From Paludibacteraceae bacterium (GTDB lineage: Bacteria > Bacteroidota > Bacteroidia > Bacteroidales > Paludibacteraceae), in the NCBI GenBank assembly GCA_905235225.1, contig CAJOKE010000018.1:1-64000 (forward strand): DNA of 64,000 nt. Reading direction: 5' to 3'. Every line of letters begins with the position of its first letter. Within the stretch, counting starts at the first letter, position 1. Of this stretch, positions 1 through 64,000 are shown in pieces. Made by a program: the position numbers and the translations under genes. The notes beneath the pieces are model-generated. The model did no database searches. It was not told where the DNA came from and saw only the letters and a program-made list of their open reading frames with translations.

Positions 1-24
1 GGTATATACATTGCAAGGCCAAGA

Positions 25-68
25 GGTAAAATAAAGGTATAGTAAGGGTATAGCAACCCTATACGATA
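25..68 (+). repeat. 11-bp-period direct repeat array (about 4 units; may extend left of the window)
   Basis: Consecutive 11-mers GGTAAAATAAA GGTATAGTAAG GGTATAGCAAC CCTATACGATA, immediately followed by a terminator hairpin. Confidence 0.6.
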
Positions 69-99
69 AGCAAGTGGCTGAAAGGTCACTTGCTTTTTT
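68..99 (+). terminator. Intrinsic terminator
   Basis: Stem AAGCAAGTG/CACTTGCTT followed by a T-tract. Confidence 0.75.
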
Positions 100-145
100 G
101 TAGATATACATTTCTTGCTATATAGAATGAGACGAAAGTACCCTT

Positions 146-595
146 TTACAATTCATCCGAATCCAATAGAATTGTCACCGGTCCGTCATTGACAAAATCC
201 ACTTTCATGTCTGCCCCGAATTGTCCTGTTTCGACATGCAGATGATACGTATCACGGAGTATCCGGTTGAAATAGTCATATAGCGGTGACGCAATTTCAG
301 GTCGGGCTGCATGGATAAATGAGGGTCTGTTCCCTTTGCGGCAATCGGCATATAACGTAAACTGTGAAATGCTTAGAACCGCACCGTTTACCTCATTGAT
401 ACTTAGGTTCATTTTTCCTTCTGCGTCTTCAAAAACACGTAATTGTGCTACTTTTTTGGCTATAATATCGGCGTGTTGCAGCGTGTCTGATTCGCTCACA
501 CCTACCAATAAAAGGAAACCTTTATCTATTTTTCCTACCACTCTACCGTCTATCCGAACTTCGGCACGGCTGCATCGCTGAACAACAACACGCAT
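146..595 (-). CDS. dtd: D-aminoacyl-tRNA deacylase
   Basis: ORF from [34 protein letters not shown] and [11 protein letters not shown] motifs of the Dtd family. Start moved inside the longer ORF. Confidence 0.95.
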
Positions 596-768
596 AACTT
601 GATTTTTGGTGCAAAGGTAACATTTTTTTCCTGAATACACAAGATTAAGGAGAAAAATCACATAAAATCCGGTGACCTGAGCCTTATTGCACGAGTATAT
701 CCAAATTCAAAGATAAAAAATCATTGCTTTTTTTAGAAATGTTCCCTTCTTCGATTTCCACAGCCTAC

Positions 769-823
769 ATTATGATTTTATTAGGATATTATTAGGCTAT
801 TATTAGGTTATTATTAGGTTATT
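769..823 (-). repeat. 11-bp-period array, 5 units
   Basis: Minus strand reads AATAACCTAAT AATAACCTAAT AATAGCCTAAT AATATCCTAAT AAAATCATAAT. Near-identical inverted copy at 10517-10571. Confidence 0.9.
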
Positions 824-927
824 CCAAACATGTTGCCGTAGTAATTACCCAGCAGAGATAACAAAAAATGCCCTTAGTATTAAGCACCTTCTATACAACA
901 ATATGAAGTTTATCCTTTTATAACGCA

Positions 928-953
928 AGCAGGCGGGCAACTGCCCGCCTGCT
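928..953. terminator. Strong hairpin, probable terminator or 3' stem-loop
   Basis: Perfect 11-bp stem AGCAGGCGGGC/GCCCGCCTGCT with a 4-nt loop; poor U-tract on both sides. Confidence 0.5.
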
Positions 954-1035
954 CATTTTATACTTTGTACCTTGTGACTTTGTGCTTATTACTTAGTCCC
1001 TTGGTACTTTATTTACCTCTGCTCCTTGCGCACTG

Positions 1036-1605
1036 TTAAGAAAGGAAGCGGTGAAGACGATGGACAGGAAGTCCCATGACATTAAAATAGGAGCCGTGGA
1101 TGGATGTGACGCCGATATAGCCGATATACTCCTGAATGCCATATGCACCCGCTTTATCCAAAGGGCGATAGCGGGTCACATAATAATCAATCTCATCATC
1201 AGTCAGTTCGCGGAACGTGACATCGGTTACGTCCACCAATGACTGCATGACGGGCAACCCTGTACTTGCATCCAAGCGTGTGAATGTGACGCCGGTATAG
1301 ACCTGATGAGTATTGCCGGACAATAAGCGCAGCATCCGCCGCGCGTCATCCAAGTCTGCCGGTTTGCCCAACATAGTATCATGAAGCCAGACAATCGTAT
1401 CGGCAGTGAGCAGCAACTCATCAGGATGCAGCTGCGGGATATAAGCCTCAGCCTTCTCACGCGATATATATAAAGGAATATCCCCTGCCGCCAGATTAGA
1501 TGGATATGATTCTGCGGCATTGACTGAAACTACAGTAAAAGGAATATCCAAACCGGCAAGCAGTTCCCGCCGTCTGGGAGAAGCAGAAGCCAATAGAAGT
1601 TTCAT
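1036..1605 (-). CDS. maf: Maf-like nucleotide pyrophosphatase
   Basis: MKLLLASASPRRRELL N-terminal signature; overlaps the upstream gene stop. Confidence 0.95.
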   Translation of the reverse strand: MKLLLASASPRRRELLAGLDIPFTVVSVNAAESYPSNLAAGDIPLYISREKAEAYIPQLHPDELLLTADTIVWLHDTMLGKPADLDDARRMLRLLSGNTHQVYTGVTFTRLDASTGLPVMQSLVDVTDVTFRELTDDEIDYYVTRYRPLDKAGAYGIQEYIGYIGVTSIHGSYFNVMGLPVHRLHRFLS

Positions 1606-2576
1606 TATAGTTGTGCCGTGATGATAGACAATTGGTTTTGAACAACAAAGGCGAACATCGTGCCGAGGAACATGATAAACTTCATCAGCATTTGGGCATG
1701 CCTGTAATCCGAGACTATCCGCGCCGCCCAAAGCAGCCAAAGTTCACAAGCAAGCGGTATGAACAGCCCGAAGACGATATAGCGCGTGGTGAGTGTCCCC
1801 CACTGATGCGGGAAAGGCAGTAATGCAAAACCGAAATAGGCAATAAGCGCAGCAGTAAATACGATAAGGACCGTGAGGAAGACCTTGGTCCATGTCTCGC
1901 CGATAATTATGGGCATGGTGTGGCACTCCAATTCGCGGTCGCCGTTCTGGTCCTGCAAGTCTTTAATGACTTCTCTGATCCATGTAGTAAGAAAGGCAAA
2001 AAGCGCGAATCCGCCGGTCCACATATACAAGTCCCTCGCAACAGGAATATACGGCATAATGTCCGGATAGCGGACATAGAGCCAGGAGATGTTCGTTTGC
2101 GCGACCAGTAAAGGCGGCAGCGCGGAAGTCAGGGCAATAATGATATTGCCGAGTATGAACTGCCGCTTGTAGGATGATGAATAAAACCACAGCAGCCCCG
2201 GAACAAGCAGAAAGACGGATGCGATAATCCAACTCCGCACAATCCATGCAACCGACAAGCCGAGCAGCACTCCGGCAACCGCCAGAACGCGATAGAGTAT
2301 CATAGCCTGATCTTTAGTTACAGTCTGCGTGACGATGAGTTTGTCGGGGCGGTTGATACGGTCAATCTTGACATCAAAATAGTCATTGATGACATATCCG
2401 GCAGCAGCAGTGAGAATGACGGCTGCCATGAGCAGGCACAAGACCCACCATGGCAGCACTTCATAAAACCGAACGGCATTAAGAATAGGCACACAGACCC
2501 ACTTCTCCATCACCCAAACGAGGATAGCGAGAAAGAGCAGGTTCTGCCACCTTATTAAACGGAGATAGTTAACCAT
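1605..2576 (-). CDS. UbiA-family prenyltransferase (geranylgeranylglycerol-phosphate geranylgeranyltransferase-like)
   Basis: Multi-TM protein with NDYFDVKIDRINRPDK (NDxxDxxxDxxN) motif. Confidence 0.85.
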   Translation of the reverse strand: MVNYLRLIRWQNLLFLAILVWVMEKWVCVPILNAVRFYEVLPWWVLCLLMAAVILTAAAGYVINDYFDVKIDRINRPDKLIVTQTVTKDQAMILYRVLAVAGVLLGLSVAWIVRSWIIASVFLLVPGLLWFYSSSYKRQFILGNIIIALTSALPPLLVAQTNISWLYVRYPDIMPYIPVARDLYMWTGGFALFAFLTTWIREVIKDLQDQNGDRELECHTMPIIIGETWTKVFLTVLIVFTAALIAYFGFALLPFPHQWGTLTTRYIVFGLFIPLACELWLLWAARIVSDYRHAQMLMKFIMFLGTMFAFVVQNQLSIITAQL

Positions 2577-2582
2577 ATATTC

Positions 2583-4229
2583 TTATTTTGCCGTAGCCTC
2601 AATACGATAGACAGCTCCCGTCCATGCAGGCAAGGTGACCATAATCGGTTTGTCCGAACGGAAAGAGACAGGAATCTGTTTGCCGGAAATGAGTTCAGTC
2701 GCGGTAGCGGAATCGAGTTGCGGCTGGTCAAGATACCGGAAAGCGTCCTCGGGAATGTTGACCCTGATGTCGCATTGCTTGTCATCGAAATTGACAATCA
2801 CAAGCAATAATTCGCTATCGGCTTTGCGGATGAACGCATAATGTTCATGCCTGTCAAATCCGTCGCCTTGTGCATATTCCAAATCATACATCAGACCATC
2901 GGTTACGGCTTTATTGTCGCGCGCGATGGTTAAGAGCGTCTGGTAGAAATGCCGCAGCTCCTTCTGGGCGTCAGAGAGTTTTTTGCCGTCAAACTTGCCG
3001 TTATTCGCCCACGCCTGAATGGAGCGCAGTCCCCAGTAATCGAAGATGGAGGAGCGTCCGTCCATGCCGGAGAATCCCTCTGCATCCATACCCTTCTCAC
3101 CTAGTTCCTGTCCGGCATAAACCATAACAGGATTGCGTCCGAGCAGCGCGGCGACAGTCATAGCCGGTTCGGCAGCACGGCCGCTGCCACAGAAGAATCC
3201 ACTGGCAATACGCTGTTCATCGTGGTTTTCGAGGAAATACAGCATATGTTCGCGGATGTCATCCACTGCCTGCCAGTAGTGTGAGATACCTTCTGCAGCC
3301 CAGGACTTGGAAGTCACTCCGCGCAGGTAATCGTACATACCGACTTTGTCATAGAGGTAGTCAAATCCCGCTCCGATGAAATCACGGTAGAGCAAAGGAT
3401 TATAGACCTCACCGATAAACTTGAGGTCAGGGTGTGACTTCTTGGTTTGCGGAATAACCCATCTCCAGAACTCTATAGGTACCATTTCCGCCATATCGAC
3501 CCTAAAGGCATCAATGCCCTTCGCCGCCCAGAAAGCGAGTATAGCCTGCATGCACTCCCATGTAGAAGGTATGGGGTTGAACTGTTTTTCGCCACCGCCT
3601 TGGTAGAATACACCGTAGTTGAGTTTGACGGTTTCGTACCAGTCGTTATGTCCCGGGTGCGCGGTAAAACAGTCATTACCGGTAACCTTGGCAGGGAACT
3701 CGTTGTAATCGCCGATGGGGAAAGACGGTTCGAACTTCTCGCCCGGAAGATAATAGAAGTTATTGAGTGGCGAGAACGCCCATTCGGGATTATCCCCCTC
3801 GCCCAAGTCCTTTACGCCTTCGGGCTTGCACACAGACTTGTATTCGCGTGCGACATGGTTGGGGACGAAGTCGATGATGACTTTGAGTCCCTGCCTGTGT
3901 GTGCGTTTGACCAGAGCCTCAAACTCCGCCATCCGTTTATCAGGGTCGGTAGCCAAGTCGGGGTCAACATCATAGTAGTCCGTAATGGCGTAGGGGCTTC
4001 CGGCTTTTCCTTTCGTGATAGCGGGTGTGTTGTATTGCGCAGAAGCATGGCGTATAACGCCGGTGTACCAGACATGGGTAACCCCGAGGTTCTGAATCGC
4101 CTTCAGTGCTTTTGGTGTGATGGCGTCAAACGTACCGCAGCCGTTTTCCGCCATCGAACCATTCGGTTTCCGCGTTTCGTTGTAATTGGTGAACGTTCGC
4201 GGAAAAAGTTGATATATTATCGGTTTCAT
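2583..4229 (-). CDS. GH13 alpha-amylase family glycoside hydrolase
   Basis: VIIDFVPNHV, GIDAFRVDMAEMVP, FIGEVYNP and FLENHDEQR catalytic motifs; no obvious signal peptide. Confidence 0.9.
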   Translation of the reverse strand: MKPIIYQLFPRTFTNYNETRKPNGSMAENGCGTFDAITPKALKAIQNLGVTHVWYTGVIRHASAQYNTPAITKGKAGSPYAITDYYDVDPDLATDPDKRMAEFEALVKRTHRQGLKVIIDFVPNHVAREYKSVCKPEGVKDLGEGDNPEWAFSPLNNFYYLPGEKFEPSFPIGDYNEFPAKVTGNDCFTAHPGHNDWYETVKLNYGVFYQGGGEKQFNPIPSTWECMQAILAFWAAKGIDAFRVDMAEMVPIEFWRWVIPQTKKSHPDLKFIGEVYNPLLYRDFIGAGFDYLYDKVGMYDYLRGVTSKSWAAEGISHYWQAVDDIREHMLYFLENHDEQRIASGFFCGSGRAAEPAMTVAALLGRNPVMVYAGQELGEKGMDAEGFSGMDGRSSIFDYWGLRSIQAWANNGKFDGKKLSDAQKELRHFYQTLLTIARDNKAVTDGLMYDLEYAQGDGFDRHEHYAFIRKADSELLLVIVNFDDKQCDIRVNIPEDAFRYLDQPQLDSATATELISGKQIPVSFRSDKPIMVTLPAWTGAVYRIEATAK

Positions 4230-5419
4230 TGAATGAGTGCTAACGTATCGCGTGCTATCATTAGTTCTTCGTCAGTGGGGATAACAACCACTTTGACTTT
4301 GCTATCGGGTGTAGAGATTACTATCTCTTCTCCACGGGTATGGGCATTGACTTCTTCGTCAATCTTGATACCCATCCAACCCATACCTTTGAGTGCATCC
4401 GAGCGGACACCCGCCTGGTTCTCTCCGACACCGGCGGTGAAGACAATGATGTCCAGTCCGTTCATGGCAGCGGCATAGGCACCGATGTATTTTTTGATAC
4501 GATAGTTATACATATCAAGTCCCAATTGTGCTTGTCTGTTCCCTTCGGCACAAGCCGCCTCAATCTCCCTCATATCGGAAGATATGCCGGTTACGCCCGC
4601 CATACCGCACTTTTTATTGAGGAATTCGGACATCTGGTCAGGATCGAGGTTGAGTTTCTTCTGGAGATACGTGATAGCACCGCCGTCAATATCGCCGGAA
4701 CGGGTACCCATCATCAGTCCTTCCAGCGGCGTAAGTCCCATTGTGGTGTCAATACATTTACCACGTTTGATAGCAGCGATAGAAGCACCGTTACCGATAT
4801 GGCATGAAATGATTTTGACCTTGTTGATGTCCACATTGAGGAACTCGCAAACGCGCTGGCTTACATAGCGGTGGCTGGTACCGTGGAATCCATAGCGGCG
4901 TACGCCATAGCGGTCATACATCTCATGGGGAATGGCATACATATAGGCATATGCAGGCATAGTCTGGTGGAAGGCGGTATCAAAGACGCCGACTTGCGGC
5001 AATCCGGGCATGAGTTCCTGCACGGCGCGAATACCCTTCAGGTTAGCGGGGTTATGGAGCGGAGCGAGATCGCTGACTGCCTCGAAAGCGCGGATAACGC
5101 GGCTGTTGATGACCACTGATTCGGTGAATTTCTCTCCGCCATGGACCATACGGTGTCCGACGGCGTCAATCTCACTAAGGGATTTGATAACCCCTTGTTC
5201 GGGATCTGTAAGGAGGCTGAAGATGAACTTCACCCCTTCGGTATGTTCGGGGATGTCGTGCATTACGTTGCGTTTCTCCCCGGGATATTTGATTTTAACA
5301 AACGAACCTTCCATGCCGACACGTTCGGCACCACCGGCAGCAAGAAGGGATTGGTCACTCATGTCATACAGCGCGTACTTGATTGAAGACGAGCCGCAAT
5401 TCAAAACTAAGATTTTCAT
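4226..5419 (-). CDS. ackA: Acetate kinase
   Basis: MKILVLNCGSSSIKYALYDM, YGFHGTSHRYVS, HIGNGASIAAI; ATGA overlap with the GH13 gene. Confidence 0.98.
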   Translation of the reverse strand: MKILVLNCGSSSIKYALYDMSDQSLLAAGGAERVGMEGSFVKIKYPGEKRNVMHDIPEHTEGVKFIFSLLTDPEQGVIKSLSEIDAVGHRMVHGGEKFTESVVINSRVIRAFEAVSDLAPLHNPANLKGIRAVQELMPGLPQVGVFDTAFHQTMPAYAYMYAIPHEMYDRYGVRRYGFHGTSHRYVSQRVCEFLNVDINKVKIISCHIGNGASIAAIKRGKCIDTTMGLTPLEGLMMGTRSGDIDGGAITYLQKKLNLDPDQMSEFLNKKCGMAGVTGISSDMREIEAACAEGNRQAQLGLDMYNYRIKKYIGAYAAAMNGLDIIVFTAGVGENQAGVRSDALKGMGWMGIKIDEEVNAHTRGEEIVISTPDSKVKVVVIPTDEELMIARDTLALIQ

Positions 5420-5428
5420 GATAATTTA

Positions 5429-5470
5429 TATTAGATTAGTCCATATTCATATTAGATTAGTCCATATTAT
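5429..5470. repeat. Two-copy 21-bp tandem duplication spanning the stop codon of the 1630-aa ORF
   Basis: tattagattagtccatattca / tattagattagtccatattat. Confidence 0.85.
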
Positions 5471-8400
5471 TCCAACAGCAGTCCGGCAGCGTTATAGATT
5501 TTACCATCGCGGCGGATGTACAAGTTACCATTATAAAGGAACTTGGTAGCTTGTTGAACGCCATTGATATTATCCACATCTTCGGATTCCTTAACGAAGT
5601 AAGCGGTTACCTTATGGTTCTTATTCATTTTAACGACATAGGTAGCGTCATTCACTTCATTTGCTCCGTCCTCATAGTGGGAGAACTTATATCCGGTAGC
5701 CGGTTGTGCAGTGAGGGTAATGGATTTACCTTCCTGTACGGTTTTCTTATAGGAATCACGTTCTACACCGTCAAAGAGAACGATACCTTTACCTTCGGGT
5801 TCAACGGTAACGGTCAGTGTGAAGGATTCGAGTTCGGCGAATGTAGCCTTGAGCGTAATATCTTCAGTGATGACGATGTCCCGCTCGGCATCGGTATTGT
5901 CGTCCGACCATTTAACGAACTTGTAGTCCTCATCGGGTGTAGCGATGATGTGTATAACCGATCCGCCTTTATAGTTACCGTTCACGGATGTATTCACTTT
6001 ACCACCGGCACCTGCTGAAATGGTGACTTTATACTCTATAGCAGATAAGAATCGCGCCTCCAAAGTGGTATTCTCTGTGATGGTGATGGTACGAGTAGCG
6101 TTTTTGTCTCCATCAGACCATTCGTTGAATGTCCATCCGGCGTCAGGTGTGGCGATGATTGTTACTTTCGCACCCTCTTTATACGAGCCGTTGACCACAT
6201 CATTTACGGAACCGCCGACAGCAGCCGAGATAGTGAGATTATAGGTCGGTTTGGGAGTCGGGTCATCCGATATGCTGACAGCAAACTGTTCGCCATAATT
6301 ATACTCGGAAATAAAGAACGGAGCGTCTTCCATAGTCGCAACAACACTCCAAGCATACAGCCCGGATTCTTCGAAGGTAAAGCTATCCGAGAAGTGACCG
6401 TCAGTCGAAACGGCATCACCTTCGTAAACTAAATAGCCTATATAGTTAAATATTATATAATGGCATTTACGTACCTCAGGTATTGTTTCCCAATAGAATG
6501 TAACGACATCATCATTGACAACGTGTGACAGATTATAGGGTTGATAGTCCTTGCCGGTAATATAGAAAAGATTACCATCTGCCGAGCCAAGGAACTCATC
6601 TGCGGCATTGTAAGCACTCACATTCCAATTATATTCACCGGTCATATATAACTTAACCATATCGGTCAACTCGGTCAAATGTTCAGAGCTGTAGCGTATA
6701 GTCCCGTACATAGTATCCCACGTTCTAATGACATAGTATGCGACATCGGAACTTGCGGGAGCGTCCCATGTGAAGGTAACCGTTTGTTTATCAGAACCAA
6801 CCAAAGCCTTCAAGTTAGCCGGCAAGTTAGTGTTTGCAGTGATGTTAACATCGCCCTCATAAGGAGCAGCCACTTGATAGCCATTGTAGAACGGGATAAT
6901 CCGATAGTCGTAAGTTACATCAGCGGTAGTATTCCACGTTACGTTGACCGTATTGACATTATTATATGTCCAACCACCCAAATAGGAATAGGAGTCCGTC
7001 GTTCCGTGCAAACGGTAGTAGAACGTATAGTACGTTGCATAGTCTTTAGCCGTGACGGTAAATACCGTTCTTCCGGGATTATCATTGACAACATCAACAT
7101 TTGTGATACGGAAATCGTGGTCAACGGCAGTGCAATCGTCCGATACCAATTGCCATTGTGAAGCATAATTGTCTTTCCACAACATTTCGAAGCAGACGTT
7201 GTTGCTTGTGATATAATAGGAGTCACCGGTTTGCTCATACGGGGCTTCCCATGCACCTTTATTCTGCACGAGTACCATAGCGGACGGACCGGGGATATTG
7301 ACCGTTGCCTCATACCAGTTACCGCCAGCGGCTGTGGCTTTTACCCATTGTCCTGCTTTATCAGGTTCCCAGTACCAGAACCATACTCCGGCGGAAATAT
7401 CCATGTTATTGTCTGAAGGTATCAGTACCCGAATTTTCACATCACCCAGGGGATTGAGGTCAGTAACATTGAAAGCATATTCAGCATTTCCCACATAGTC
7501 ATGGTAAGTGTCCCACGCCCTTAATAAAGCTGAATATTCTCCATTGCCGGGCAAAACGGTAAATGTTACATTGTGCTTACCATCCTCGGCTGGGGTTACT
7601 TGCGGATAAATCACTTTATTATCCACATAACTACCATTATAGTACAAGTATATCTCATAATTGAAGATTCCATCCTTTGCGTCCCAAGAGAAGGTGATTG
7701 ATTTATCAGGATTCTCTACGCCTGTAAGTCCAGACGGGGAAAGCGGATTAGCCGGCATGGTGAATGGTGTATTGACATTGAAGGATTGGCAAGCCAAATT
7801 GAAATTATCATCATATGAGTCAACTACCCAATGGTCAATGAGAACCGCGGTGGATGTTGTGGATTTATAGACATAGGATATAGTAGATGTTTCAGACTCA
7901 TCAGGCAAGATTGAAAATTCAGTATATATATCAGAGGAGCCGTCCTTGTATAGGAAAACACGATAGTATTTAGCCTTGTCGCTAACAGTCAGGTTGAAGG
8001 TAACGGAACCTTTCGCAGCGTCGGGTGTAGCGACACCTGCTGTCGGAACGATATTATGGTCGGTAACATCCTTATCCGTTAGTGTGAGTTGGTATTCCGA
8101 GCCATTAAGATGAACTCTGTAGTACGCTTTGGAGTTAGCGATGGTAATTGCATATGTAGCAGCGGCACCTTCCCATCCATCATTGCAGACATCTTTGTCA
8201 GCGACTCTGACAGAATATGAAGGTGATGTGACGTTGAATGAAGCGGAATACCATTTTCCGTTTGTGTTAGTTGCCTGTACGCAAGTTTCCGGCTGCGAAG
8301 GCGAAGACCATACGAACCAGACTCCGTTGGAAGCATCAAAGCAGCCGTCAGAAGGAACGAGTAGATTAAATTCAACCGATTCAAGGTTAGTGAGAACCGC

Positions 8401-10359
8401 ATCGAACGAGCTATATGCAGTCGCACGCCAATCACCGTTAGCGTCATATGCTTGAATATAGTATTGCGCTGTTCCAGAAGCAGTCAAGGGAGATGTGGTA
8501 AGTTGGAACTTGTCTCCGTCAACAGGGATTTCTGAAGCCAATCCGGAGTAATAGAGGACATAGTTATAATTATAGTCATAACAATAAACTAAATAGCGCG
8601 CTACGTTTTCATTGACATCCCAACTGAGAGTATATGAATTATCTCCAACAGATGTTGCGGTGTGATTAGTCGGGATATAAGGATTTGCAGGAACAGTGAA
8701 GCCAGGGAAAGATATTTCTTTACCCACATAATAATAATCAGCATCGATCGGGCGAATTGTCCAGTGGTCAATGGTTAAATCTGCCGCGTTGGTAAAGCGG
8801 ATATTACAGAGCAGTTTGTCTTCCACCGTATAACTATCATATACATCCGTTTCCGTTGAAAAGAGCTGAATCCGATAGCGGGGAGCCTGATCCTTCACAG
8901 TCCACGAGACATTCACTTCGCCGGGGGATGGAACGGCAGTAGCCGTAACGGCATTATAGTCGTGGTCAGGAGCATTGCAGTCAGTTTCTTTACTACTATA
9001 CCAATGTGCTTCATTATCGCCAGACGAATAATAAAAATAATAATGGTAAGTAGCCTCAACACATATATTAGTATTACGAGTATTGTCATACGGACAACTA
9101 ACATAATACTGTACTTTTCCAATAAGCGGTGACGCAATTTGAAGATTTTGTATTCTCACAAAGGGAACATTAAACTCGGCTTTCCACCACCGCGAAGTGG
9201 TACTTTCGCGAGTCATGGTCTCCGTATGCGGGTTGTCATCCGGATCCGTCCAAGTCAATTCAAATCCTTGTGAGACATCAATTTCAGAGTCAGACGGGAT
9301 GAGGTATCGTACAGTAACATCCCCGAGATTCGGTAGAACGACATCCGCATTAACAGCAGAACCAATCATAAGCATTTGTCCCTCTGCATTACACGGTGAA
9401 ACGCGGAAAATAAACGTTCCTTCCAGACCTTGCTCGGAGAAGTCGATGGTAACGGTACGGTTCGAATTATCGGTATAGCCAGTTTTCCAAAGATTGTTGG
9501 AAACGTCAAAAACCTCCCAGAGATAATAAGCGACGGACGAATTCTCATCCCATGTGAAATCAAATACAGCATTCCCTTTATCGATTGCCTTGACATTCAT
9601 AATTTCATAAGGCAGTGATTCGGTACTACAGGGATTGGCGGTAACGGTATAAGAGAAATCCGTAGCAAAGTCCGTACCTCTTTCGTGATTATAAAGGATC
9701 AACCCGTTTTTGGCGGACAGAATAAATCCGACCTCATCCGGATAGCTGCCGGCTTTCCAAGTAAGTACAGGTTGTCCACCAAGGTAGGGGACATCCGCAG
9801 TACCTGCCTTTCCGGTAGTGAGCGTATAAGCGAACGTGTGATCGTTTTCAGTAATGAAAAGCGTGCCGCCGTTCCATCCGTCCCCGAAGTAGTCAGTCAT
9901 AGACAGGGAGTAATTACACAGCGGAGTACATTCCACGACAGGGATATAGATATCGCCATTTGCCGCGGTTTTACCTTCCAAGGAGGAACTTCCTTCACCG
10001 TTATGGAAAACCATGACGATGTTTGTTACATCTTCGGTAAGGGGGCAATTGAAATAATCATACATATTATCAATTGTAAGTTGCCACAGGTCACCGGCTT
10101 TGGTCCACTGCGGCTGTGTTTTTGTCCCCCAATTAGGTTCTTTGATATATGCCCAATCGGCAAGCGATGTACACAAGGCGATATGGGAATAACATTCGGT
10201 AGCAGCAACCATGCCGCCATTACCCTGTGTCGGGTCAAAGGTCAGAACAATCTGGCCGGTGTATCCTTTCTCCAAGGGAGTAGGAGAGACCGTTACTTGG
10301 GCAAAGATGCCGGACAAAGCCATTGTCAGCACCAGAAAAGAAGCAAGAAGTTTTTTCAT
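5467..10359 (-). CDS. Very large secreted modular protein (FN3-like and repeated beta-modules, InlB/Listeria-type bacterial repeats, sorting-like C-terminus)
   Basis: Signal peptide MKKLLASFLVLTMALSGIFAQ; three LIPSD...D.S.G..F.W...WY.A..NV modules; tandem ISAxxGGxVNxxVNGxYxxGxxVxIIATPD modules; ends FLYNGNLYIRRDGKIYNAAGLLLE. Confidence 0.85.
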   Translation of the reverse strand: MKKLLASFLVLTMALSGIFAQVTVSPTPLEKGYTGQIVLTFDPTQGNGGMVAATECYSHIALCTSLADWAYIKEPNWGTKTQPQWTKAGDLWQLTIDNMYDYFNCPLTEDVTNIVMVFHNGEGSSSLEGKTAANGDIYIPVVECTPLCNYSLSMTDYFGDGWNGGTLFITENDHTFAYTLTTGKAGTADVPYLGGQPVLTWKAGSYPDEVGFILSAKNGLILYNHERGTDFATDFSYTVTANPCSTESLPYEIMNVKAIDKGNAVFDFTWDENSSVAYYLWEVFDVSNNLWKTGYTDNSNRTVTIDFSEQGLEGTFIFRVSPCNAEGQMLMIGSAVNADVVLPNLGDVTVRYLIPSDSEIDVSQGFELTWTDPDDNPHTETMTRESTTSRWWKAEFNVPFVRIQNLQIASPLIGKVQYYVSCPYDNTRNTNICVEATYHYYFYYSSGDNEAHWYSSKETDCNAPDHDYNAVTATAVPSPGEVNVSWTVKDQAPRYRIQLFSTETDVYDSYTVEDKLLCNIRFTNAADLTIDHWTIRPIDADYYYVGKEISFPGFTVPANPYIPTNHTATSVGDNSYTLSWDVNENVARYLVYCYDYNYNYVLYYSGLASEIPVDGDKFQLTTSPLTASGTAQYYIQAYDANGDWRATAYSSFDAVLTNLESVEFNLLVPSDGCFDASNGVWFVWSSPSQPETCVQATNTNGKWYSASFNVTSPSYSVRVADKDVCNDGWEGAAATYAITIANSKAYYRVHLNGSEYQLTLTDKDVTDHNIVPTAGVATPDAAKGSVTFNLTVSDKAKYYRVFLYKDGSSDIYTEFSILPDESETSTISYVYKSTTSTAVLIDHWVVDSYDDNFNLACQSFNVNTPFTMPANPLSPSGLTGVENPDKSITFSWDAKDGIFNYEIYLYYNGSYVDNKVIYPQVTPAEDGKHNVTFTVLPGNGEYSALLRAWDTYHDYVGNAEYAFNVTDLNPLGDVKIRVLIPSDNNMDISAGVWFWYWEPDKAGQWVKATAAGGNWYEATVNIPGPSAMVLVQNKGAWEAPYEQTGDSYYITSNNVCFEMLWKDNYASQWQLVSDDCTAVDHDFRITNVDVVNDNPGRTVFTVTAKDYATYYTFYYRLHGTTDSYSYLGGWTYNNVNTVNVTWNTTADVTYDYRIIPFYNGYQVAAPYEGDVNITANTNLPANLKALVGSDKQTVTFTWDAPASSDVAYYVIRTWDTMYGTIRYSSEHLTELTDMVKLYMTGEYNWNVSAYNAADEFLGSADGNLFYITGKDYQPYNLSHVVNDDVVTFYWETIPEVRKCHYIIFNYIGYLVYEGDAVSTDGHFSDSFTFEESGLYAWSVVATMEDAPFFISEYNYGEQFAVSISDDPTPKPTYNLTISAAVGGSVNDVVNGSYKEGAKVTIIATPDAGWTFNEWSDGDKNATRTITITENTTLEARFLSAIEYKVTISAGAGGKVNTSVNGNYKGGSVIHIIATPDEDYKFVKWSDDNTDAERDIVITEDITLKATFAELESFTLTVTVEPEGKGIVLFDGVERDSYKKTVQEGKSITLTAQPATGYKFSHYEDGANEVNDATYVVKMNKNHKVTAYFVKESEDVDNINGVQQATKFLYNGNLYIRRDGKIYNAAGLLLE

Positions 10360-10419
10360 AATTTTGTGTTTTATTAAAGTTAATTATTTGTCATAACGGG
10401 TATTTATCGAACCGCGGCA

Positions 10420-10451
10420 CAAAGGTACTGCTTTTTTTTCATATACGCAAA
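10420..10451 (-). promoter_or_regulatory. Bacteroidota promoter for the 1630-aa ORF
   Basis: Minus strand TTTG-CGTATATGAAAAAAAAGCAG(N20)-TACCTTTG. Confidence 0.75.
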
Positions 10452-10516
10452 TTTTTTCTTCATTTCGGTGAAATCCGTGTGTTGTTTTTATAGTCCGAAG
10501 TTGGCTACGTATTTGA

Positions 10517-10571
10517 AATAACCTAATAATAGCCTAATAATAACCTAATAATATCCTAATAAAATCATAAT
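10517..10571 (+). repeat. 11-bp-period array, 5 units
   Basis: AATAACCTAAT AATAGCCTAAT AATAACCTAAT AATATCCTAAT AAAATCATAAT. Confidence 0.92.
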
Positions 10572-10592
10572 AAAGAGAGTGGAGAAAGTTTG

Positions 10593-10624
10593 AAAAAAAA
10601 GTGCGGGGGACCGCACTTTTTTTT
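10593..10624. terminator. Bidirectional intrinsic terminator
   Basis: AAAAAAAAGTGCGG GGGA CCGCACTTTTTTTT. Confidence 0.85.
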
Positions 10625-10644
10625 GTTTTTGGATTTTGAGACAG

Positions 10645-11643
10645 TTACTTGATCGCCTGATTGGCCGTGATGATGACCATTTGGACGATGTCCTGTACTT
10701 TGCAGCCGCGGCTAAGGTCATTAACGGGAGCGGCGATACCTTGGAGTATCGGTCCTATAGCGTCAGCACCGGAGAAGCGTTCGACCAGTTTGTAGCCGAT
10801 ATTCCCCGCCTGCAAGTCGGGGAAGACGAGGACGTTCGCCTTTCCGGCAACAGGGGACTGCGGAGCTTTCTTGTCCGCCACAGAAGGAATGAGTGCGGCG
10901 TCCGCCTGTAGTTCGCCATCAATAGCGAGGTCGGGAGCGAGTTCGCGAGCAATGCGGGTCGCCTCTGTGACTTTGTCAATGAGTTCGTGTTTAGCACTAC
11001 CTTTGGTAGAGAACGAAAGCATTGCCACTTTGGGTTCTATTCCCGCCAAAGAGCGAGCTGTTTCGGCGGTAGAGACGGCTATTTGGGCAAGTTCGCGCGC
11101 ATCGGGACAGGGGTTGACGGCACAGTCAGCAAACACGAGTACGCCATTATCGCCAAGGTGCTTAGCGGGTGTGAGCATAAGGAACGCGCCGCTGACGATT
11201 CCCACGCCGGGTTTGGTTTTAAGGATCTGGAATGCGGGGCGGATAGTGTCGGCGGTAGTCCCTCGTGCGCCGGCGAGTTCGCCATCGGCGTCGCCCGCTT
11301 TGATCATCAGGCAACCGAGGTAGAGGGGGTCTTTGGCTTTTTTAGCCGCTTCCTCTTCAGTCATACCTTTCGCCTTGCGCAATTCATAGAGAAGCCCTGC
11401 ATATTTAGGCAGATCGGGGTTATTTTCGGGATCGATGATAACGGCCTCGCCTATATGTGTCAGGTTTTTCTCCGCCGCCATCCGCCGGATGGTGTCTGGG
11501 TTACCGATAAGAATAAGGTTGGCAATTTTGTCTTTCAACAAGATATCAGCCGCCTCGAGTGTTCGTGGTTCGTCCCCTTCGGGCAACACAATGCGCTGCG
11601 GATTAGCTTTCGCACGGGCGCACATTCTTTCTAAAATATCCAT
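10645..11643 (-). CDS. pta: Phosphate acetyltransferase
   Basis: MDILERMCARAKANPQRIVLPEGDEPRTLEAA; GELQADAALIP and GKANVLVFPDLQAGNIGYKL motifs. Confidence 0.97.
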   Translation of the reverse strand: MDILERMCARAKANPQRIVLPEGDEPRTLEAADILLKDKIANLILIGNPDTIRRMAAEKNLTHIGEAVIIDPENNPDLPKYAGLLYELRKAKGMTEEEAAKKAKDPLYLGCLMIKAGDADGELAGARGTTADTIRPAFQILKTKPGVGIVSGAFLMLTPAKHLGDNGVLVFADCAVNPCPDARELAQIAVSTAETARSLAGIEPKVAMLSFSTKGSAKHELIDKVTEATRIARELAPDLAIDGELQADAALIPSVADKKAPQSPVAGKANVLVFPDLQAGNIGYKLVERFSGADAIGPILQGIAAPVNDLSRGCKVQDIVQMVIITANQAIK

Positions 11644-11738
11644 AACTACAAATTTTACAAAAATCTTGTGCAAAAGTACAAAAAAGATACGATGTCTGCA
11701 ACAAAATGCACAAAAAAATTAAATTTTTAGCAAAAAAC

Positions 11739-11769
11739 TTTGGTAATTCAAAAAAAAGCAGTAATTTTG
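11739..11769 (+). promoter_or_regulatory. Bacteroidota promoter upstream of the OmpA-family gene
   Basis: TTTG (11739-11742), N19, TAATTTTG (11762-11769). Confidence 0.8.
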
Positions 11770-11825
11770 CGGGTCGTTAGCGAAAACGACATCAAACCAA
11801 CAGGCACAAACCACCAAAAAACACA

Positions 11826-13382
11826 ATGCTTATGCAGAAGAAACTATACCTCGCTTTGTTTGCAGTAATATGCTCGCTAAGTCTGTTTGCAGCAGAGTCT
11901 GATGGCGTGAAGGGTTCTCATCCGTGGAAGTTATCGGAGAATGAGAACGGTGTAGCAACGAAGTATGCGCATTGGACATTGGGTTTTGATTTGGGATTCA
12001 ACTCGTTTGACGGGGATTTCGGCAGCGAAATGAAGCACGCGGTGTGGATTCCGTCAGCGGGGTTGTCGTTAGAATACAACTTCACGCCGATATGGACATT
12101 GGGTATTCAGGCGAATTATGACTGGTACAAGGTGTTCGGGAAGGAAGGCGGTCAGCATGCAGACGTACTGTTAGACGGAATGATGATTCGCGGGCAGGCG
12201 TATATGGCGTTTGATTTGATGGCGGCATGCTATCCGAAGGCGCAGAAAAAGATTTTCGGTTTGGACCTATTAGCCGGTGGCGGTGCGGGCGTATTCAAGA
12301 ACAGTATCTATTACCCTGATGATTCCCGCCAACATACAGCGACATACGGTCCGGGTGCGCAAAGTGATGACAAATTCAGCAAGTTGTATCCGTTCATTTT
12401 AGCAGGTGCATTGTTTGATTTCAACGTAGGCCGCAGCATATCGTTGGGTTTGAAAGCGACATACACCTATTATATAAAGGATATAATTGACGGTCGCGGT
12501 TCATCGACCCCCGCAAGTAAGAATAACGACGGTATAATAGATGTGACGCTGCATATGCGCTGGAAGTTAGCAGCGCAGAAGAAGACGCATGTAAAGAACA
12601 TCGCCAGTTATGCAACGTTCGAGAAGATGAACGAGAAGGGTCGCGAGAAAGATACGCTGATTATCTCGCATGTAGATACGCTGTACATGATGCAGCAGTC
12701 AAGCGACCATTCCACCGCATCAGTTCATGTGGCTAAGGATTATGAATACGCATTCATATATTTCGACCACGATGAGAACGATTTGAACGACAAGGCACTG
12801 ATTGATATTCAGCAATTAGCGACCCGTTTGAAAGGCGACAAGAGCATCTGCATCGAGATTATCGGCTATGCGGATAACACCGGAACAGATGAATACAATA
12901 CGAACCTCGGTTATGCCCGCGCAAAGAATATCCGCGACGAGTTGGTAGAGGAACACTTCATTTCGCCCGACCGCATCACCTATTCGAGCGGCGGAGTCAT
13001 CCATGGCGGACGCAGTGAAGGAGCATACAGTCCGAACCGCCGTGCAGACATAAAGATCATGTCTTGCAGTGAGTTTGAGAGTGTCAAACGCGCGAATGAC
13101 GAGCGGAACGCCATAGTAGAGGCATCCCAATCGCAAGCGATGGCAGACCGCGAGAACGGAGTAATCACGGCTCCAGAAGGCTTGACATTGAGCGGCATTG
13201 CACGCAAATACTACGGCAATCCATTCTGTTGGGTATTCATTTACGAGGTGAACAAAACGGCACTGAAGAACAATCCGAATTATATAGCCCCGAAGACCCG
13301 TCTAGTAATCCCCGATTTGTCGATCGAGCAAAAGACTATTTCGAAGAAGAGAGCAGAAGCATATTATGAAAAGATAAAATAA
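11826..13382 (+). CDS. OmpA-family outer membrane protein with C-terminal LysM-like segment
   Basis: Signal peptide, N-terminal barrel-like region, OmpA domain (ICIEIIGYADNTGTDEYNTNLGYARAKNIRDEL...NRRADI), then LTLSGIARKYYGNPFCWVFIYEVNKTALKNNPNYIAPKTRLVIP. Confidence 0.85.
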   Translation: MLMQKKLYLALFAVICSLSLFAAESDGVKGSHPWKLSENENGVATKYAHWTLGFDLGFNSFDGDFGSEMKHAVWIPSAGLSLEYNFTPIWTLGIQANYDWYKVFGKEGGQHADVLLDGMMIRGQAYMAFDLMAACYPKAQKKIFGLDLLAGGGAGVFKNSIYYPDDSRQHTATYGPGAQSDDKFSKLYPFILAGALFDFNVGRSISLGLKATYTYYIKDIIDGRGSSTPASKNNDGIIDVTLHMRWKLAAQKKTHVKNIASYATFEKMNEKGREKDTLIISHVDTLYMMQQSSDHSTASVHVAKDYEYAFIYFDHDENDLNDKALIDIQQLATRLKGDKSICIEIIGYADNTGTDEYNTNLGYARAKNIRDELVEEHFISPDRITYSSGGVIHGGRSEGAYSPNRRADIKIMSCSEFESVKRANDERNAIVEASQSQAMADRENGVITAPEGLTLSGIARKYYGNPFCWVFIYEVNKTALKNNPNYIAPKTRLVIPDLSIEQKTISKKRAEAYYEKIK

Positions 13383-13389
13383 AAGGTCC

Positions 13390-13464
13390 GGTCCCGTAGC
13401 TCAGTTGGTTAGTAGCACCTGACTCATAATCAGGGGGTCCTTGGTTCAAGCCCAAGCGGGACCA
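13390..13464 (+). tRNA. tRNA with CAT anticodon (Met, or Ile2 if lysidine-modified)
   Basis: GGTCCCG/CGGGACC acceptor, anticodon loop CTCATAA, T-arm CTTGG TTCAAGC CCAAG; one D-stem mismatch. Confidence 0.9.
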
Positions 13465-13502
13465 CAAAGAAGGCGAATTAAAACGCCTTCTTTGTTTTTT
13501 TA
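13465..13502 (+). terminator. Intrinsic terminator after the tRNA
   Basis: CAAAGAAGGCG/CGCCTTCTTTG plus T-run. Confidence 0.85.
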
Positions 13503-13581
13503 TTACAAAAGTATAATAAAATTTTGGCATATCAATTATTTGTTGTACCTTTGCCGAATAGAACCAAATAACACAGAGAAT

Positions 13582-15237
13582 ATGAAACGCTTTTTAATTA
13601 TTACGGTCGTTGTGCTGTTTGCCGGAAGTGCGGCAGCACAAATGAGTTATGAAGAGTACCGCAAACAGCAACAAGCCCAATACCGCCAGTTCAAATCGGA
13701 GAGGCAAGCCGAATATGACGCATTCCGCAAACGAATCAACGAAGAGTATTCGGACTATATGAAGAAACGCTGGGAGAACTACGTTGCCGAGCCGGCAGAA
13801 GAACCGACCAAGGAGAAGCTTGTCGCTCCAGTAGTGTTCGAAGAAAAGGATGAGCAGCCCGAACAGTCCGTTCCTGGCAAAGACGAGCAAGGTGGGAAGA
13901 TAGAGCAGCAGCCGGTAAACCAAGAGCAGGCAAAAGCGGAGCAACAAGAGGGTGAAGACAAGGAAGAGCAAGCACAAAACGAGGAAAAAGACAATCGTCA
14001 GCAAGAGAAGGCAACAATCATCAAGGCTCCCATCGGCACCTTTACCCCGAAGCCGATAGCCGTTCAGAAAGACATAGTAATCGTGCCCAAGCCCCAGCCG
14101 GCTCCTGAGCCGATTGCCCCGGTAGAACCCGATGAGCAACAACCCCATAAGACAGTAGCCGTGAGTTTCTACGGGACGATGATGTCCATCGGCTTCCCCG
14201 ATCCGGATGAGTTCAAAGTGCCGGAACTGAAAGAGGCCGCGTTGGCAGAAGCATGGAAGCAGTTGTCGAACGAGAAATACGATATAACCGTCAATAACGC
14301 ACTGGCATTGCGGAGCAATCACAAATTGTGCGACTGGGCTTACATGAACCTATTGAAAGCCATTACGGAGAAGCATTATGGCAAGAGCAATGAAGCGGTT
14401 TACATGCAAGCGTACCTGATGACGCAATCAGGCTATAAAGTGCGTATGGCATTCTCGTCCAAAAAGAACCAATTATACCTGCTATTCGCGTGCCAATATG
14501 ATATATACTCCATGTCATTCTACCGCGTGGAAGGTCAGAAATTCTATGCCTTTGATTGCGATGCCAAGGATTTGAACATATGCCCGGCGTGCGTGAACAA
14601 AGAGAAATCGCTATCTCTACAGATTGCTTCGGACCAGAAGTTTGACAAAGACATGACCCCGAAGCGCACACTGAGTTCGAAGAAAGGTGTGACAGCAACG
14701 ATCAGTGTCAACAAGAACAATATAGATTTCTTTAACAATTATCCGTCCGCATCCATAAGCGGTGATCCGATGACACGCTGGGCGGCGTATGCCAACACCC
14801 CATTAGAGAAAAATGTCCGCGATGCCCTATATCCCCAGCTAAAAGCCAAGATAGACGGTCTGAGCGAGAAAGACGCCGTCGGTCTTCTGTTGAACTGGGT
14901 TCAGACCGCATTTGTATATGAATATGATGACAAGGTTTGGGGTCATGACCGTGCGTTCTTTGCCGCCGAGACATTGTTTTATCCGTATTGCGATTGCGAA
15001 GACCGTGCCATATTGTTCTCACGATTAGTGCGCGATTTGCTCGGATCGGATGTAGTACTGCTATATTATCCGGGACACCTTGCCGCAGCCGTCGGTTTCA
15101 AGGAACAAGTGAACGGTGATTATCTATTCTATCAAAACAAGAAATACGTGGTTTGCGACCCGACTTACATCAACGCCGGTGTAGGACGCACCATGCCGGG
15201 GATGGATAACCAGAAAGCGAAAGTGATCGTATTGTAA
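13582..15237 (+). CDS. Secreted protein with Glu/Gln-rich linker and transglutaminase-like cysteine protease domain
   Basis: Signal peptide MKRFLIITVVVLFAGSAAAQ; YPYCDCEDRAILFSRLVRDLLG...YYPGHLAAAV...VCDPTY resembles a transglutaminase-like Cys/His/Asp triad. Confidence 0.7.
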   Translation: MKRFLIITVVVLFAGSAAAQMSYEEYRKQQQAQYRQFKSERQAEYDAFRKRINEEYSDYMKKRWENYVAEPAEEPTKEKLVAPVVFEEKDEQPEQSVPGKDEQGGKIEQQPVNQEQAKAEQQEGEDKEEQAQNEEKDNRQQEKATIIKAPIGTFTPKPIAVQKDIVIVPKPQPAPEPIAPVEPDEQQPHKTVAVSFYGTMMSIGFPDPDEFKVPELKEAALAEAWKQLSNEKYDITVNNALALRSNHKLCDWAYMNLLKAITEKHYGKSNEAVYMQAYLMTQSGYKVRMAFSSKKNQLYLLFACQYDIYSMSFYRVEGQKFYAFDCDAKDLNICPACVNKEKSLSLQIASDQKFDKDMTPKRTLSSKKGVTATISVNKNNIDFFNNYPSASISGDPMTRWAAYANTPLEKNVRDALYPQLKAKIDGLSEKDAVGLLLNWVQTAFVYEYDDKVWGHDRAFFAAETLFYPYCDCEDRAILFSRLVRDLLGSDVVLLYYPGHLAAAVGFKEQVNGDYLFYQNKKYVVCDPTYINAGVGRTMPGMDNQKAKVIVL

Positions 15238-15238
15238 T

Positions 15239-15901
15239 ATGAAGAAGTTTTTGATTTGGTTGGCAGTGATTATCATTGCAGCGAGTGCTGCAGCAGGTTG
15301 GTATGCCTATGAGCATGGGGTGCGCTCATGGGACGAAGCGAAATACTTTGCCCGCCATGAATGGCAAAGAATCACAGAAAAAACCAAATCGCAGTTTAAT
15401 CAGGAGGAAGAACAGCAGGCTTCTACGCAGCAGCAACCGGTTCAACCGGTGATTACCGAACCCACACAGAAAGCCAAGTCCGATACGGTCAAAAAGCCGA
15501 AAGCCGAAGTGATTGCGGCACCAGAAGAAACGACAGACCGTTTCTCCATATTTAGCGCGGCAGAAGACGAAGAATATGATACGCTGCTAATAGGACACTG
15601 GCAGTGTGTTGACCATCCGACATGGCACAAGGTTTATACCGATGAATATTCCGGCAACGGCTATTATTGGGGGAAGGAATGGGACGAGGCGGAAGATGTC
15701 AACGAAGATGACCTTGTAGATTACGGCAACGGCTGGTTTGAGTGGAAGATGGACAAGAATGATGTCCTTGAGTTGGCAACCACAGATATGACCGAGTCAA
15801 GGGTACCATTTATCTATACAATCAAGAAATTATCCGACAAGGATCTGATATACGTGGAGCAACGGTCAACCGCCAAGCAGGTATTCCGAAGACAACAATA
15901 A
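15239..15901 (+). CDS. Hypothetical membrane-anchored protein
   Basis: ORF with N-terminal TM helix, one base after the preceding stop. Confidence 0.7.
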   Translation: MKKFLIWLAVIIIAASAAAGWYAYEHGVRSWDEAKYFARHEWQRITEKTKSQFNQEEEQQASTQQQPVQPVITEPTQKAKSDTVKKPKAEVIAAPEETTDRFSIFSAAEDEEYDTLLIGHWQCVDHPTWHKVYTDEYSGNGYYWGKEWDEAEDVNEDDLVDYGNGWFEWKMDKNDVLELATTDMTESRVPFIYTIKKLSDKDLIYVEQRSTAKQVFRRQQ

Positions 15902-15932
15902 TCCCCGAACCAATAGGGAGTCCCCAGTCCGA

Positions 15933-16823
15933 TTAAAGACTTAGCCAGACGAGAATGGTGTAGCAGAGATTAACCAATCCCGCTAACATCAGGCATGAGT
16001 TGTACTCTACCCCTTTCGCGCGCAACACCTTATAATACAAACAGGCAGCCGGTACAAAGACTGCCATTGCCCAATTCACTCCGAATGCGAGCCATGCGAA
16101 CAGGGGCATCAATGCCACGAGAATAGCGACTCCCACCAAAGCCGCGGGTTTGCCAAAACGCACGGGAAAAGTCTTTTTGCCCGCTTCGCGATCGGTATCC
16201 ACATCTCGGATGTTATTTATGGCAAGGACACACATTGAAATGAGTCCGCAAACAGCACCGGCATAAAGAGCAGTGATATGGCGGCTGTAGAAAGTAGCAG
16301 CGGTGACATCGATTCCTGCCGCCTTGTATTGCAAGAAAACAGTTCCCACCGTGGCAATAATTCCGTAATACAGAAAGACAAATATATCCGCTATACCAAG
16401 ATAGGACAACGAATAGTCCGTTGCGGTATAGAGCCACGCAAAGATAATCGCTGTCACCCCAATAGCAAGAATAAGCCAGCCACCGACATAACAGAGGAAA
16501 GCACCGGTAACGATTGCCACGCCAAGTGCCACAAAGCAGGCGGTGCGCATTTCGTCCGGAGTGACCTGTCCCTCTGCCAATGCACGGCTGAAACCTACGC
16601 GCCCTTTTTTATCCGTACCGCGGAGAAAATCATAGTAGTCGTTGATGAGATTACTAAGGATTTGAAGAGACAGTGCGCAAATGACGGTAAAAGCCGCAGC
16701 AGTATGTCCAAGCATACCCGCATAAGCAATTTGTTTATTCGCGACCAAAAGTCCCACCAACACAGGACACAATGATGCAAACAGTGTTTGCGGACGAATG
16801 ATTTTAAGCCAGATAGTCCTCAT
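15933..16823 (-). CDS. menA: 1,4-dihydroxy-2-naphthoate polyprenyltransferase
   Basis: UbiA family, NDYYDFLRGTDKKGRVGFSRALAEG, adjacent to ubiE. Confidence 0.92.
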   Translation of the reverse strand: MRTIWLKIIRPQTLFASLCPVLVGLLVANKQIAYAGMLGHTAAAFTVICALSLQILSNLINDYYDFLRGTDKKGRVGFSRALAEGQVTPDEMRTACFVALGVAIVTGAFLCYVGGWLILAIGVTAIIFAWLYTATDYSLSYLGIADIFVFLYYGIIATVGTVFLQYKAAGIDVTAATFYSRHITALYAGAVCGLISMCVLAINNIRDVDTDREAGKKTFPVRFGKPAALVGVAILVALMPLFAWLAFGVNWAMAVFVPAACLYYKVLRAKGVEYNSCLMLAGLVNLCYTILVWLSL

Positions 16824-17518
16824 TTTACAGCCGTATAAATAGTTGTTATACCCAAACTAAGCGTTTGGTAGTGCGCATCATGGAAGCCTGCGTTGAGCAG
16901 TTTTTGGCACATCCGCTCTCCCCAAACAAAACCTTTAACGCTGCGATTAAGATATGAATAGGCATTTTTGTCATGGCTGACGATTCTGCCGACAAAAGGC
17001 AAAATATGCGAAAAATACAAATCATACACCCAAGCGATAAAGGGGTTGGAAGGGTATGAAAATTCCAGAATCATCACTTGAGAGCCATGCTTGAGTACCC
17101 GCAGCATCTCACTCAAGCCTTTATCCAAATCAGAGAAATTACGCACTCCGTACGCACAGGTGACAAGGTCAAAGGAATTATCGTCAAACGGGAGTTCCAA
17201 GGCACTTCCCTGCATAAAGGCAATACGTTTTTGCAAGCCAAGGTTCTTCACTTTTTCCGCACCGATTTGCATCATTTGCGATGAAAGGTCAATACCTTGC
17301 ACATTGAGTTGCGGCATTTGGCGTGCTAATTCAATCGCGAGATCTGCTGTACCAATAGCGACATCCAGACAAGAGCGGATTGAATCCTTCGAACCGACAG
17401 TGCGGACTGCTTTTCTACGCCAATAGCGATCAATGTTAAGTGACAGCAAGTGATTCAGAAAATCATATCGGCCGGCAATACGGTCAAATAAAAAACCAAT
17501 ATTCTTCTTATCTTCCAT
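16820..17518 (-). CDS. ubiE: Demethylmenaquinone methyltransferase
   Basis: FDRIAGRYDFLNHLLSLNIDRYWRRKAV; class I SAM motifs. Start set at MEDKKN. Confidence 0.95.
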   Translation of the reverse strand: MEDKKNIGFLFDRIAGRYDFLNHLLSLNIDRYWRRKAVRTVGSKDSIRSCLDVAIGTADLAIELARQMPQLNVQGIDLSSQMMQIGAEKVKNLGLQKRIAFMQGSALELPFDDNSFDLVTCAYGVRNFSDLDKGLSEMLRVLKHGSQVMILEFSYPSNPFIAWVYDLYFSHILPFVGRIVSHDKNAYSYLNRSVKGFVWGERMCQKLLNAGFHDAHYQTLSLGITTIYTAVK

Positions 17519-17635
17519 AATTCTCCACAAAAGTACAGAAAAAAAAGCAGAATCACAAAAAAGACAAGCCAAAGAAGAAAAAAAGGAGAAAAAAGGACTA
17601 AATTTGTATGAAAAAGCACTTTTTTTGCAAAAATA

Positions 17636-17667
17636 TTTGTGTAGTTCAAAAAAAAGCAGTACTTTTG
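17636..17667 (+). promoter_or_regulatory. Bacteroidota promoter of tRNA-Gln/rplY
   Basis: TTTG, N20, TACTTTTG with AAAAAGCAG just upstream. Confidence 0.8.
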
Positions 17668-17698
17668 TCGTCGCTTTCGTGAAAACGGGAGTAAATGG

Positions 17699-17769
17699 TG
17701 CCTAATCGTATATCGGTAGTACATCAGATTTTGGTTCTGAGGGGCGAGGTTCGATTCCTCGTTAGGCAA
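17699..17769 (+). tRNA. tRNA-Gln (TTG)
   Basis: TGCCTAA/TTAGGCA acceptor; anticodon arm TCAGA TTTTGGT TCTGA. Confidence 0.93.
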
Positions 17770-17776
17770 CAAAAAC

Positions 17777-17794
17777 AGCCGCAAGGCTTTTTTT
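17777..17794 (+). terminator. Short hairpin plus T-tract (possible attenuator/terminator)
   Basis: AGCC GCAA GGCT TTTTTT. Confidence 0.55.
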
Positions 17795-17846
17795 ATGTAA
17801 TGATAAGTAGGGACATACACGTTCCGAATAAAGTAACTAAACAAAA

Positions 17847-18419
17847 ATGAAGACATTTGAATTGGTAGGTACTCCCCGTACGGAGTACGGAAAGAAAGCC
17901 GCAAAGGCTTTGCGTAAAGAAGAGTTAATCCCGTGCAACCTTTATGGTCTTGGTGAAAATCTGACTTTCAGCGTTGCAAAAGAGGACGTTCGCAAACTGA
18001 TTTACACTCCTGACACATTGGTTGTAGCCCTGACAATTGGTGAGACCAAGAAAATGGCAGTTGTGAAAGAGCTTCAGGTTCATCCTATTAGCGAGAATAT
18101 TCTTCACATTGATTTCCTTGAGGTAAACGAGAAGAAGCCTGTAACCGTAGAAATCCCTGTTCAATTAACCGGTCACGCAGAGGGTGTTAAAGCCGGTGGT
18201 AAGCTCAGTTTGGAGATGCGCAAACTGAAAGTAAACGGAATCTACACCAATATTCCCGAGCGCATAGTAATTGATGTGACCTCTTTGGGTCTTGGTAAGA
18301 AACTGGCTGTCAGCGACATCAACGTAGAGAACTGCAAGTTGATGAACGTACAAGACGCATGTGTTGCCCAAGTAAAAGCAACCCGCGCAAGTGCCACAGC
18401 AGCCGAAACAGCTGAATAA
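17847..18419 (+). CDS. rplY: Ribosomal protein bL25 (CTC family)
   Basis: [34 protein letters not shown]. Confidence 0.95.
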
Positions 18420-18985
18420 TGAGTAAATACCTGATTGTCGGTCTCGGTAATATCGGCGATGAATACCGAAACACCCGACACAACATAGGATTCAAGATGT
18501 TGGACGCTTTTGCAGAAGCGTCCAACATTGCATTTGAAGACAAGCGTTACGGTTTTGTCGGAAAGGGACGAGTGAAAAACGCCGAACTTGTTCTACTGAA
18601 GCCAAGTACATACATGAACCTTAGCGGTAATGCCGTTCGGTACTGGATGAACGAGGAAAAGATACCATTGGAGAATCTTCTCGTGTTGGTGGATGACCTT
18701 AACCTTCCATTCGGAACGATTCGTATCCGGAAACAGGGCAGTGCAGGCGGTCACAACGGTCTCGGTCACATAGAGCAAGTACTCTGCACCCCCAATTACG
18801 CCAGAGTACGTTTCGGGATCGGAAACGAGTTTAACCGCGGCGGACAAATCAACTATGTCCTTGGCGAATGGACAGATGACGAAGAAAAAGCCATGCCAGA
18901 ACGGCTTAATGTGGTGAAAGAGATAATCCCCTCTTTCTGTCTGCAAGGAATAGAGCGGACAATGAATATATATAATGGCAAATAG
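18419..18985 (+). CDS. pth: Peptidyl-tRNA hydrolase
   Basis: [37 protein letters not shown]. Confidence 0.97.
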
Positions 18986-20870
18986 GTTGTGGAAACATCC
19001 GTGGGTAATGGCAGCGTGTAATTTTACGCTGATGATGGTGATTTTCTCACTATCGCGGGTTTTCTATTATTTGATTACAAAAGATTCATATCCTGATGTC
19101 ACCCCCAGCCACCTATGGGAGTTATTAGCCGGTGGCATTCGGTTTGATTTGACAGCCCTATTGTATCTGAACAGCGTATATTTGCTGTTGGAATTAGTTC
19201 CGTTCCGCTTTCGTCAGCACAAACGCTACGAGCAAGCAGCACAATGGTTCTACCTGATTCCCAACGGTTTAGCGATTGTAGTGAATTGCATTGACATGGT
19301 CTATATGCAGTTCACCGGACGGCGGACAACCGTGACATTTTTTTCGGAATTCCAGCATGACAGTAACATCGTTCACATCTTTTTTACATCGGTAGTGCAA
19401 TATTGGTATGTGACACTATTTGCCCTTGTCATGCTAACAATAATGGTGTTGCTATCGCGGAAGAAAGTGGATACAGGCAGTCCAAGACACTCCATTATAT
19501 ATTATCCCACCGAAACAGCTATCCTGCTAATCAGCATTTACTTCGTAGTAATCGGAATTCGAGGCGGGTTCGGCGTTTACACAAGACCCATTACGCTAAG
19601 TAATGCCTTAGCCTACACAAACCACCCCAACGAAACCAATATTGTTCTCAACACTCCATTTGCCATCATGCGCTCAACTGAGGGCAAAAGTTTTCCCGAT
19701 TTGCATTATTTTGAAGAAACGCAGGCAGAGCAAATCATGTCACCCGTTCATAAAGCAGAACCGACAACCAGCCTCATTCGCAAGAATGTAGTAATTTTTA
19801 TACTGGAAAGTTTCTCGAAAGAATATCTTGGTCATTATACCCCCTTCCTTGATTCACTCGCCAGCCAAGCATTAACATTCGACCTAAGTTTCGCCAACGG
19901 GCGCAAATCCATAGATGCAATGCCATCTATTCTATCCTCTATTCCCATGTTGATTACGCCGTATATCCTGACTCCCTACTACACAAACGACGTGGCATCA
20001 ATCGCCTCCTACCTTGGTGCGAAAGGCTGGCAGACAGGCTTTTTCCATGGTGCGCCCAATGGAAGTATGGGCTTTCAGGCATACGCACGTTCATGCGGGT
20101 TTGACGCATACTATGGCAAGGACGAATACAACAACGATGCCGACTTTGACGGTTATTGGGCAATTTGGGATGAGGAGTTCCTGCAGTTTTTCGGGAAAAC
20201 CATGTCAAGCATGCAGGAGCCGTTCATGACCGCGGTATTCACGGCATCCAGTCACCACCCGTTCCAAGTCCCCAAACGCTATGAAGGCGTTTTCCCCGAA
20301 GGGACACATCCCATACACAAGTGCATCGGCTACAGCGATTACGCCTTAAGACAGTTTTTTAACTATGCCAAGCGACAACCATGGTACGAAAACACCCTAT
20401 TTGTCCTAACCGCAGACCATACCAACGCCCTTACAACACCTGAATACTCCACTGATAAAGGACGATATGAAGTACCGATTATTTTCTTTGACCCGAAAAT
20501 GGAAGAATCACTTCGCACCAAAAAACGCCCCTACCCTGTGGCACAAGTAGATATAATGCCGTCTATTTTGGCTTATTTAGGTTACGATGAACCGTTCTTT
20601 GCCTTCGGAGAAGATGCCATCATACATGACAAGCAAGAACCGTATGTAATCAATTATAATAATCCCGTTTACCAAATATTCTCCGACAGCATTTTGGTGC
20701 AATTTGACGGACAAAATGTGACGGCTGTATATAACTTCGCAGAAGATAATTTGCTGCACCATAACATAAAAGACTCCATAGATATAACAAATATGGTACA
20801 GTATCTCAAAGCAACCATACAACAATACACCACCCGAATGCGGGAGAACCGAGTAGCAATCAACAAATAA
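18975..20870 (+). CDS. LTA synthase-like sulfatase-family membrane protein
   Basis: N-terminal TM helices; [41 protein letters not shown] alkaline phosphatase-superfamily motifs. Confidence 0.88.
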
Positions 20871-20871
20871 T

Positions 20872-21288
20872 ATGGAAGAAAGAGTTGATAAATACCTATT
20901 CGCCATGCGAATCTACAAAACACGATCCATAGCGGCTGACGCATGCAAAAAAGGACGTGTAACCATGAATGGCGTTGAACTTAAGCCGTCACGTACATTC
21001 AAAATCGGAGATAAATTCTCCGTTCGGAAAGGTCCGATCACATTCAGCTTCGAAGTGTTGCAGTTAAGTGAGAACAGGCTTGGTGCGAAGTTGGTTCCGA
21101 ATTTTATGCGCGACATCACTTCGCATGATCAGCTTGAACTTTTGGAATTGGCAAAACTTGCAGGGCAAACAGGTCGCGATCGCGGAACCGGTCGCCCGAC
21201 CAAAAAAGACCGCAGGGAAATAGAACAATTCATTTCGGACGAATACTATGACTTTGAAGATTTAGACGATATAGACGATGAAGAGTAA
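20872..21288 (+). CDS. S4-domain RNA-binding protein (Hsp15-like)
   Basis: RVDKYLFAMRIYKTRSIAADACKKGRVTMNG S4 fold. Confidence 0.9.
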   Translation: MEERVDKYLFAMRIYKTRSIAADACKKGRVTMNGVELKPSRTFKIGDKFSVRKGPITFSFEVLQLSENRLGAKLVPNFMRDITSHDQLELLELAKLAGQTGRDRGTGRPTKKDRREIEQFISDEYYDFEDLDDIDDEE

Positions 21289-21736
21289 AAAAGACAATAT
21301 CGCCGAGTACATCTTGTACTTGTGGCAAATCGAAGACTACCTAAGGGCATTTCCCGAGCAGGCATACAGCAACACCGAACTGATGGAATTGCAAGAAATG
21401 ATGCATATGGAAGGTATCATATACAGCGGTCATCTACAGTTGGCACAAAATGCTTTACGGGAATTAGAGGAACTACACGATGAATTAATAGACACCGAAG
21501 CACCGTACCGCGCCGTCATGATTCATCTACAGCCATCACTCAATCTTTTCAAATCAAAGACCGACCGCCCGGGAATGTCTGATGTGGAAGCATGCCTGAC
21601 ACTGCTTTACCAAGTGATGATGCTTCGCCTGCAACAAAAGGAAATCAGTCCCGAAACCGAGGTTGTCGTCAAAGACGCAACACAATTACTACGTTTCTTA
21701 AGTAAGACATACTATGACAACGAAGCAGCGGTTTGA
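21278..21736 (+). CDS. DUF4924-like protein
   Basis: KDNIAEYILYLWQIEDYLRAF pattern known from Bacteroidota. Confidence 0.75.
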   Translation: MKSKKDNIAEYILYLWQIEDYLRAFPEQAYSNTELMELQEMMHMEGIIYSGHLQLAQNALRELEELHDELIDTEAPYRAVMIHLQPSLNLFKSKTDRPGMSDVEACLTLLYQVMMLRLQQKEISPETEVVVKDATQLLRFLSKTYYDNEAAV

Positions 21737-22349
21737 GTATATTCTGTCCTGGTTTGAGGCAAACATGCCAATAGCCGAGTCTGAATTGAATTATGCTAAT
21801 CCTTTCCAACTTCTGGTGGCAGTTATGCTTAGCGCACAATGCACCGATAAGCGGGTGAACATGGTCACCCCGGCATTATTTGCCGCATATCCGACTCCTC
21901 AAAGCATGGCAAATGCTACCAAAGAAGAGCTTTTACAATATATATCTTCCATCTCTTACCCGAACACAAAAGCGGAACATCTTATTGCCGCCGCCAAGAG
22001 GTTAACAGACGCATTTAACGGAATTGTACCAAACAACATTGAGGACTTACAGACACTATCGGGAGTGGGGCGAAAAACAGCAAATGTCATCTGTGCCGTT
22101 ATTTGGAACCAACCGACAATGGCTGTAGATACCCATATCTTCCGCGTATCAGAACGATTAGGACTAACCACTAACAGCAAAAGCCCTCTACAGACAGAAA
22201 AACAACTGGTGAAATATATACCTGAAAACATCATTCCAAAGGCACATCACTGGCTTCTGCTGCACGGTCGATACACTTGCCAGTCCCGCAAACCAAAATG
22301 CGACCAATGCGGTCTGACAGATTGGTGCCGATTCTTCGGAAAAAAATAA
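21714..22349 (+). CDS. nth: Endonuclease III
   Basis: LQTLSGVGRKTANVI HhH and Fe-S cysteines CQSRKPKCDQCGLTDWC. Confidence 0.97.
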   Translation: MTTKQRFEYILSWFEANMPIAESELNYANPFQLLVAVMLSAQCTDKRVNMVTPALFAAYPTPQSMANATKEELLQYISSISYPNTKAEHLIAAAKRLTDAFNGIVPNNIEDLQTLSGVGRKTANVICAVIWNQPTMAVDTHIFRVSERLGLTTNSKSPLQTEKQLVKYIPENIIPKAHHWLLLHGRYTCQSRKPKCDQCGLTDWCRFFGKK

Positions 22350-22357
22350 GAGAACCA

Positions 22358-22389
22358 TTTGCGTATATAAAAAATATATTGTACCTTTG
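22358..22389 (+). promoter_or_regulatory. recA promoter
   Basis: TTTGCGTATAT extended -33; N20; TACCTTTG. Confidence 0.8.
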
Positions 22390-22418
22390 CAGCAAAATTA
22401 CAATAATTACACAATACT

Positions 22419-23426
22419 ATGGCTGAAGAAAGAAAAATGCCATCCGCCGAAAAACTGAAGGCACTGCAAAATGCGATGGCGAAAATAGACAAAGACTTCG
22501 GTAAAGGAGCGATTATGCGCCTTGGCGAAGAAAAAATCGAAGATATTCCCGTTATCTCCACAGGATCGGTAGGATTGAACCTCGCACTGGGAGTTGGAGG
22601 TTACCCCCGCGGCAGAATAATTGAGATTTACGGTCCTGAATCCAGCGGTAAAACGACACTCGCTATCCATGCCATGGCAGAGGTTCAAAAACAAGGCGGT
22701 ATTGCAGCAATTATTGATGCCGAACACGCTTTTGACCGTTTCTATGCCGAGAAATTAGGAGTGGACACTGATAATCTGCTAATTGCCCAGCCCGACTGTG
22801 GGGAACAAGCACTTGAAATTGCAGACGAACTTATCCGATCCAGTGCCGTGGATTTAGTGGTGATTGACTCTGTGGCTGCGTTAACTCCAAAAGCCGAGAT
22901 AGACGGCGACATGGGCGACAATAAACTTGGTCTGCAGGCAAGACTTATGTCACAAGCTCTCCGCAAACTGACTGCCACCATCAACAAGACCCAAACAACT
23001 TGCATCTTTATCAACCAATTGCGCGAGAAAATCGGTGTCATGTTCGGCAATCCGGAAACAACGACAGGCGGTAACGCATTGAAATTCTACGCATCCGTCC
23101 GCATTGATATACGCAAAATCGGGCAAATAAAGGACGGCGACACGGTGCTGGGCAACCAGGTTCGCGTAAAAATTGTAAAAAACAAAGTGGCTCCACCATT
23201 CAAAAAGGCCGAATTTGACCTTATGTTCAATGAAGGAATCTCAAAAGTCGGCGAACTTGTTGACATGGGTGTTGAAACCGGCGTGCTAACCAAATCTGGC
23301 TCCTTCTACAGCTACAATGGCAACAAACTGGCGCAAGGACGCGATGCCGTTAAAAATGTCCTACGTGACAATCCTGATCTTGCCGAAGAAGTTGAAGCCA
23401 AGATAATGGAAGCCATTAAAAAGTAA
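22419..23426 (+). CDS. recA: Recombinase RecA
   Basis: [39 protein letters not shown]. Confidence 0.99.
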
Positions 23427-23430
23427 GCTT

Positions 23431-24903
23431 ATGCAGCAAACCGTGCTGACAGTCAGACCCGCTGAGGCGAAACAAATAGAGGCGACGTACCGCGTGGTGC
23501 GTCGCTCTGTTGATGCCCGGCAAAGAGACATTAAAGTCAACTTGACCATTCTGGCTGATGACAAGGGCAACCTTGTTCCACAAGAGGCACCCGTTCCGTT
23601 GTATGAACCGCCGCATTTCATCGATGTAACCAATAAAGAAGCACCGCAAGCATGTATCGTCGGTGCCGGTCCTGCCGGATTGTTTGCTGCACTGACTTTA
23701 TTGGAACATGGAATCAAACCAATTATTTTCGAACGCGGAAAACCGGTCAGCGAACGCAAAAAAGATATTGCACTCCTAAACCGGAATGTAGCATTTAATC
23801 CCGAATCAAATTATTGTTTTGGCGAAGGCGGAGCAGGCACTTTTTCGGACGGTAAATTATTCTCACGCAGTAAAAAACGCGGCAACATGCAGCGTGTTAT
23901 GGAGTTTTTCCACTACTTCGGAGCGCAGGATACCATCCTCTATGAAGCACACGCACATATCGGTAGCGATAAACTGCCACGCATTATACAAAACATAAGG
24001 GAGTGCATATTAGCGCACGGCGGTGAAATATACTTCAACGAATTATTCAATGAGGCACAATTGGCACGCTTCTCCAAAATCCCAACCATCCTTGCCATTG
24101 GACATTCAGCACATGATACCTACAGAATGCTGGATTCATTAGGAGTGGCTATGGAAGCGAAAGGTTTTGCCATGGGCGTTCGTGCCGAACATCCTCAGGA
24201 ACTCATTAACAACCTTTTTTACCACCATGCGCCACAGGAAGAAATCAAAATTTTAGGCAATGCGTCCTATTCTTTGGTCACACAAGTCAACGGTCATGGT
24301 GTCTATAGTTTCTGCATGTGTCCGGGCGGACATATTGTACCCGCAGGCAGCAGCGAAGACGGGTGTGTAGTTAACGGCATGTCCTCTTCGCACCGCAACT
24401 CGCCATTTGCCAATTCCGGTATTGTAGTGGAACTGCACCCGGGGGGGCTGCCTATGCAAGCACTTGATTATCAAGAAGATTATGAGCGTCTTGCAAAGCT
24501 GCACGGCGGAAATGGCGCACAAGCACCCGCACAAAGATTGCGCGATTTCGTGGAGGGAAAAAACTCTGCCATACTGCCGGACTGTTCCTACCTGCCGGGG
24601 ATAATACCCTCGCGCTTGGATCAATGGCTTCCGGAACCGATTCGGACAGGATTACAACAGGGATTCAAAGACTTTGACCGTAAAATGCACGGTTTTCTGA
24701 CCAACGAAGCCGTCATTGTCGGGGTTGAGAGCCGCAGCAGTTCGCCGGTACGTATTCTGCGTGACCCGCAAACGATGCAATCGCTTTCACACACCAATCT
24801 TTATCCTTGCGGAGAAGGGGCCGGATATGCCGGAGGTATCACATCATCTGCCTTGGACGGAATTAACGCTGCTCTTAAAATCGCTGATCTATATGGAAAA
24901 TAA
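23431..24903 (+). CDS. FAD-dependent dehydrogenase (COG2509-like)
   Basis: GAGPAGLFAALTLLEHGIKPIIFERGKPVSERKKD and GEGGAGTFSDGKLFSR. Confidence 0.88.
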   Translation: MQQTVLTVRPAEAKQIEATYRVVRRSVDARQRDIKVNLTILADDKGNLVPQEAPVPLYEPPHFIDVTNKEAPQACIVGAGPAGLFAALTLLEHGIKPIIFERGKPVSERKKDIALLNRNVAFNPESNYCFGEGGAGTFSDGKLFSRSKKRGNMQRVMEFFHYFGAQDTILYEAHAHIGSDKLPRIIQNIRECILAHGGEIYFNELFNEAQLARFSKIPTILAIGHSAHDTYRMLDSLGVAMEAKGFAMGVRAEHPQELINNLFYHHAPQEEIKILGNASYSLVTQVNGHGVYSFCMCPGGHIVPAGSSEDGCVVNGMSSSHRNSPFANSGIVVELHPGGLPMQALDYQEDYERLAKLHGGNGAQAPAQRLRDFVEGKNSAILPDCSYLPGIIPSRLDQWLPEPIRTGLQQGFKDFDRKMHGFLTNEAVIVGVESRSSSPVRILRDPQTMQSLSHTNLYPCGEGAGYAGGITSSALDGINAALKIADLYGK

Positions 24904-25585
24904 CTTCGAAAGAAGCATACAGGCATTGGGCAATACCGCTTTCAAGCAACTCCAAAATGTTAACATTATTCTGTTCGGGGTCGGCGGAGTCGGTGGTTGG
25001 TGCGCTGAAGCATTGGTGAGAACGGGAGTACAACATCTGACTATTGTTGATTTTGATACCGTCAATCCAAGCAATATAAACCGCCAAGTAGTGGCCACAA
25101 CCCGAGATATAGGACAGCACAAAGTCGAAGCAATGCGGGAACGGCTTCTAACCATCAATCCCCAAGCAGATATAGTGGCTGTTAATGAACGCTTTTCGGC
25201 TGACACAGCAGAACTATTTGACTTCAATCAATACGATTATGTGATCGATGCTATTGATAGTGTACGCGACAAGGTATTACTTATTACCCAAGCCTGCGCC
25301 GCAAAGGCTGTGTTTTTTTCCTCAATGGGAGCCGGGCGCAAACTTGACCCGACTGCTATCCGCGTGAGTGCCTTTAAGAAAGTTGAAGGATGCCCTCTTG
25401 CTCGCGCCGTCCGACACCAACTGAAGTCCACATTCAACTTACAACCGTCAACTCTCAACTTCCGTTGCGTCTGGTCACCGGAACTGAGTACGCCATCCGG
25501 CACCATAGCACCCGTTGTCGGTGTATTCGGAATGACGCTCGCCAATTTGGTAATTCAACATATTTTAACCTCTTCCACAACGTAA
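24893..25585 (+). CDS. tcdA: ThiF-family tRNA threonylcarbamoyladenosine dehydratase-like protein
   Basis: GVGGVGGWCAEALVRTGVQHLTIVDFDTVNPSNINRQ; GRKLDPTAIRV. Start within the longer ORF. Confidence 0.88.
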   Translation: MENNFERSIQALGNTAFKQLQNVNIILFGVGGVGGWCAEALVRTGVQHLTIVDFDTVNPSNINRQVVATTRDIGQHKVEAMRERLLTINPQADIVAVNERFSADTAELFDFNQYDYVIDAIDSVRDKVLLITQACAAKAVFFSSMGAGRKLDPTAIRVSAFKKVEGCPLARAVRHQLKSTFNLQPSTLNFRCVWSPELSTPSGTIAPVVGVFGMTLANLVIQHILTSSTT

Positions 25586-25675
25586 TTTCACCCCTATATT
25601 TCTTTTCTGTTCCATACTGTTATTACTGCTATCTACGTGTCAACTACAAATATTTACTTCCCCTAAAAACTACCT

Positions 25676-26281
25676 ATGTTCATCCCTTTAATTGACGATA
25701 TCGAAATTGACCGCGAAACACATCTGGTCAAAGACGCAAAACATAATATTCACCTTACCAAACTGGAATTCGGCTTGCTGGATTTTCTCGCCACACATGC
25801 CAATCGTGTTTGCACAAGAAATGACCTCTTGGACCATGTCTGGGGAGAACGGTTCATGTATGACACCGGGACTATTGATGTTCACTTGAATGCCTTACGC
25901 CGAAAAATGGGATGGAACAACAAAACGCCTATCGAAACACTGAGAGGTATAGGCTTTGTATTTCACACAAAGAACGTACAGACACACCAATTATCTCCAT
26001 TGCTCGAAGTTTCCTCACAATGGATCAATGCACACTCCGGAGACTTCGCCGCTCATGGATTAACAATAGAGGTGGCTCTCACACCATGGGTAAATGAATT
26101 GACCATTCATCCTGACAACCTGCATCGATGGCTGGATGCTTCGTTGGACACGCTGCTGCCAACCGCCCAACCCGGTGTAATTAGATTATCATCACGCCTG
26201 ACTATACACTATTTCTCACTGAAACTTGATATTAACGGAACCAACTGTGAACTCAATATCCCAATCTTAAGGAATACTTAA
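25676..26281 (+). CDS. OmpR-type winged-helix protein without receiver domain
   Basis: HLTKLEFGLLDFLATHANRVCTRNDLLDHVWGERF...TIDVHLNALRRKMGWNNKTPIETLRGIGFVF; no receiver sequence in the ORF or immediately upstream. Confidence 0.8.
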   Translation: MFIPLIDDIEIDRETHLVKDAKHNIHLTKLEFGLLDFLATHANRVCTRNDLLDHVWGERFMYDTGTIDVHLNALRRKMGWNNKTPIETLRGIGFVFHTKNVQTHQLSPLLEVSSQWINAHSGDFAAHGLTIEVALTPWVNELTIHPDNLHRWLDASLDTLLPTAQPGVIRLSSRLTIHYFSLKLDINGTNCELNIPILRNT

Positions 26282-26331
26282 ACTTCTTTTCCCCATTATT
26301 TCGTACCTTTGCACCATATTTTATAGCAAAA

Positions 26332-26631
26332 ATGGTCAATTTTGAAGGTATTATAGTTGGAGCATCTGTCTTCCTTATGATCGGAATGTTCCACCCGCTG
26401 GTTATCAAAGCCGAATATTATATCGGAGTTAAATGCTGGCCTGCATTCGCATTGGTCGGATTGTTGGCACTCGGTGCATCTTTATTAGTGACAAATACAG
26501 TCATCTCCGTACTACTCGGAGCATTCGCTTTCTCTTGTTTTTGGTCCATCTTGGAACTTTTTGAACAGCAAAAAAGAGTGGAAAGAGGCTGGTTCCCCAA
26601 AAATCCCGACAAAAAGGACAAAGAAAAATAA
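26332..26631 (+). CDS. DUF4491-like small membrane protein
   Basis: NFEGIIVGASVFLMIGMFHPLVIKAEYYIG pattern. Confidence 0.75.
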   Translation: MVNFEGIIVGASVFLMIGMFHPLVIKAEYYIGVKCWPAFALVGLLALGASLLVTNTVISVLLGAFAFSCFWSILELFEQQKRVERGWFPKNPDKKDKEK

Positions 26632-26677
26632 AACCGATTTGCACAGGCGGATTATTTGATGTACCTTTGTCGCCGAA

Positions 26678-27025
26678 ATGGAAATCGTCAATCTTTTACA
26701 GTTCGCCACAAGGCAGGAGTTGCGTGCTTGGTTGGAGCAAAACGCCGCTTCTGAACGTTTTTGCTGGATTGCTATTTATCGAAGTAAAAAGCCACCGGCA
26801 GGAATCTGCCTGCCATATATTGATGTGGTCGAAGAAGCGTTATGCTTTGGATGGATTGATTCTACACTGAAGCGGCTGCCGGACGGCCGTTTGGCTCAAC
26901 GTTTGTCACCTCGGCGAAAGACAAGCCACTGGACTGCACTTAACATACAACGTTGCGCAAATCTTAATGCCCGTGGACTAATGACTCCCCTCGGCATCAA
27001 AGCCATCCCCACCAACCTCAACTAA
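26678..27025 (+). CDS. YdeI/OmpD-associated family protein, apparently C-terminally truncated
   Basis: CWIAIYRSKKPPAGICLPYIDVVEEALCFGWIDSTLKRLPDGRLAQRLSPRRKTSHWTALNIQR...GLMTPLGIKA, then an early stop. Confidence 0.7.
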   Translation: MEIVNLLQFATRQELRAWLEQNAASERFCWIAIYRSKKPPAGICLPYIDVVEEALCFGWIDSTLKRLPDGRLAQRLSPRRKTSHWTALNIQRCANLNARGLMTPLGIKAIPTNLN

Positions 27026-27149
27026 ATATTGTAGATTATATTACAAATTATGGTTTGCAACCAAGGCATTCCACATTTTTTTGTGTTCGTATTTGATGGC
27101 TGTATCTTGGGACAAAAGATTTGCATAGCATTCTACAAAACACTTTGGA

Positions 27150-28142
27150 TTATCCAACAAACGTTGGTATTATGCCGTTTATAATTAACTGACACCCATG
27201 GGTATTTCGAATTTGCTCAACTTCCCTTTCTACTGATTCCTTATCTGCTTCTGCAACAGATCGCGTTGATAATATGTAGTACCTTTCAAGCGTGCTTGAT
27301 TGTATTTTTTCTTTGGCTGTAACTACAATATTATGCGTTATTTCTATATCAAATTTAACTTCCACCGCCTCAAAAGCAGTTCCGTCTTCATTTACCACAT
27401 CAATATCGCCATGCCTTCCACTGCGTGCATCAGCTGATGTATGAGGCTCTATTGGAAGTAACTGTTTGTCCGCATAGCGGGATATTTGTTTAGTAATAAC
27501 CTCATATATTGCATATAATGCTAACACCGGCAGACGTGAAGCACCGGCAGAGTGATACTTTCCACAAAAATGTTTTTTCAGTAGTTCTACAATTGAATCT
27601 ATAGTGAGATTTTGAGGAGTAGCTATACTTATCTGCTTTTTATCTCTTTGAATAATTAAGTTCTGCAACAGATAGTCAACAATTTCTTCTTGCTTTCCGC
27701 TTTGCTCGATCTGCTTTATTGCTTCCAAAAAAGCAGGTTTCAATGTTGGAATGGAAGGCTTAATTGCCCCCGTATACTTTTCATCATATGGCACTTTTTG
27801 TTCAAGAGACCGGGTCAACCAACCACTTGATCCCATTGCAGGAAAGCGATTCTCCTTCAGGAAAGGCGTAATATAATTAGCATCAAAAGTCCGCCCGGCA
27901 TAACCGCCTTTTATACTGGATTGATGCCTGCGAATATCTTGTTGAGGATGAAGACATTTATATACTGCACTACTTGTAAATACAACTGTCATTACCGCCT
28001 TAGAACTCTCTGAATTGTCAATAATTACGTTTAGCGGGTGTCTAATACTGTCCGGCAACGTACTTTCTGCCTGATTTCCGTTAGCCGCAACTATTACAGC
28101 TGCATCGTATTTCTTTTGTAGAAATTCACTTGCTTGCATCAT
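27150..28142 (-). CDS. Type II restriction endonuclease (PD-(D/E)XK-like), possibly frameshifted at the C-terminus
   Basis: RHGDIDVVNEDGTAFEAVEVKFD nuclease-like motif; 4-bp overlap with the adjacent C5 methyltransferase. Confidence 0.8.
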   Translation of the reverse strand: MMQASEFLQKKYDAAVIVAANGNQAESTLPDSIRHPLNVIIDNSESSKAVMTVVFTSSAVYKCLHPQQDIRRHQSSIKGGYAGRTFDANYITPFLKENRFPAMGSSGWLTRSLEQKVPYDEKYTGAIKPSIPTLKPAFLEAIKQIEQSGKQEEIVDYLLQNLIIQRDKKQISIATPQNLTIDSIVELLKKHFCGKYHSAGASRLPVLALYAIYEVITKQISRYADKQLLPIEPHTSADARSGRHGDIDVVNEDGTAFEAVEVKFDIEITHNIVVTAKEKIQSSTLERYYILSTRSVAEADKESVEREVEQIRNTHGCQLIINGIIPTFVG

Positions 28143-29311
28143 AATAATTGCTGTTTGATTTGTTTTATTATTTCCTGTATCATCGGTACGCATACCGCAT
28201 TACCCGCTTGGCGATACTGTTCCGTTATACTGGTATCTCTAATGAACGATTCCGGAAAACCCATCAAACGATAACACTCATTTAGTGTTAATTTACGTAC
28301 ATTTGCACCGTCATATATCCAAAAACGACCGGAGGTCTCTTGGGATGGCAATGCCGGATGAACACCTTCGATTGAATAAATACGATTAGGTTGCTTGTGA
28401 ACCCTTGACAAATATTCCGTACCGGGACGCACACCGGCCTTCCGAATTTGCTTATTTCGATATCCGACAAATATCAATCCGGATTCTTGACGCCTGAAAC
28501 TGTCTAAAATAGTATATGGCTCCTTGATATACTCATAATTGGATGTATCGCTATCAAGAATATCCTTAATAAAGACCTTTTCTTTTATTGGCAATTGTGA
28601 AAAATCAAATTCTTTTTCCTTGTGAGCCACTATAATAATCCGCTCCCTATTTTGAGCCACACCGAAATTGGACGCATTCAAAACCTGATATGGATGATGA
28701 GTATATCCAAGATGATCCAAACCCTCCAAAATAGTTTTTAGTGTTCTTCCATGGTCATGGTGTACTAAGTGTTTGACATTTTCCAGAAAGACCACTTTAG
28801 GTTGCTTTGCTTCAATTATGCGAAAAACATTATATATTAATGTTCCCCGTGTGTCATCAAAACCTCGCATCTTGCCTGATATACTAAATGGTTGGCATGG
28901 AAAACCTGCACACAAAACATCATGAGTCGGAATAATTTCTAAAGGAATCTGCGTTATATCTCCAAAAGGAAATTCTCCATAATTTGCATTATAAACCCTT
29001 TGGGCATTTGGATTAAATTCTGACGAAAATACACATTTACCACCTTCATCCTGCAGAGGTATCCGAAAACCGCCTATCCCGGCGAAGAGGTCTATAAACG
29101 TAAATTCGGCATCAATTGGAGGAGGAAAAGGCACATCGTATTGTATATCTCCTACACCGTCAATATCATACGACATGGCAAACGGCGACACATAAGAAAA
29201 GGATTCCTGATGAGTATAAAATTGCTTAGACTGAGCCTTATGCGTGATAAATGCTATATCACGCTCATCATATGTCGCTTGCAACTCTCTATACCAGTCA
29301 GAATACCGCAT
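28139..29311 (-). CDS. DNA (cytosine-5) methyltransferase
   Basis: FIDLFAGIGGFRIPL, DVLCAGFPCQPFSISGKMRGF, ENVKHL, and AGNAVCVPMI. Confidence 0.97.
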   Translation of the reverse strand: MRYSDWYRELQATYDERDIAFITHKAQSKQFYTHQESFSYVSPFAMSYDIDGVGDIQYDVPFPPPIDAEFTFIDLFAGIGGFRIPLQDEGGKCVFSSEFNPNAQRVYNANYGEFPFGDITQIPLEIIPTHDVLCAGFPCQPFSISGKMRGFDDTRGTLIYNVFRIIEAKQPKVVFLENVKHLVHHDHGRTLKTILEGLDHLGYTHHPYQVLNASNFGVAQNRERIIIVAHKEKEFDFSQLPIKEKVFIKDILDSDTSNYEYIKEPYTILDSFRRQESGLIFVGYRNKQIRKAGVRPGTEYLSRVHKQPNRIYSIEGVHPALPSQETSGRFWIYDGANVRKLTLNECYRLMGFPESFIRDTSITEQYRQAGNAVCVPMIQEIIKQIKQQLL

Positions 29312-29520
29312 ATTGGACGCAAAAGTACAAAAAAAAAAGTGAAGTAGCAAATATAATTTATCATTTTGGGTCAAATGGAATATTTTTGCATATAAAAGAT
29401 TCTTTTTCATCCATATAGATGATATAAAAGACATATAACTAGACTATCGATGTGATATTATGCCTTAACACAACATATAGTCTGTATCTTTATAATTGTA
29501 TATTTTACAAAGACACTAAC

Positions 29521-29547
29521 TGTAATATATATATAATATATATTACA
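29521..29547. repeat. AT-rich inverted repeat upstream of the methyltransferase
   Basis: TGTAATATATAT ... ATATATATTACA, perfect 12-bp arms. Confidence 0.6.
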
Positions 29548-29577
29548 TATACAATGGTCTTTTTTTGTGTTTCTCCC

Positions 29578-29601
29578 AAAATGTACGATTATTAAGATTT
29601 T
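29578..29601. repeat. 24-bp direct repeat, copy 1 (flanks an 11-bp array)
   Basis: AAAATGTACGATTATTAAGATTTT; copy at 29694-29717 differs at 2 positions. Confidence 0.85.
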
Positions 29602-29624
29602 CTCATCCTCAACTCGTCTTTTTG

Positions 29625-29668
29625 CTTACCTGACACATACGACTCGCTTACGGGAGACTTACGACTCG
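29625..29668 (-). repeat. 11-bp-period array, 4 units
   Basis: Minus strand CGAGTCGTAAG TCTCCCGTAAG CGAGTCGTATG TGTCAGGTAAG; shares unit vocabulary with 48618-48694. Confidence 0.85.
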
Positions 29669-29693
29669 ATAGAACACAACTGATTTCATGACT

Positions 29694-29717
29694 AAAATGT
29701 CCGATTTTTAAGATTTT
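29694..29717. repeat. 24-bp direct repeat, copy 2
   Basis: AAAATGTCCGATTTTTAAGATTTT. Confidence 0.85.
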
Positions 29718-29729
29718 ATGCCGGCATAA

Positions 29730-29760
29730 CAAAAATGGATGACACTTGCCATCCATTTTG
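29730..29760 (-). terminator. Intrinsic terminator after tRNA-Pro
   Basis: Minus strand AAAATGGATGGCAAGTGTCATCCATTTTTG. Confidence 0.8.
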
Positions 29761-29761
29761 G

Positions 29762-29834
29762 TCGAGAAGACGTGACTCGAACACGCGACCCCTACGTCCC
29801 GAACGTAGTGCGCTACCAACTGCGCCACTTCTCG
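29762..29834 (-). tRNA. tRNA-Pro (CGG)
   Basis: Acceptor CGAGAAG/CTTCTCG; anticodon arm CTACG TTCGGGA CGTAG. Confidence 0.92.
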
Positions 29835-29856
29835 TCGCTTTCTACAAAAGCGGCTG

Positions 29857-29888
29857 CAAAAGTACTGCTTTTTTTTTATTCCTGCAAA
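29857..29888 (-). promoter_or_regulatory. tRNA-Pro promoter
   Basis: TTTG-N20-TACTTTTG with AAAAAGCAG before the -7 box. Confidence 0.8.
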
Positions 29889-29909
29889 TATTTTTGCATT
29901 TTATGATTA

Positions 29910-32234
29910 TTATTTGCGATTTTTACTCTTAAAAACAACACTTTTCTGCTTTAATTCAGTTGTTGAAGCCTTATCTATCAATACCTTGGCTTCATCCAAA
30001 GTAAGTGCTGACACATCAACAGACTTCGGAATACGGTAATTTCCTTCCGGCGTCTTTATATATGGACCATAACGGCCGTTCAATACTTGGATATCACCCC
30101 ATACATGAATCGGTTCATTCTTCTGTGCTTTATCAGCAATAAGTTGAAGTGCTTCTTCTTTCGTGATATTAAACGGATCAACTGATTTCGGTATTGAGAT
30201 AAATTCACCATGGAAACGGATATATGGTCCATATTTGCCTTCACCTATTACCACATCTTCACCTTCAATATCGCATAATGTATAAGGTAATGACTTCTGG
30301 AAAAGCTCCAGTGCTTCATCCAATGTTATCGTATATATCGATTGACCATGTTTAAGCGACGCAAACTTTGGCTTCTCATCATCCGAATCACCCAACTGGA
30401 CACATGGTCCCAACTTTGATATCTTCGCTAATACCGGCTGACCGCTCTGCGGATCTGTTCCCAAACGAATCGGAGCAATATGACCCGACGGCACATGCTC
30501 TATCATTGGGTGAAACATCTTGTAAAACGAATCTACTGTCTTTACCCAATCGGCTTCGCCGGCAGCGATTTGGTCAAAATTTGCCTCCTCGGTTGCGGTG
30601 AAATCGTAAGAAAGTATCTCAGGGAATTGCTCTACCAGAAAATCATTGGTCATCCTGCCAAGATCTGTTGGAAGCAACTTTTGCTGATCTGCTCCGTACA
30701 TTTCCTGCTTCTGTTTATCCGTTATCTTGCCGCCTTTTAGCGTTAACTGATTATAATCACGCTTTTTACCGGCGATACTGCCACGCTCTACATATTTGCG
30801 CTGCTGGATAGTCTCGATAATAGTGGCATAGGTAGAAGGACGTCCTATCCCCAACTCCTCCATTTTCTTAACTAAAGCTGCTTCCGTATAGCGTAAAGGC
30901 GGACGAGAGAATTGCTGCTGCGCGTTCATCTCTGTCAAACGCAGCTGCTCGTTTATTGCCATGGCTGGAATGGTATGAATACTATCCTCTTGTTCTTCGT
31001 CTGTAGATTGAACGTAAGCACGCATGAAACCGTCAAAAGTCACGATTTCACCGGACGCAACGAACTGATAGGTAGAACCACTGACAGAGACTTCAACTCG
31101 CGTTGTCTCAACTTGGGCATCAGCCATCTGGGAAGCTATCGTACGCTTCCATATTAATTCATACAGTTTCTTTTCATCAGCATTTGCTCCGGCTGAATGA
31201 ATATTCATATAGGTCGGACGTATGGCTTCATGAGCCTCTTGCGCACCCTTGGAGTGTGTCTGATATTTACGCCCACGATGATACTTTTCCCCGTATTCAC
31301 CGACAATCTCATTCTTGGCCGTCGCTAATGCCAGACTACTCAAATTAACCGAATCAGTACGCATATACGTAATATGTCCTGCTTCATAAAGTGACTGAGC
31401 CAGACGCATAGTCTTACTTACAGAGAATTTGAGCTTCCGGGCAGCTTCCTGCTGCAATGAAGAAGTCGTAAATGGCGGTGCCGGAATATGAACACCCGGT
31501 TTCTTGCTAACCTGCTCGACCCGGAAAGATGCCGTTTGGCATAACTCAAGGAACTTCATCGCCTCTTTTTTTGTCGCAAAACGATGGTTTAATTCGGTAT
31601 GCAAAATGGATGCATCAGCCGGATTAATGCCGGTGAAATCGGCAATAACTCGATATTGGGCTACCGTTTTGAAGTTCTCAATTTCCCTTTCCCGCTCAAC
31701 AATCAAACGGACAGCAACCGATTGAACGCGCCCGGCAGAAAGTCCTGTCGTTATCTTTCGCCATAGAATTGGAGACAACTCAAAACCAACTATGCGGTCT
31801 AACACACGGCGCGCCTGCTGAGCATTCACCAAATTATAATCTATGTCTCTGGGTTCTTGGATCGCCTGTACAATGGCACTCTTTGTTATCTCATGGAAAA
31901 CAATCCTGTGGGTTTCCTTTTTCTCCAAATTAAGAACTTCATGCAAATGCCACGCAATAGCCTCTCCTTCACGGTCTTCATCAGATGCAAGCCATACCGT
32001 ATTAGCCTTCTTAACTTCTGACTGAAGTTGCTCCAAAAGATGCTTCTTACTTGGGTCGATAACATAATTAGGACGGTAATTATGCTCAAAATCAATTCCG
32101 ATACTGTTTTTTCCAACACCCTCTATGTCACGGATATGCCCTTGGGAAGATAGTACATGATAATCCGACCCAAGAAACTTCTCAATGGTCTTCGCCTTGG
32201 CAGGTGACTCAACGATGACTAAATTTTTACTCAT
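29910..32234 (-). CDS. topA: DNA topoisomerase I
   Basis: NLVIVESPAKAKTIEKFLG, SDEDREGEAIAWHL, ITYMRTDS. Confidence 0.98.
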   Translation of the reverse strand: MSKNLVIVESPAKAKTIEKFLGSDYHVLSSQGHIRDIEGVGKNSIGIDFEHNYRPNYVIDPSKKHLLEQLQSEVKKANTVWLASDEDREGEAIAWHLHEVLNLEKKETHRIVFHEITKSAIVQAIQEPRDIDYNLVNAQQARRVLDRIVGFELSPILWRKITTGLSAGRVQSVAVRLIVEREREIENFKTVAQYRVIADFTGINPADASILHTELNHRFATKKEAMKFLELCQTASFRVEQVSKKPGVHIPAPPFTTSSLQQEAARKLKFSVSKTMRLAQSLYEAGHITYMRTDSVNLSSLALATAKNEIVGEYGEKYHRGRKYQTHSKGAQEAHEAIRPTYMNIHSAGANADEKKLYELIWKRTIASQMADAQVETTRVEVSVSGSTYQFVASGEIVTFDGFMRAYVQSTDEEQEDSIHTIPAMAINEQLRLTEMNAQQQFSRPPLRYTEAALVKKMEELGIGRPSTYATIIETIQQRKYVERGSIAGKKRDYNQLTLKGGKITDKQKQEMYGADQQKLLPTDLGRMTNDFLVEQFPEILSYDFTATEEANFDQIAAGEADWVKTVDSFYKMFHPMIEHVPSGHIAPIRLGTDPQSGQPVLAKISKLGPCVQLGDSDDEKPKFASLKHGQSIYTITLDEALELFQKSLPYTLCDIEGEDVVIGEGKYGPYIRFHGEFISIPKSVDPFNITKEEALQLIADKAQKNEPIHVWGDIQVLNGRYGPYIKTPEGNYRIPKSVDVSALTLDEAKVLIDKASTTELKQKSVVFKSKNRK

Positions 32235-32350
32235 GCTCTACTTTACATAATTATATAAGGTGTGTCCCGAATTCCCTTGAAACAAAAGGGAAAGCCGAAA
32301 ACGGCGGCAAAGGTACAACTTTTTTTTTAACCGTGCAAATTTATTTTTTA

Positions 32351-32382
32351 TTTGCGTATATCAAAGATAAATAGTATCTTTG
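32351..32382 (+). promoter_or_regulatory. Promoter of the nfeD-like/floA operon
   Basis: TTTGCGTATAT, N20 total spacing, TATCTTTG. Confidence 0.8.
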
Positions 32383-32405
32383 CAGCGTGAAAAAATAATA
32401 AAGCT

Positions 32406-32759
32406 ATGTATATCGCAATTGTAATCCTTTTATTAGTGTTCGGTGTCGGTCTTTTAGTGGCTGAATTATTCCTGCTTCCGGGGTTCGGCATTGCCGGCAT
32501 ATCAGGTTTTGCATGCCTGATAGGTAGCGTTGTTGTCGCTTACCTCAAATTGGCTCCGATATATCCGTGGGCTGGTCATGCAACTTTGGCGGCGGCATTG
32601 ATAATGACCGCCATCGCCATTTACGGATTTCTCAAAAGTAGGGCTATCGAAAAAATGGCGTTAGACACATCTATTGACTCGCAAGTCGGCTTGGCTGAAC
32701 CGGGTAAAAAAATTGAAAACCTGAAAAAAGAGGCAGAAAAAGAAAGCAAAGTTAATTAA
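32406..32759 (+). CDS. NfeD-like membrane protein
   Basis: GVGLLVAELFLLPGFGIAGISGF; adjacent to floA. Confidence 0.85.
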   Translation: MYIAIVILLLVFGVGLLVAELFLLPGFGIAGISGFACLIGSVVVAYLKLAPIYPWAGHATLAAALIMTAIAIYGFLKSRAIEKMALDTSIDSQVGLAEPGKKIENLKKEAEKESKVN

Positions 32760-32786
32760 TAACGAATAACATTAAAGAAAAAAGTT

Positions 32787-33761
32787 ATGGAAATCATTGA
32801 AGTTATTTTGATCGTTTTAATTGCCATTTTGGTGATTATCTTCTTCTATTATGTGCCGTTTATGTTATGGATAAACGCACAGGTAAGCGGTGTCCGCATC
32901 TCTCTGGTGCAACTATTTCTGATGCGCATTCGCAAAGTTCCGCCTACTAAAATCGTGAATTGTCTGATTGAAGCGCACAAAGCCGGACTTCAAGATGTAA
33001 AACGTGATGGACTGGAAGCACACTATCTTGCCGGTGGACATATCGAACGCGTGGTTCATGCTCTCGTTTCAGCAAGTAAAGCCGGCATCCAGTTGCCGTT
33101 TCAAATGGCAACAGCCATTGATTTGGCTGGTCGGGATGTATTCGAAGCCGTACAGATGTCTGTAAATCCGAAAGTGATTGACACACCCCCGGTAGCAGCA
33201 GTGGCAAAAGACGGTATCCAGTTAATCGCCAAAGCACGTGTAACAGTTCGTGCAAATATCAAACAATTAGTCGGGGGTGCCGGAGAGGATACCATCCTCG
33301 CTCGCGTCGGAGAAGGAATAGTTAGCTCCATCGGTTCCGCTGAAAGCCACAAAATGGTTCTCGAAAACCCCGATTCCATCAGTAAACTCGTCCTTTCCAA
33401 AGGACTGGATGACGGAACAGCTTTTGAGATCCTGAGTATTGATATCGCGGATATTGATGTCGGTAAAAACATCGGCGCACAACTTCAAATGGATCAAGCC
33501 GAAGCAGACAAGAACATCGCACAGGCTAAAGCCGAAGAACGACGCGCAATGGCTATCGCCAACGAACAGGAAATGAAAGCAAAAGCACAGGAAGCACGAG
33601 CTAAAGTAATTGAGGCAGAGGCTCTTGTACCACAAGCCATGGCAGAAGCGTTCCGCAATGGAAACCTCGGCATCATGGACTACTACCGTATGCAAAATAT
33701 CCAAGCTGATACGACGATGCGCGAAGCAATTGGTAAGCCCAACTCTTCATCCAAAAAATAA
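32787..33761 (+). CDS. floA: Flotillin-like protein FloA
   Basis: [75 protein letters not shown]. Confidence 0.96.
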
Positions 33762-33776
33762 GAAGTAAGGACTAAC

Positions 33777-34556
33777 ATGAAAATAGCCTTGCTACAATAT
33801 CCCGTTTTATGGGCTGATCGTGACGAAAATCTGCGGTTGACCTGTGAGCGCATTCGTGCTATTGCAGGTCAGGCGCAGTTGGCCTTGCTGCCTGAAATGT
33901 TTACAACCGGATTCTGTACCGACCAGCCCGAATTGGCAGAAACAACAAACGGTGAAACCGTAAGTACACTGCAAAAATTAGCCGATGAGTTCCGGATAGC
34001 CATAGCCGGTTCATTTATCTGCAAAGATGACGCTACGGGAAAGTTGTATAATCGCGGCTTTTTCATAAAACCATTCGAAACTCCCGATTTCATCGATAAA
34101 AAGCACTTATATGCCCATGGCGGAGAGGACCGCTTCTTCACCGCCGGAAATAACCGTTCCGTAATTGAATACTTAGGCGTTAAATTCAGATTATTAATAT
34201 GTTACGATCTACGGTTCCCTGTCTGGGCAAGACAGGAAAAAGATAATCTGTATGATATTCTCTTAGTTTGCGCTAACTGGCCTCAAGTTCGAATAAAATA
34301 TTGGGATGCACTTATTGCTGCACGTGCGACGGAAAACCAATGCTATATATGCGCAACAAACATCATCGGTGAAGATAATCAACAATTGCATTACAATGGT
34401 CATAGTATAGCATATGACAGTTATTTGAACCCAATTGCACAATTTGAAGACGATGAAGAAGGAACCAAAATTGCAGACTTTGATATTGAACGATTACACC
34501 ATTTCCGTTCCGTACTCCCGCTTTGGAAGGATGCTGATGATATCGTAATAAAATGA
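33777..34556 (+). CDS. Nitrilase-family amidohydrolase (omega-amidase-like)
   Basis: LLPEMFTTGF, KKHLYAHGGED, LLICYDLRFPVW. Confidence 0.92.
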   Translation: MKIALLQYPVLWADRDENLRLTCERIRAIAGQAQLALLPEMFTTGFCTDQPELAETTNGETVSTLQKLADEFRIAIAGSFICKDDATGKLYNRGFFIKPFETPDFIDKKHLYAHGGEDRFFTAGNNRSVIEYLGVKFRLLICYDLRFPVWARQEKDNLYDILLVCANWPQVRIKYWDALIAARATENQCYICATNIIGEDNQQLHYNGHSIAYDSYLNPIAQFEDDEEGTKIADFDIERLHHFRSVLPLWKDADDIVIK

Positions 34557-36274
34557 ACATGGAAAGTATTTGGAACATACGGGAATTGAATTCTGAAGAA
34601 CATGCTTTAACCGAACAATTGGCAGAGGAATTGCATATTGGTTTTCAGGCGGCAAGATTATTGGTCATTCGGGGAATTAAAACTGCTGACGCAGCACGGA
34701 AATACATCCGCCCGTCTTTGGACGAACTGAATGATCCTTTTTTAATGAAAAACATGGATAAAGCGGTTAAACGCCTTCACCAAGCCATAGAAAACAATGA
34801 ACACATTTTAGTTTATGGAGACTATGATGTTGATGGAACAACTGCTGTTGCACTCATGTACACTTTTATAAAATCGATGACAGACAATGTCGATTTCTAT
34901 ATTCCTGACCGATATACGGAAGGATATGGAATATCGTTCAAAGGTATCGATTTCGCCGATTCCATCGGATGTCAACTAATAATCGCTTTGGATTGTGGCA
35001 TTAAAGCTGTTGATAAAATTCAATATGCTCAGAATAAAAACATCGATTTCATCGTATGCGACCACCACACTCCTGGTGAAGAATTACCTAAAGCAGTAGC
35101 TGTGTTGAACATGAAACGCATCGATTGCAACTATCCATACAAAGATTTAAGCGGCTGCGGAGTCGGATTCAAACTTGCTCAAGCCTATGCTATTAAATAC
35201 AATGTAATCTTGGATTTACACCAGTTCCTTCCCTATACTGCCATGGCTGTAGCGTCTGATATTGTCTCCGTTACTGGCGAAAATAGAATACTTACTTGCT
35301 TTGGTCTCAAAGCCATTAACAATAATCCTTCACCCGGATTAGCAGCACTGATTGCCGTTGCAGGCATAGATCCCAAACATGTAACAATCTATGATTTGGG
35401 CTATAAAATAGGCCCGCGTATAAATGCCTGTGGGCGTTTGTATTCCGGTCGGGAAGCAGTGGAATTGCTTATCACAGATGATATGGAATTTGCACGACAG
35501 AGAGCCAAAGAAATTAATGAATACAATTCCGAGCGGCAAGGTTATGACAAAAACATAGTAGAAGAAGCCATAGAATTACTCACAGCCGACCCTGAAAACG
35601 AATACAAACACACCACAGTGGTTTATTCCCCTAAGTGGCATAAAGGTGTTGTGGGAATTGCAGCAAGTAAATTAACCGAAACTTTCTATCGGCCTACAAT
35701 AGTACTCACTTCCGATAAAAACGGAATAATCTCCGGTTCTGCACGTTCAGTTGGTGGCTTTGATTTATATGCTGCCATAGATTCCTGCCGGGACTTGCTA
35801 ACTAATTTCGGTGGACATGCATTTGCTGCCGGATTGAGTATGAAAGAAAGCGCATTACCCGAATTCAAGCAACGATTCGAAGAATATGTCACCAACCATA
35901 TTACAGAATCTCAACTGCACCCGACTATTGAGGTTGAAGCAGAAATAGATTTTGCCGATATCACCGATCATTTTTTAAAAGTAATGCGGTGTTTGGAACC
36001 CTTCGGACCCGGTAATCCACGACCGATATATGTTACACGCAATGTTATTAATAACCGCGACACTAGATGTGTCGGAAAAACAGGCGAACATCTCCATGTT
36101 GATTTCACCGACCGGACAGCGGCAATTAGCGGCATTGCTTTCGGGAAAGGAGATTGGGCATTATACCTGCAAAACGGAAATGCTGTAGATGTATGTTATG
36201 AGGTAGATGAAAATGTTTTCAACGGCAAGCGGTCACTGCAAATGATAGTACAAGACATTAAAAAGAGCAACTAA
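34553..36274 (+). CDS. recJ: Single-stranded-DNA-specific exonuclease RecJ
   Basis: [48 protein letters not shown]. Confidence 0.97.
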
Positions 36275-36275
36275 T

Positions 36276-36866
36276 ATGTTTTCAGAAAGAGACACACAAG
36301 GCCCTGTTCGCAGGAAGGGCGGTATTGAAGTGGTTTGTGGCTCGATGTTTTCGGGCAAAACCGAGGAATTAATCCGGCGTATGAAACGTGCACAATTCGC
36401 CAAACAAAAGGTTGAAATATTCAAACCGACTATTGATGTGCGCTACAGTGTAGAGGATGTAGTCAGCCACGACAAAAATGTCATTCAATCAACGCCTGTT
36501 GACAGTAGTCAAAACATTCTGCTGCTTGCTAACGACATTGATGTTGTGGGTATCGATGAGGCGCAGTTCTTTGATATGGGAATTGTTGAGGTATGCAAGC
36601 AGTTGGCTGAACGCGGAATCCGGGTAATAGTAGCGGGACTGGATATGGACTTCAAAGGCGCACCATTTGGACCTATGCCTGCACTTATGGCAATTGCCGA
36701 AGATGTGTACAAAACACACGCTATCTGCGTTCAGTGCGGCGATTTGGCTTATATCAGCCACCGTTTGGTCGCATCTGAAAAACGGGTATTACTCGGTGAA
36801 ACCGAGAGTTACGAACCCTTATGCAGAGTATGTTACAATAAGGCTATTGCAGCTGAAAATAATTGA
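36276..36866 (+). CDS. tdk: Thymidine kinase
   Basis: [37 protein letters not shown]. Confidence 0.97.
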
Positions 36867-38859
36867 TGTCATAGTACCTCTTCCGCTTCATGGCACATTT
36901 TCCTATAATGTGCCTGAAAGTATGGAGTACCCGCAACCTGGCATGCGGGTACTTGTTCCTTGGGGGACTAAACAATTGGTTGCAATTGCCTGCAAAAAGC
37001 GGTTGACACCGATTGATGACGACATCATAATAAAGGATATTATTGCCGTTTTGGATGACCGCCCTATTGTAACCACCGAACAAATGGCATTATGGCAATG
37101 GGTTGCAGAATACTACATGTGTCCCATTGGCGATGTAATGGTTGCTGCATTACCAACTAAAGCAAACGATAAAGGATTTAGCTTTTCTCCTATTGCCAAA
37201 CGACGTGTAAAATTACCGGAATACATCGGTGAAATCGAGGATATTCATATTCCGGACCTTCAACAAAGCCACGCTATGACTCAAATAAAGGAACAATGGC
37301 AGCAACACGAAACCGTGCTGCTTCACGGCGTGACATCTTCCGGTAAAACCGAGGTCTATATGCACCTTATCAAGGAACAATTGGCTGCTGACAATCAGGT
37401 CCTGTATCTTGTGCCGGAAATCGCATTGACTACCCAACTGACAGACCGGCTCCAACGCATATTCGGCGATAAAGTAATCGTTTATCACTCTCGCGTAACA
37501 GATGCTGTACGGGCAGAGATTTACCGGCAACAACTATATCCTAATGCCAAATTAATTGTGGGCGCACGCTCTGCCGTTTTTCTTCCATTTGCAAAACTTG
37601 GTTTGGTCATTGTCGATGAAGAACATGAACCAAGTTATAAACAACAGGATCCTGCTCCCCGTTATCACGCACGTTCAGTTGCTATCATGCTTGCCAAGCA
37701 ACATGGGGCAAAAGTGCTTTTAGGTACGGCAACACCGGCGGTGGAATCGTATTATAATGCTCTAAATGGAAAATATGGTTTAGTCGTTATGACTAAACGA
37801 TTTGCCGGACTGCAACTTCCGGCCATTACCTTGATTGACTTGCAGAGACAATACCACAGGAAAGAAATGTACGGGCATTTCTCAGACCCGTTAGTGGCGC
37901 GAATCAAGGAAGAATTGGCACGCGAGAAACAAATAATACTATTCCAAAACCGGCGTGGATATGCTCCTATGATGTCATGTACAAACTGCGGAACAACACC
38001 CAAATGCGTTAACTGTGATGTTCCTATGACATTACACATGCGAACACGTATGTTGACATGCCACTATTGCGGATATTCATCTCCCATACCGATGAGTTGC
38101 CCGAATTGTGGAGGAACGATGAAGATACATGGATTTGGAACTGAACGGCTTGAGGACGAAGTCCAAAATCTTTTCCCCTCTGCACGTGTCATGCGAATGG
38201 ATCTTGATTCTACGGCAAAAAAGAGTGCCTACCAGGATATCATTAACGCCTTTGCACATCATGAAGTGGACATTCTCATCGGCACCCAAATGGTTTCAAA
38301 GGGATTACATTTTGACGATGTAAGCCTGGTGGCGGTATTAAATGCCGATAACTTGTTCAATCAACCGGATTTCAGATGTTACGAACGCGCCTTTCAACTA
38401 TTGGAACAGGTAAGTGGTCGTGCAGGCAGAAAAGGACAACAGGGGGAAGTGATTTTACAAACATTTGACCCTGACAATCCTATTTACAAATACCTACAAA
38501 ACCACGACTACCCTGCATTCTACCAACAACAAATAGCAGAAAGAAAAACATTCTACTATGTTCCCTTCTGCCGGATGATTACTGTCATTTTGCGCCATAA
38601 GGATGAAAACCGTGTAATAAATGCGGCTAATTTTTTACAAACAAGATTAATGCAAGTGTTCGCAAAACGTTGTTCCGTAGTTATCGAACCATCTGTTGCC
38701 CGCATTCAAAACATGCACATCAGAACCATTCGGTTACGAATTGAAGAAAAAGCAAACTATACCCTTGCCAAACAAATGCTAAAAGAGCAAATTGACTATA
38801 TCATTAATTTGCCCGATTGCAAAGGGGTACAAGTACTGCCGGATGTAGATCCGCAATAA
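36847..38859 (+). CDS. priA: Primosomal protein N' (PriA helicase)
   Basis: [29 protein letters not shown], zinc-binding cysteines. Start inferred as TTG at 36847; the ORF is open upstream to 36667. Confidence 0.95.
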
Positions 38860-39975
38860 TCAGTTCTCTTTTGATTTGGAAAGTCGCTTTTCGCGGCGGG
38901 ATTTGAAGGCACGTACTTTGCGTTTATCGCTATTTACGTACTTCTGAGGTGTTTCAATGATTTCATCCCAACCTCCCGCACGGTCAATTATCTGTTTTCC
39001 GGTATCATGACGCACAATATAAACTTCATCATATAATTCACCGGAATCAACAAGCCGGGTACGCATACGCAAGGTATCGCCATATACCGCAATATCCTCA
39101 TACCATTGCAGACCGGAGCCTACGCGCGTATCCTTTTTACTGAGTTTATGAAGGTACGACTTCGTGGCGGCATTTGTATTTACATAAGGCAAACGGCGCG
39201 AATAATTGTGATCATGCCCTGCAAAAATCAAATCTGCACCTTGTAATGCACGCTTGAATGTAGCATATACAGACACATTCGTTCGACCCACACCGCAAGA
39301 GTGGACTGGATGGTGCATAATTACAATGACAAAACGATCACCGGCATCGTGTATAACATTTTTTACCCATGTATTGACTCGTGTAAAATCACGCAAACGT
39401 TGCAATCCATTGGTATTTATGGCAATGAAACGCACTTGGTTAAAGTCAACATAGTATGTAGTACCCTTAAAATCAAGCGGTCCGTTCTGCGGATGTTGAA
39501 AAGTCGTCATCCAATAGTCCGGTAAAATCCGGCGGATTCCTTTACGGTATTCATGGTTGCCAGGCACATTGATTATCGGCAACGAATCAAATGCCGTACC
39601 CTGCAAATCATGATATAGTTGCTGATTATAGTAAAAGTAACCGCGTTCTACCATATCGCCCAACTGCGCATAACAATCCGCTTGAGGATGTCGGTCACCA
39701 ACTGCCTGCCATTGCGCGTGACTCAGACTATTATGTACATCACCAAACAATAGTATTTGGAATGTATCAGGTTGACGAACATCTTCCCAAGATATGCCAT
39801 TGTATTCGAAACCGGATACGGTATCTTGCCCGAATGTTTCGAAACGGTAGTCTATCGTATCGCCTGTCCACTGCGGCTCAGGAGGATTCCCAAACCACAC
39901 ATTCCAACGGACAGCACAGATAACTGCGCCGACCGTCAGAATGATAATAATCAGTATAATCCGAAACTTACGCAT
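38860..39975 (-). CDS. Calcineurin-like metallophosphoesterase
   Basis: LLFGDVHNS, QLGDMVERG, VPGNHEY, IMHHPVHSCG, FAGHDHNYSR. Confidence 0.92.
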   Translation of the reverse strand: MRKFRIILIIIILTVGAVICAVRWNVWFGNPPEPQWTGDTIDYRFETFGQDTVSGFEYNGISWEDVRQPDTFQILLFGDVHNSLSHAQWQAVGDRHPQADCYAQLGDMVERGYFYYNQQLYHDLQGTAFDSLPIINVPGNHEYRKGIRRILPDYWMTTFQHPQNGPLDFKGTTYYVDFNQVRFIAINTNGLQRLRDFTRVNTWVKNVIHDAGDRFVIVIMHHPVHSCGVGRTNVSVYATFKRALQGADLIFAGHDHNYSRRLPYVNTNAATKSYLHKLSKKDTRVGSGLQWYEDIAVYGDTLRMRTRLVDSGELYDEVYIVRHDTGKQIIDRAGGWDEIIETPQKYVNSDKRKVRAFKSRREKRLSKSKEN

Positions 39976-40400
39976 TAGAACGGCAAGTCCGTACTTTCAT
40001 CTTGTGAGGCAACAGAGTCAAAGCTCTGTATATTAGCATTACCGCCCATTGGTGCTGCTGCTGGTTGAGAAGCGGCTGCTGGAGCCGTAGCAGGTTCTGT
40101 TGTTGTAGCTGCAGGACTGCCTGTTACATCACCTTGCTGAACTCGCCATGCACGGATAGAAGTGTACCAACGACCATTGAACTCGCGGCTTTCTATATCA
40201 AACGATACAGTTACAAGGTCATCCAACTGACATGGGTTATTCTTGATTCTGTCCTCTCCGAAAATCTCAAAGCATACCTTGCGCGGATATTGCTCCTGAG
40301 TTTCAAGTACATAAGACTGGATTTTCCACGGATTTCCGGTACTTTTGCTGACACCTTCTTGCGCGGGAAGTACTTGAACAATTTTTCCTACTATATCCAT
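39975..40400 (-). CDS. DUF3127 (OB-fold/SSB-like) protein
   Basis: DIVGKIVQVLPAQEGVSKSTGNPWKIQSYVLETQEQYPRKVCFEIFG. Confidence 0.85.
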   Translation of the reverse strand: MDIVGKIVQVLPAQEGVSKSTGNPWKIQSYVLETQEQYPRKVCFEIFGEDRIKNNPCQLDDLVTVSFDIESREFNGRWYTSIRAWRVQQGDVTGSPAATTTEPATAPAAASQPAAAPMGGNANIQSFDSVASQDESTDLPF

Positions 40401-40437
40401 AATTGTCTTCTAATATTTAGGATTCCTGTTTCCGGGA

Positions 40438-41688
40438 TTATTCACCCTTGATGGCTGCAACTCCGGGAAGAACCTTACCTTCGATAGCCTCTAACAATGC
40501 ACCACCGCCGGTTGAAATGTAGCTGACACGGTCTGCCATTCCGAACTTGTTCACACAGGCAACGCTGTCTCCGCCGCCAATAAGGCTATATGCTCCGTTA
40601 TCTGTTGCATTTGCTACAGCCTCAGCGATTGCCCTGCTTCCACCGGTAAAGTTATCAAACTCAAACACACCTGCAGGACCGTTCCACAGAATAGTCTTGG
40701 CACCCTCAATGGCCTTGGTGAAGAGTTTGCGGCTCTCCGGACCGGCATCCAGACCTTCCCAACCTTCAGGGATAGCATTACTCGGACAAATAAGTTGGTT
40801 GGCATCGTTGGCAAACTTGTCACCGCAAACCGAGTCAACACCTAAAACAAGGTTAACACCTTTTGCCTTGGCTTGTGCCATAATGTCTAATGCCAAATCA
40901 AGCTTGTCATCCTCACAAATAGAGTTACCGACATGACCGCCTTGTGCTTTGGCGAATGTATATGTCATACCGCCGCACAGAATCAGGTTGTCAACTTTGT
41001 TCATCAGGTTCTCTATAATACCGATTTTTGTGCTGACCTTGCTACCACCCATGATTGCGGTGAAGGGGCGTTTGATATTATTCAGGATATTTTCAACTGC
41101 CTGTACCTCTTTCTCCATCAGGTATCCCAACATCTTGTTGTCCGCATCAAAGTAGTCTGCTATTACAGCTGTTGATGCATGTTTGCGGTGAGCGGTTCCA
41201 AAAGCATCATTTACATAGCAGTCCGCATATGAAGCCAAAGTCTTTGCAAACTCTTTTTGGCTCGCCTTCATTGCTTTCTTGGCTTCCTCATAAGCGGGAT
41301 CTTCTTTCTCGATACCTACGGGCTTGCCTTCCTCTTCAGCATAGAAACGGAGGTTCTCAAGCATCAGAACCTCACCGGCCTTCAAGGCATCTGCCTGTGC
41401 TTTGGCTTTGGCACAATCTGGAGCAAACTGTACTTTTACACCCAATGCTGCACTTACTGCATCCACAATCTGGCTCAAACTGTACTTGGCATTCACTTTA
41501 CCTTTCGGTTTGCCCATGTGGCTCATGATGATGAGCGCACCACCCTCATTGAGGATGTGTTTAAGGGTCGGAAGAGCACCACGGATACGGGTGTCGTCTG
41601 TAATTTGTCCATTCTCATTCAGTGGTACATTGAAGTCCACGCGCACAATCGCTTTCTTGCCTGCGAATTTGTAGTTGTCAATTGTCAT
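40438..41688 (-). CDS. pgk: Phosphoglycerate kinase
   Basis: [38 protein letters not shown]. Confidence 0.99.
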
Positions 41689-41716
41689 AATTGTAAATAT
41701 TTAAGTTTGTTTATTA

Positions 41717-43063
41717 TTATTCATCCCAGTCTATGGAATTGAGTCGTCCCCGATAAGAGTCTGCAAATGTCTGTTGCTGGTTCTGACCGCCTATAACATA
41801 CAGGTTGTTGTCCTTTACCAATACACTTTGCTTCTGCCTTGAACCATATGTGGCGGGTAATACGCACTTGGTGGTATCCGCCAATGTCCATGTATAACCC
41901 TCATCCACAGATACCAATATCTTGTTTCCACGATATACCATATCTTTATCTACACCGCCGAACATCATCAACTGCTTTTTATACCATACTACTGAAATTC
42001 CTGTCAGCGTCGAAAACTCCGGCTGCTCGATAGAGTAGTTCATAATACGGTAAAGCCCCTCTATTGTTGGCGCATATTCTATATTCCAACGACTGTTTAC
42101 GCACTCCCCGCTACGCGAATAACCGCCGATAATCGAAGCACGCAACCGGCCGCTCATACTTTCAAAGGTCACTGTTGCAAAACCGCTAATCGGAAAATTG
42201 TAATCCAACACCATCTCGGTACGGCGGATTGTGTCTGCGGCAATCTGCCCAAGTAGCAAATCCTCGGTGACTTTGTCTTCCAGAACTAACCATACCGTAT
42301 CATTGAATGACATTAGCATGGTTTCTATTGTAAAGTCCTTGTCGGAATAATCAACTATATCCCAGTTTAACCCGTCCTCGGTAGTAAACAATTTGCCATT
42401 CTCTCCGTAATAAAGTTTCTTCCCGTCGCTCAGTATGCCCTTGACACGGCACACATCCGGCAGTCCGTTAAATTCTGCTTCCGTCCATGTTGCAGCATCG
42501 AAAGATGTATAAACCCGGTTGGAGAAACCGTTGTTACAATACAAATAAAACTTATCACCCAGCAATACAACCTGTTGCTCTTCATCCTCAACGGGATACA
42601 TATTGGTAGATAATGTCTTCCATTCATATAAATCAGGATCAACGCTATGCACCGTGGTCTGAATCTCATAGGTCTTGCGCTTGGTCAGATCCGATGATAC
42701 TATTGTCATATATATAGGAGTCCGCGTAAAGTCCAGCGTGTCCGAACCGCTGACCGTAATCGTCGTATCGCCCAATTGTATCTTAACCGAACCGGGAGTC
42801 GCCTCACAACTGAAACGAGGAACAACCCGCGTCATCGGAGTCCCGTAACGAATCGAATCAACATTCCGTACAACACCGGTATCCAGACCCTCTTCGATAA
42901 TGAACTTCGCTTCCTTCAAACCCTTTATCGAATCATGTCCGGCTAAATAAAAAGTCTTCAGTTTGGCTATATTTGATGTCGCTATCGTCGAGCTTGATTC
43001 CCCGCACGATACCATTACCACTACCGTAACAAATGGTATTATATATGTTAAAAATCGCCTCAT
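41717..43063 (-). CDS. DUF6242-like lipoprotein with beta-propeller-like repeats
   Basis: Lipobox TVVVMVSCGES after MRRFLTYI; repeated exo-alpha-sialidase/kelch-like segments. Confidence 0.7.
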   Translation of the reverse strand: MRRFLTYIIPFVTVVVMVSCGESSSTIATSNIAKLKTFYLAGHDSIKGLKEAKFIIEEGLDTGVVRNVDSIRYGTPMTRVVPRFSCEATPGSVKIQLGDTTITVSGSDTLDFTRTPIYMTIVSSDLTKRKTYEIQTTVHSVDPDLYEWKTLSTNMYPVEDEEQQVVLLGDKFYLYCNNGFSNRVYTSFDAATWTEAEFNGLPDVCRVKGILSDGKKLYYGENGKLFTTEDGLNWDIVDYSDKDFTIETMLMSFNDTVWLVLEDKVTEDLLLGQIAADTIRRTEMVLDYNFPISGFATVTFESMSGRLRASIIGGYSRSGECVNSRWNIEYAPTIEGLYRIMNYSIEQPEFSTLTGISVVWYKKQLMMFGGVDKDMVYRGNKILVSVDEGYTWTLADTTKCVLPATYGSRQKQSVLVKDNNLYVIGGQNQQQTFADSYRGRLNSIDWDE

Positions 43064-43150
43064 ATTCTTACAAAATATGTCATTTCTTTGTATATTTCCG
43101 ATTTTATTTGTACCTTTGCGCCGTTTTTTAACCGACAATTATCAACCAAT

Positions 43151-43756
43151 ATGCTGTTTGAAGCCCAAATCATTGATCTAAAAAACATGCTGCCATGGGT
43201 GCGACTCCGTAAGGAAAAACAGGCTGTCCGCGCACTTGTGGAGCAAAAGCGTCGTATTTATCCTGCCGAACAGGTCGCTGCCGATTCCCAAGCTATCATT
43301 GCCCAATTGGAGCATATGCAGTGGTTTCGCGATGCCGAGACTATTATGATTTACTATCCTATTCATAATGAGGTCGATCTGCGTCCACTTCTCAAACGAT
43401 ACGAAGGACAAAAAACCTTCCTGCTCCCTGTTACTCACCGCAATTCTATTGAGCCGAGACGCTACGACGGCGAAGATATGATGCGGCGTGGCAAGTATCG
43501 TGTTCCGGAGCCTCAAACTTCCGAATGGCATGGTAAAATTGACCTTATTCTTGTCCCCGGTGTCGTTTTTGACCCGCTTTGCAATCGGATTGGACGCGGT
43601 GGCGGTTTTTATGACCGGTTCCTGAAAAAGCATCGCCATGTTCATCAGGTCGGCGTGGCTTATGACTTCCAAGTCAAAAAGCATGAAATACCGCACGGAC
43701 AATTTGACCACCCACTGGACCGCATTGTTACACCTACTCAGACCATTGGATTGTAG
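43151..43756 (+). CDS. 5-formyltetrahydrofolate cyclo-ligase family
   Basis: LILVPGVVFDPLCNRIGRGGGFYDRFL. Confidence 0.92.
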   Translation: MLFEAQIIDLKNMLPWVRLRKEKQAVRALVEQKRRIYPAEQVAADSQAIIAQLEHMQWFRDAETIMIYYPIHNEVDLRPLLKRYEGQKTFLLPVTHRNSIEPRRYDGEDMMRRGKYRVPEPQTSEWHGKIDLILVPGVVFDPLCNRIGRGGGFYDRFLKKHRHVHQVGVAYDFQVKKHEIPHGQFDHPLDRIVTPTQTIGL

Positions 43757-44495
43757 GCTGCATCGCTATCTGCCGCTGGATTTCCTTGTCTGTTTCCGGC
43801 GACAAATGCTTTTCACCGCTACGGTAATAATAAATTAAACCATAGTTCTTGCAGCTGCGCAACCGTTGGTACGGCAACTGGTTCTTGTAGTAATCTTCCA
43901 CTTGGTTCCATATCTTCAGGATGATCTCATCAGCCTGCTTGCGCAACGCTTCCAAATCACCATATACGCGATCGGTCGTTTTTCTGTGCATCTGCTGGTT
44001 GATTTGGTGTTCCCTGAAAATATCATAATGAACCTTCACCTTCGAAATCGTTGGATTATATATGGCTAAACCGCCCAAACGGATTCGCTCCTGCTCACCG
44101 TCTATGATATTCTGACCCCATACCAGAATATCCTCCTCACTGCTCAAATCCGGCAATATGTGCGACTCGCTGTCTAACTTGTATAATTCCTTGGCTTCCT
44201 TCTTTATTTCGCCGCGAATAACCGCCAGATTCAAAACCTGGATAAAATGCGATATGTACATTCGCGCATTCTGAACCATGTGACGGTATTGCTTGTTGGC
44301 GGATACACGGCTGTTGAAATTCTCGCGATACTGCGATACTTGGTTCTCAAACTGTAACAGGAATCGCTGTGCCTCCGATAAGGTATGATAATTTAGCACT
44401 TGCTCCGTAAAATCAGCTTCCGAAGCACGCTGAACAGCTGTTTGCAGTGCTTTTAACCGCGCTTGGTCTGTGTTTGGTAATCGTCTGTAAGGCAT
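43734..44495 (-). CDS. Conserved hypothetical protein
   Basis: Long ORF in consistent operon context; no recognised domain. Confidence 0.7.
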   Translation of the reverse strand: MPYRRLPNTDQARLKALQTAVQRASEADFTEQVLNYHTLSEAQRFLLQFENQVSQYRENFNSRVSANKQYRHMVQNARMYISHFIQVLNLAVIRGEIKKEAKELYKLDSESHILPDLSSEEDILVWGQNIIDGEQERIRLGGLAIYNPTISKVKVHYDIFREHQINQQMHRKTTDRVYGDLEALRKQADEIILKIWNQVEDYYKNQLPYQRLRSCKNYGLIYYYRSGEKHLSPETDKEIQRQIAMQPTIQWSE

Positions 44496-44530
44496 AATAT
44501 CGTGTAATATTTAATCAGTTTACTATCTCA

Positions 44531-45448
44531 TCATCTGGTTCTTCCCGCCAATTTTGCAGCAAGCCCCCGCAACTCCGCTACCGCTCCATTCTGCGGAACC
44601 GTTTCTAATTGCTCCAAGGCTCTGGCGGTCAGCCGCTGTATTTCTTCCTCGGCGGCTTTCCTGACACCTAATTGCTCATATTCCCTCAACACTTCTGCTA
44701 ACTCTTTGCCCTGCGTACTCCAACCGGCACCTGCCTTGGCGCGTGCCGTCAGCCACATAAATGTCTTCTTCCCTTCCCGTATATCGCCACCGATGGCTTT
44801 CCCGAATGTAGCCGGATCACCGAAACAATCCAGTAAATCATCTTGTATTTGGAACGCCAAACCGAGATTGATACCATACTCGTACAACGCCCTCTGACCT
44901 TCCTCATCCGCACCGGCGATATATGCCCCGATCTGCAATGCCGTTGCTAACAGCACACTCGTCTTGAGACGGATCATCTCCATATATTCGGCAATACTGA
45001 CATCCTCACGCTTCTCGAAGTCCACATCGTACTGCTGACCCTCGCATATCTCTGTCGCCATCTTGTTAAACATCCTCAGCACACCTGCTAATTTGTCTTC
45101 CTTGACTTCACTCAGCAGTTTGTACGCCTCTATTAGCATCTGGTCACCCGACAAAATAGCCGTGTTCTCGTCCCACTTTACATGAACGGTAGGTCTCCCG
45201 CGGCGTACAACCGCCTTGTCCATCACATCATCGTGCAGCAACGTAAAATTATGAAACACTTCCAATGCCAACGCTGCCGGCAGCACCAACTGCTCATCAC
45301 CCCCAAAAACCTGCGCCCCCAACAAAGCGAGACGCGGGCGGACACGCTTACCTCCCGCAGAAAGCGCATAACCTATCGGTTCATACAACCCCCTCGGTTC
45401 ACGCCGGTAATCCAACGATTCTATGATTTCATTTATATCTTTCATCAA
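44531..45448 (-). CDS. Polyprenyl synthetase family protein
   Basis: GGKRVRPRL, LLHDDVMDKAVVRRGRPTVH, FQIQDDLLDCFGD. Confidence 0.95.
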   Translation of the reverse strand: MMKDINEIIESLDYRREPRGLYEPIGYALSAGGKRVRPRLALLGAQVFGGDEQLVLPAALALEVFHNFTLLHDDVMDKAVVRRGRPTVHVKWDENTAILSGDQMLIEAYKLLSEVKEDKLAGVLRMFNKMATEICEGQQYDVDFEKREDVSIAEYMEMIRLKTSVLLATALQIGAYIAGADEEGQRALYEYGINLGLAFQIQDDLLDCFGDPATFGKAIGGDIREGKKTFMWLTARAKAGAGWSTQGKELAEVLREYEQLGVRKAAEEEIQRLTARALEQLETVPQNGAVAELRGLAAKLAGRTR

Positions 45449-45474
45449 TACTCTTTACTATTCTTCCGACACTC

Positions 45475-45584
45475 CACATCAGTTTCTAATCAGTTCCTGA
45501 TCAGTAGCTAATCAGTAGCTGATCAGTTCCTGAACCTTCCCGATAAGTGACATAAGACTGACCTGAAACTGCTATCAGTATCCA
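45475..45584. repeat. 11-bp-period array, about 6 strong plus 4 degenerate units
   Basis: CACATCAGTTT CTAATCAGTTC CTGATCAGTAG CTAATCAGTAG CTGATCAGTTC CTGAACCTTCC CGATAAGTGAC ATAAGACTGAC CTGAAACTGCT ATCAGTATCCA. Confidence 0.88.
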
Positions 45585-45601
45585 ATTATGCAATGCCATT
45601 T

Positions 45602-46555
45602 TCACCCTTCTATAATATCAGTCAGCACATCCTTGATATCCAATCCGGCGGCACGAACCTGCTGCGGAATGAAACTGGTGGCTGTCATACCCGGAGTCGT
45701 GTTAATCTCAAGCAGATATATATCATAACCACCTGCACTTGCACTATTCTCAATCAGTATATAATCCGTCCTGATGATTCCGTGACAGCCAAGAATGTCA
45801 TATATCTTCAAAGTCAATGCCTGTACCCTGTCACGTATTTCATCGGGAATACGCGCAGGCGTAATCTCATCCACCTCACCGTTATACTTGGCGGCATAGT
45901 CAAAAAATTCACGGCGTGTTACAACCTCCGTTATCGGGAATGCCACTGCCTTATGAGCTGTTTTATACACTCCGCAGGTAATCTCAATCCCCTTCATATA
46001 TGCCTCGCATATGACTTCAGGTCCTTCTTCAAACGCACGTTCAATCGCGGGCAATATCTGCTCACGGGTTTTAACCTTGGTGCAACCGAAACTGCTGCCG
46101 CCGACATTGCTCTTGATAAAACAAGGCAGCTTCAACTCTTGCTCCACACGATCCTCGATACCGCTCAAATCGTCTTTTCTTCGCAGTAAAATACTATCGG
46201 CGATAGCTACACCGAAACCCTTGAGGTAATGATTGCATGCGTATTTGTTAAAGGTCAATGCCGCAGGCAGAACGCCGCAGCATGAATATGGAATGTGCAT
46301 CATATCAAGATACCCCTGTAGCAAACCGTTTTCGCCCGGCGTACCGTGAATGGTGATGTAAGCATAGTCATAATGAACCAGTCGGTTGAGCGTCTGCAAA
46401 TCAGCCCCGTGCAACTCAACTATTTCGGCATCATATTTCTCTTTGTCAATAAAGGATAAAATTCCGGCAGCACTACGCAGAGACACATCATGCTCTGAAC
46501 TGTCACCGCCGGCAACTATAGCGATTTTCTTTCTTACGTTCGTTGTAGCCATCAC
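45602..46555 (-). CDS. ddl: D-alanine--D-alanine ligase
   Basis: GTPGENGLLQGYLD, FIKSNVGGSSFGCTKV, LLEINTTPGMTATSF. Confidence 0.96.
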   Translation of the reverse strand: MMATTNVRKKIAIVAGGDSSEHDVSLRSAAGILSFIDKEKYDAEIVELHGADLQTLNRLVHYDYAYITIHGTPGENGLLQGYLDMMHIPYSCCGVLPAALTFNKYACNHYLKGFGVAIADSILLRRKDDLSGIEDRVEQELKLPCFIKSNVGGSSFGCTKVKTREQILPAIERAFEEGPEVICEAYMKGIEITCGVYKTAHKAVAFPITEVVTRREFFDYAAKYNGEVDEITPARIPDEIRDRVQALTLKIYDILGCHGIIRTDYILIENSASAGGYDIYLLEINTTPGMTATSFIPQQVRAAGLDIKDVLTDIIEG

Positions 46556-46721
46556 AAACTCTTTAACTAAAAACGCGCAAAGGTACGGCTTTTTTGGGAA
46601 TTATGCAAATAAAAAGTGCAGTTTCACACACTTTTCCCGTATTTTTACGCGCTGCACTTACAAAACATTTGCACACGTGCCGAAAATACACTACCTTTGC
46701 CGTCGAAAAAAACAAAAACAT

Positions 46722-47477
46722 ATGATTATCTATTTCACCGGTACAGGCAACAGCTTGGCTATCGCACAACAGATTGCACAGGCAACTAACGACCGGATAA
46801 TGCCACTGACTGAGGCGGTACGGAAAGACTTTACGGGGGAAAAACGTATCGGCTTGATTTATCCGTCTTATGACTTTAATGCACCTCCTGCCGTTCGGAA
46901 CCTCGTTCCTCGGTTGAAAATCAATCCGCAGGCATACGTTTTCATCATTATACCCTGCGGCGCGCAAGCGGGGAATTCTATTTGGACCATCCGACGGCTG
47001 CTACGAAATAAAGGTATAGAAGTGGCATACAGCCACAAGATTCGCGTGCCGGATAACAGTGCCATTGTTTTCGGACGGAATCCGAATGACCAGATTTGGA
47101 AATTCAGCCGGTTCGCAAACCGGCTCCAAACCATTATCAATGATATTATAGCCGGAAAGCACGGACATCATTTCGCCGGATGGAGTTTGATTTCATGGAT
47201 AATGGGAACCGACCGGATGCAGGAATGGATGTTACGCACTTTCAGACCTTCAGTAAACGAAAACAAATGTATCGCCTGCGGCATATGCTCCCGGGTCTGC
47301 CCGATGCGCAATATCACAGTCGATGAAAAAGCCGCCGTCGGTCCGCATTGCACCGCCTGTCTGGCATGCTTGCACGCCTGCCCGCAGCAGGCAATCGAGG
47401 TCGGTGCCAAGTCCACCGTCAAAACCCACCAATACAGACATCCCGGTATAAAAATAAAAGACCTCACATTACGTTAG
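46722..47477 (+). CDS. EFR1-type flavodoxin-ferredoxin fusion protein
   Basis: IIYFTGTGNSLAIAQQIA flavodoxin motif and 2x[4Fe-4S] CIACGICSRVCP/CTACLACLHACP. Confidence 0.9.
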   Translation: MIIYFTGTGNSLAIAQQIAQATNDRIMPLTEAVRKDFTGEKRIGLIYPSYDFNAPPAVRNLVPRLKINPQAYVFIIIPCGAQAGNSIWTIRRLLRNKGIEVAYSHKIRVPDNSAIVFGRNPNDQIWKFSRFANRLQTIINDIIAGKHGHHFAGWSLISWIMGTDRMQEWMLRTFRPSVNENKCIACGICSRVCPMRNITVDEKAAVGPHCTACLACLHACPQQAIEVGAKSTVKTHQYRHPGIKIKDLTLR

Positions 47478-47511
47478 GCCTTTTATTCCATCTATTCAAC
47501 CGGCTACACAA

Positions 47512-48495
47512 TCACAGGCTAAGCACTTGGAGAGCCTGCCATTTGTCGTCTTTGATGTCCTTTTTCTCCTTGATAGCTTTGGTGAGCGGCACATAGACCA
47601 CTTCGCCGTTTTGTAATCCGACCATAACCGACCGCTGTTCGTCCAGCAATGCCTGAACGGCGGCACAGCCCAAACGCGAAGCCAGAATACGGTCAAATGC
47701 CGATGGCGAACCGCCCCGTTGCAGATGACCGAGAATGGTGACGCGGGTTCCATATTCCGGATGGTTCTGCTCAATCAACTTGGCTACCGCCTGCGCACCA
47801 CCCGGAATAGCATGTTCTTGTACGAGGACGATACCGCTGTTCTTATGCTTACGGCGTCCCTGACCGATAGCGGCTTCCAATTGCTCTTCCAATGTTGCGC
47901 GCTCGGGAATGATAGCCGCCTCAGCACCCGCCGCAATAGCGGCATTCAGCGTCAGGAATCCCGCATCGCGACCCATAACCTCGACAAGGAACAGCCTCTC
48001 ATGACTGGTACCCGTATCCCGCAATTTGTCAACACACTCCACTATAGTGTTTAACGCCGTGTCATATCCGATTGTTGAGTCGGTTCCCCATAAATCATTA
48101 TCAATCGTTCCGGGTATACCGATAACGGGGATATTATACTCCTGCGCCAACAAGCGGGCACCGGTGAATGAACCGTCACCGCCAATCACAATCAGCGCGT
48201 CTATCTGCTCGCGCTGCATCGTTTCAAAAGCACGCTGGCGACCCTCTGAAGTGGTAAACTCCTCACTACGGGCGGACTTGAGGATAGTTCCGCCGCGCTG
48301 AATAATTCCGCTCACATCCTGGGTCGTAAACTCTTGTACCTCACCATCCATCAGACCTTTGTATCCGCGAAAAATCGCCTTAACACGGATATTGTTGGCA
48401 ATAGCCGCACGTGTCACCGCGCGCACCGCCGCATTCATTCCCGGAGCATCACCACCTGATGTCAACACTCCGATTGTTTGAATCTTATATTCCAT
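47512..48495 (-). CDS. pfkA: 6-phosphofructokinase
   Basis: [45 protein letters not shown]. Confidence 0.98.
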
Positions 48496-48617
48496 AATAA
48501 AAATATTATTAATTACACGCCTAATACCATTTCTTTCAAATCGGCGTGCAAAAGTACAACTAATTTTTCAAGTATGCAAAATTATATAGAAGATTGCACA
48601 ATGGAAAACACACTATC

Positions 48618-48694
48618 CTCCCGTATGTCTCCCGTAAGCGAGTCGTAACTGAGTCGTAAGTGGCAGGTAAGTGGCAGGTAAGTGGCAGGTAAAA
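48618..48694 (+). repeat. 11-bp-period array, 7 units
   Basis: CTCCCGTATGT CTCCCGTAAGC GAGTCGTAACT GAGTCGTAAGT GGCAGGTAAGT GGCAGGTAAGT GGCAGGTAAAA. Confidence 0.93.
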
Positions 48695-48719
48695 ATAAAG
48701 ATACACGATTTTTAGAATT

Positions 48720-48752
48720 GAGGGCAAGTCAGAAAGACTCACCCTCTTGTTT
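48720..48752. terminator. Imperfect hairpin between tRNA-Met and the 11-bp array
   Basis: GAGGGcaAGTC agaaa GACTcaCCCTC; stem with a 2-nt internal mismatch. Confidence 0.45.
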
Positions 48753-48792
48753 GTATATCTCAAGTTATGAAAAGCTTTTCAAGATTGAAGAG

Positions 48793-48866
48793 TAGCGGGG
48801 CCCGGGATTGAACCGGGGACCTCATGATTATGAATCATGCGCTCTAACCAGCTGAGCTACCCCGCC
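48793..48866 (-). tRNA. tRNA-Met (CAT)
   Basis: GGCGGGG/CCCCGCT acceptor (terminal G-U), anticodon arm CATGA TTCATAA TCATG. Confidence 0.92.
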
Positions 48867-48922
48867 GCACTTTAAGCCAAAATAACCGATAGCAAACACG
48901 GTCTCTTAACCAAAAGCGGCTG

Positions 48923-48954
48923 CAAAGGTACTGCTTTAATGTCATATACACAAA
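48923..48954 (-). promoter_or_regulatory. tRNA-Met promoter
   Basis: TTTGTGTATATGACATTAAAGCAGTACCTTTG; TTTG-N20-TACCTTTG. Confidence 0.8.
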
Positions 48955-48959
48955 TTTTT

Positions 48960-48991
48960 TTTGTATTTTTTTGCAAAAAGCAGTACTTTTA
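48960..48991 (+). promoter_or_regulatory. Promoter-like element facing the metG 3' end (antisense)
   Basis: TTTG-N20-TACTTTTA with AAAAAGCAG before the -7 box. Confidence 0.55.
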
Positions 48992-49019
48992 GCATTAAAT
49001 CTGTCAAAAAATCCTAAAA

Positions 49020-51092
49020 TCATCCGACTGCAGCACCATCATGCACGGTACGGAAAGTAGTTGTCACTACCAATTTGCCATCCGCGTCCACGGCAGACAA
49101 AATCATACCTTGACTCTCTATTCCCATCATTTTGCGCGGGGGAAAATTAGCAATATAGAGAACTTGCTTGCCAATAAGGACAGACGGATCAGGATAAGAT
49201 TGCGCAATACCGCTCAATATCGTTCTTTCTCCGAATCCATCGGATAAGGTGAACTGTAACAGACGCTCGGATTTCTTCACCGGCTGACAATTCAATACGG
49301 TAGCCACCCGTATATCCATTTTGTCAAAATCATCGATGGAAACGGGAGTTTTAACAGGTTGCGGTTTCCAATTGGCAAGCTCGGCCTGCTTGGCGGCTTC
49401 CTCGTTTTCCTTTTTGATACGAGCCAGCCGATCCAATTGTTTTTGGATAGGTTCGTCATCCATCTTCTCAAACAGCAGACTTACCTCGCCTAATTGCGCA
49501 CCGGCACTTAACAGATTCAGCGAGCCGAGTGCATCCCAATTAACGGTCTCCATTCCCAGCATTTTGCGCAATTTTTCCGATGAAAACGGCAAAAACGGTT
49601 CAAATGCAATAGACAAGTTGGCAGCAATCTGTAAGGACAAGTTCAAGATAGTAGCAGTACGATCCATATCTGTCTTGGCAAGTTTCCAAGGTTCGGTATC
49701 GGCAAGATACTTATTACCGATACGCGCAAGGTTCATCGCCTCCTTCAAGGCATCGCGGAAACGGAACTCCTCAAGAAGACTCTCCAATTGCTCTTTGACA
49801 TTCTTGAATTCATCAATAGTTTGTCTGTCATAGTCGGTGAAATCGGAAGAAGTCGGTACTTTTCCACCGAAATATTTATTTGTAAGAACCAATGCACGAT
49901 TGACAAAGTTACCATAGATAGCAACCAATTCATTATTGTTTCGCGCTTGGAAATCCGCCCAAGTAAAGTCATTGTCCTTGGTCTCCGGTGCATTAGCGGT
50001 TAAGACATAACGCAGCACATCCTGTTTTCCGGGGAAATCATCAAGATACTCATTGAGCCAGACAGCCCAGTTGCGCGATGTGGAAATCTTGTCCCCTTCC
50101 AGATTAAGGAATTCATTGGACGGCACATTATCCGGCAAGATATACGACCCTTCCGCCTTGAGCATAGCAGGGAATACAATACAGTGGAATACGATATTGT
50201 CTTTACCTATAAAGTGAATAAGACGGGTTGTGTCATCTTTCCACCATGTTTCCCATTTGCCGAAACGCTCGGGTTGTGCATCGCATAACTCCTTGGTATT
50301 GGATATATACCCGATGGGGGCGTCAAACCATACATACAGGACTTTCCCCTCTGCTCCTTCAACAGGAACGGGGATTCCCCAATCCAGATCCCGCGTTACG
50401 GCACGGGGACGCAATCCGCCATCAAGCCATGACTTGCATTGTCCGTACACGTTAGGACGCCATTCTTTGTGGTCTTCAAGAATCCATTTCTCCAGCCATT
50501 GCTGATATTGGTCCAACGGAAGATACCAGTGCGAGGTCGGTTTTTTGACCAAGGCATTGCCGGTTTCGGCATTGTACGGGTTAATCAACTCTTCCGGAGA
50601 AAGTGTAGAACCGCACTTTTCACACTGGTCGCCATAAGCACCTGCCGCATGACAGTGGGGACATTCGCCACGTATATTGCGGTCAGTGAGGAAATGTCCC
50701 GTTTCTGGATCATAAAACTGCTCGGTGGTTTGCTCGATAAACTTGCCTTCATCATATAATTTGCGGAAAAAATCGGACGCGAACTTGTGATGAATAGCAC
50801 TGGTTGTCCGTGAATAGACATCAAAAGAGATACCAAAACGCTCAAAACTGGATTTGATCAATTCGTGGTATCTGTCCACGACCTGTTGGGTGGTAATTCC
50901 CTCTTTGCGGGCGCGGATAGTAACGGGTACACCATGTTCGTCACTGCCGCCGACGAAAAGGACTTCACGACCTTTGAGCCGCAGATAGCGCACATAGATG
51001 TCAGCCGGTACATAAACGCCTGCCAAATGTCCGATATGAACAGGACCATTGGCATAAGGCAGAGCTGTAGTAACTAAAGTACGTTTGAACAT
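49020..51092 (-). CDS. metG: Methionyl-tRNA synthetase
   Basis: [19 protein letters not shown]-terminal EMAP/tRNA-binding domain. Confidence 0.98.
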
Positions 51093-51093
51093 A

Positions 51094-51921
51094 TTATTTA
51101 TTGAATTTAATATTCTTAAGGTTTTTGAGACTCATATTTTTGAATGTCCATGCGTTGGCACTTGATACGGCAAACGCATCGGACAGCACCCTGATAAGTT
51201 CATCCCTGTTGACAGTACGGATGGCTGCATCATGCGCAATGGCAATTTTGCCGGTTTCTTCGGATACGACAATGGCTATGACATCGGCATTTTTCTCCGA
51301 CAATCCAAGTGCAGCGCGGTGTCTTAGTCCATAATTTTGAGGGATATTAGTCTGCTTGGAGACAGGCAGAATACATGCTGCCGAATGGAGTCTGTTCCCG
51401 ATAATAAACAAAGCCCCGTCATGCAAAGGTGTATTTTTGAAGAAGATATTCTCAATCACCAGCGAAGAAATAGTCGCATCAATGAATTCGCCGGTATCGG
51501 TGTATTCCTTCATTTCGTTATCGCCGGCAATGACAATTAGTGCGCCTGTTTTGGTCTTTGCCATATGCTCACATGCCATCACAATCTGATCCACATAATG
51601 CTCGGATTGCTGAGTGCGGTGTGTCAGCGGATGCCAGTTACTGAACCTTGCGCCGATTCGATAAAAGAAGCCGCGTAATTCTTCCTGAAATATAACAATA
51701 AGCGCAATCGCTCCGACACTGATAATACGGTCAAACAACGCTCCCGTCAATTCCAGTTGGAAGACATAACTAAGCAAATACCATGTCACCACGAATGCCA
51801 GTATTCCCCAGAACAGATTTGCCGCCCCCGAACGGCGCAATAATCGGAACATCTCATAGAAAATCAGAGCAACCAACAGTATGTCAATGGCATCTTTGAT
51901 ACCGAAAGAAAAGCCTATCAT
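51094..51921 (-). CDS. cdaA: Diadenylate cyclase (CdaA type)
   Basis: [11 protein letters not shown] (DGA) and [12 protein letters not shown] (RHR) motifs; N-terminal TM helices. Confidence 0.95.
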
Positions 51922-52733
51922 ATGATTCGTCGGATTATATCAATCGTTGTCTTAGTTGCGGCTACATCGTGTACCCGCAGGATGTTTGCCCCGTTTTTGA
52001 GTGCCATGGCATTAGCAGCAATGGTCGCCGTCAATGCCATATCAGAATCAGGGGTTGTCTGAAGCGGCTTATAAAACATTGACTTGCGCGAGATACCGAC
52101 CAATATGGGCAGATCAGCATAACAGAGGTCATTCAGGTACTTCAGCAGTTCGTAGTTCTGCTCCTCACTTTTGTTAAAACCGAAGCCGGGGTCGGCAATC
52201 ACATCTCTGACACCCAAGCGGTGAAGCTCATCCGCTTTGCGCACAAGGAACTCTAAAACCTGAACACTGATCGGCTTATCAGATGCCAACGGAGAAGCAT
52301 ATGTCAGTACATAAGGAACCGCTAATTCTGCCACAGTAGAAAACATATTAGGGTCGCTGCCCCCGGAAACATCATTGATGATATCCGCATGATAGCGTTC
52401 TACCGCTTTACGGGCTATATCGGCTCTGAATGTATCAACCGAAAGGACTGCATCAGGATAGGTACGACGTATAGCACGCAATGCAATATCTATCCTACGC
52501 CACTCTTCTTCCGCAGTAACAGGTTGCGCGCCGGGGCGCGTGGAACATCCGCCGACATCAATAATATCCGCCCCCTGTGCAATCGCTTGAGCGGTCATGG
52601 ATAATATTTCCGCCTCACTAATATTCGTACATGAGAAAGCAAAACTGTCAGTAGTTGCATTAACTACCGCCATCACTTTGGGAGTCCCCAAGTCAAAAAG
52701 TCTGCCATTTATATTAAGAGAGTAACTGCGCAT
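51918..52733 (-). CDS. folP: Dihydropteroate synthase
   Basis: KVMAVVNATTDSF, IIDVGGCSTRPG, DVIADPGFGFNKS. Confidence 0.96.
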   Translation of the reverse strand: MRSYSLNINGRLFDLGTPKVMAVVNATTDSFAFSCTNISEAEILSMTAQAIAQGADIIDVGGCSTRPGAQPVTAEEEWRRIDIALRAIRRTYPDAVLSVDTFRADIARKAVERYHADIINDVSGGSDPNMFSTVAELAVPYVLTYASPLASDKPISVQVLEFLVRKADELHRLGVRDVIADPGFGFNKSEEQNYELLKYLNDLCYADLPILVGISRKSMFYKPLQTTPDSDMALTATIAANAMALKNGANILRVHDVAATKTTIDIIRRII

Positions 52734-52909
52734 TTGGACGGCAAAGGTACAAAAAATCTTCGGATTTAACGAAAAACATATGATAAATAATGTCAAAAGT
52801 AGCATTTTTTGCATAAAAATACACTTTTTTCAAATATTTTTGCACAAAAGTTGGTATAATTGACAAAAAAATTGTAATTTTGCGGGCTGAAAGTTAGAAA
52901 CATACCAAA

Positions 52910-54517
52910 ATGTGTAATATGAGAAACATATCAAAGTGTGCCATTCTGTTGGCAGCAGTATTATTCGCCGGTTGCCAAACGCGCGAGTTGAACACGAAAG
53001 TGTCTAACACTACCGGTTGGAATTATTATGACCAAAAGACGACGAATTTTGAAGCCCAAGAGGGCGTCGGCAATGTAAACCCTGTCGGTATGGTAGCCAT
53101 TCAGGGTGGAACATTTACAATAGGTGAGAAGGACGAGTTCCTGACCGCTCCCCGTAACAATTACCACCGCACGCTTACTGTTAGTTCATTTTATATGGAC
53201 AAGTATGAGATTACGACGCTAAACTGGAATGAATATCTGCATTGGTTAGAGGTTGTATTCGGCGAGGCTGCTCCCAATCTGGTAAACAGAGCTCGTCCTG
53301 ACAAAACCGTATGGCGTGAGGATATGGCATATAATGATCCGTATGTGGAGAACTATTTCGACCATCCCGCTTTCTCATTCTACCCTATTGTCGGTGTAAG
53401 TTGGGAACAGGCAATGGCGTACTGCCAATGGCGTACCGACCGTGTAAACGAAATGGCTCTCATTAATGCCGGTGCTATTCAGATTCCTGACTTTGCTTCA
53501 CTTCGTCTGACAGATGACGAGACATACAAGGAAGAGTGGGAAACCCGGACAGGTTACCAAATGGAGGCCATAGAAATCGATAATCCCGAGGATCCGGGAC
53601 AAACGGTTACCATGTACCGCCCCGGTTACGACTACATCCGTGACCGCTTTGTATTCAATACAGAGAAATACCTTGAAGAGGATTCATATGTACCTGAATA
53701 TGGTAAGAATCCGCGCAAGAACTCCTATGGCGAATATCGTAAAGTGAGCCGTGCAGATGGAATTTTCGTTACAGGTTATCGTCTGCCGACCGAGTCAGAA
53801 TGGGAGTTTGCGGCATATGCACCTGTTGCCGGGGAAGACGGTTTGACCATAGAAGGAAAGATATATCCATGGTCAGGTTACCATCCGCGTGACATGAGTA
53901 AAGCCAATGCGGGTAAAATGCAGGCTAACTTTGTTCGTGGTCGTGGCGACATGATGGGTGTCAGCGGCGCACTTAATGACGGATACGTAATTACTGCTCC
54001 TGTGGATGCATTTGCTCCAAATGACTTTGGTCTGTACAATATGGCAGGTAATGTCAATGAATGGGTATTGGATGTTTATCGTGAAACATCCTATCAGGAG
54101 ACTTCCGAATATAACTCCTTCCGCGGTAACATATATATGCATCCGAAGAAAGATCAGGACGGAAAGTTTGTACTTGACTCTGTTGGCTGTTTCGAACTTG
54201 AGTTCTCCAGCGATGATGACCGCCGAGATTTCAAGGACGGTGACTTCGCTTCCATTATTGATACCGATTATCCATTGGATACCGTTGGTATAACCAACTT
54301 GTCAGAGATAAAAGTAGATCCGACAGATGTACTTGCCCCGCATATTACGCGCAATACGCGCGTATATAAAGGTGGCTCATGGCGCGATCGAATCTACTGG
54401 CTCAATCCATCCACACGTCGTTACATGGAGCAGGACAAGAGTTCCAGCACGGTTGGTTTCCGTTGCGCGATGTCCACTTTGGGTGATCAGATTCCGAGTG
54501 CATTCAGTCCGAAATAA
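52910..54517 (+). CDS. GldK/PorK-like SUMF-domain lipoprotein
   Basis: Lipobox AVLFAGCQT; GGTFTIGEKDE, YEITTLNWNEYLHW, GYRLPTESEWEFAAYAP, NMAGNVNEWVLDVYR, STVGFRCAMS. Confidence 0.82.
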   Translation: MCNMRNISKCAILLAAVLFAGCQTRELNTKVSNTTGWNYYDQKTTNFEAQEGVGNVNPVGMVAIQGGTFTIGEKDEFLTAPRNNYHRTLTVSSFYMDKYEITTLNWNEYLHWLEVVFGEAAPNLVNRARPDKTVWREDMAYNDPYVENYFDHPAFSFYPIVGVSWEQAMAYCQWRTDRVNEMALINAGAIQIPDFASLRLTDDETYKEEWETRTGYQMEAIEIDNPEDPGQTVTMYRPGYDYIRDRFVFNTEKYLEEDSYVPEYGKNPRKNSYGEYRKVSRADGIFVTGYRLPTESEWEFAAYAPVAGEDGLTIEGKIYPWSGYHPRDMSKANAGKMQANFVRGRGDMMGVSGALNDGYVITAPVDAFAPNDFGLYNMAGNVNEWVLDVYRETSYQETSEYNSFRGNIYMHPKKDQDGKFVLDSVGCFELEFSSDDDRRDFKDGDFASIIDTDYPLDTVGITNLSEIKVDPTDVLAPHITRNTRVYKGGSWRDRIYWLNPSTRRYMEQDKSSSTVGFRCAMSTLGDQIPSAFSPK

Positions 54518-54538
54518 CAAACAAAATCATAGAATTAT

Positions 54539-54913
54539 ATGAATTTTCCGAGTAATCTTAAATACACCTCTGAACATGAGTGGATTCGTGTTGAGGGTGA
54601 TGAGGCGTATGTCGGCATTACAGACTACGCACAATCCGAATTAGGCGAAATCGTATTCGTTGATGTGGACACCGTAGGTGACACATTGGCTCAAAGCGCA
54701 GTATTCGGTTCTGTAGAAGCCGTTAAAACCGTTAGTGACCTGAATATGCCGGTAGCAGGTGAGGTGCTGGAGTTCAATGAGACATTGAATGACCAACCCG
54801 AGTTGGTAAACAATGATCCATATGGTGAAGGTTGGATGATTAAGATTGCCATCAAAGACAAAGCCGAACTGGACAGTCTGATGGACGCAGCTGCTTACGA
54901 GGCATCGTTATAA
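54539..54913 (+). CDS. gcvH: Glycine cleavage system H protein
   Basis: [35 protein letters not shown]; lipoyl site [11 protein letters not shown]-like [11 protein letters not shown]. Confidence 0.97.
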
Positions 54914-54941
54914 TACAAAACATCTTGGATACGTAATAAGA

Positions 54942-55007
54942 GTATGTCAGAAACCGAATTGTGACATACTGAATGCGAACGAGATGCGAACGAGATGCGA
55001 ACGTTAG
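54942..55007 (+). repeat. 11-bp-period array (3 strong plus 3 weak units)
   Basis: GCGAACGAGAT GCGAACGAGAT GCGAACGTTAG preceded by GTATGTCAGAA ACCGAATTGTG ACATACTGAAT. Confidence 0.8.
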
Positions 55008-55024
55008 TAGCAAAAAAGGAGAAA

Positions 55025-55062
55025 AGAAAGTGTGCCAATTGATTTTGGCACACTCTTTTTTT
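55025..55062. terminator. Bidirectional intrinsic terminator between convergent genes
   Basis: AGTGTGCCAA TTGATT TTGGCACACT CTTTTTTT. Confidence 0.9.
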
Positions 55063-55087
55063 AGTATAATATGTGTGTGTATTTGGT

Positions 55088-56491
55088 TTAGAATCCGGAA
55101 TAAACGACCTCGATATCCATGGGCTTAAACGGGTTCTTGGCACTATACGTAACCGTTGCAGAAACAGTCTGTTGCTGCTTGATGGAAATAATATACGTAG
55201 TGTTATTGTTAGTCGCCATCACCACATCAACCGGCACCATTAACATACTCAATGTATCAGGATTATTCGTTGAGCGCAGTTGGTTTGTCAACAGTGCCGA
55301 CATGTCGTAGGTATAATAATACTCAGTACTACCGAGTTTATTAGTCCCTTTTGTCAAATCTGCCAACAGCGCACATGTATCAGAGGGAAGCTCGCGTTTT
55401 GTGAAGAAACGGTTCATGGCAGATTCCTTAATTAACAACATCTTGGACGCAGGCTGCGACCAATCATTCCGGTTTAGCACTTTGTCATTCACATTAACGA
55501 CATCGACCTTCACTTTTCCCATATTGACATAGGGACGCTTGCCATCAATTCTTGAATTGATACGTTTTTGTATTTCCGCCATCGGGAATTGGAGACGGGT
55601 ATAAATGTTTGCAGGAGCAACAACGTAGTTAAACAAATCTGTCTTATTTAGCAGGTCGTCAAATATTTCCTTATGATCCTTATACGAAATACAGTTAATT
55701 TGTCTCACTTCGGAATTGGCATAGAACGTCTTTATATCATGAACCACCGTATCCATATCAGCCCCTGCTTTCTTATAAGAAAAAGAATAGTACACCGATA
55801 TATTGACATCCAGAATATTAAGAATTGTACCACTGCCGAACTCAGAAACGATATATACCCCTTTGAATTGTTCATTGAACGCATCTTGTGAAGAGAAATC
55901 CCGGATATCAAAGAATCGCTTGGTAAAGTCATCTGACATTTTGGCACGTATAATCGGATAATAGGTCTGCCTTGCACTTGAGTATAACGAGTCCTTTTTG
56001 CGGGATGCAACAACAATCTTCTCATTTGCCAAAATCTCGGGGGCATCACTGCTGACATAATCATCAGGGTCTATATTGGTCGGATAAGATCGAGCGTAGT
56101 CAAACTTTCCACGGTCAATCTCGTAAGCAGTTATCCCCATCGGACTATTACCATCTCCAAACCACGTGCGGTATGCAAGGCACAGACATACCGAATCCAC
56201 CGTTGCTCCTTCAGGATAATGAAATCCAACCGGACAAGCCAACTGGGTCAAAATATCAGCATGCAGTGTGCCATAATCATTTGCCATCTCTCCTAAAAGG
56301 AAAGAGTCCGGTAAAGACACAATGGAATCGCACATGACCAATGATGAGCCAATCATAAATGTATCAGCTCTAACCAAAATCTCATCGTCTTTCTCTAATA
56401 TTGATCCGCCGGCAGAGGACGCATCATCCTTGCAGGCCGTCAAAAAGACCGCAATAAAAAGTATTATTATGCTAATTTTACGCTGTAGCAT
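55088..56491 (-). CDS. DUF4270-like lipoprotein
   Basis: Lipobox IAVFLTACKDD; layout typical of DUF4270, next to the glycogen synthase-like gene. Confidence 0.85.
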   Translation of the reverse strand: MLQRKISIIILFIAVFLTACKDDASSAGGSILEKDDEILVRADTFMIGSSLVMCDSIVSLPDSFLLGEMANDYGTLHADILTQLACPVGFHYPEGATVDSVCLCLAYRTWFGDGNSPMGITAYEIDRGKFDYARSYPTNIDPDDYVSSDAPEILANEKIVVASRKKDSLYSSARQTYYPIIRAKMSDDFTKRFFDIRDFSSQDAFNEQFKGVYIVSEFGSGTILNILDVNISVYYSFSYKKAGADMDTVVHDIKTFYANSEVRQINCISYKDHKEIFDDLLNKTDLFNYVVAPANIYTRLQFPMAEIQKRINSRIDGKRPYVNMGKVKVDVVNVNDKVLNRNDWSQPASKMLLIKESAMNRFFTKRELPSDTCALLADLTKGTNKLGSTEYYYTYDMSALLTNQLRSTNNPDTLSMLMVPVDVVMATNNNTTYIISIKQQQTVSATVTYSAKNPFKPMDIEVVYSGF

Positions 56492-57305
56492 TATTATCTA
56501 ACAAGGTTTCGCAAAAATTCCACAAATCGGCTGAATTCTCCCCATTATACGGCATGATCGGCTTACCGCTCGTTTGCGCATAGTTAAGCAAGCGGGGATT
56601 AACCTCGGGGGTAGAAAGCACGATAGCATCCGAATTGTCAATAGCAAGACGCATCAATTCCTCATACCCGACAGAGAAACCGGCAATACTGCGCACATCA
56701 TTAGCAGTTATGCCTTCAATGAGCAGTTTATCGGTAAACCGGGAATTAAATGCCGTTTGATATTCCTTGTCATCTAAAGACAAGACAATCTTCGTATGGG
56801 AGAAGAACGGTGTGTCGGCATAGGCTTTCTTAAGATACAAAGGAGCCAACGCGGAAATCCAACCGGAACAATATATTATATTAGGAGTCCAACGGAGTTT
56901 TTTAACCGTCTCAATAGCACCGCGGGCAAAGAAAATACAGCGTTCGTCATTGTCTGCATATTCCTTTCCGTTTTCGTCCACAACACCCTTCCGTCGTCCA
57001 AAATAATCATCATTGTCAATGAAATAAATCTGGATTCGTGCAGATTGAATACTTGTCACCTTAATAAGTAAGGGATGATCTGCATCATCAATTATCAAAT
57101 TCATACCGGAGAGCCGGATCACTTCATGTAACTGGTTGCGCCGTTCGTTAATTTCGCCGAATTTGGGCATAAAAGTCCGAGTTTCATAACCATGTCCCTG
57201 AAAATATTCCGGTAATTGCCGGTTAAGGAGTCGAATAGGTGTTTCTTCCGCCAAAAAAGGATAGATTTCTTGGGCGAGGAATAAAATACGATTAGGCTCT
57301 TTCAT
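56478..57305 (-). CDS. Short glycogen/starch synthase N-terminal-domain-like protein
   Basis: RILFLAQEIYPFLAEETPIRLLNRQLPEYFQGHGYETRTFMPKFGEINERRNQLHEVIRLSG; lacks the C-terminal GT-B half. Confidence 0.85.
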   Translation of the reverse strand: MKEPNRILFLAQEIYPFLAEETPIRLLNRQLPEYFQGHGYETRTFMPKFGEINERRNQLHEVIRLSGMNLIIDDADHPLLIKVTSIQSARIQIYFIDNDDYFGRRKGVVDENGKEYADNDERCIFFARGAIETVKKLRWTPNIIYCSGWISALAPLYLKKAYADTPFFSHTKIVLSLDDKEYQTAFNSRFTDKLLIEGITANDVRSIAGFSVGYEELMRLAIDNSDAIVLSTPEVNPRLLNYAQTSGKPIMPYNGENSADLWNFCETLLDNNATA

Positions 57306-57451
57306 AAGTAGTTGCTTTAATGAGAAAACAATATCTCACGGCAAAATTACAAAAAAAAATCCGCATTTGCACTATTTTTTACTCTTTTTTTTGTTTTTCC
57401 GTATATTTTTTGTAATTTTGCGCGTTTTTTTGGACATGTTGATATAAAAAT

Positions 57452-58306
57452 ATGCAAATTATTGAAACAAAAGAAGAGTTGCGCCGTCAAGTGGCGGCAT
57501 GCAAACGCCAAGGTAAAACAATTGGTTTAGTACCTACAATGGGAGCACTCCATCAAGGACACGCTTCCTTAGTACGCCGTTCGGTCAGCGAAAACGATGT
57601 TTGCTTCGTTTCGGTTTTTGTCAATCCGACGCAGTTTAACAACAAAGAGGATTTGGCAAAATATCCACGCAATCTGTCACGCGATGCCAAATTATTAGAA
57701 TCATTAGGTTGCCAGTTCGTTTTAGCACCCACTCCGGAAGAAATGTATTCCGCAGAAGAAATGAATACAACGTTTGAGTATGATTTCGAGGGTTTGGACA
57801 AGATTATGGAAGGCAAAATGCGCCCCGGACATTTTAACGGTGTAGTACAAGTAGTCAGCCGCCTGTTCTATCTTGTACAACCGACAAGAGCCTATTTCGG
57901 AGAAAAAGACTATCAGCAATTAGCCATTATTCACCAAATGGTTGAACGATCCAAATTAAAAGACACATTTGGTGACTTACAGATTATTGATTGCCCTATT
58001 GTACGGCAAGCAGACGGTCTTGCCTTATCCAGCCGGAATGAGCGTTTGTCAAGTATTGAAAAAAAGACAGCAACCAATATATATAAGGTACTATCTGAAT
58101 CGGTGAAATCGGCAAAAAGTGCAACTGTCGAACAAGTTCAACGTCAAGTAATTGATGCCATAAATGCCATTGACGGTTTAGAAGTCGAATACTTCGAGAT
58201 TGTAGATCAGACAACACTCCTTCCGACAAAAGATTTCTCACATGCAATCGGCTGCATCACTGTATATTGCGGTCCCGTCCGATTGATTGACAACATCAAA
58301 TATTAG
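57452..58306 (+). CDS. panC: Pantothenate synthetase
   Basis: IGLVPTMGALHQGHASLVRRS; MEGKMRPGHFNGVVQVV. Confidence 0.98.
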   Translation: MQIIETKEELRRQVAACKRQGKTIGLVPTMGALHQGHASLVRRSVSENDVCFVSVFVNPTQFNNKEDLAKYPRNLSRDAKLLESLGCQFVLAPTPEEMYSAEEMNTTFEYDFEGLDKIMEGKMRPGHFNGVVQVVSRLFYLVQPTRAYFGEKDYQQLAIIHQMVERSKLKDTFGDLQIIDCPIVRQADGLALSSRNERLSSIEKKTATNIYKVLSESVKSAKSATVEQVQRQVIDAINAIDGLEVEYFEIVDQTTLLPTKDFSHAIGCITVYCGPVRLIDNIKY

Positions 58307-58317
58307 TATTCCCTGAC

Positions 58318-59262
58318 ATGCGTGTCCTCATCGACGAAAATATTCCTTACTTAAAAGATGCGTTGGAGCAGGTAGCAACGGTAATACCGATGAAACCGGA
58401 AGAAATCACACCAACTGCAGTACATAATGCTGACGCATTGCTTGTCAGGACACGCACAAAAATAAATCGTGATTTATTAGAGGGCAGTTCCGTTCAATTT
58501 ATTGCAACAGCTACAATCGGCTACGATCACATAGACACCCAATATTGTGAAAAAGCAGGAATCCAATGGGTGTCCTGTCCGGGATGCAATGCCCAAGCCG
58601 TCTGTGACTATGTTGAAGAAGTATTGAACCATTTTGAGGCAAAGGGTACATTAGGAGTCATCGGAGTTGGACATATCGGTTCATTAGTGGCAAAAATGGC
58701 AGCCGGAAAAGGGATGAAGGTTTTATTGAATGACCCCCCTAAAGGAATCGGTGTAACCATCGATGAAATCGAAAGAAATTGTGATTTTATTACCTTTCAT
58801 ACTCCATTGACATACTCCCCGAATCCAAATCGAACCTATCATCTTTGCGATACAGATTTTCTTACGCATTGCAAATCAGAAGCCGTCATAATAAATGCTG
58901 CACGCGGCGGTATCGTGGACGAATATGCCTTACTGAAGAGCGGTCACCGTTGTGCTATTGATTGTTGGGAAAATGAACCGGATGTGAACAAGGAACTATT
59001 ACTTTCGCCTCGCACCATTTTAGCCTCATATCATATTGCAGGATACTCTTTAGAGGGCAAATTAAACGCTTCACAAATGTGTTTGGACGCTTTTTGCAAA
59101 CATTTTGGGCTACCGGCTTTGGTAATTGAAAAAAAATTACTACTTTTGCAGGCTGAAACAAAAGGGGATAGTAAAAAGGGATGGTTAAAGCGTATAAGCG
59201 ACACCTTTAAAGCGAATCCGAATTCTTTTGAACAACTACGTAAACAATATAAATTAAGATAA
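58318..59262 (+). CDS. pdxB: 4-phosphoerythronate dehydrogenase-like protein
   Basis: [48 protein letters not shown]. Confidence 0.92.
59118..59148 (+). promoter_or_regulatory. Intragenic promoter-like element in pdxB, upstream of proS
   Basis: TTTG-N19-TACTTTTG. Confidence 0.6.
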
Positions 59263-60752
59263 TGGCAAACTTTCAGAAACTAACCTCTCGTTCAGAGGAT
59301 TATTCCAAGTGGTACAATGAATTAGTAGTTAAAGCCGACTTGGCGGAACAATCTGCAGTCCGCGGATGTATGGTTATTAAACCTTACGGATATGCGATAT
59401 GGGAAACCATTCAGCATGAATTAGATCGCCGATTCAAGGAACAGGGCGTCAAGAACGCATATTTCCCTTTGCTGATTCCCAAATCTTTCCTGAGTCGTGA
59501 AGCGGAACACGTAGAAGGCTTTGCCAAAGAGTGTGCAGTTGTCACCCACCACCGTTTGATGAATGACCCGAATGGCAAAGGTGTTGTCGTTGATCCGAAT
59601 GCCAAATTGGAAGAGGAATTGATTATTCGTCCGACTTCCGAAACAATTATCTGGTCCACCTACAAGAACTGGATTTCATCCTACCGCGACCTGCCCATCC
59701 TTTGTAATCAATGGTGCAATGTGATGCGTTGGGAAATGCGTACACGCCTGTTCTTACGAACCGCCGAATTCCTTTGGCAAGAAGGACATACAGCACACGC
59801 GACTAAAGAGGAAGCAGAAGATTATGCCCGCAAGATGTTAGATGTGTATGCTGATTTTGTCGAAAACGTAATGGCAATTCCTGTTGTAAAAGGAGTTAAA
59901 TCACCTAACGAGCGTTTTGCCGGTGCGCTAAACACCTATTGCATTGAAGCCATGATGCAGGACGGAAAAGCATTACAAGCAGGAACATCGCATTTCCTCG
60001 GGCAAAACTTTGCCAAATCCTTCGATGTCCAGTTCTTGAGCAAAGAGAACAAGTATGAGTATGTTTGGGCTACCTCATGGGGAGTTTCTACTCGTTTGAT
60101 GGGTGCCTTGATTATGACACACTCCGATGACAACGGTCTTGTTCTCCCCCCGCATCTTGCTCCGATTCAGATTGTACTTGTACCGATTTACAAGACAGAA
60201 GAACAATTAAATGCCATTCTTGATCGCATGAACCCTGTTCTTGACAACCTCAAGAAAGCCGGTGTACGTATCAAAGTGGATACAACGGATAAATATACTC
60301 CGGGATACAAGTTTGCCGATTATGAACTCAAAGGAGTACCTGTTCGTTTAGCTATGGGTGGTAGAGATTTGGAGAACGGAACCATTGAAGTGGCTCGACG
60401 TGACACCCTGACAAAAGAAACCGTCACTCTCGATGGAATCGAAGAAAAACTGCTGTCCCTGCTTGAGGAAATACAAAAGAATTGCTATGACAAAGCACTC
60501 CGTTACCGCATTGCCAATACCCGTGAGTGCAATAGCTATGAGGAATTCAAAGAGGAGATAAAGAAAGGCGGATTCCTTCTCTGCCATTGGGATGGTACTC
60601 CCGAAACGGAAGAACGCATAAAGGAAGAAACAAAAGCAACGATTCGCTGTATTCCGTTAGAGGCACTTCCCGGCTACAAAGAAGAACCGGGCGTATGTAT
60701 GGTTACCGGCAAACCTTCACCACGCCGCGTTGTATTTGCAATTGCTTATTAA
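59262..60752 (+). CDS. proS: Prolyl-tRNA synthetase (eukaryote/archaeal-like type)
   Basis: [53 protein letters not shown]. Confidence 0.97.
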
Positions 60753-60782
60753 GGCACAGTTTTTGCATGTAGCAGTCTAACC

Positions 60783-61364
60783 ATGCGCAAACTGCTATCA
60801 ATCATACTATTAATTATGGCAGCGAGCTTTATGCCCGCTGCCGCTGCATTGTCTGATTCCATTCCGATGTTGGTTCAAGGAAATGATACATTCTACCTTG
60901 CCTTCTTACGGGATGTATATGTTTACCCTCCTTTGAAATTCAACAGCAAGAAACAGGAACGTTTCTATTGGAAAACTGTTCGCGATGTCAAAAAAACGCT
61001 CCCGTATGCCAAATCAATTACAAAAGACATGGCTTATGCAGATGCAGAATTGGCTAAATTGACTACAGACAAGGAGCGACGCCAATGGTGGCGAAAATAT
61101 GAGCGTTACCTCTTCAAAAAATACGAAAAAGACTTCCGAGGCATGTACGCATCTCAAGGCAGAATGCTAATGAAACTAATGGACAGGGAGTCTGATCACA
61201 CCAGTTATGAGTTAATCAAACAATACCGCGGTAAGGCTGCTGCTGATTTTTGGCAATTTGTTGCCAAATTGTTCAAGAATGACCTTAAAGAAGGATATGA
61301 CGGTAATGACAAGGACCGCATCATCGAGCGGGTCATCACATTGGTGGAAGCCGGACAATTATAG
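60783..61364 (+). CDS. DUF4294-like secreted protein
   Basis: Signal peptide; YVYPPLKFNSKKQERFYWKTVRDVKKTLPYAKSI pattern. Confidence 0.8.
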   Translation: MRKLLSIILLIMAASFMPAAAALSDSIPMLVQGNDTFYLAFLRDVYVYPPLKFNSKKQERFYWKTVRDVKKTLPYAKSITKDMAYADAELAKLTTDKERRQWWRKYERYLFKKYEKDFRGMYASQGRMLMKLMDRESDHTSYELIKQYRGKAAADFWQFVAKLFKNDLKEGYDGNDKDRIIERVITLVEAGQL

Positions 61365-62705
61365 GATGTCCGCCAATCGGAGATCAATTTGATGCCGCTC
61401 TATATCTGCTCTGACCACAAGGACTTTTAACTTATCGCCGATAGTAAACGTCTTGCCGCTTTGTTCACCGATAAGCCGATAGTTCTTCTCATCATAAAAC
61501 ATATAATCACCTTTGACAAGGTCTGTGATATGAATCAATCCTTCACAGCGGTTTCCCTCTAACTGAACGAACACTCCGAATTCTGTTACACTGACAATCG
61601 TCCCGACAAACTCTTCGCCGAGATGATCATGCATCCAGATGGTCTGCATAACCGAATCACGTTCTTCCATTTGGGCGTTCTGCTCCATCGCAGAACAATG
61701 CTCACATGCTTCTTCAAGGTCACGATGCACATTATTCTGGTAGGATTTGGTACGCTCACCCAATATAACTTGCGCCACTAAACGGTGTACCATCATGTCG
61801 GGATACCGGCGGATAGGTGATGTGAAATGGGTATAATAATCAAAAGCCAACCCGTAATGCCCTATATTTTTTGTGGAATATACAGCTTTGGCCATGGCCC
61901 GGATTGTGAGCAACTCTATAACTGAAGGTAAAACACGGTCACCCATTTTTCGTTTGAAGGCAGCCAACTTGCCCAGCTTTTCATAGTCAGGTTTATCATG
62001 AACACGATAGACAAACTCATGCCCCCTGCGTCCCATCTCCGTCGCAATAGTTCGGTTGGCAAGCAACATAAACTCCTCTATCAAATGGTGCGCATCATTT
62101 GATTGCTCAAAATAAATATCTGTCGGATGACCGTTTTCATCAAGGCGGAAGCGTACTTCATCCTGCTCTAATGCCAATGCTCCGGCATCCATCCTCGCCT
62201 GCCGCATTTTCTTTGCCAAGTCATTCAATGCGAATATTATATCCGATATAGGATGTGCCTGACGGCCGTTCATAATATCCCATACTTCATCATAATTGAA
62301 CCGATAGTCACTACGGATAACGGTGCGGCATACCTTATACTTGAGAACTTGCGCCTCGGAATCCATAGTAAATATCACCGACATACATAATTTGTCTTCA
62401 TTGGGACGAAGTGAACACAAGTCATTACACAACTCCTCCGGTAACATTGGTGCCACATGGTCAACGTAATAAATACTGGTACCACGTTCATAGGCTTCGT
62501 TATCAATATCATCGCCAGGATGAACATAATGTGTCACATCGGCAATATGTACACCGATAAGAAAAGTTCCGTCATCTTGTTTTCTAAAGGACAAGGCATC
62601 GTCAAAGTCCTTGGCGTCTGCCGGATCTATGGTGAACGTCAACTCATCGCGCATATCACGACGACGGACAATTTCATCCTTTAAATTGGCTTCTCGAATG
62701 AGCAT
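61359..62705 (-). CDS. RNase R/RNase II-type exoribonuclease lacking N-terminal OB domains
   Basis: LTFTIDPADAKDFDDALSF, HFTSPIRRYPDMMVHRL, C-terminal S1 domain; start at MLIREANLKDEI. Confidence 0.88.
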   Translation of the reverse strand: MLIREANLKDEIVRRRDMRDELTFTIDPADAKDFDDALSFRKQDDGTFLIGVHIADVTHYVHPGDDIDNEAYERGTSIYYVDHVAPMLPEELCNDLCSLRPNEDKLCMSVIFTMDSEAQVLKYKVCRTVIRSDYRFNYDEVWDIMNGRQAHPISDIIFALNDLAKKMRQARMDAGALALEQDEVRFRLDENGHPTDIYFEQSNDAHHLIEEFMLLANRTIATEMGRRGHEFVYRVHDKPDYEKLGKLAAFKRKMGDRVLPSVIELLTIRAMAKAVYSTKNIGHYGLAFDYYTHFTSPIRRYPDMMVHRLVAQVILGERTKSYQNNVHRDLEEACEHCSAMEQNAQMEERDSVMQTIWMHDHLGEEFVGTIVSVTEFGVFVQLEGNRCEGLIHITDLVKGDYMFYDEKNYRLIGEQSGKTFTIGDKLKVLVVRADIERHQIDLRLADIL

Positions 62706-62911
62706 AACACTATAATTTCCAAATTCCGTGCAAAGATAATACATTTTCACCACATACACAAATATGCCCGGACTTTTCCTGCATATTGGCTCCAAATTAC
62801 AATGTACACGCAAAAAAAAGATAAAAATGACTACAAAAATGTTTTTTTCAGGCAAAATATTGCATATATCCGAAAAATGTGTTACCTTTGTGCGCTGATT
62901 GGTTGACGAAA

Positions 62912-63562
62912 ATGAAAACTGTTAAAACATTGGAGAGGCTGATGGCGGAACGCCTGTTAGCTCTCAAGGCGATAAAGTTTCAGCCGACAAGTCCGTTCCT
63001 GTGGGGAAATGGATGGGAATCGCCCATCTATTGCGATGACCGAAAGATTTTGTCATACCCTAAAGAACGAGATTTCCTGAAATTGGAAATGTCACGCGTT
63101 TTGGCGGAAACGTTTCCATCGGTAGATGTGATTGCCGGTATTGCAACAAATGCGATTGCTGCAGGCGTACTGGTGGCTCACCAGCTTAGTTTACCGTTTA
63201 TTTACGCATATCCGTTTCCAAAAGACCATGGATTGGAGAATCAGATTGAAGGAGATCTGCGTCCGCACCAGAATGTCGTGATTATAGAAAACCAAGTGGC
63301 TATTGGTGATAATTGCCAAAAGGTTATTGAAGCTATTCGTAACAACGGCTGTAATGTTTTAGGGGTGGTTACACTTATGGATTATGAATTGGAGTTAGGA
63401 CACCAGGTACTCGCTGACGCTAATGTACCGTTAGTGCCGCTGACTAATTTCTCCACCCTCATGGATACCGCCAAAGAACTTGGTTACATATCCCTCGACA
63501 CTGCAAAAATCGTTAATACGTGGCATAAAGACCCAGATAAATGGACTAAAAAACATGTCTGA
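62912..63562 (+). CDS. pyrE: Orotate phosphoribosyltransferase
   Basis: TSPFLWGNGWESPIYCDDRKILSYP; VVIIENQVAIGDNCQKVIEAIR. Confidence 0.93.
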   Translation: MKTVKTLERLMAERLLALKAIKFQPTSPFLWGNGWESPIYCDDRKILSYPKERDFLKLEMSRVLAETFPSVDVIAGIATNAIAAGVLVAHQLSLPFIYAYPFPKDHGLENQIEGDLRPHQNVVIIENQVAIGDNCQKVIEAIRNNGCNVLGVVTLMDYELELGHQVLADANVPLVPLTNFSTLMDTAKELGYISLDTAKIVNTWHKDPDKWTKKHV

Positions 63563-63986
63563 ACAAAAATACGAAAGCAAAATACAATCTATACCGGCTC
63601 CGGTAGCGCAGATTTACCCTGTTTTGAGTAATCTTAATAACCTCAACAGGGTCAAAGACATGCTGCCCGCAGATAAAGTGTCCGACTTGGAGATTTCCGA
63701 GGATGTAATTAAAATGAAAGTGGACGGATTGGGACAAAAGGTAGCGATACGAATCGTCGAACGAATTGATAATGACACTATCAAATTCGGGCTTGATAAT
63801 GTTCCCATGGACGTGCATTTCTGGATTCAACTCAAAGAAGTTTCCTCTGCGGATACCCGTGTCAAACTCACAGTCAAAGCGGATATTCCCATGTTCTTCC
63901 GCATGATGTTAGAATCAAAAATACAAAAAGGCTTGGATGACGCAGCCATAATGCTCACACAATTCCCATATTCTCAATGGTCATGA
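63555..63986 (+). CDS. SRPBCC/START-like polyketide cyclase family protein
   Basis: KYESKIQSIPAPVAQIYPVLSNLNNLNRVKDMLP; overlaps the pyrE end by 8 nt. Confidence 0.75.
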   Translation: MSEQKYESKIQSIPAPVAQIYPVLSNLNNLNRVKDMLPADKVSDLEISEDVIKMKVDGLGQKVAIRIVERIDNDTIKFGLDNVPMDVHFWIQLKEVSSADTRVKLTVKADIPMFFRMMLESKIQKGLDDAAIMLTQFPYSQWS

Positions 63987-64000
63987 AACGATTACATGTA
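63984..64000 (+). CDS. Start of a further CDS truncated by the window (MKRLHV...)
   Basis: ATG overlapping the preceding TGA; only about 6 codons visible. Confidence 0.35.

What the first reader, a model, noticed from the sequence alone, without database searches (positions are those of the whole stretch)
27041..27167. Restriction endonuclease C-terminus continues in another frame
The ORF ends ...IINGIIPTFVG*. Starting near the same point, the shifted minus-strand frame reads QRLLDNPKCFVECYANLLSQDTAIKYEHKKMWNALVANHNL* (stop 27041-27043). This looks like a genuine C-terminal continuation, suggesting a small frameshifting indel around 27161-27167, or a frameshift event during translation. The enzyme may be inactive while the methyltransferase persists.
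Basis: partly seen in the sequence, partly recalled or inferred. Interest (0 to 1): 0.6.

Follow-up and report, generated by a model that had tools for sequence, protein, structure and literature searches.

The report
Recently broken restriction enzyme beside methyltransferase
A bacterium carries the gene of a DNA-cutting defence enzyme that has lost 17 bases near its end, so its last 40-odd amino acids are out of frame; this is an ordinary kind of decay, but the genome still shows the mark of the enzyme's past activity, which points to the DNA site it probably cut.

Summary
The restriction-enzyme ORF (minus strand, stop 27150-27152) ends early, and the +1 frame (stop 27041-27043) encodes the family's real C-terminus: a profile of relatives' C-termini picks this frame out of the whole six-frame window (E=7e-17; next best 0.44). 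All 42 homologues counted have 33 nt between two conserved anchors where the window has 16 nt, so the lesion is a net 17-nt loss, not a one-base slip. It removes a near-invariant YYLR motif and about three helices; the catalytic motif and the neighbouring methyltransferase are intact. Programmed frameshifting is disfavoured. A true mutation and an assembly artefact in this single MAG cannot be separated without reads.

The enzyme is a SacI/EcoT38I-like nuclease paired with a HhaI-like C5 methyltransferase. GDGCHC hexamers are depleted five-fold in this genome (0.20) but little in same-genus genomes without the gene (0.78-0.93), and are also depleted in three of seven other carriers. A HaeII-family system elsewhere in the genome matches an RGCGCY depletion and serves as internal control. 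So the enzyme probably cut GDGCHC for a long time and was lost recently. Decay of R with retention of M is well known.

The parts
28139..29311 (-). C5-cytosine DNA methyltransferase, intact (ORF extends to 29434; start placed at 29311 because homology of the N-terminal extension begins about there)
   Evidence: PF00145 308.8 bits; M.HhaI best solved relative, E=1.3e-66; aligned to homologues over residues 38/42-431
27150..28142 (-). Endonuclease gene, truncated product of 330 aa; start ATG overlaps the methyltransferase stop codon (ATGA)
   Evidence: homologues 37-56% identical; catalytic D/E/K residues kept; fold match EcoT38I
27163..27179 (-). Site of the lesion: 16 nt between conserved Asn and Arg codons where relatives have 33 nt (net loss of 17 nt)
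27041..27166 (-). Displaced C-terminal coding sequence of the endonuclease, now in the +1 frame, with its original stop at 27041-27043
   Evidence: profile E=6.8e-17; alignment
29759..29834 (-). tRNA-Pro (cgg) flanking the R-M pair; its neighbourhood with topA is conserved in the genus, without the R-M genes

Best explanation
A Type II restriction-modification pair, a HhaI-like C5 methyltransferase followed by a SacI/EcoT38I-like endonuclease, inferred to recognise GDGCHC. The endonuclease gene has recently suffered a net 17-nt deletion near its 3' end, so translation stops after PTFVG and the last 40-odd residues (near-invariant YYLR, Tyr and Trp; three predicted helices) are out of frame. 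The truncated enzyme is most likely inactive, while the methyltransferase remains as a de facto orphan. Shown here: the displaced C-terminus, the size of the net loss, the kept catalytic residues and the intact methyltransferase ORF. Inferred: loss of activity, the recognition site, the recency.
For: Tail profile hit E=6.8e-17; anchor spacing 33 nt in 42 of 42 homologues against 16 nt here; lost residues Y330, Y331, R333, L334, Y345, W363 of the L037 protein are near-invariant and lie in helices 324-334, 338-351, 357-369 of a confident model; the displaced tail is about as close to the other relatives as the tail of the nearest intact homologue, so it has not visibly decayed; other family members show independent endonuclease damage; GDGCHC depletion 0.20 with non-member hexamers at 0.77-1.01 shows a history of active restriction; published precedents (PMC8706393; PMC4687349).
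Against: No reads: the deletion may exist only in the assembly. Loss of activity is not shown; the catalytic residues remain. Four of seven other carriers show no clear GDGCHC depletion, and the genome has further methyltransferases.
Confidence: 0.72

Rival explanations
1. The deletion is an assembly artefact, or a minority variant picked from a strain mixture; the gene in the organism is intact and the system is active.
For: The window comes from a single MAG in 82 contigs, 82.75% complete. Apart from the deletion the gene shows no decay, and the genome still strongly avoids GDGCHC. Apparent frameshifts in R-M genes have proved to be sequencing errors before (PMC3488263).
Against: A 17-nt loss is not a typical short-read base error (own knowledge); the locus sits well inside a 105-kb contig.
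Confidence: 0.17
2. The truncated 330-aa protein is still an active endonuclease; the tail is dispensable.
For: Catalytic D, E and K residues are present; site avoidance persists; the truncated model keeps the EcoT38I match.
Against: The tail holds near-invariant residues and is present in all full-length homologues; model confidence falls around residues 171-210 in the truncated protein (against 54).
Confidence: 0.08
3. Programmed +1 ribosomal frameshifting joins the two frames into a functional enzyme.
For: The two frames overlap by about 20 nt and the tail frame is open and conserved.
Against: No homologue is split here; the joined product would still lack about five residues, including conserved tyrosines, present in every relative.
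Confidence: 0.02
4. The out-of-frame resemblance is chance and the enzyme naturally ends at PTFVG.
For: None found; only L044 ends nearby, 32 bases from a contig end.
Against: Profile E=6.8e-17; all other full-length homologues continue.
Confidence: 0.005

Closest known systems
EcoT38I restriction endonuclease (PDB 7edb, 7e8r; GRGCYC by own knowledge)
   Same: Only significant solved fold for both the intact relative and the window protein, over the full length; its site is a subset of GDGCHC
   Different: About 15% identity; no sequence-profile match; the window copy lacks the C-terminal helices; the inferred site is broader
SacI-family restriction endonucleases (PF09566)
   Same: Profile comparison of the two families E=1.6e-32 over 353 columns; paired with a DNA methyltransferase; SacI site GAGCTC (own knowledge) is a subset of GDGCHC
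   Different: Window protein has no direct PF09566 hit; the SacI-annotated plasmid relatives sit beside adenine methylases, this one beside a C5 methyltransferase
Single-chain methyltransferase-endonuclease fusions of Bacillota (e.g. WP_237636630.1, L003; L010-L018)
   Same: Same two domains in the same order, 53% and 41% identical to the window proteins
   Different: One polypeptide there; two genes overlapping by ATGA here
M.Hpy99III of Helicobacter pylori
   Same: C5 methyltransferase kept while its endonuclease gene, where present, is mostly a pseudogene: 15 of 61 predicted functional (PMC8706393)
   Different: Different site (GCGC) and population-level data; only one genome here

Membership tests
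Type II R-M pair with an inactivated endonuclease | Adjacent, intact methyltransferase gene | tested here: met
   PF00145 over its full profile; overlap by ATGA with the endonuclease start
Type II R-M pair with an inactivated endonuclease | Endonuclease gene disrupted relative to homologues | tested here: met
Type II R-M pair with an inactivated endonuclease | Disruption present in the organism, not only in the assembly | not testable with these tools
   No reads and no second assembly of the locus
Type II R-M pair with an inactivated endonuclease | Loss of cleavage, retention of methylation | not testable with these tools
   Needs a restriction assay and methylome sequencing
SacI/EcoT38I-like endonucleases | Catalytic Asp...Glu-x-Lys residues | tested here: met
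   D246, E261, K263 (L037 numbering) invariant in 37 sequences, window included
SacI/EcoT38I-like endonucleases | Fold match to EcoT38I | tested here: met
   E=1.4e-11 (L037 model) and 8.4e-10 (window model); TM-score only 0.62 and 0.40
SacI/EcoT38I-like endonucleases | Direct match to Pfam RE_SacI above its cut-off | tested here: not met
   No PF09566 hit for the window protein; the link is by profile-profile comparison only, so it is not filed as a PF09566 member
GDGCHC-specific R-M system | Site depleted in carrier genomes, not in non-carriers | tested here: inconclusive
   Strong in own genome and G747, clear in G750 and G748, weak or absent in four other carriers; three non-carriers 0.78-0.93
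GDGCHC-specific R-M system | Methylation and cleavage at GDGCHC | not testable with these tools
   Needs experiment
Programmed frameshift gene | Joined frames restore the family sequence | tested here: not met
   About five conserved residues would still be missing

The most novel reading that the evidence does not exclude
A family of C5-methyltransferase plus EcoT38I-fold endonuclease systems, found in Bacillota, Bacteroidota, Chloroflexota and Archaea as single-chain fusions or as separate genes, recognises GDGCHC; this genome catches the moment just after loss of restriction, with site avoidance still in place and the methyltransferase kept.
Probability: 0.5. Interest if true: 0.4.

Novelty: new member of a known kind. 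Interest (0 to 1): 0.3.

Why it matters
Decay of the endonuclease with retention of the methyltransferase is a known route to orphan methyltransferases. This case adds a clean example in which strong site avoidance still testifies to long past activity, and it yields a testable recognition site (GDGCHC) for an endonuclease family with no close characterised member in the resources searched.

Tried and rejected
Programmed frameshift: unlikely, since homologues encode the tail in one frame and the spacing shows a 17-nt net loss. Natural end at PTFVG: rejected, all full-length homologues continue except L044, which ends beside a contig end. Single-sequence scans of genome contigs, viral contigs and phages found no relatives; an alignment-based scan of genome contigs found 45, one of viral contigs none. 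Pfam, NCBIfam and PADLOC gave no significant family for the endonuclease. A PDB profile search by sequence found nothing, while the fold search found EcoT38I. An AccI-family gene to explain the genus-wide GTMKAC depletion was sought and not found, in a search without a working positive control. A viral fold search was started and not collected.

Full report
What is there. On the minus strand lie two overlapping genes: a C5-cytosine methyltransferase (ORF 28139-29434, probable start 29311) and an endonuclease ORF whose start overlaps the methyltransferase stop (ATGA at 28142) and which stops at 27150-27152 after ...IINGIIPTFVG. The methyltransferase matches PF00145 at 308.8 bits, and M.HhaI is its best solved relative (E=1.3e-66). 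The endonuclease reaches no curated family in Pfam, NCBIfam or PADLOC. It occurs once in its own genome, a MAG of 2.24 Mb in 82 contigs, 82.75% complete. Among the 358 genomes searched in its family the only other match is a remote relative, 26% identical, in G066.

The tail is real. An alignment-based scan of genome contigs returned 45 relatives, from Bacillota, Bacteroidota, Chloroflexota, Archaea and others. In the alignment the full-length relatives continue past the point where the window ORF stops, with a pattern close to YYLRLL..(S/N)T..FI..Y...L......EHK..WN.I, and the window's +1 frame supplies the same pattern from RLL onwards. A profile of these tails finds the window segment at E=6.8e-17, the next best segment being E=0.44.

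What the lesion is. Between the conserved Asn of the NG motif and the conserved Arg of LRLL all 42 homologues counted have 11 residues (33 nt). The window has 16 nt between the same codons (first bases 27179 and 27163). This is a net loss of 17 nt, which removes about five residues, including the near-invariant YY, and shifts the frame. A ribosomal frameshift could not restore the family sequence. The displaced tail is about as close to the other relatives as is the tail of the nearest intact homologue (L037, Muribaculaceae, 55% identical in the endonuclease and 69% in the methyltransferase), so the event looks recent. Other family members are damaged in other ways: an internal stop (L038), an early end close to a contig end (L044), two truncated archaeal copies (L050, L051), and a large internal deletion with a broken methyltransferase (L054).

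What is lost. In 37 aligned proteins the catalytic residues D246, E261 and K263 (L037 numbering) are invariant and are kept in the window; Y330, Y331, R333, L334, Y345 and W363 are near-invariant and lie in the lost part. The model of the intact relative (mean pLDDT 90.7) has three helices there: 324-334, 338-351 and 357-369. The model of the truncated window protein (mean 86.4) drops to block means of 57-80 over residues 171-210, where the intact relative has 84-97. This hints that the tail supports that region, but it is weak evidence because the two proteins differ. Both models match EcoT38I as the only significant solved fold, and a profile comparison links the family to proteins annotated as SacI family (E=1.6e-32). 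Loss of activity remains an inference.

What it probably cut. The sites of SacI (GAGCTC) and EcoT38I (GRGCYC), from my own knowledge, are subsets of GDGCHC. In 463 kb of the window's genome GDGCHC hexamers occur 83 times against 410 expected under a maximal-order Markov model, a ratio of 0.20. The five members with useful counts are each at 0.14-0.28, whereas the four related hexamers outside the set (GAGCGC, GCGCAC, GCGCCC, GCGCGC) are at 0.77-1.01. The five most depleted non-palindromic hexamers all belong to three degenerate sites, GDGCHC, RGCGCY and GTMKAC, followed by a gap from 0.24 to 0.58. RGCGCY is accounted for by a HaeII-family system with open frames on contig C15 (PF09554, 489 bits), which supports the method. 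GTMKAC is depleted in same-genus genomes as well, for reasons not found. Same-genus genomes without the window endonuclease show GDGCHC at 0.93, 0.78 and 0.84. Of seven other carriers sampled, three are depleted (G747 0.12, G750 0.34, G748 0.38) and four are not clearly so (0.77-0.85). Published work reports that orthodox Type II systems leave such avoidance, that it grows with the time the system has resided in the genome, and that it can persist as a trace of lost systems (PMC4687349). Lack of depletion in some carriers would then mean recent acquisition. Other methyltransferases exist in the genome (PF01555), so assigning GDGCHC to this pair is likely rather than proven.

Setting. The pair lies beside tRNA-Pro and topA. 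The tRNA-Pro/topA neighbourhood is conserved in four same-genus genomes, with no match to the R or M gene in the stretches fetched, consistent with insertion of a mobile R-M pair beside a tRNA gene.

Verdict. This is a disrupted endonuclease gene beside an intact methyltransferase. The phenomenon is known: of 61 H. pylori strains with the endonuclease partner of M.Hpy99III only 15 genes were predicted functional (PMC8706393). Frameshifts in R-M genes have also turned out to be sequencing errors (PMC3488263). Whether the deletion is in the organism or in the assembly needs reads. The useful new product is the prediction that this endonuclease family recognises GDGCHC.

Noticed in passing
L095:9475-11692 (own genome, contig C15): A second R-M pair with open frames: C5 methyltransferase plus a HaeII-family endonuclease (PF09554, 489 bits); its expected site RGCGCY is depleted to 0.14 in the genome and not in same-genus genomes.
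   Followed up: yes
own genome and G142, G156, G132 (same genus): GTMKAC hexamers (AccI-type site) are depleted across the genus (0.12, 0.33, 0.13, 0.51), with no AccI-family gene found.
   Followed up: partly
463 kb of own genome: CTAG (0.05) and GGCC (0.18) tetramers are strongly depleted.
   Followed up: no
L044:3980-4031: A Muribaculum relative loses the endonuclease C-terminus just after the YYL motif, 32 bases from a contig end; possibly an insertion-element boundary.
   Followed up: no
L054:1749-3467: A Bacteroidales relative with a frameshifted methyltransferase and an endonuclease missing about 200 residues in its middle: the whole system in decay.
   Followed up: partly
L003:1391-3511; L010-L018: In Bacillota the two activities are one polypeptide of about 706-760 aa; in S. 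epidermidis the gene is on a small plasmid between IS257 copies.
   Followed up: partly
window 27159-27172: The deletion junction lies in a short perfect inverted repeat, CCAAC-GTTT-GTTGG; probably chance.
   Followed up: no
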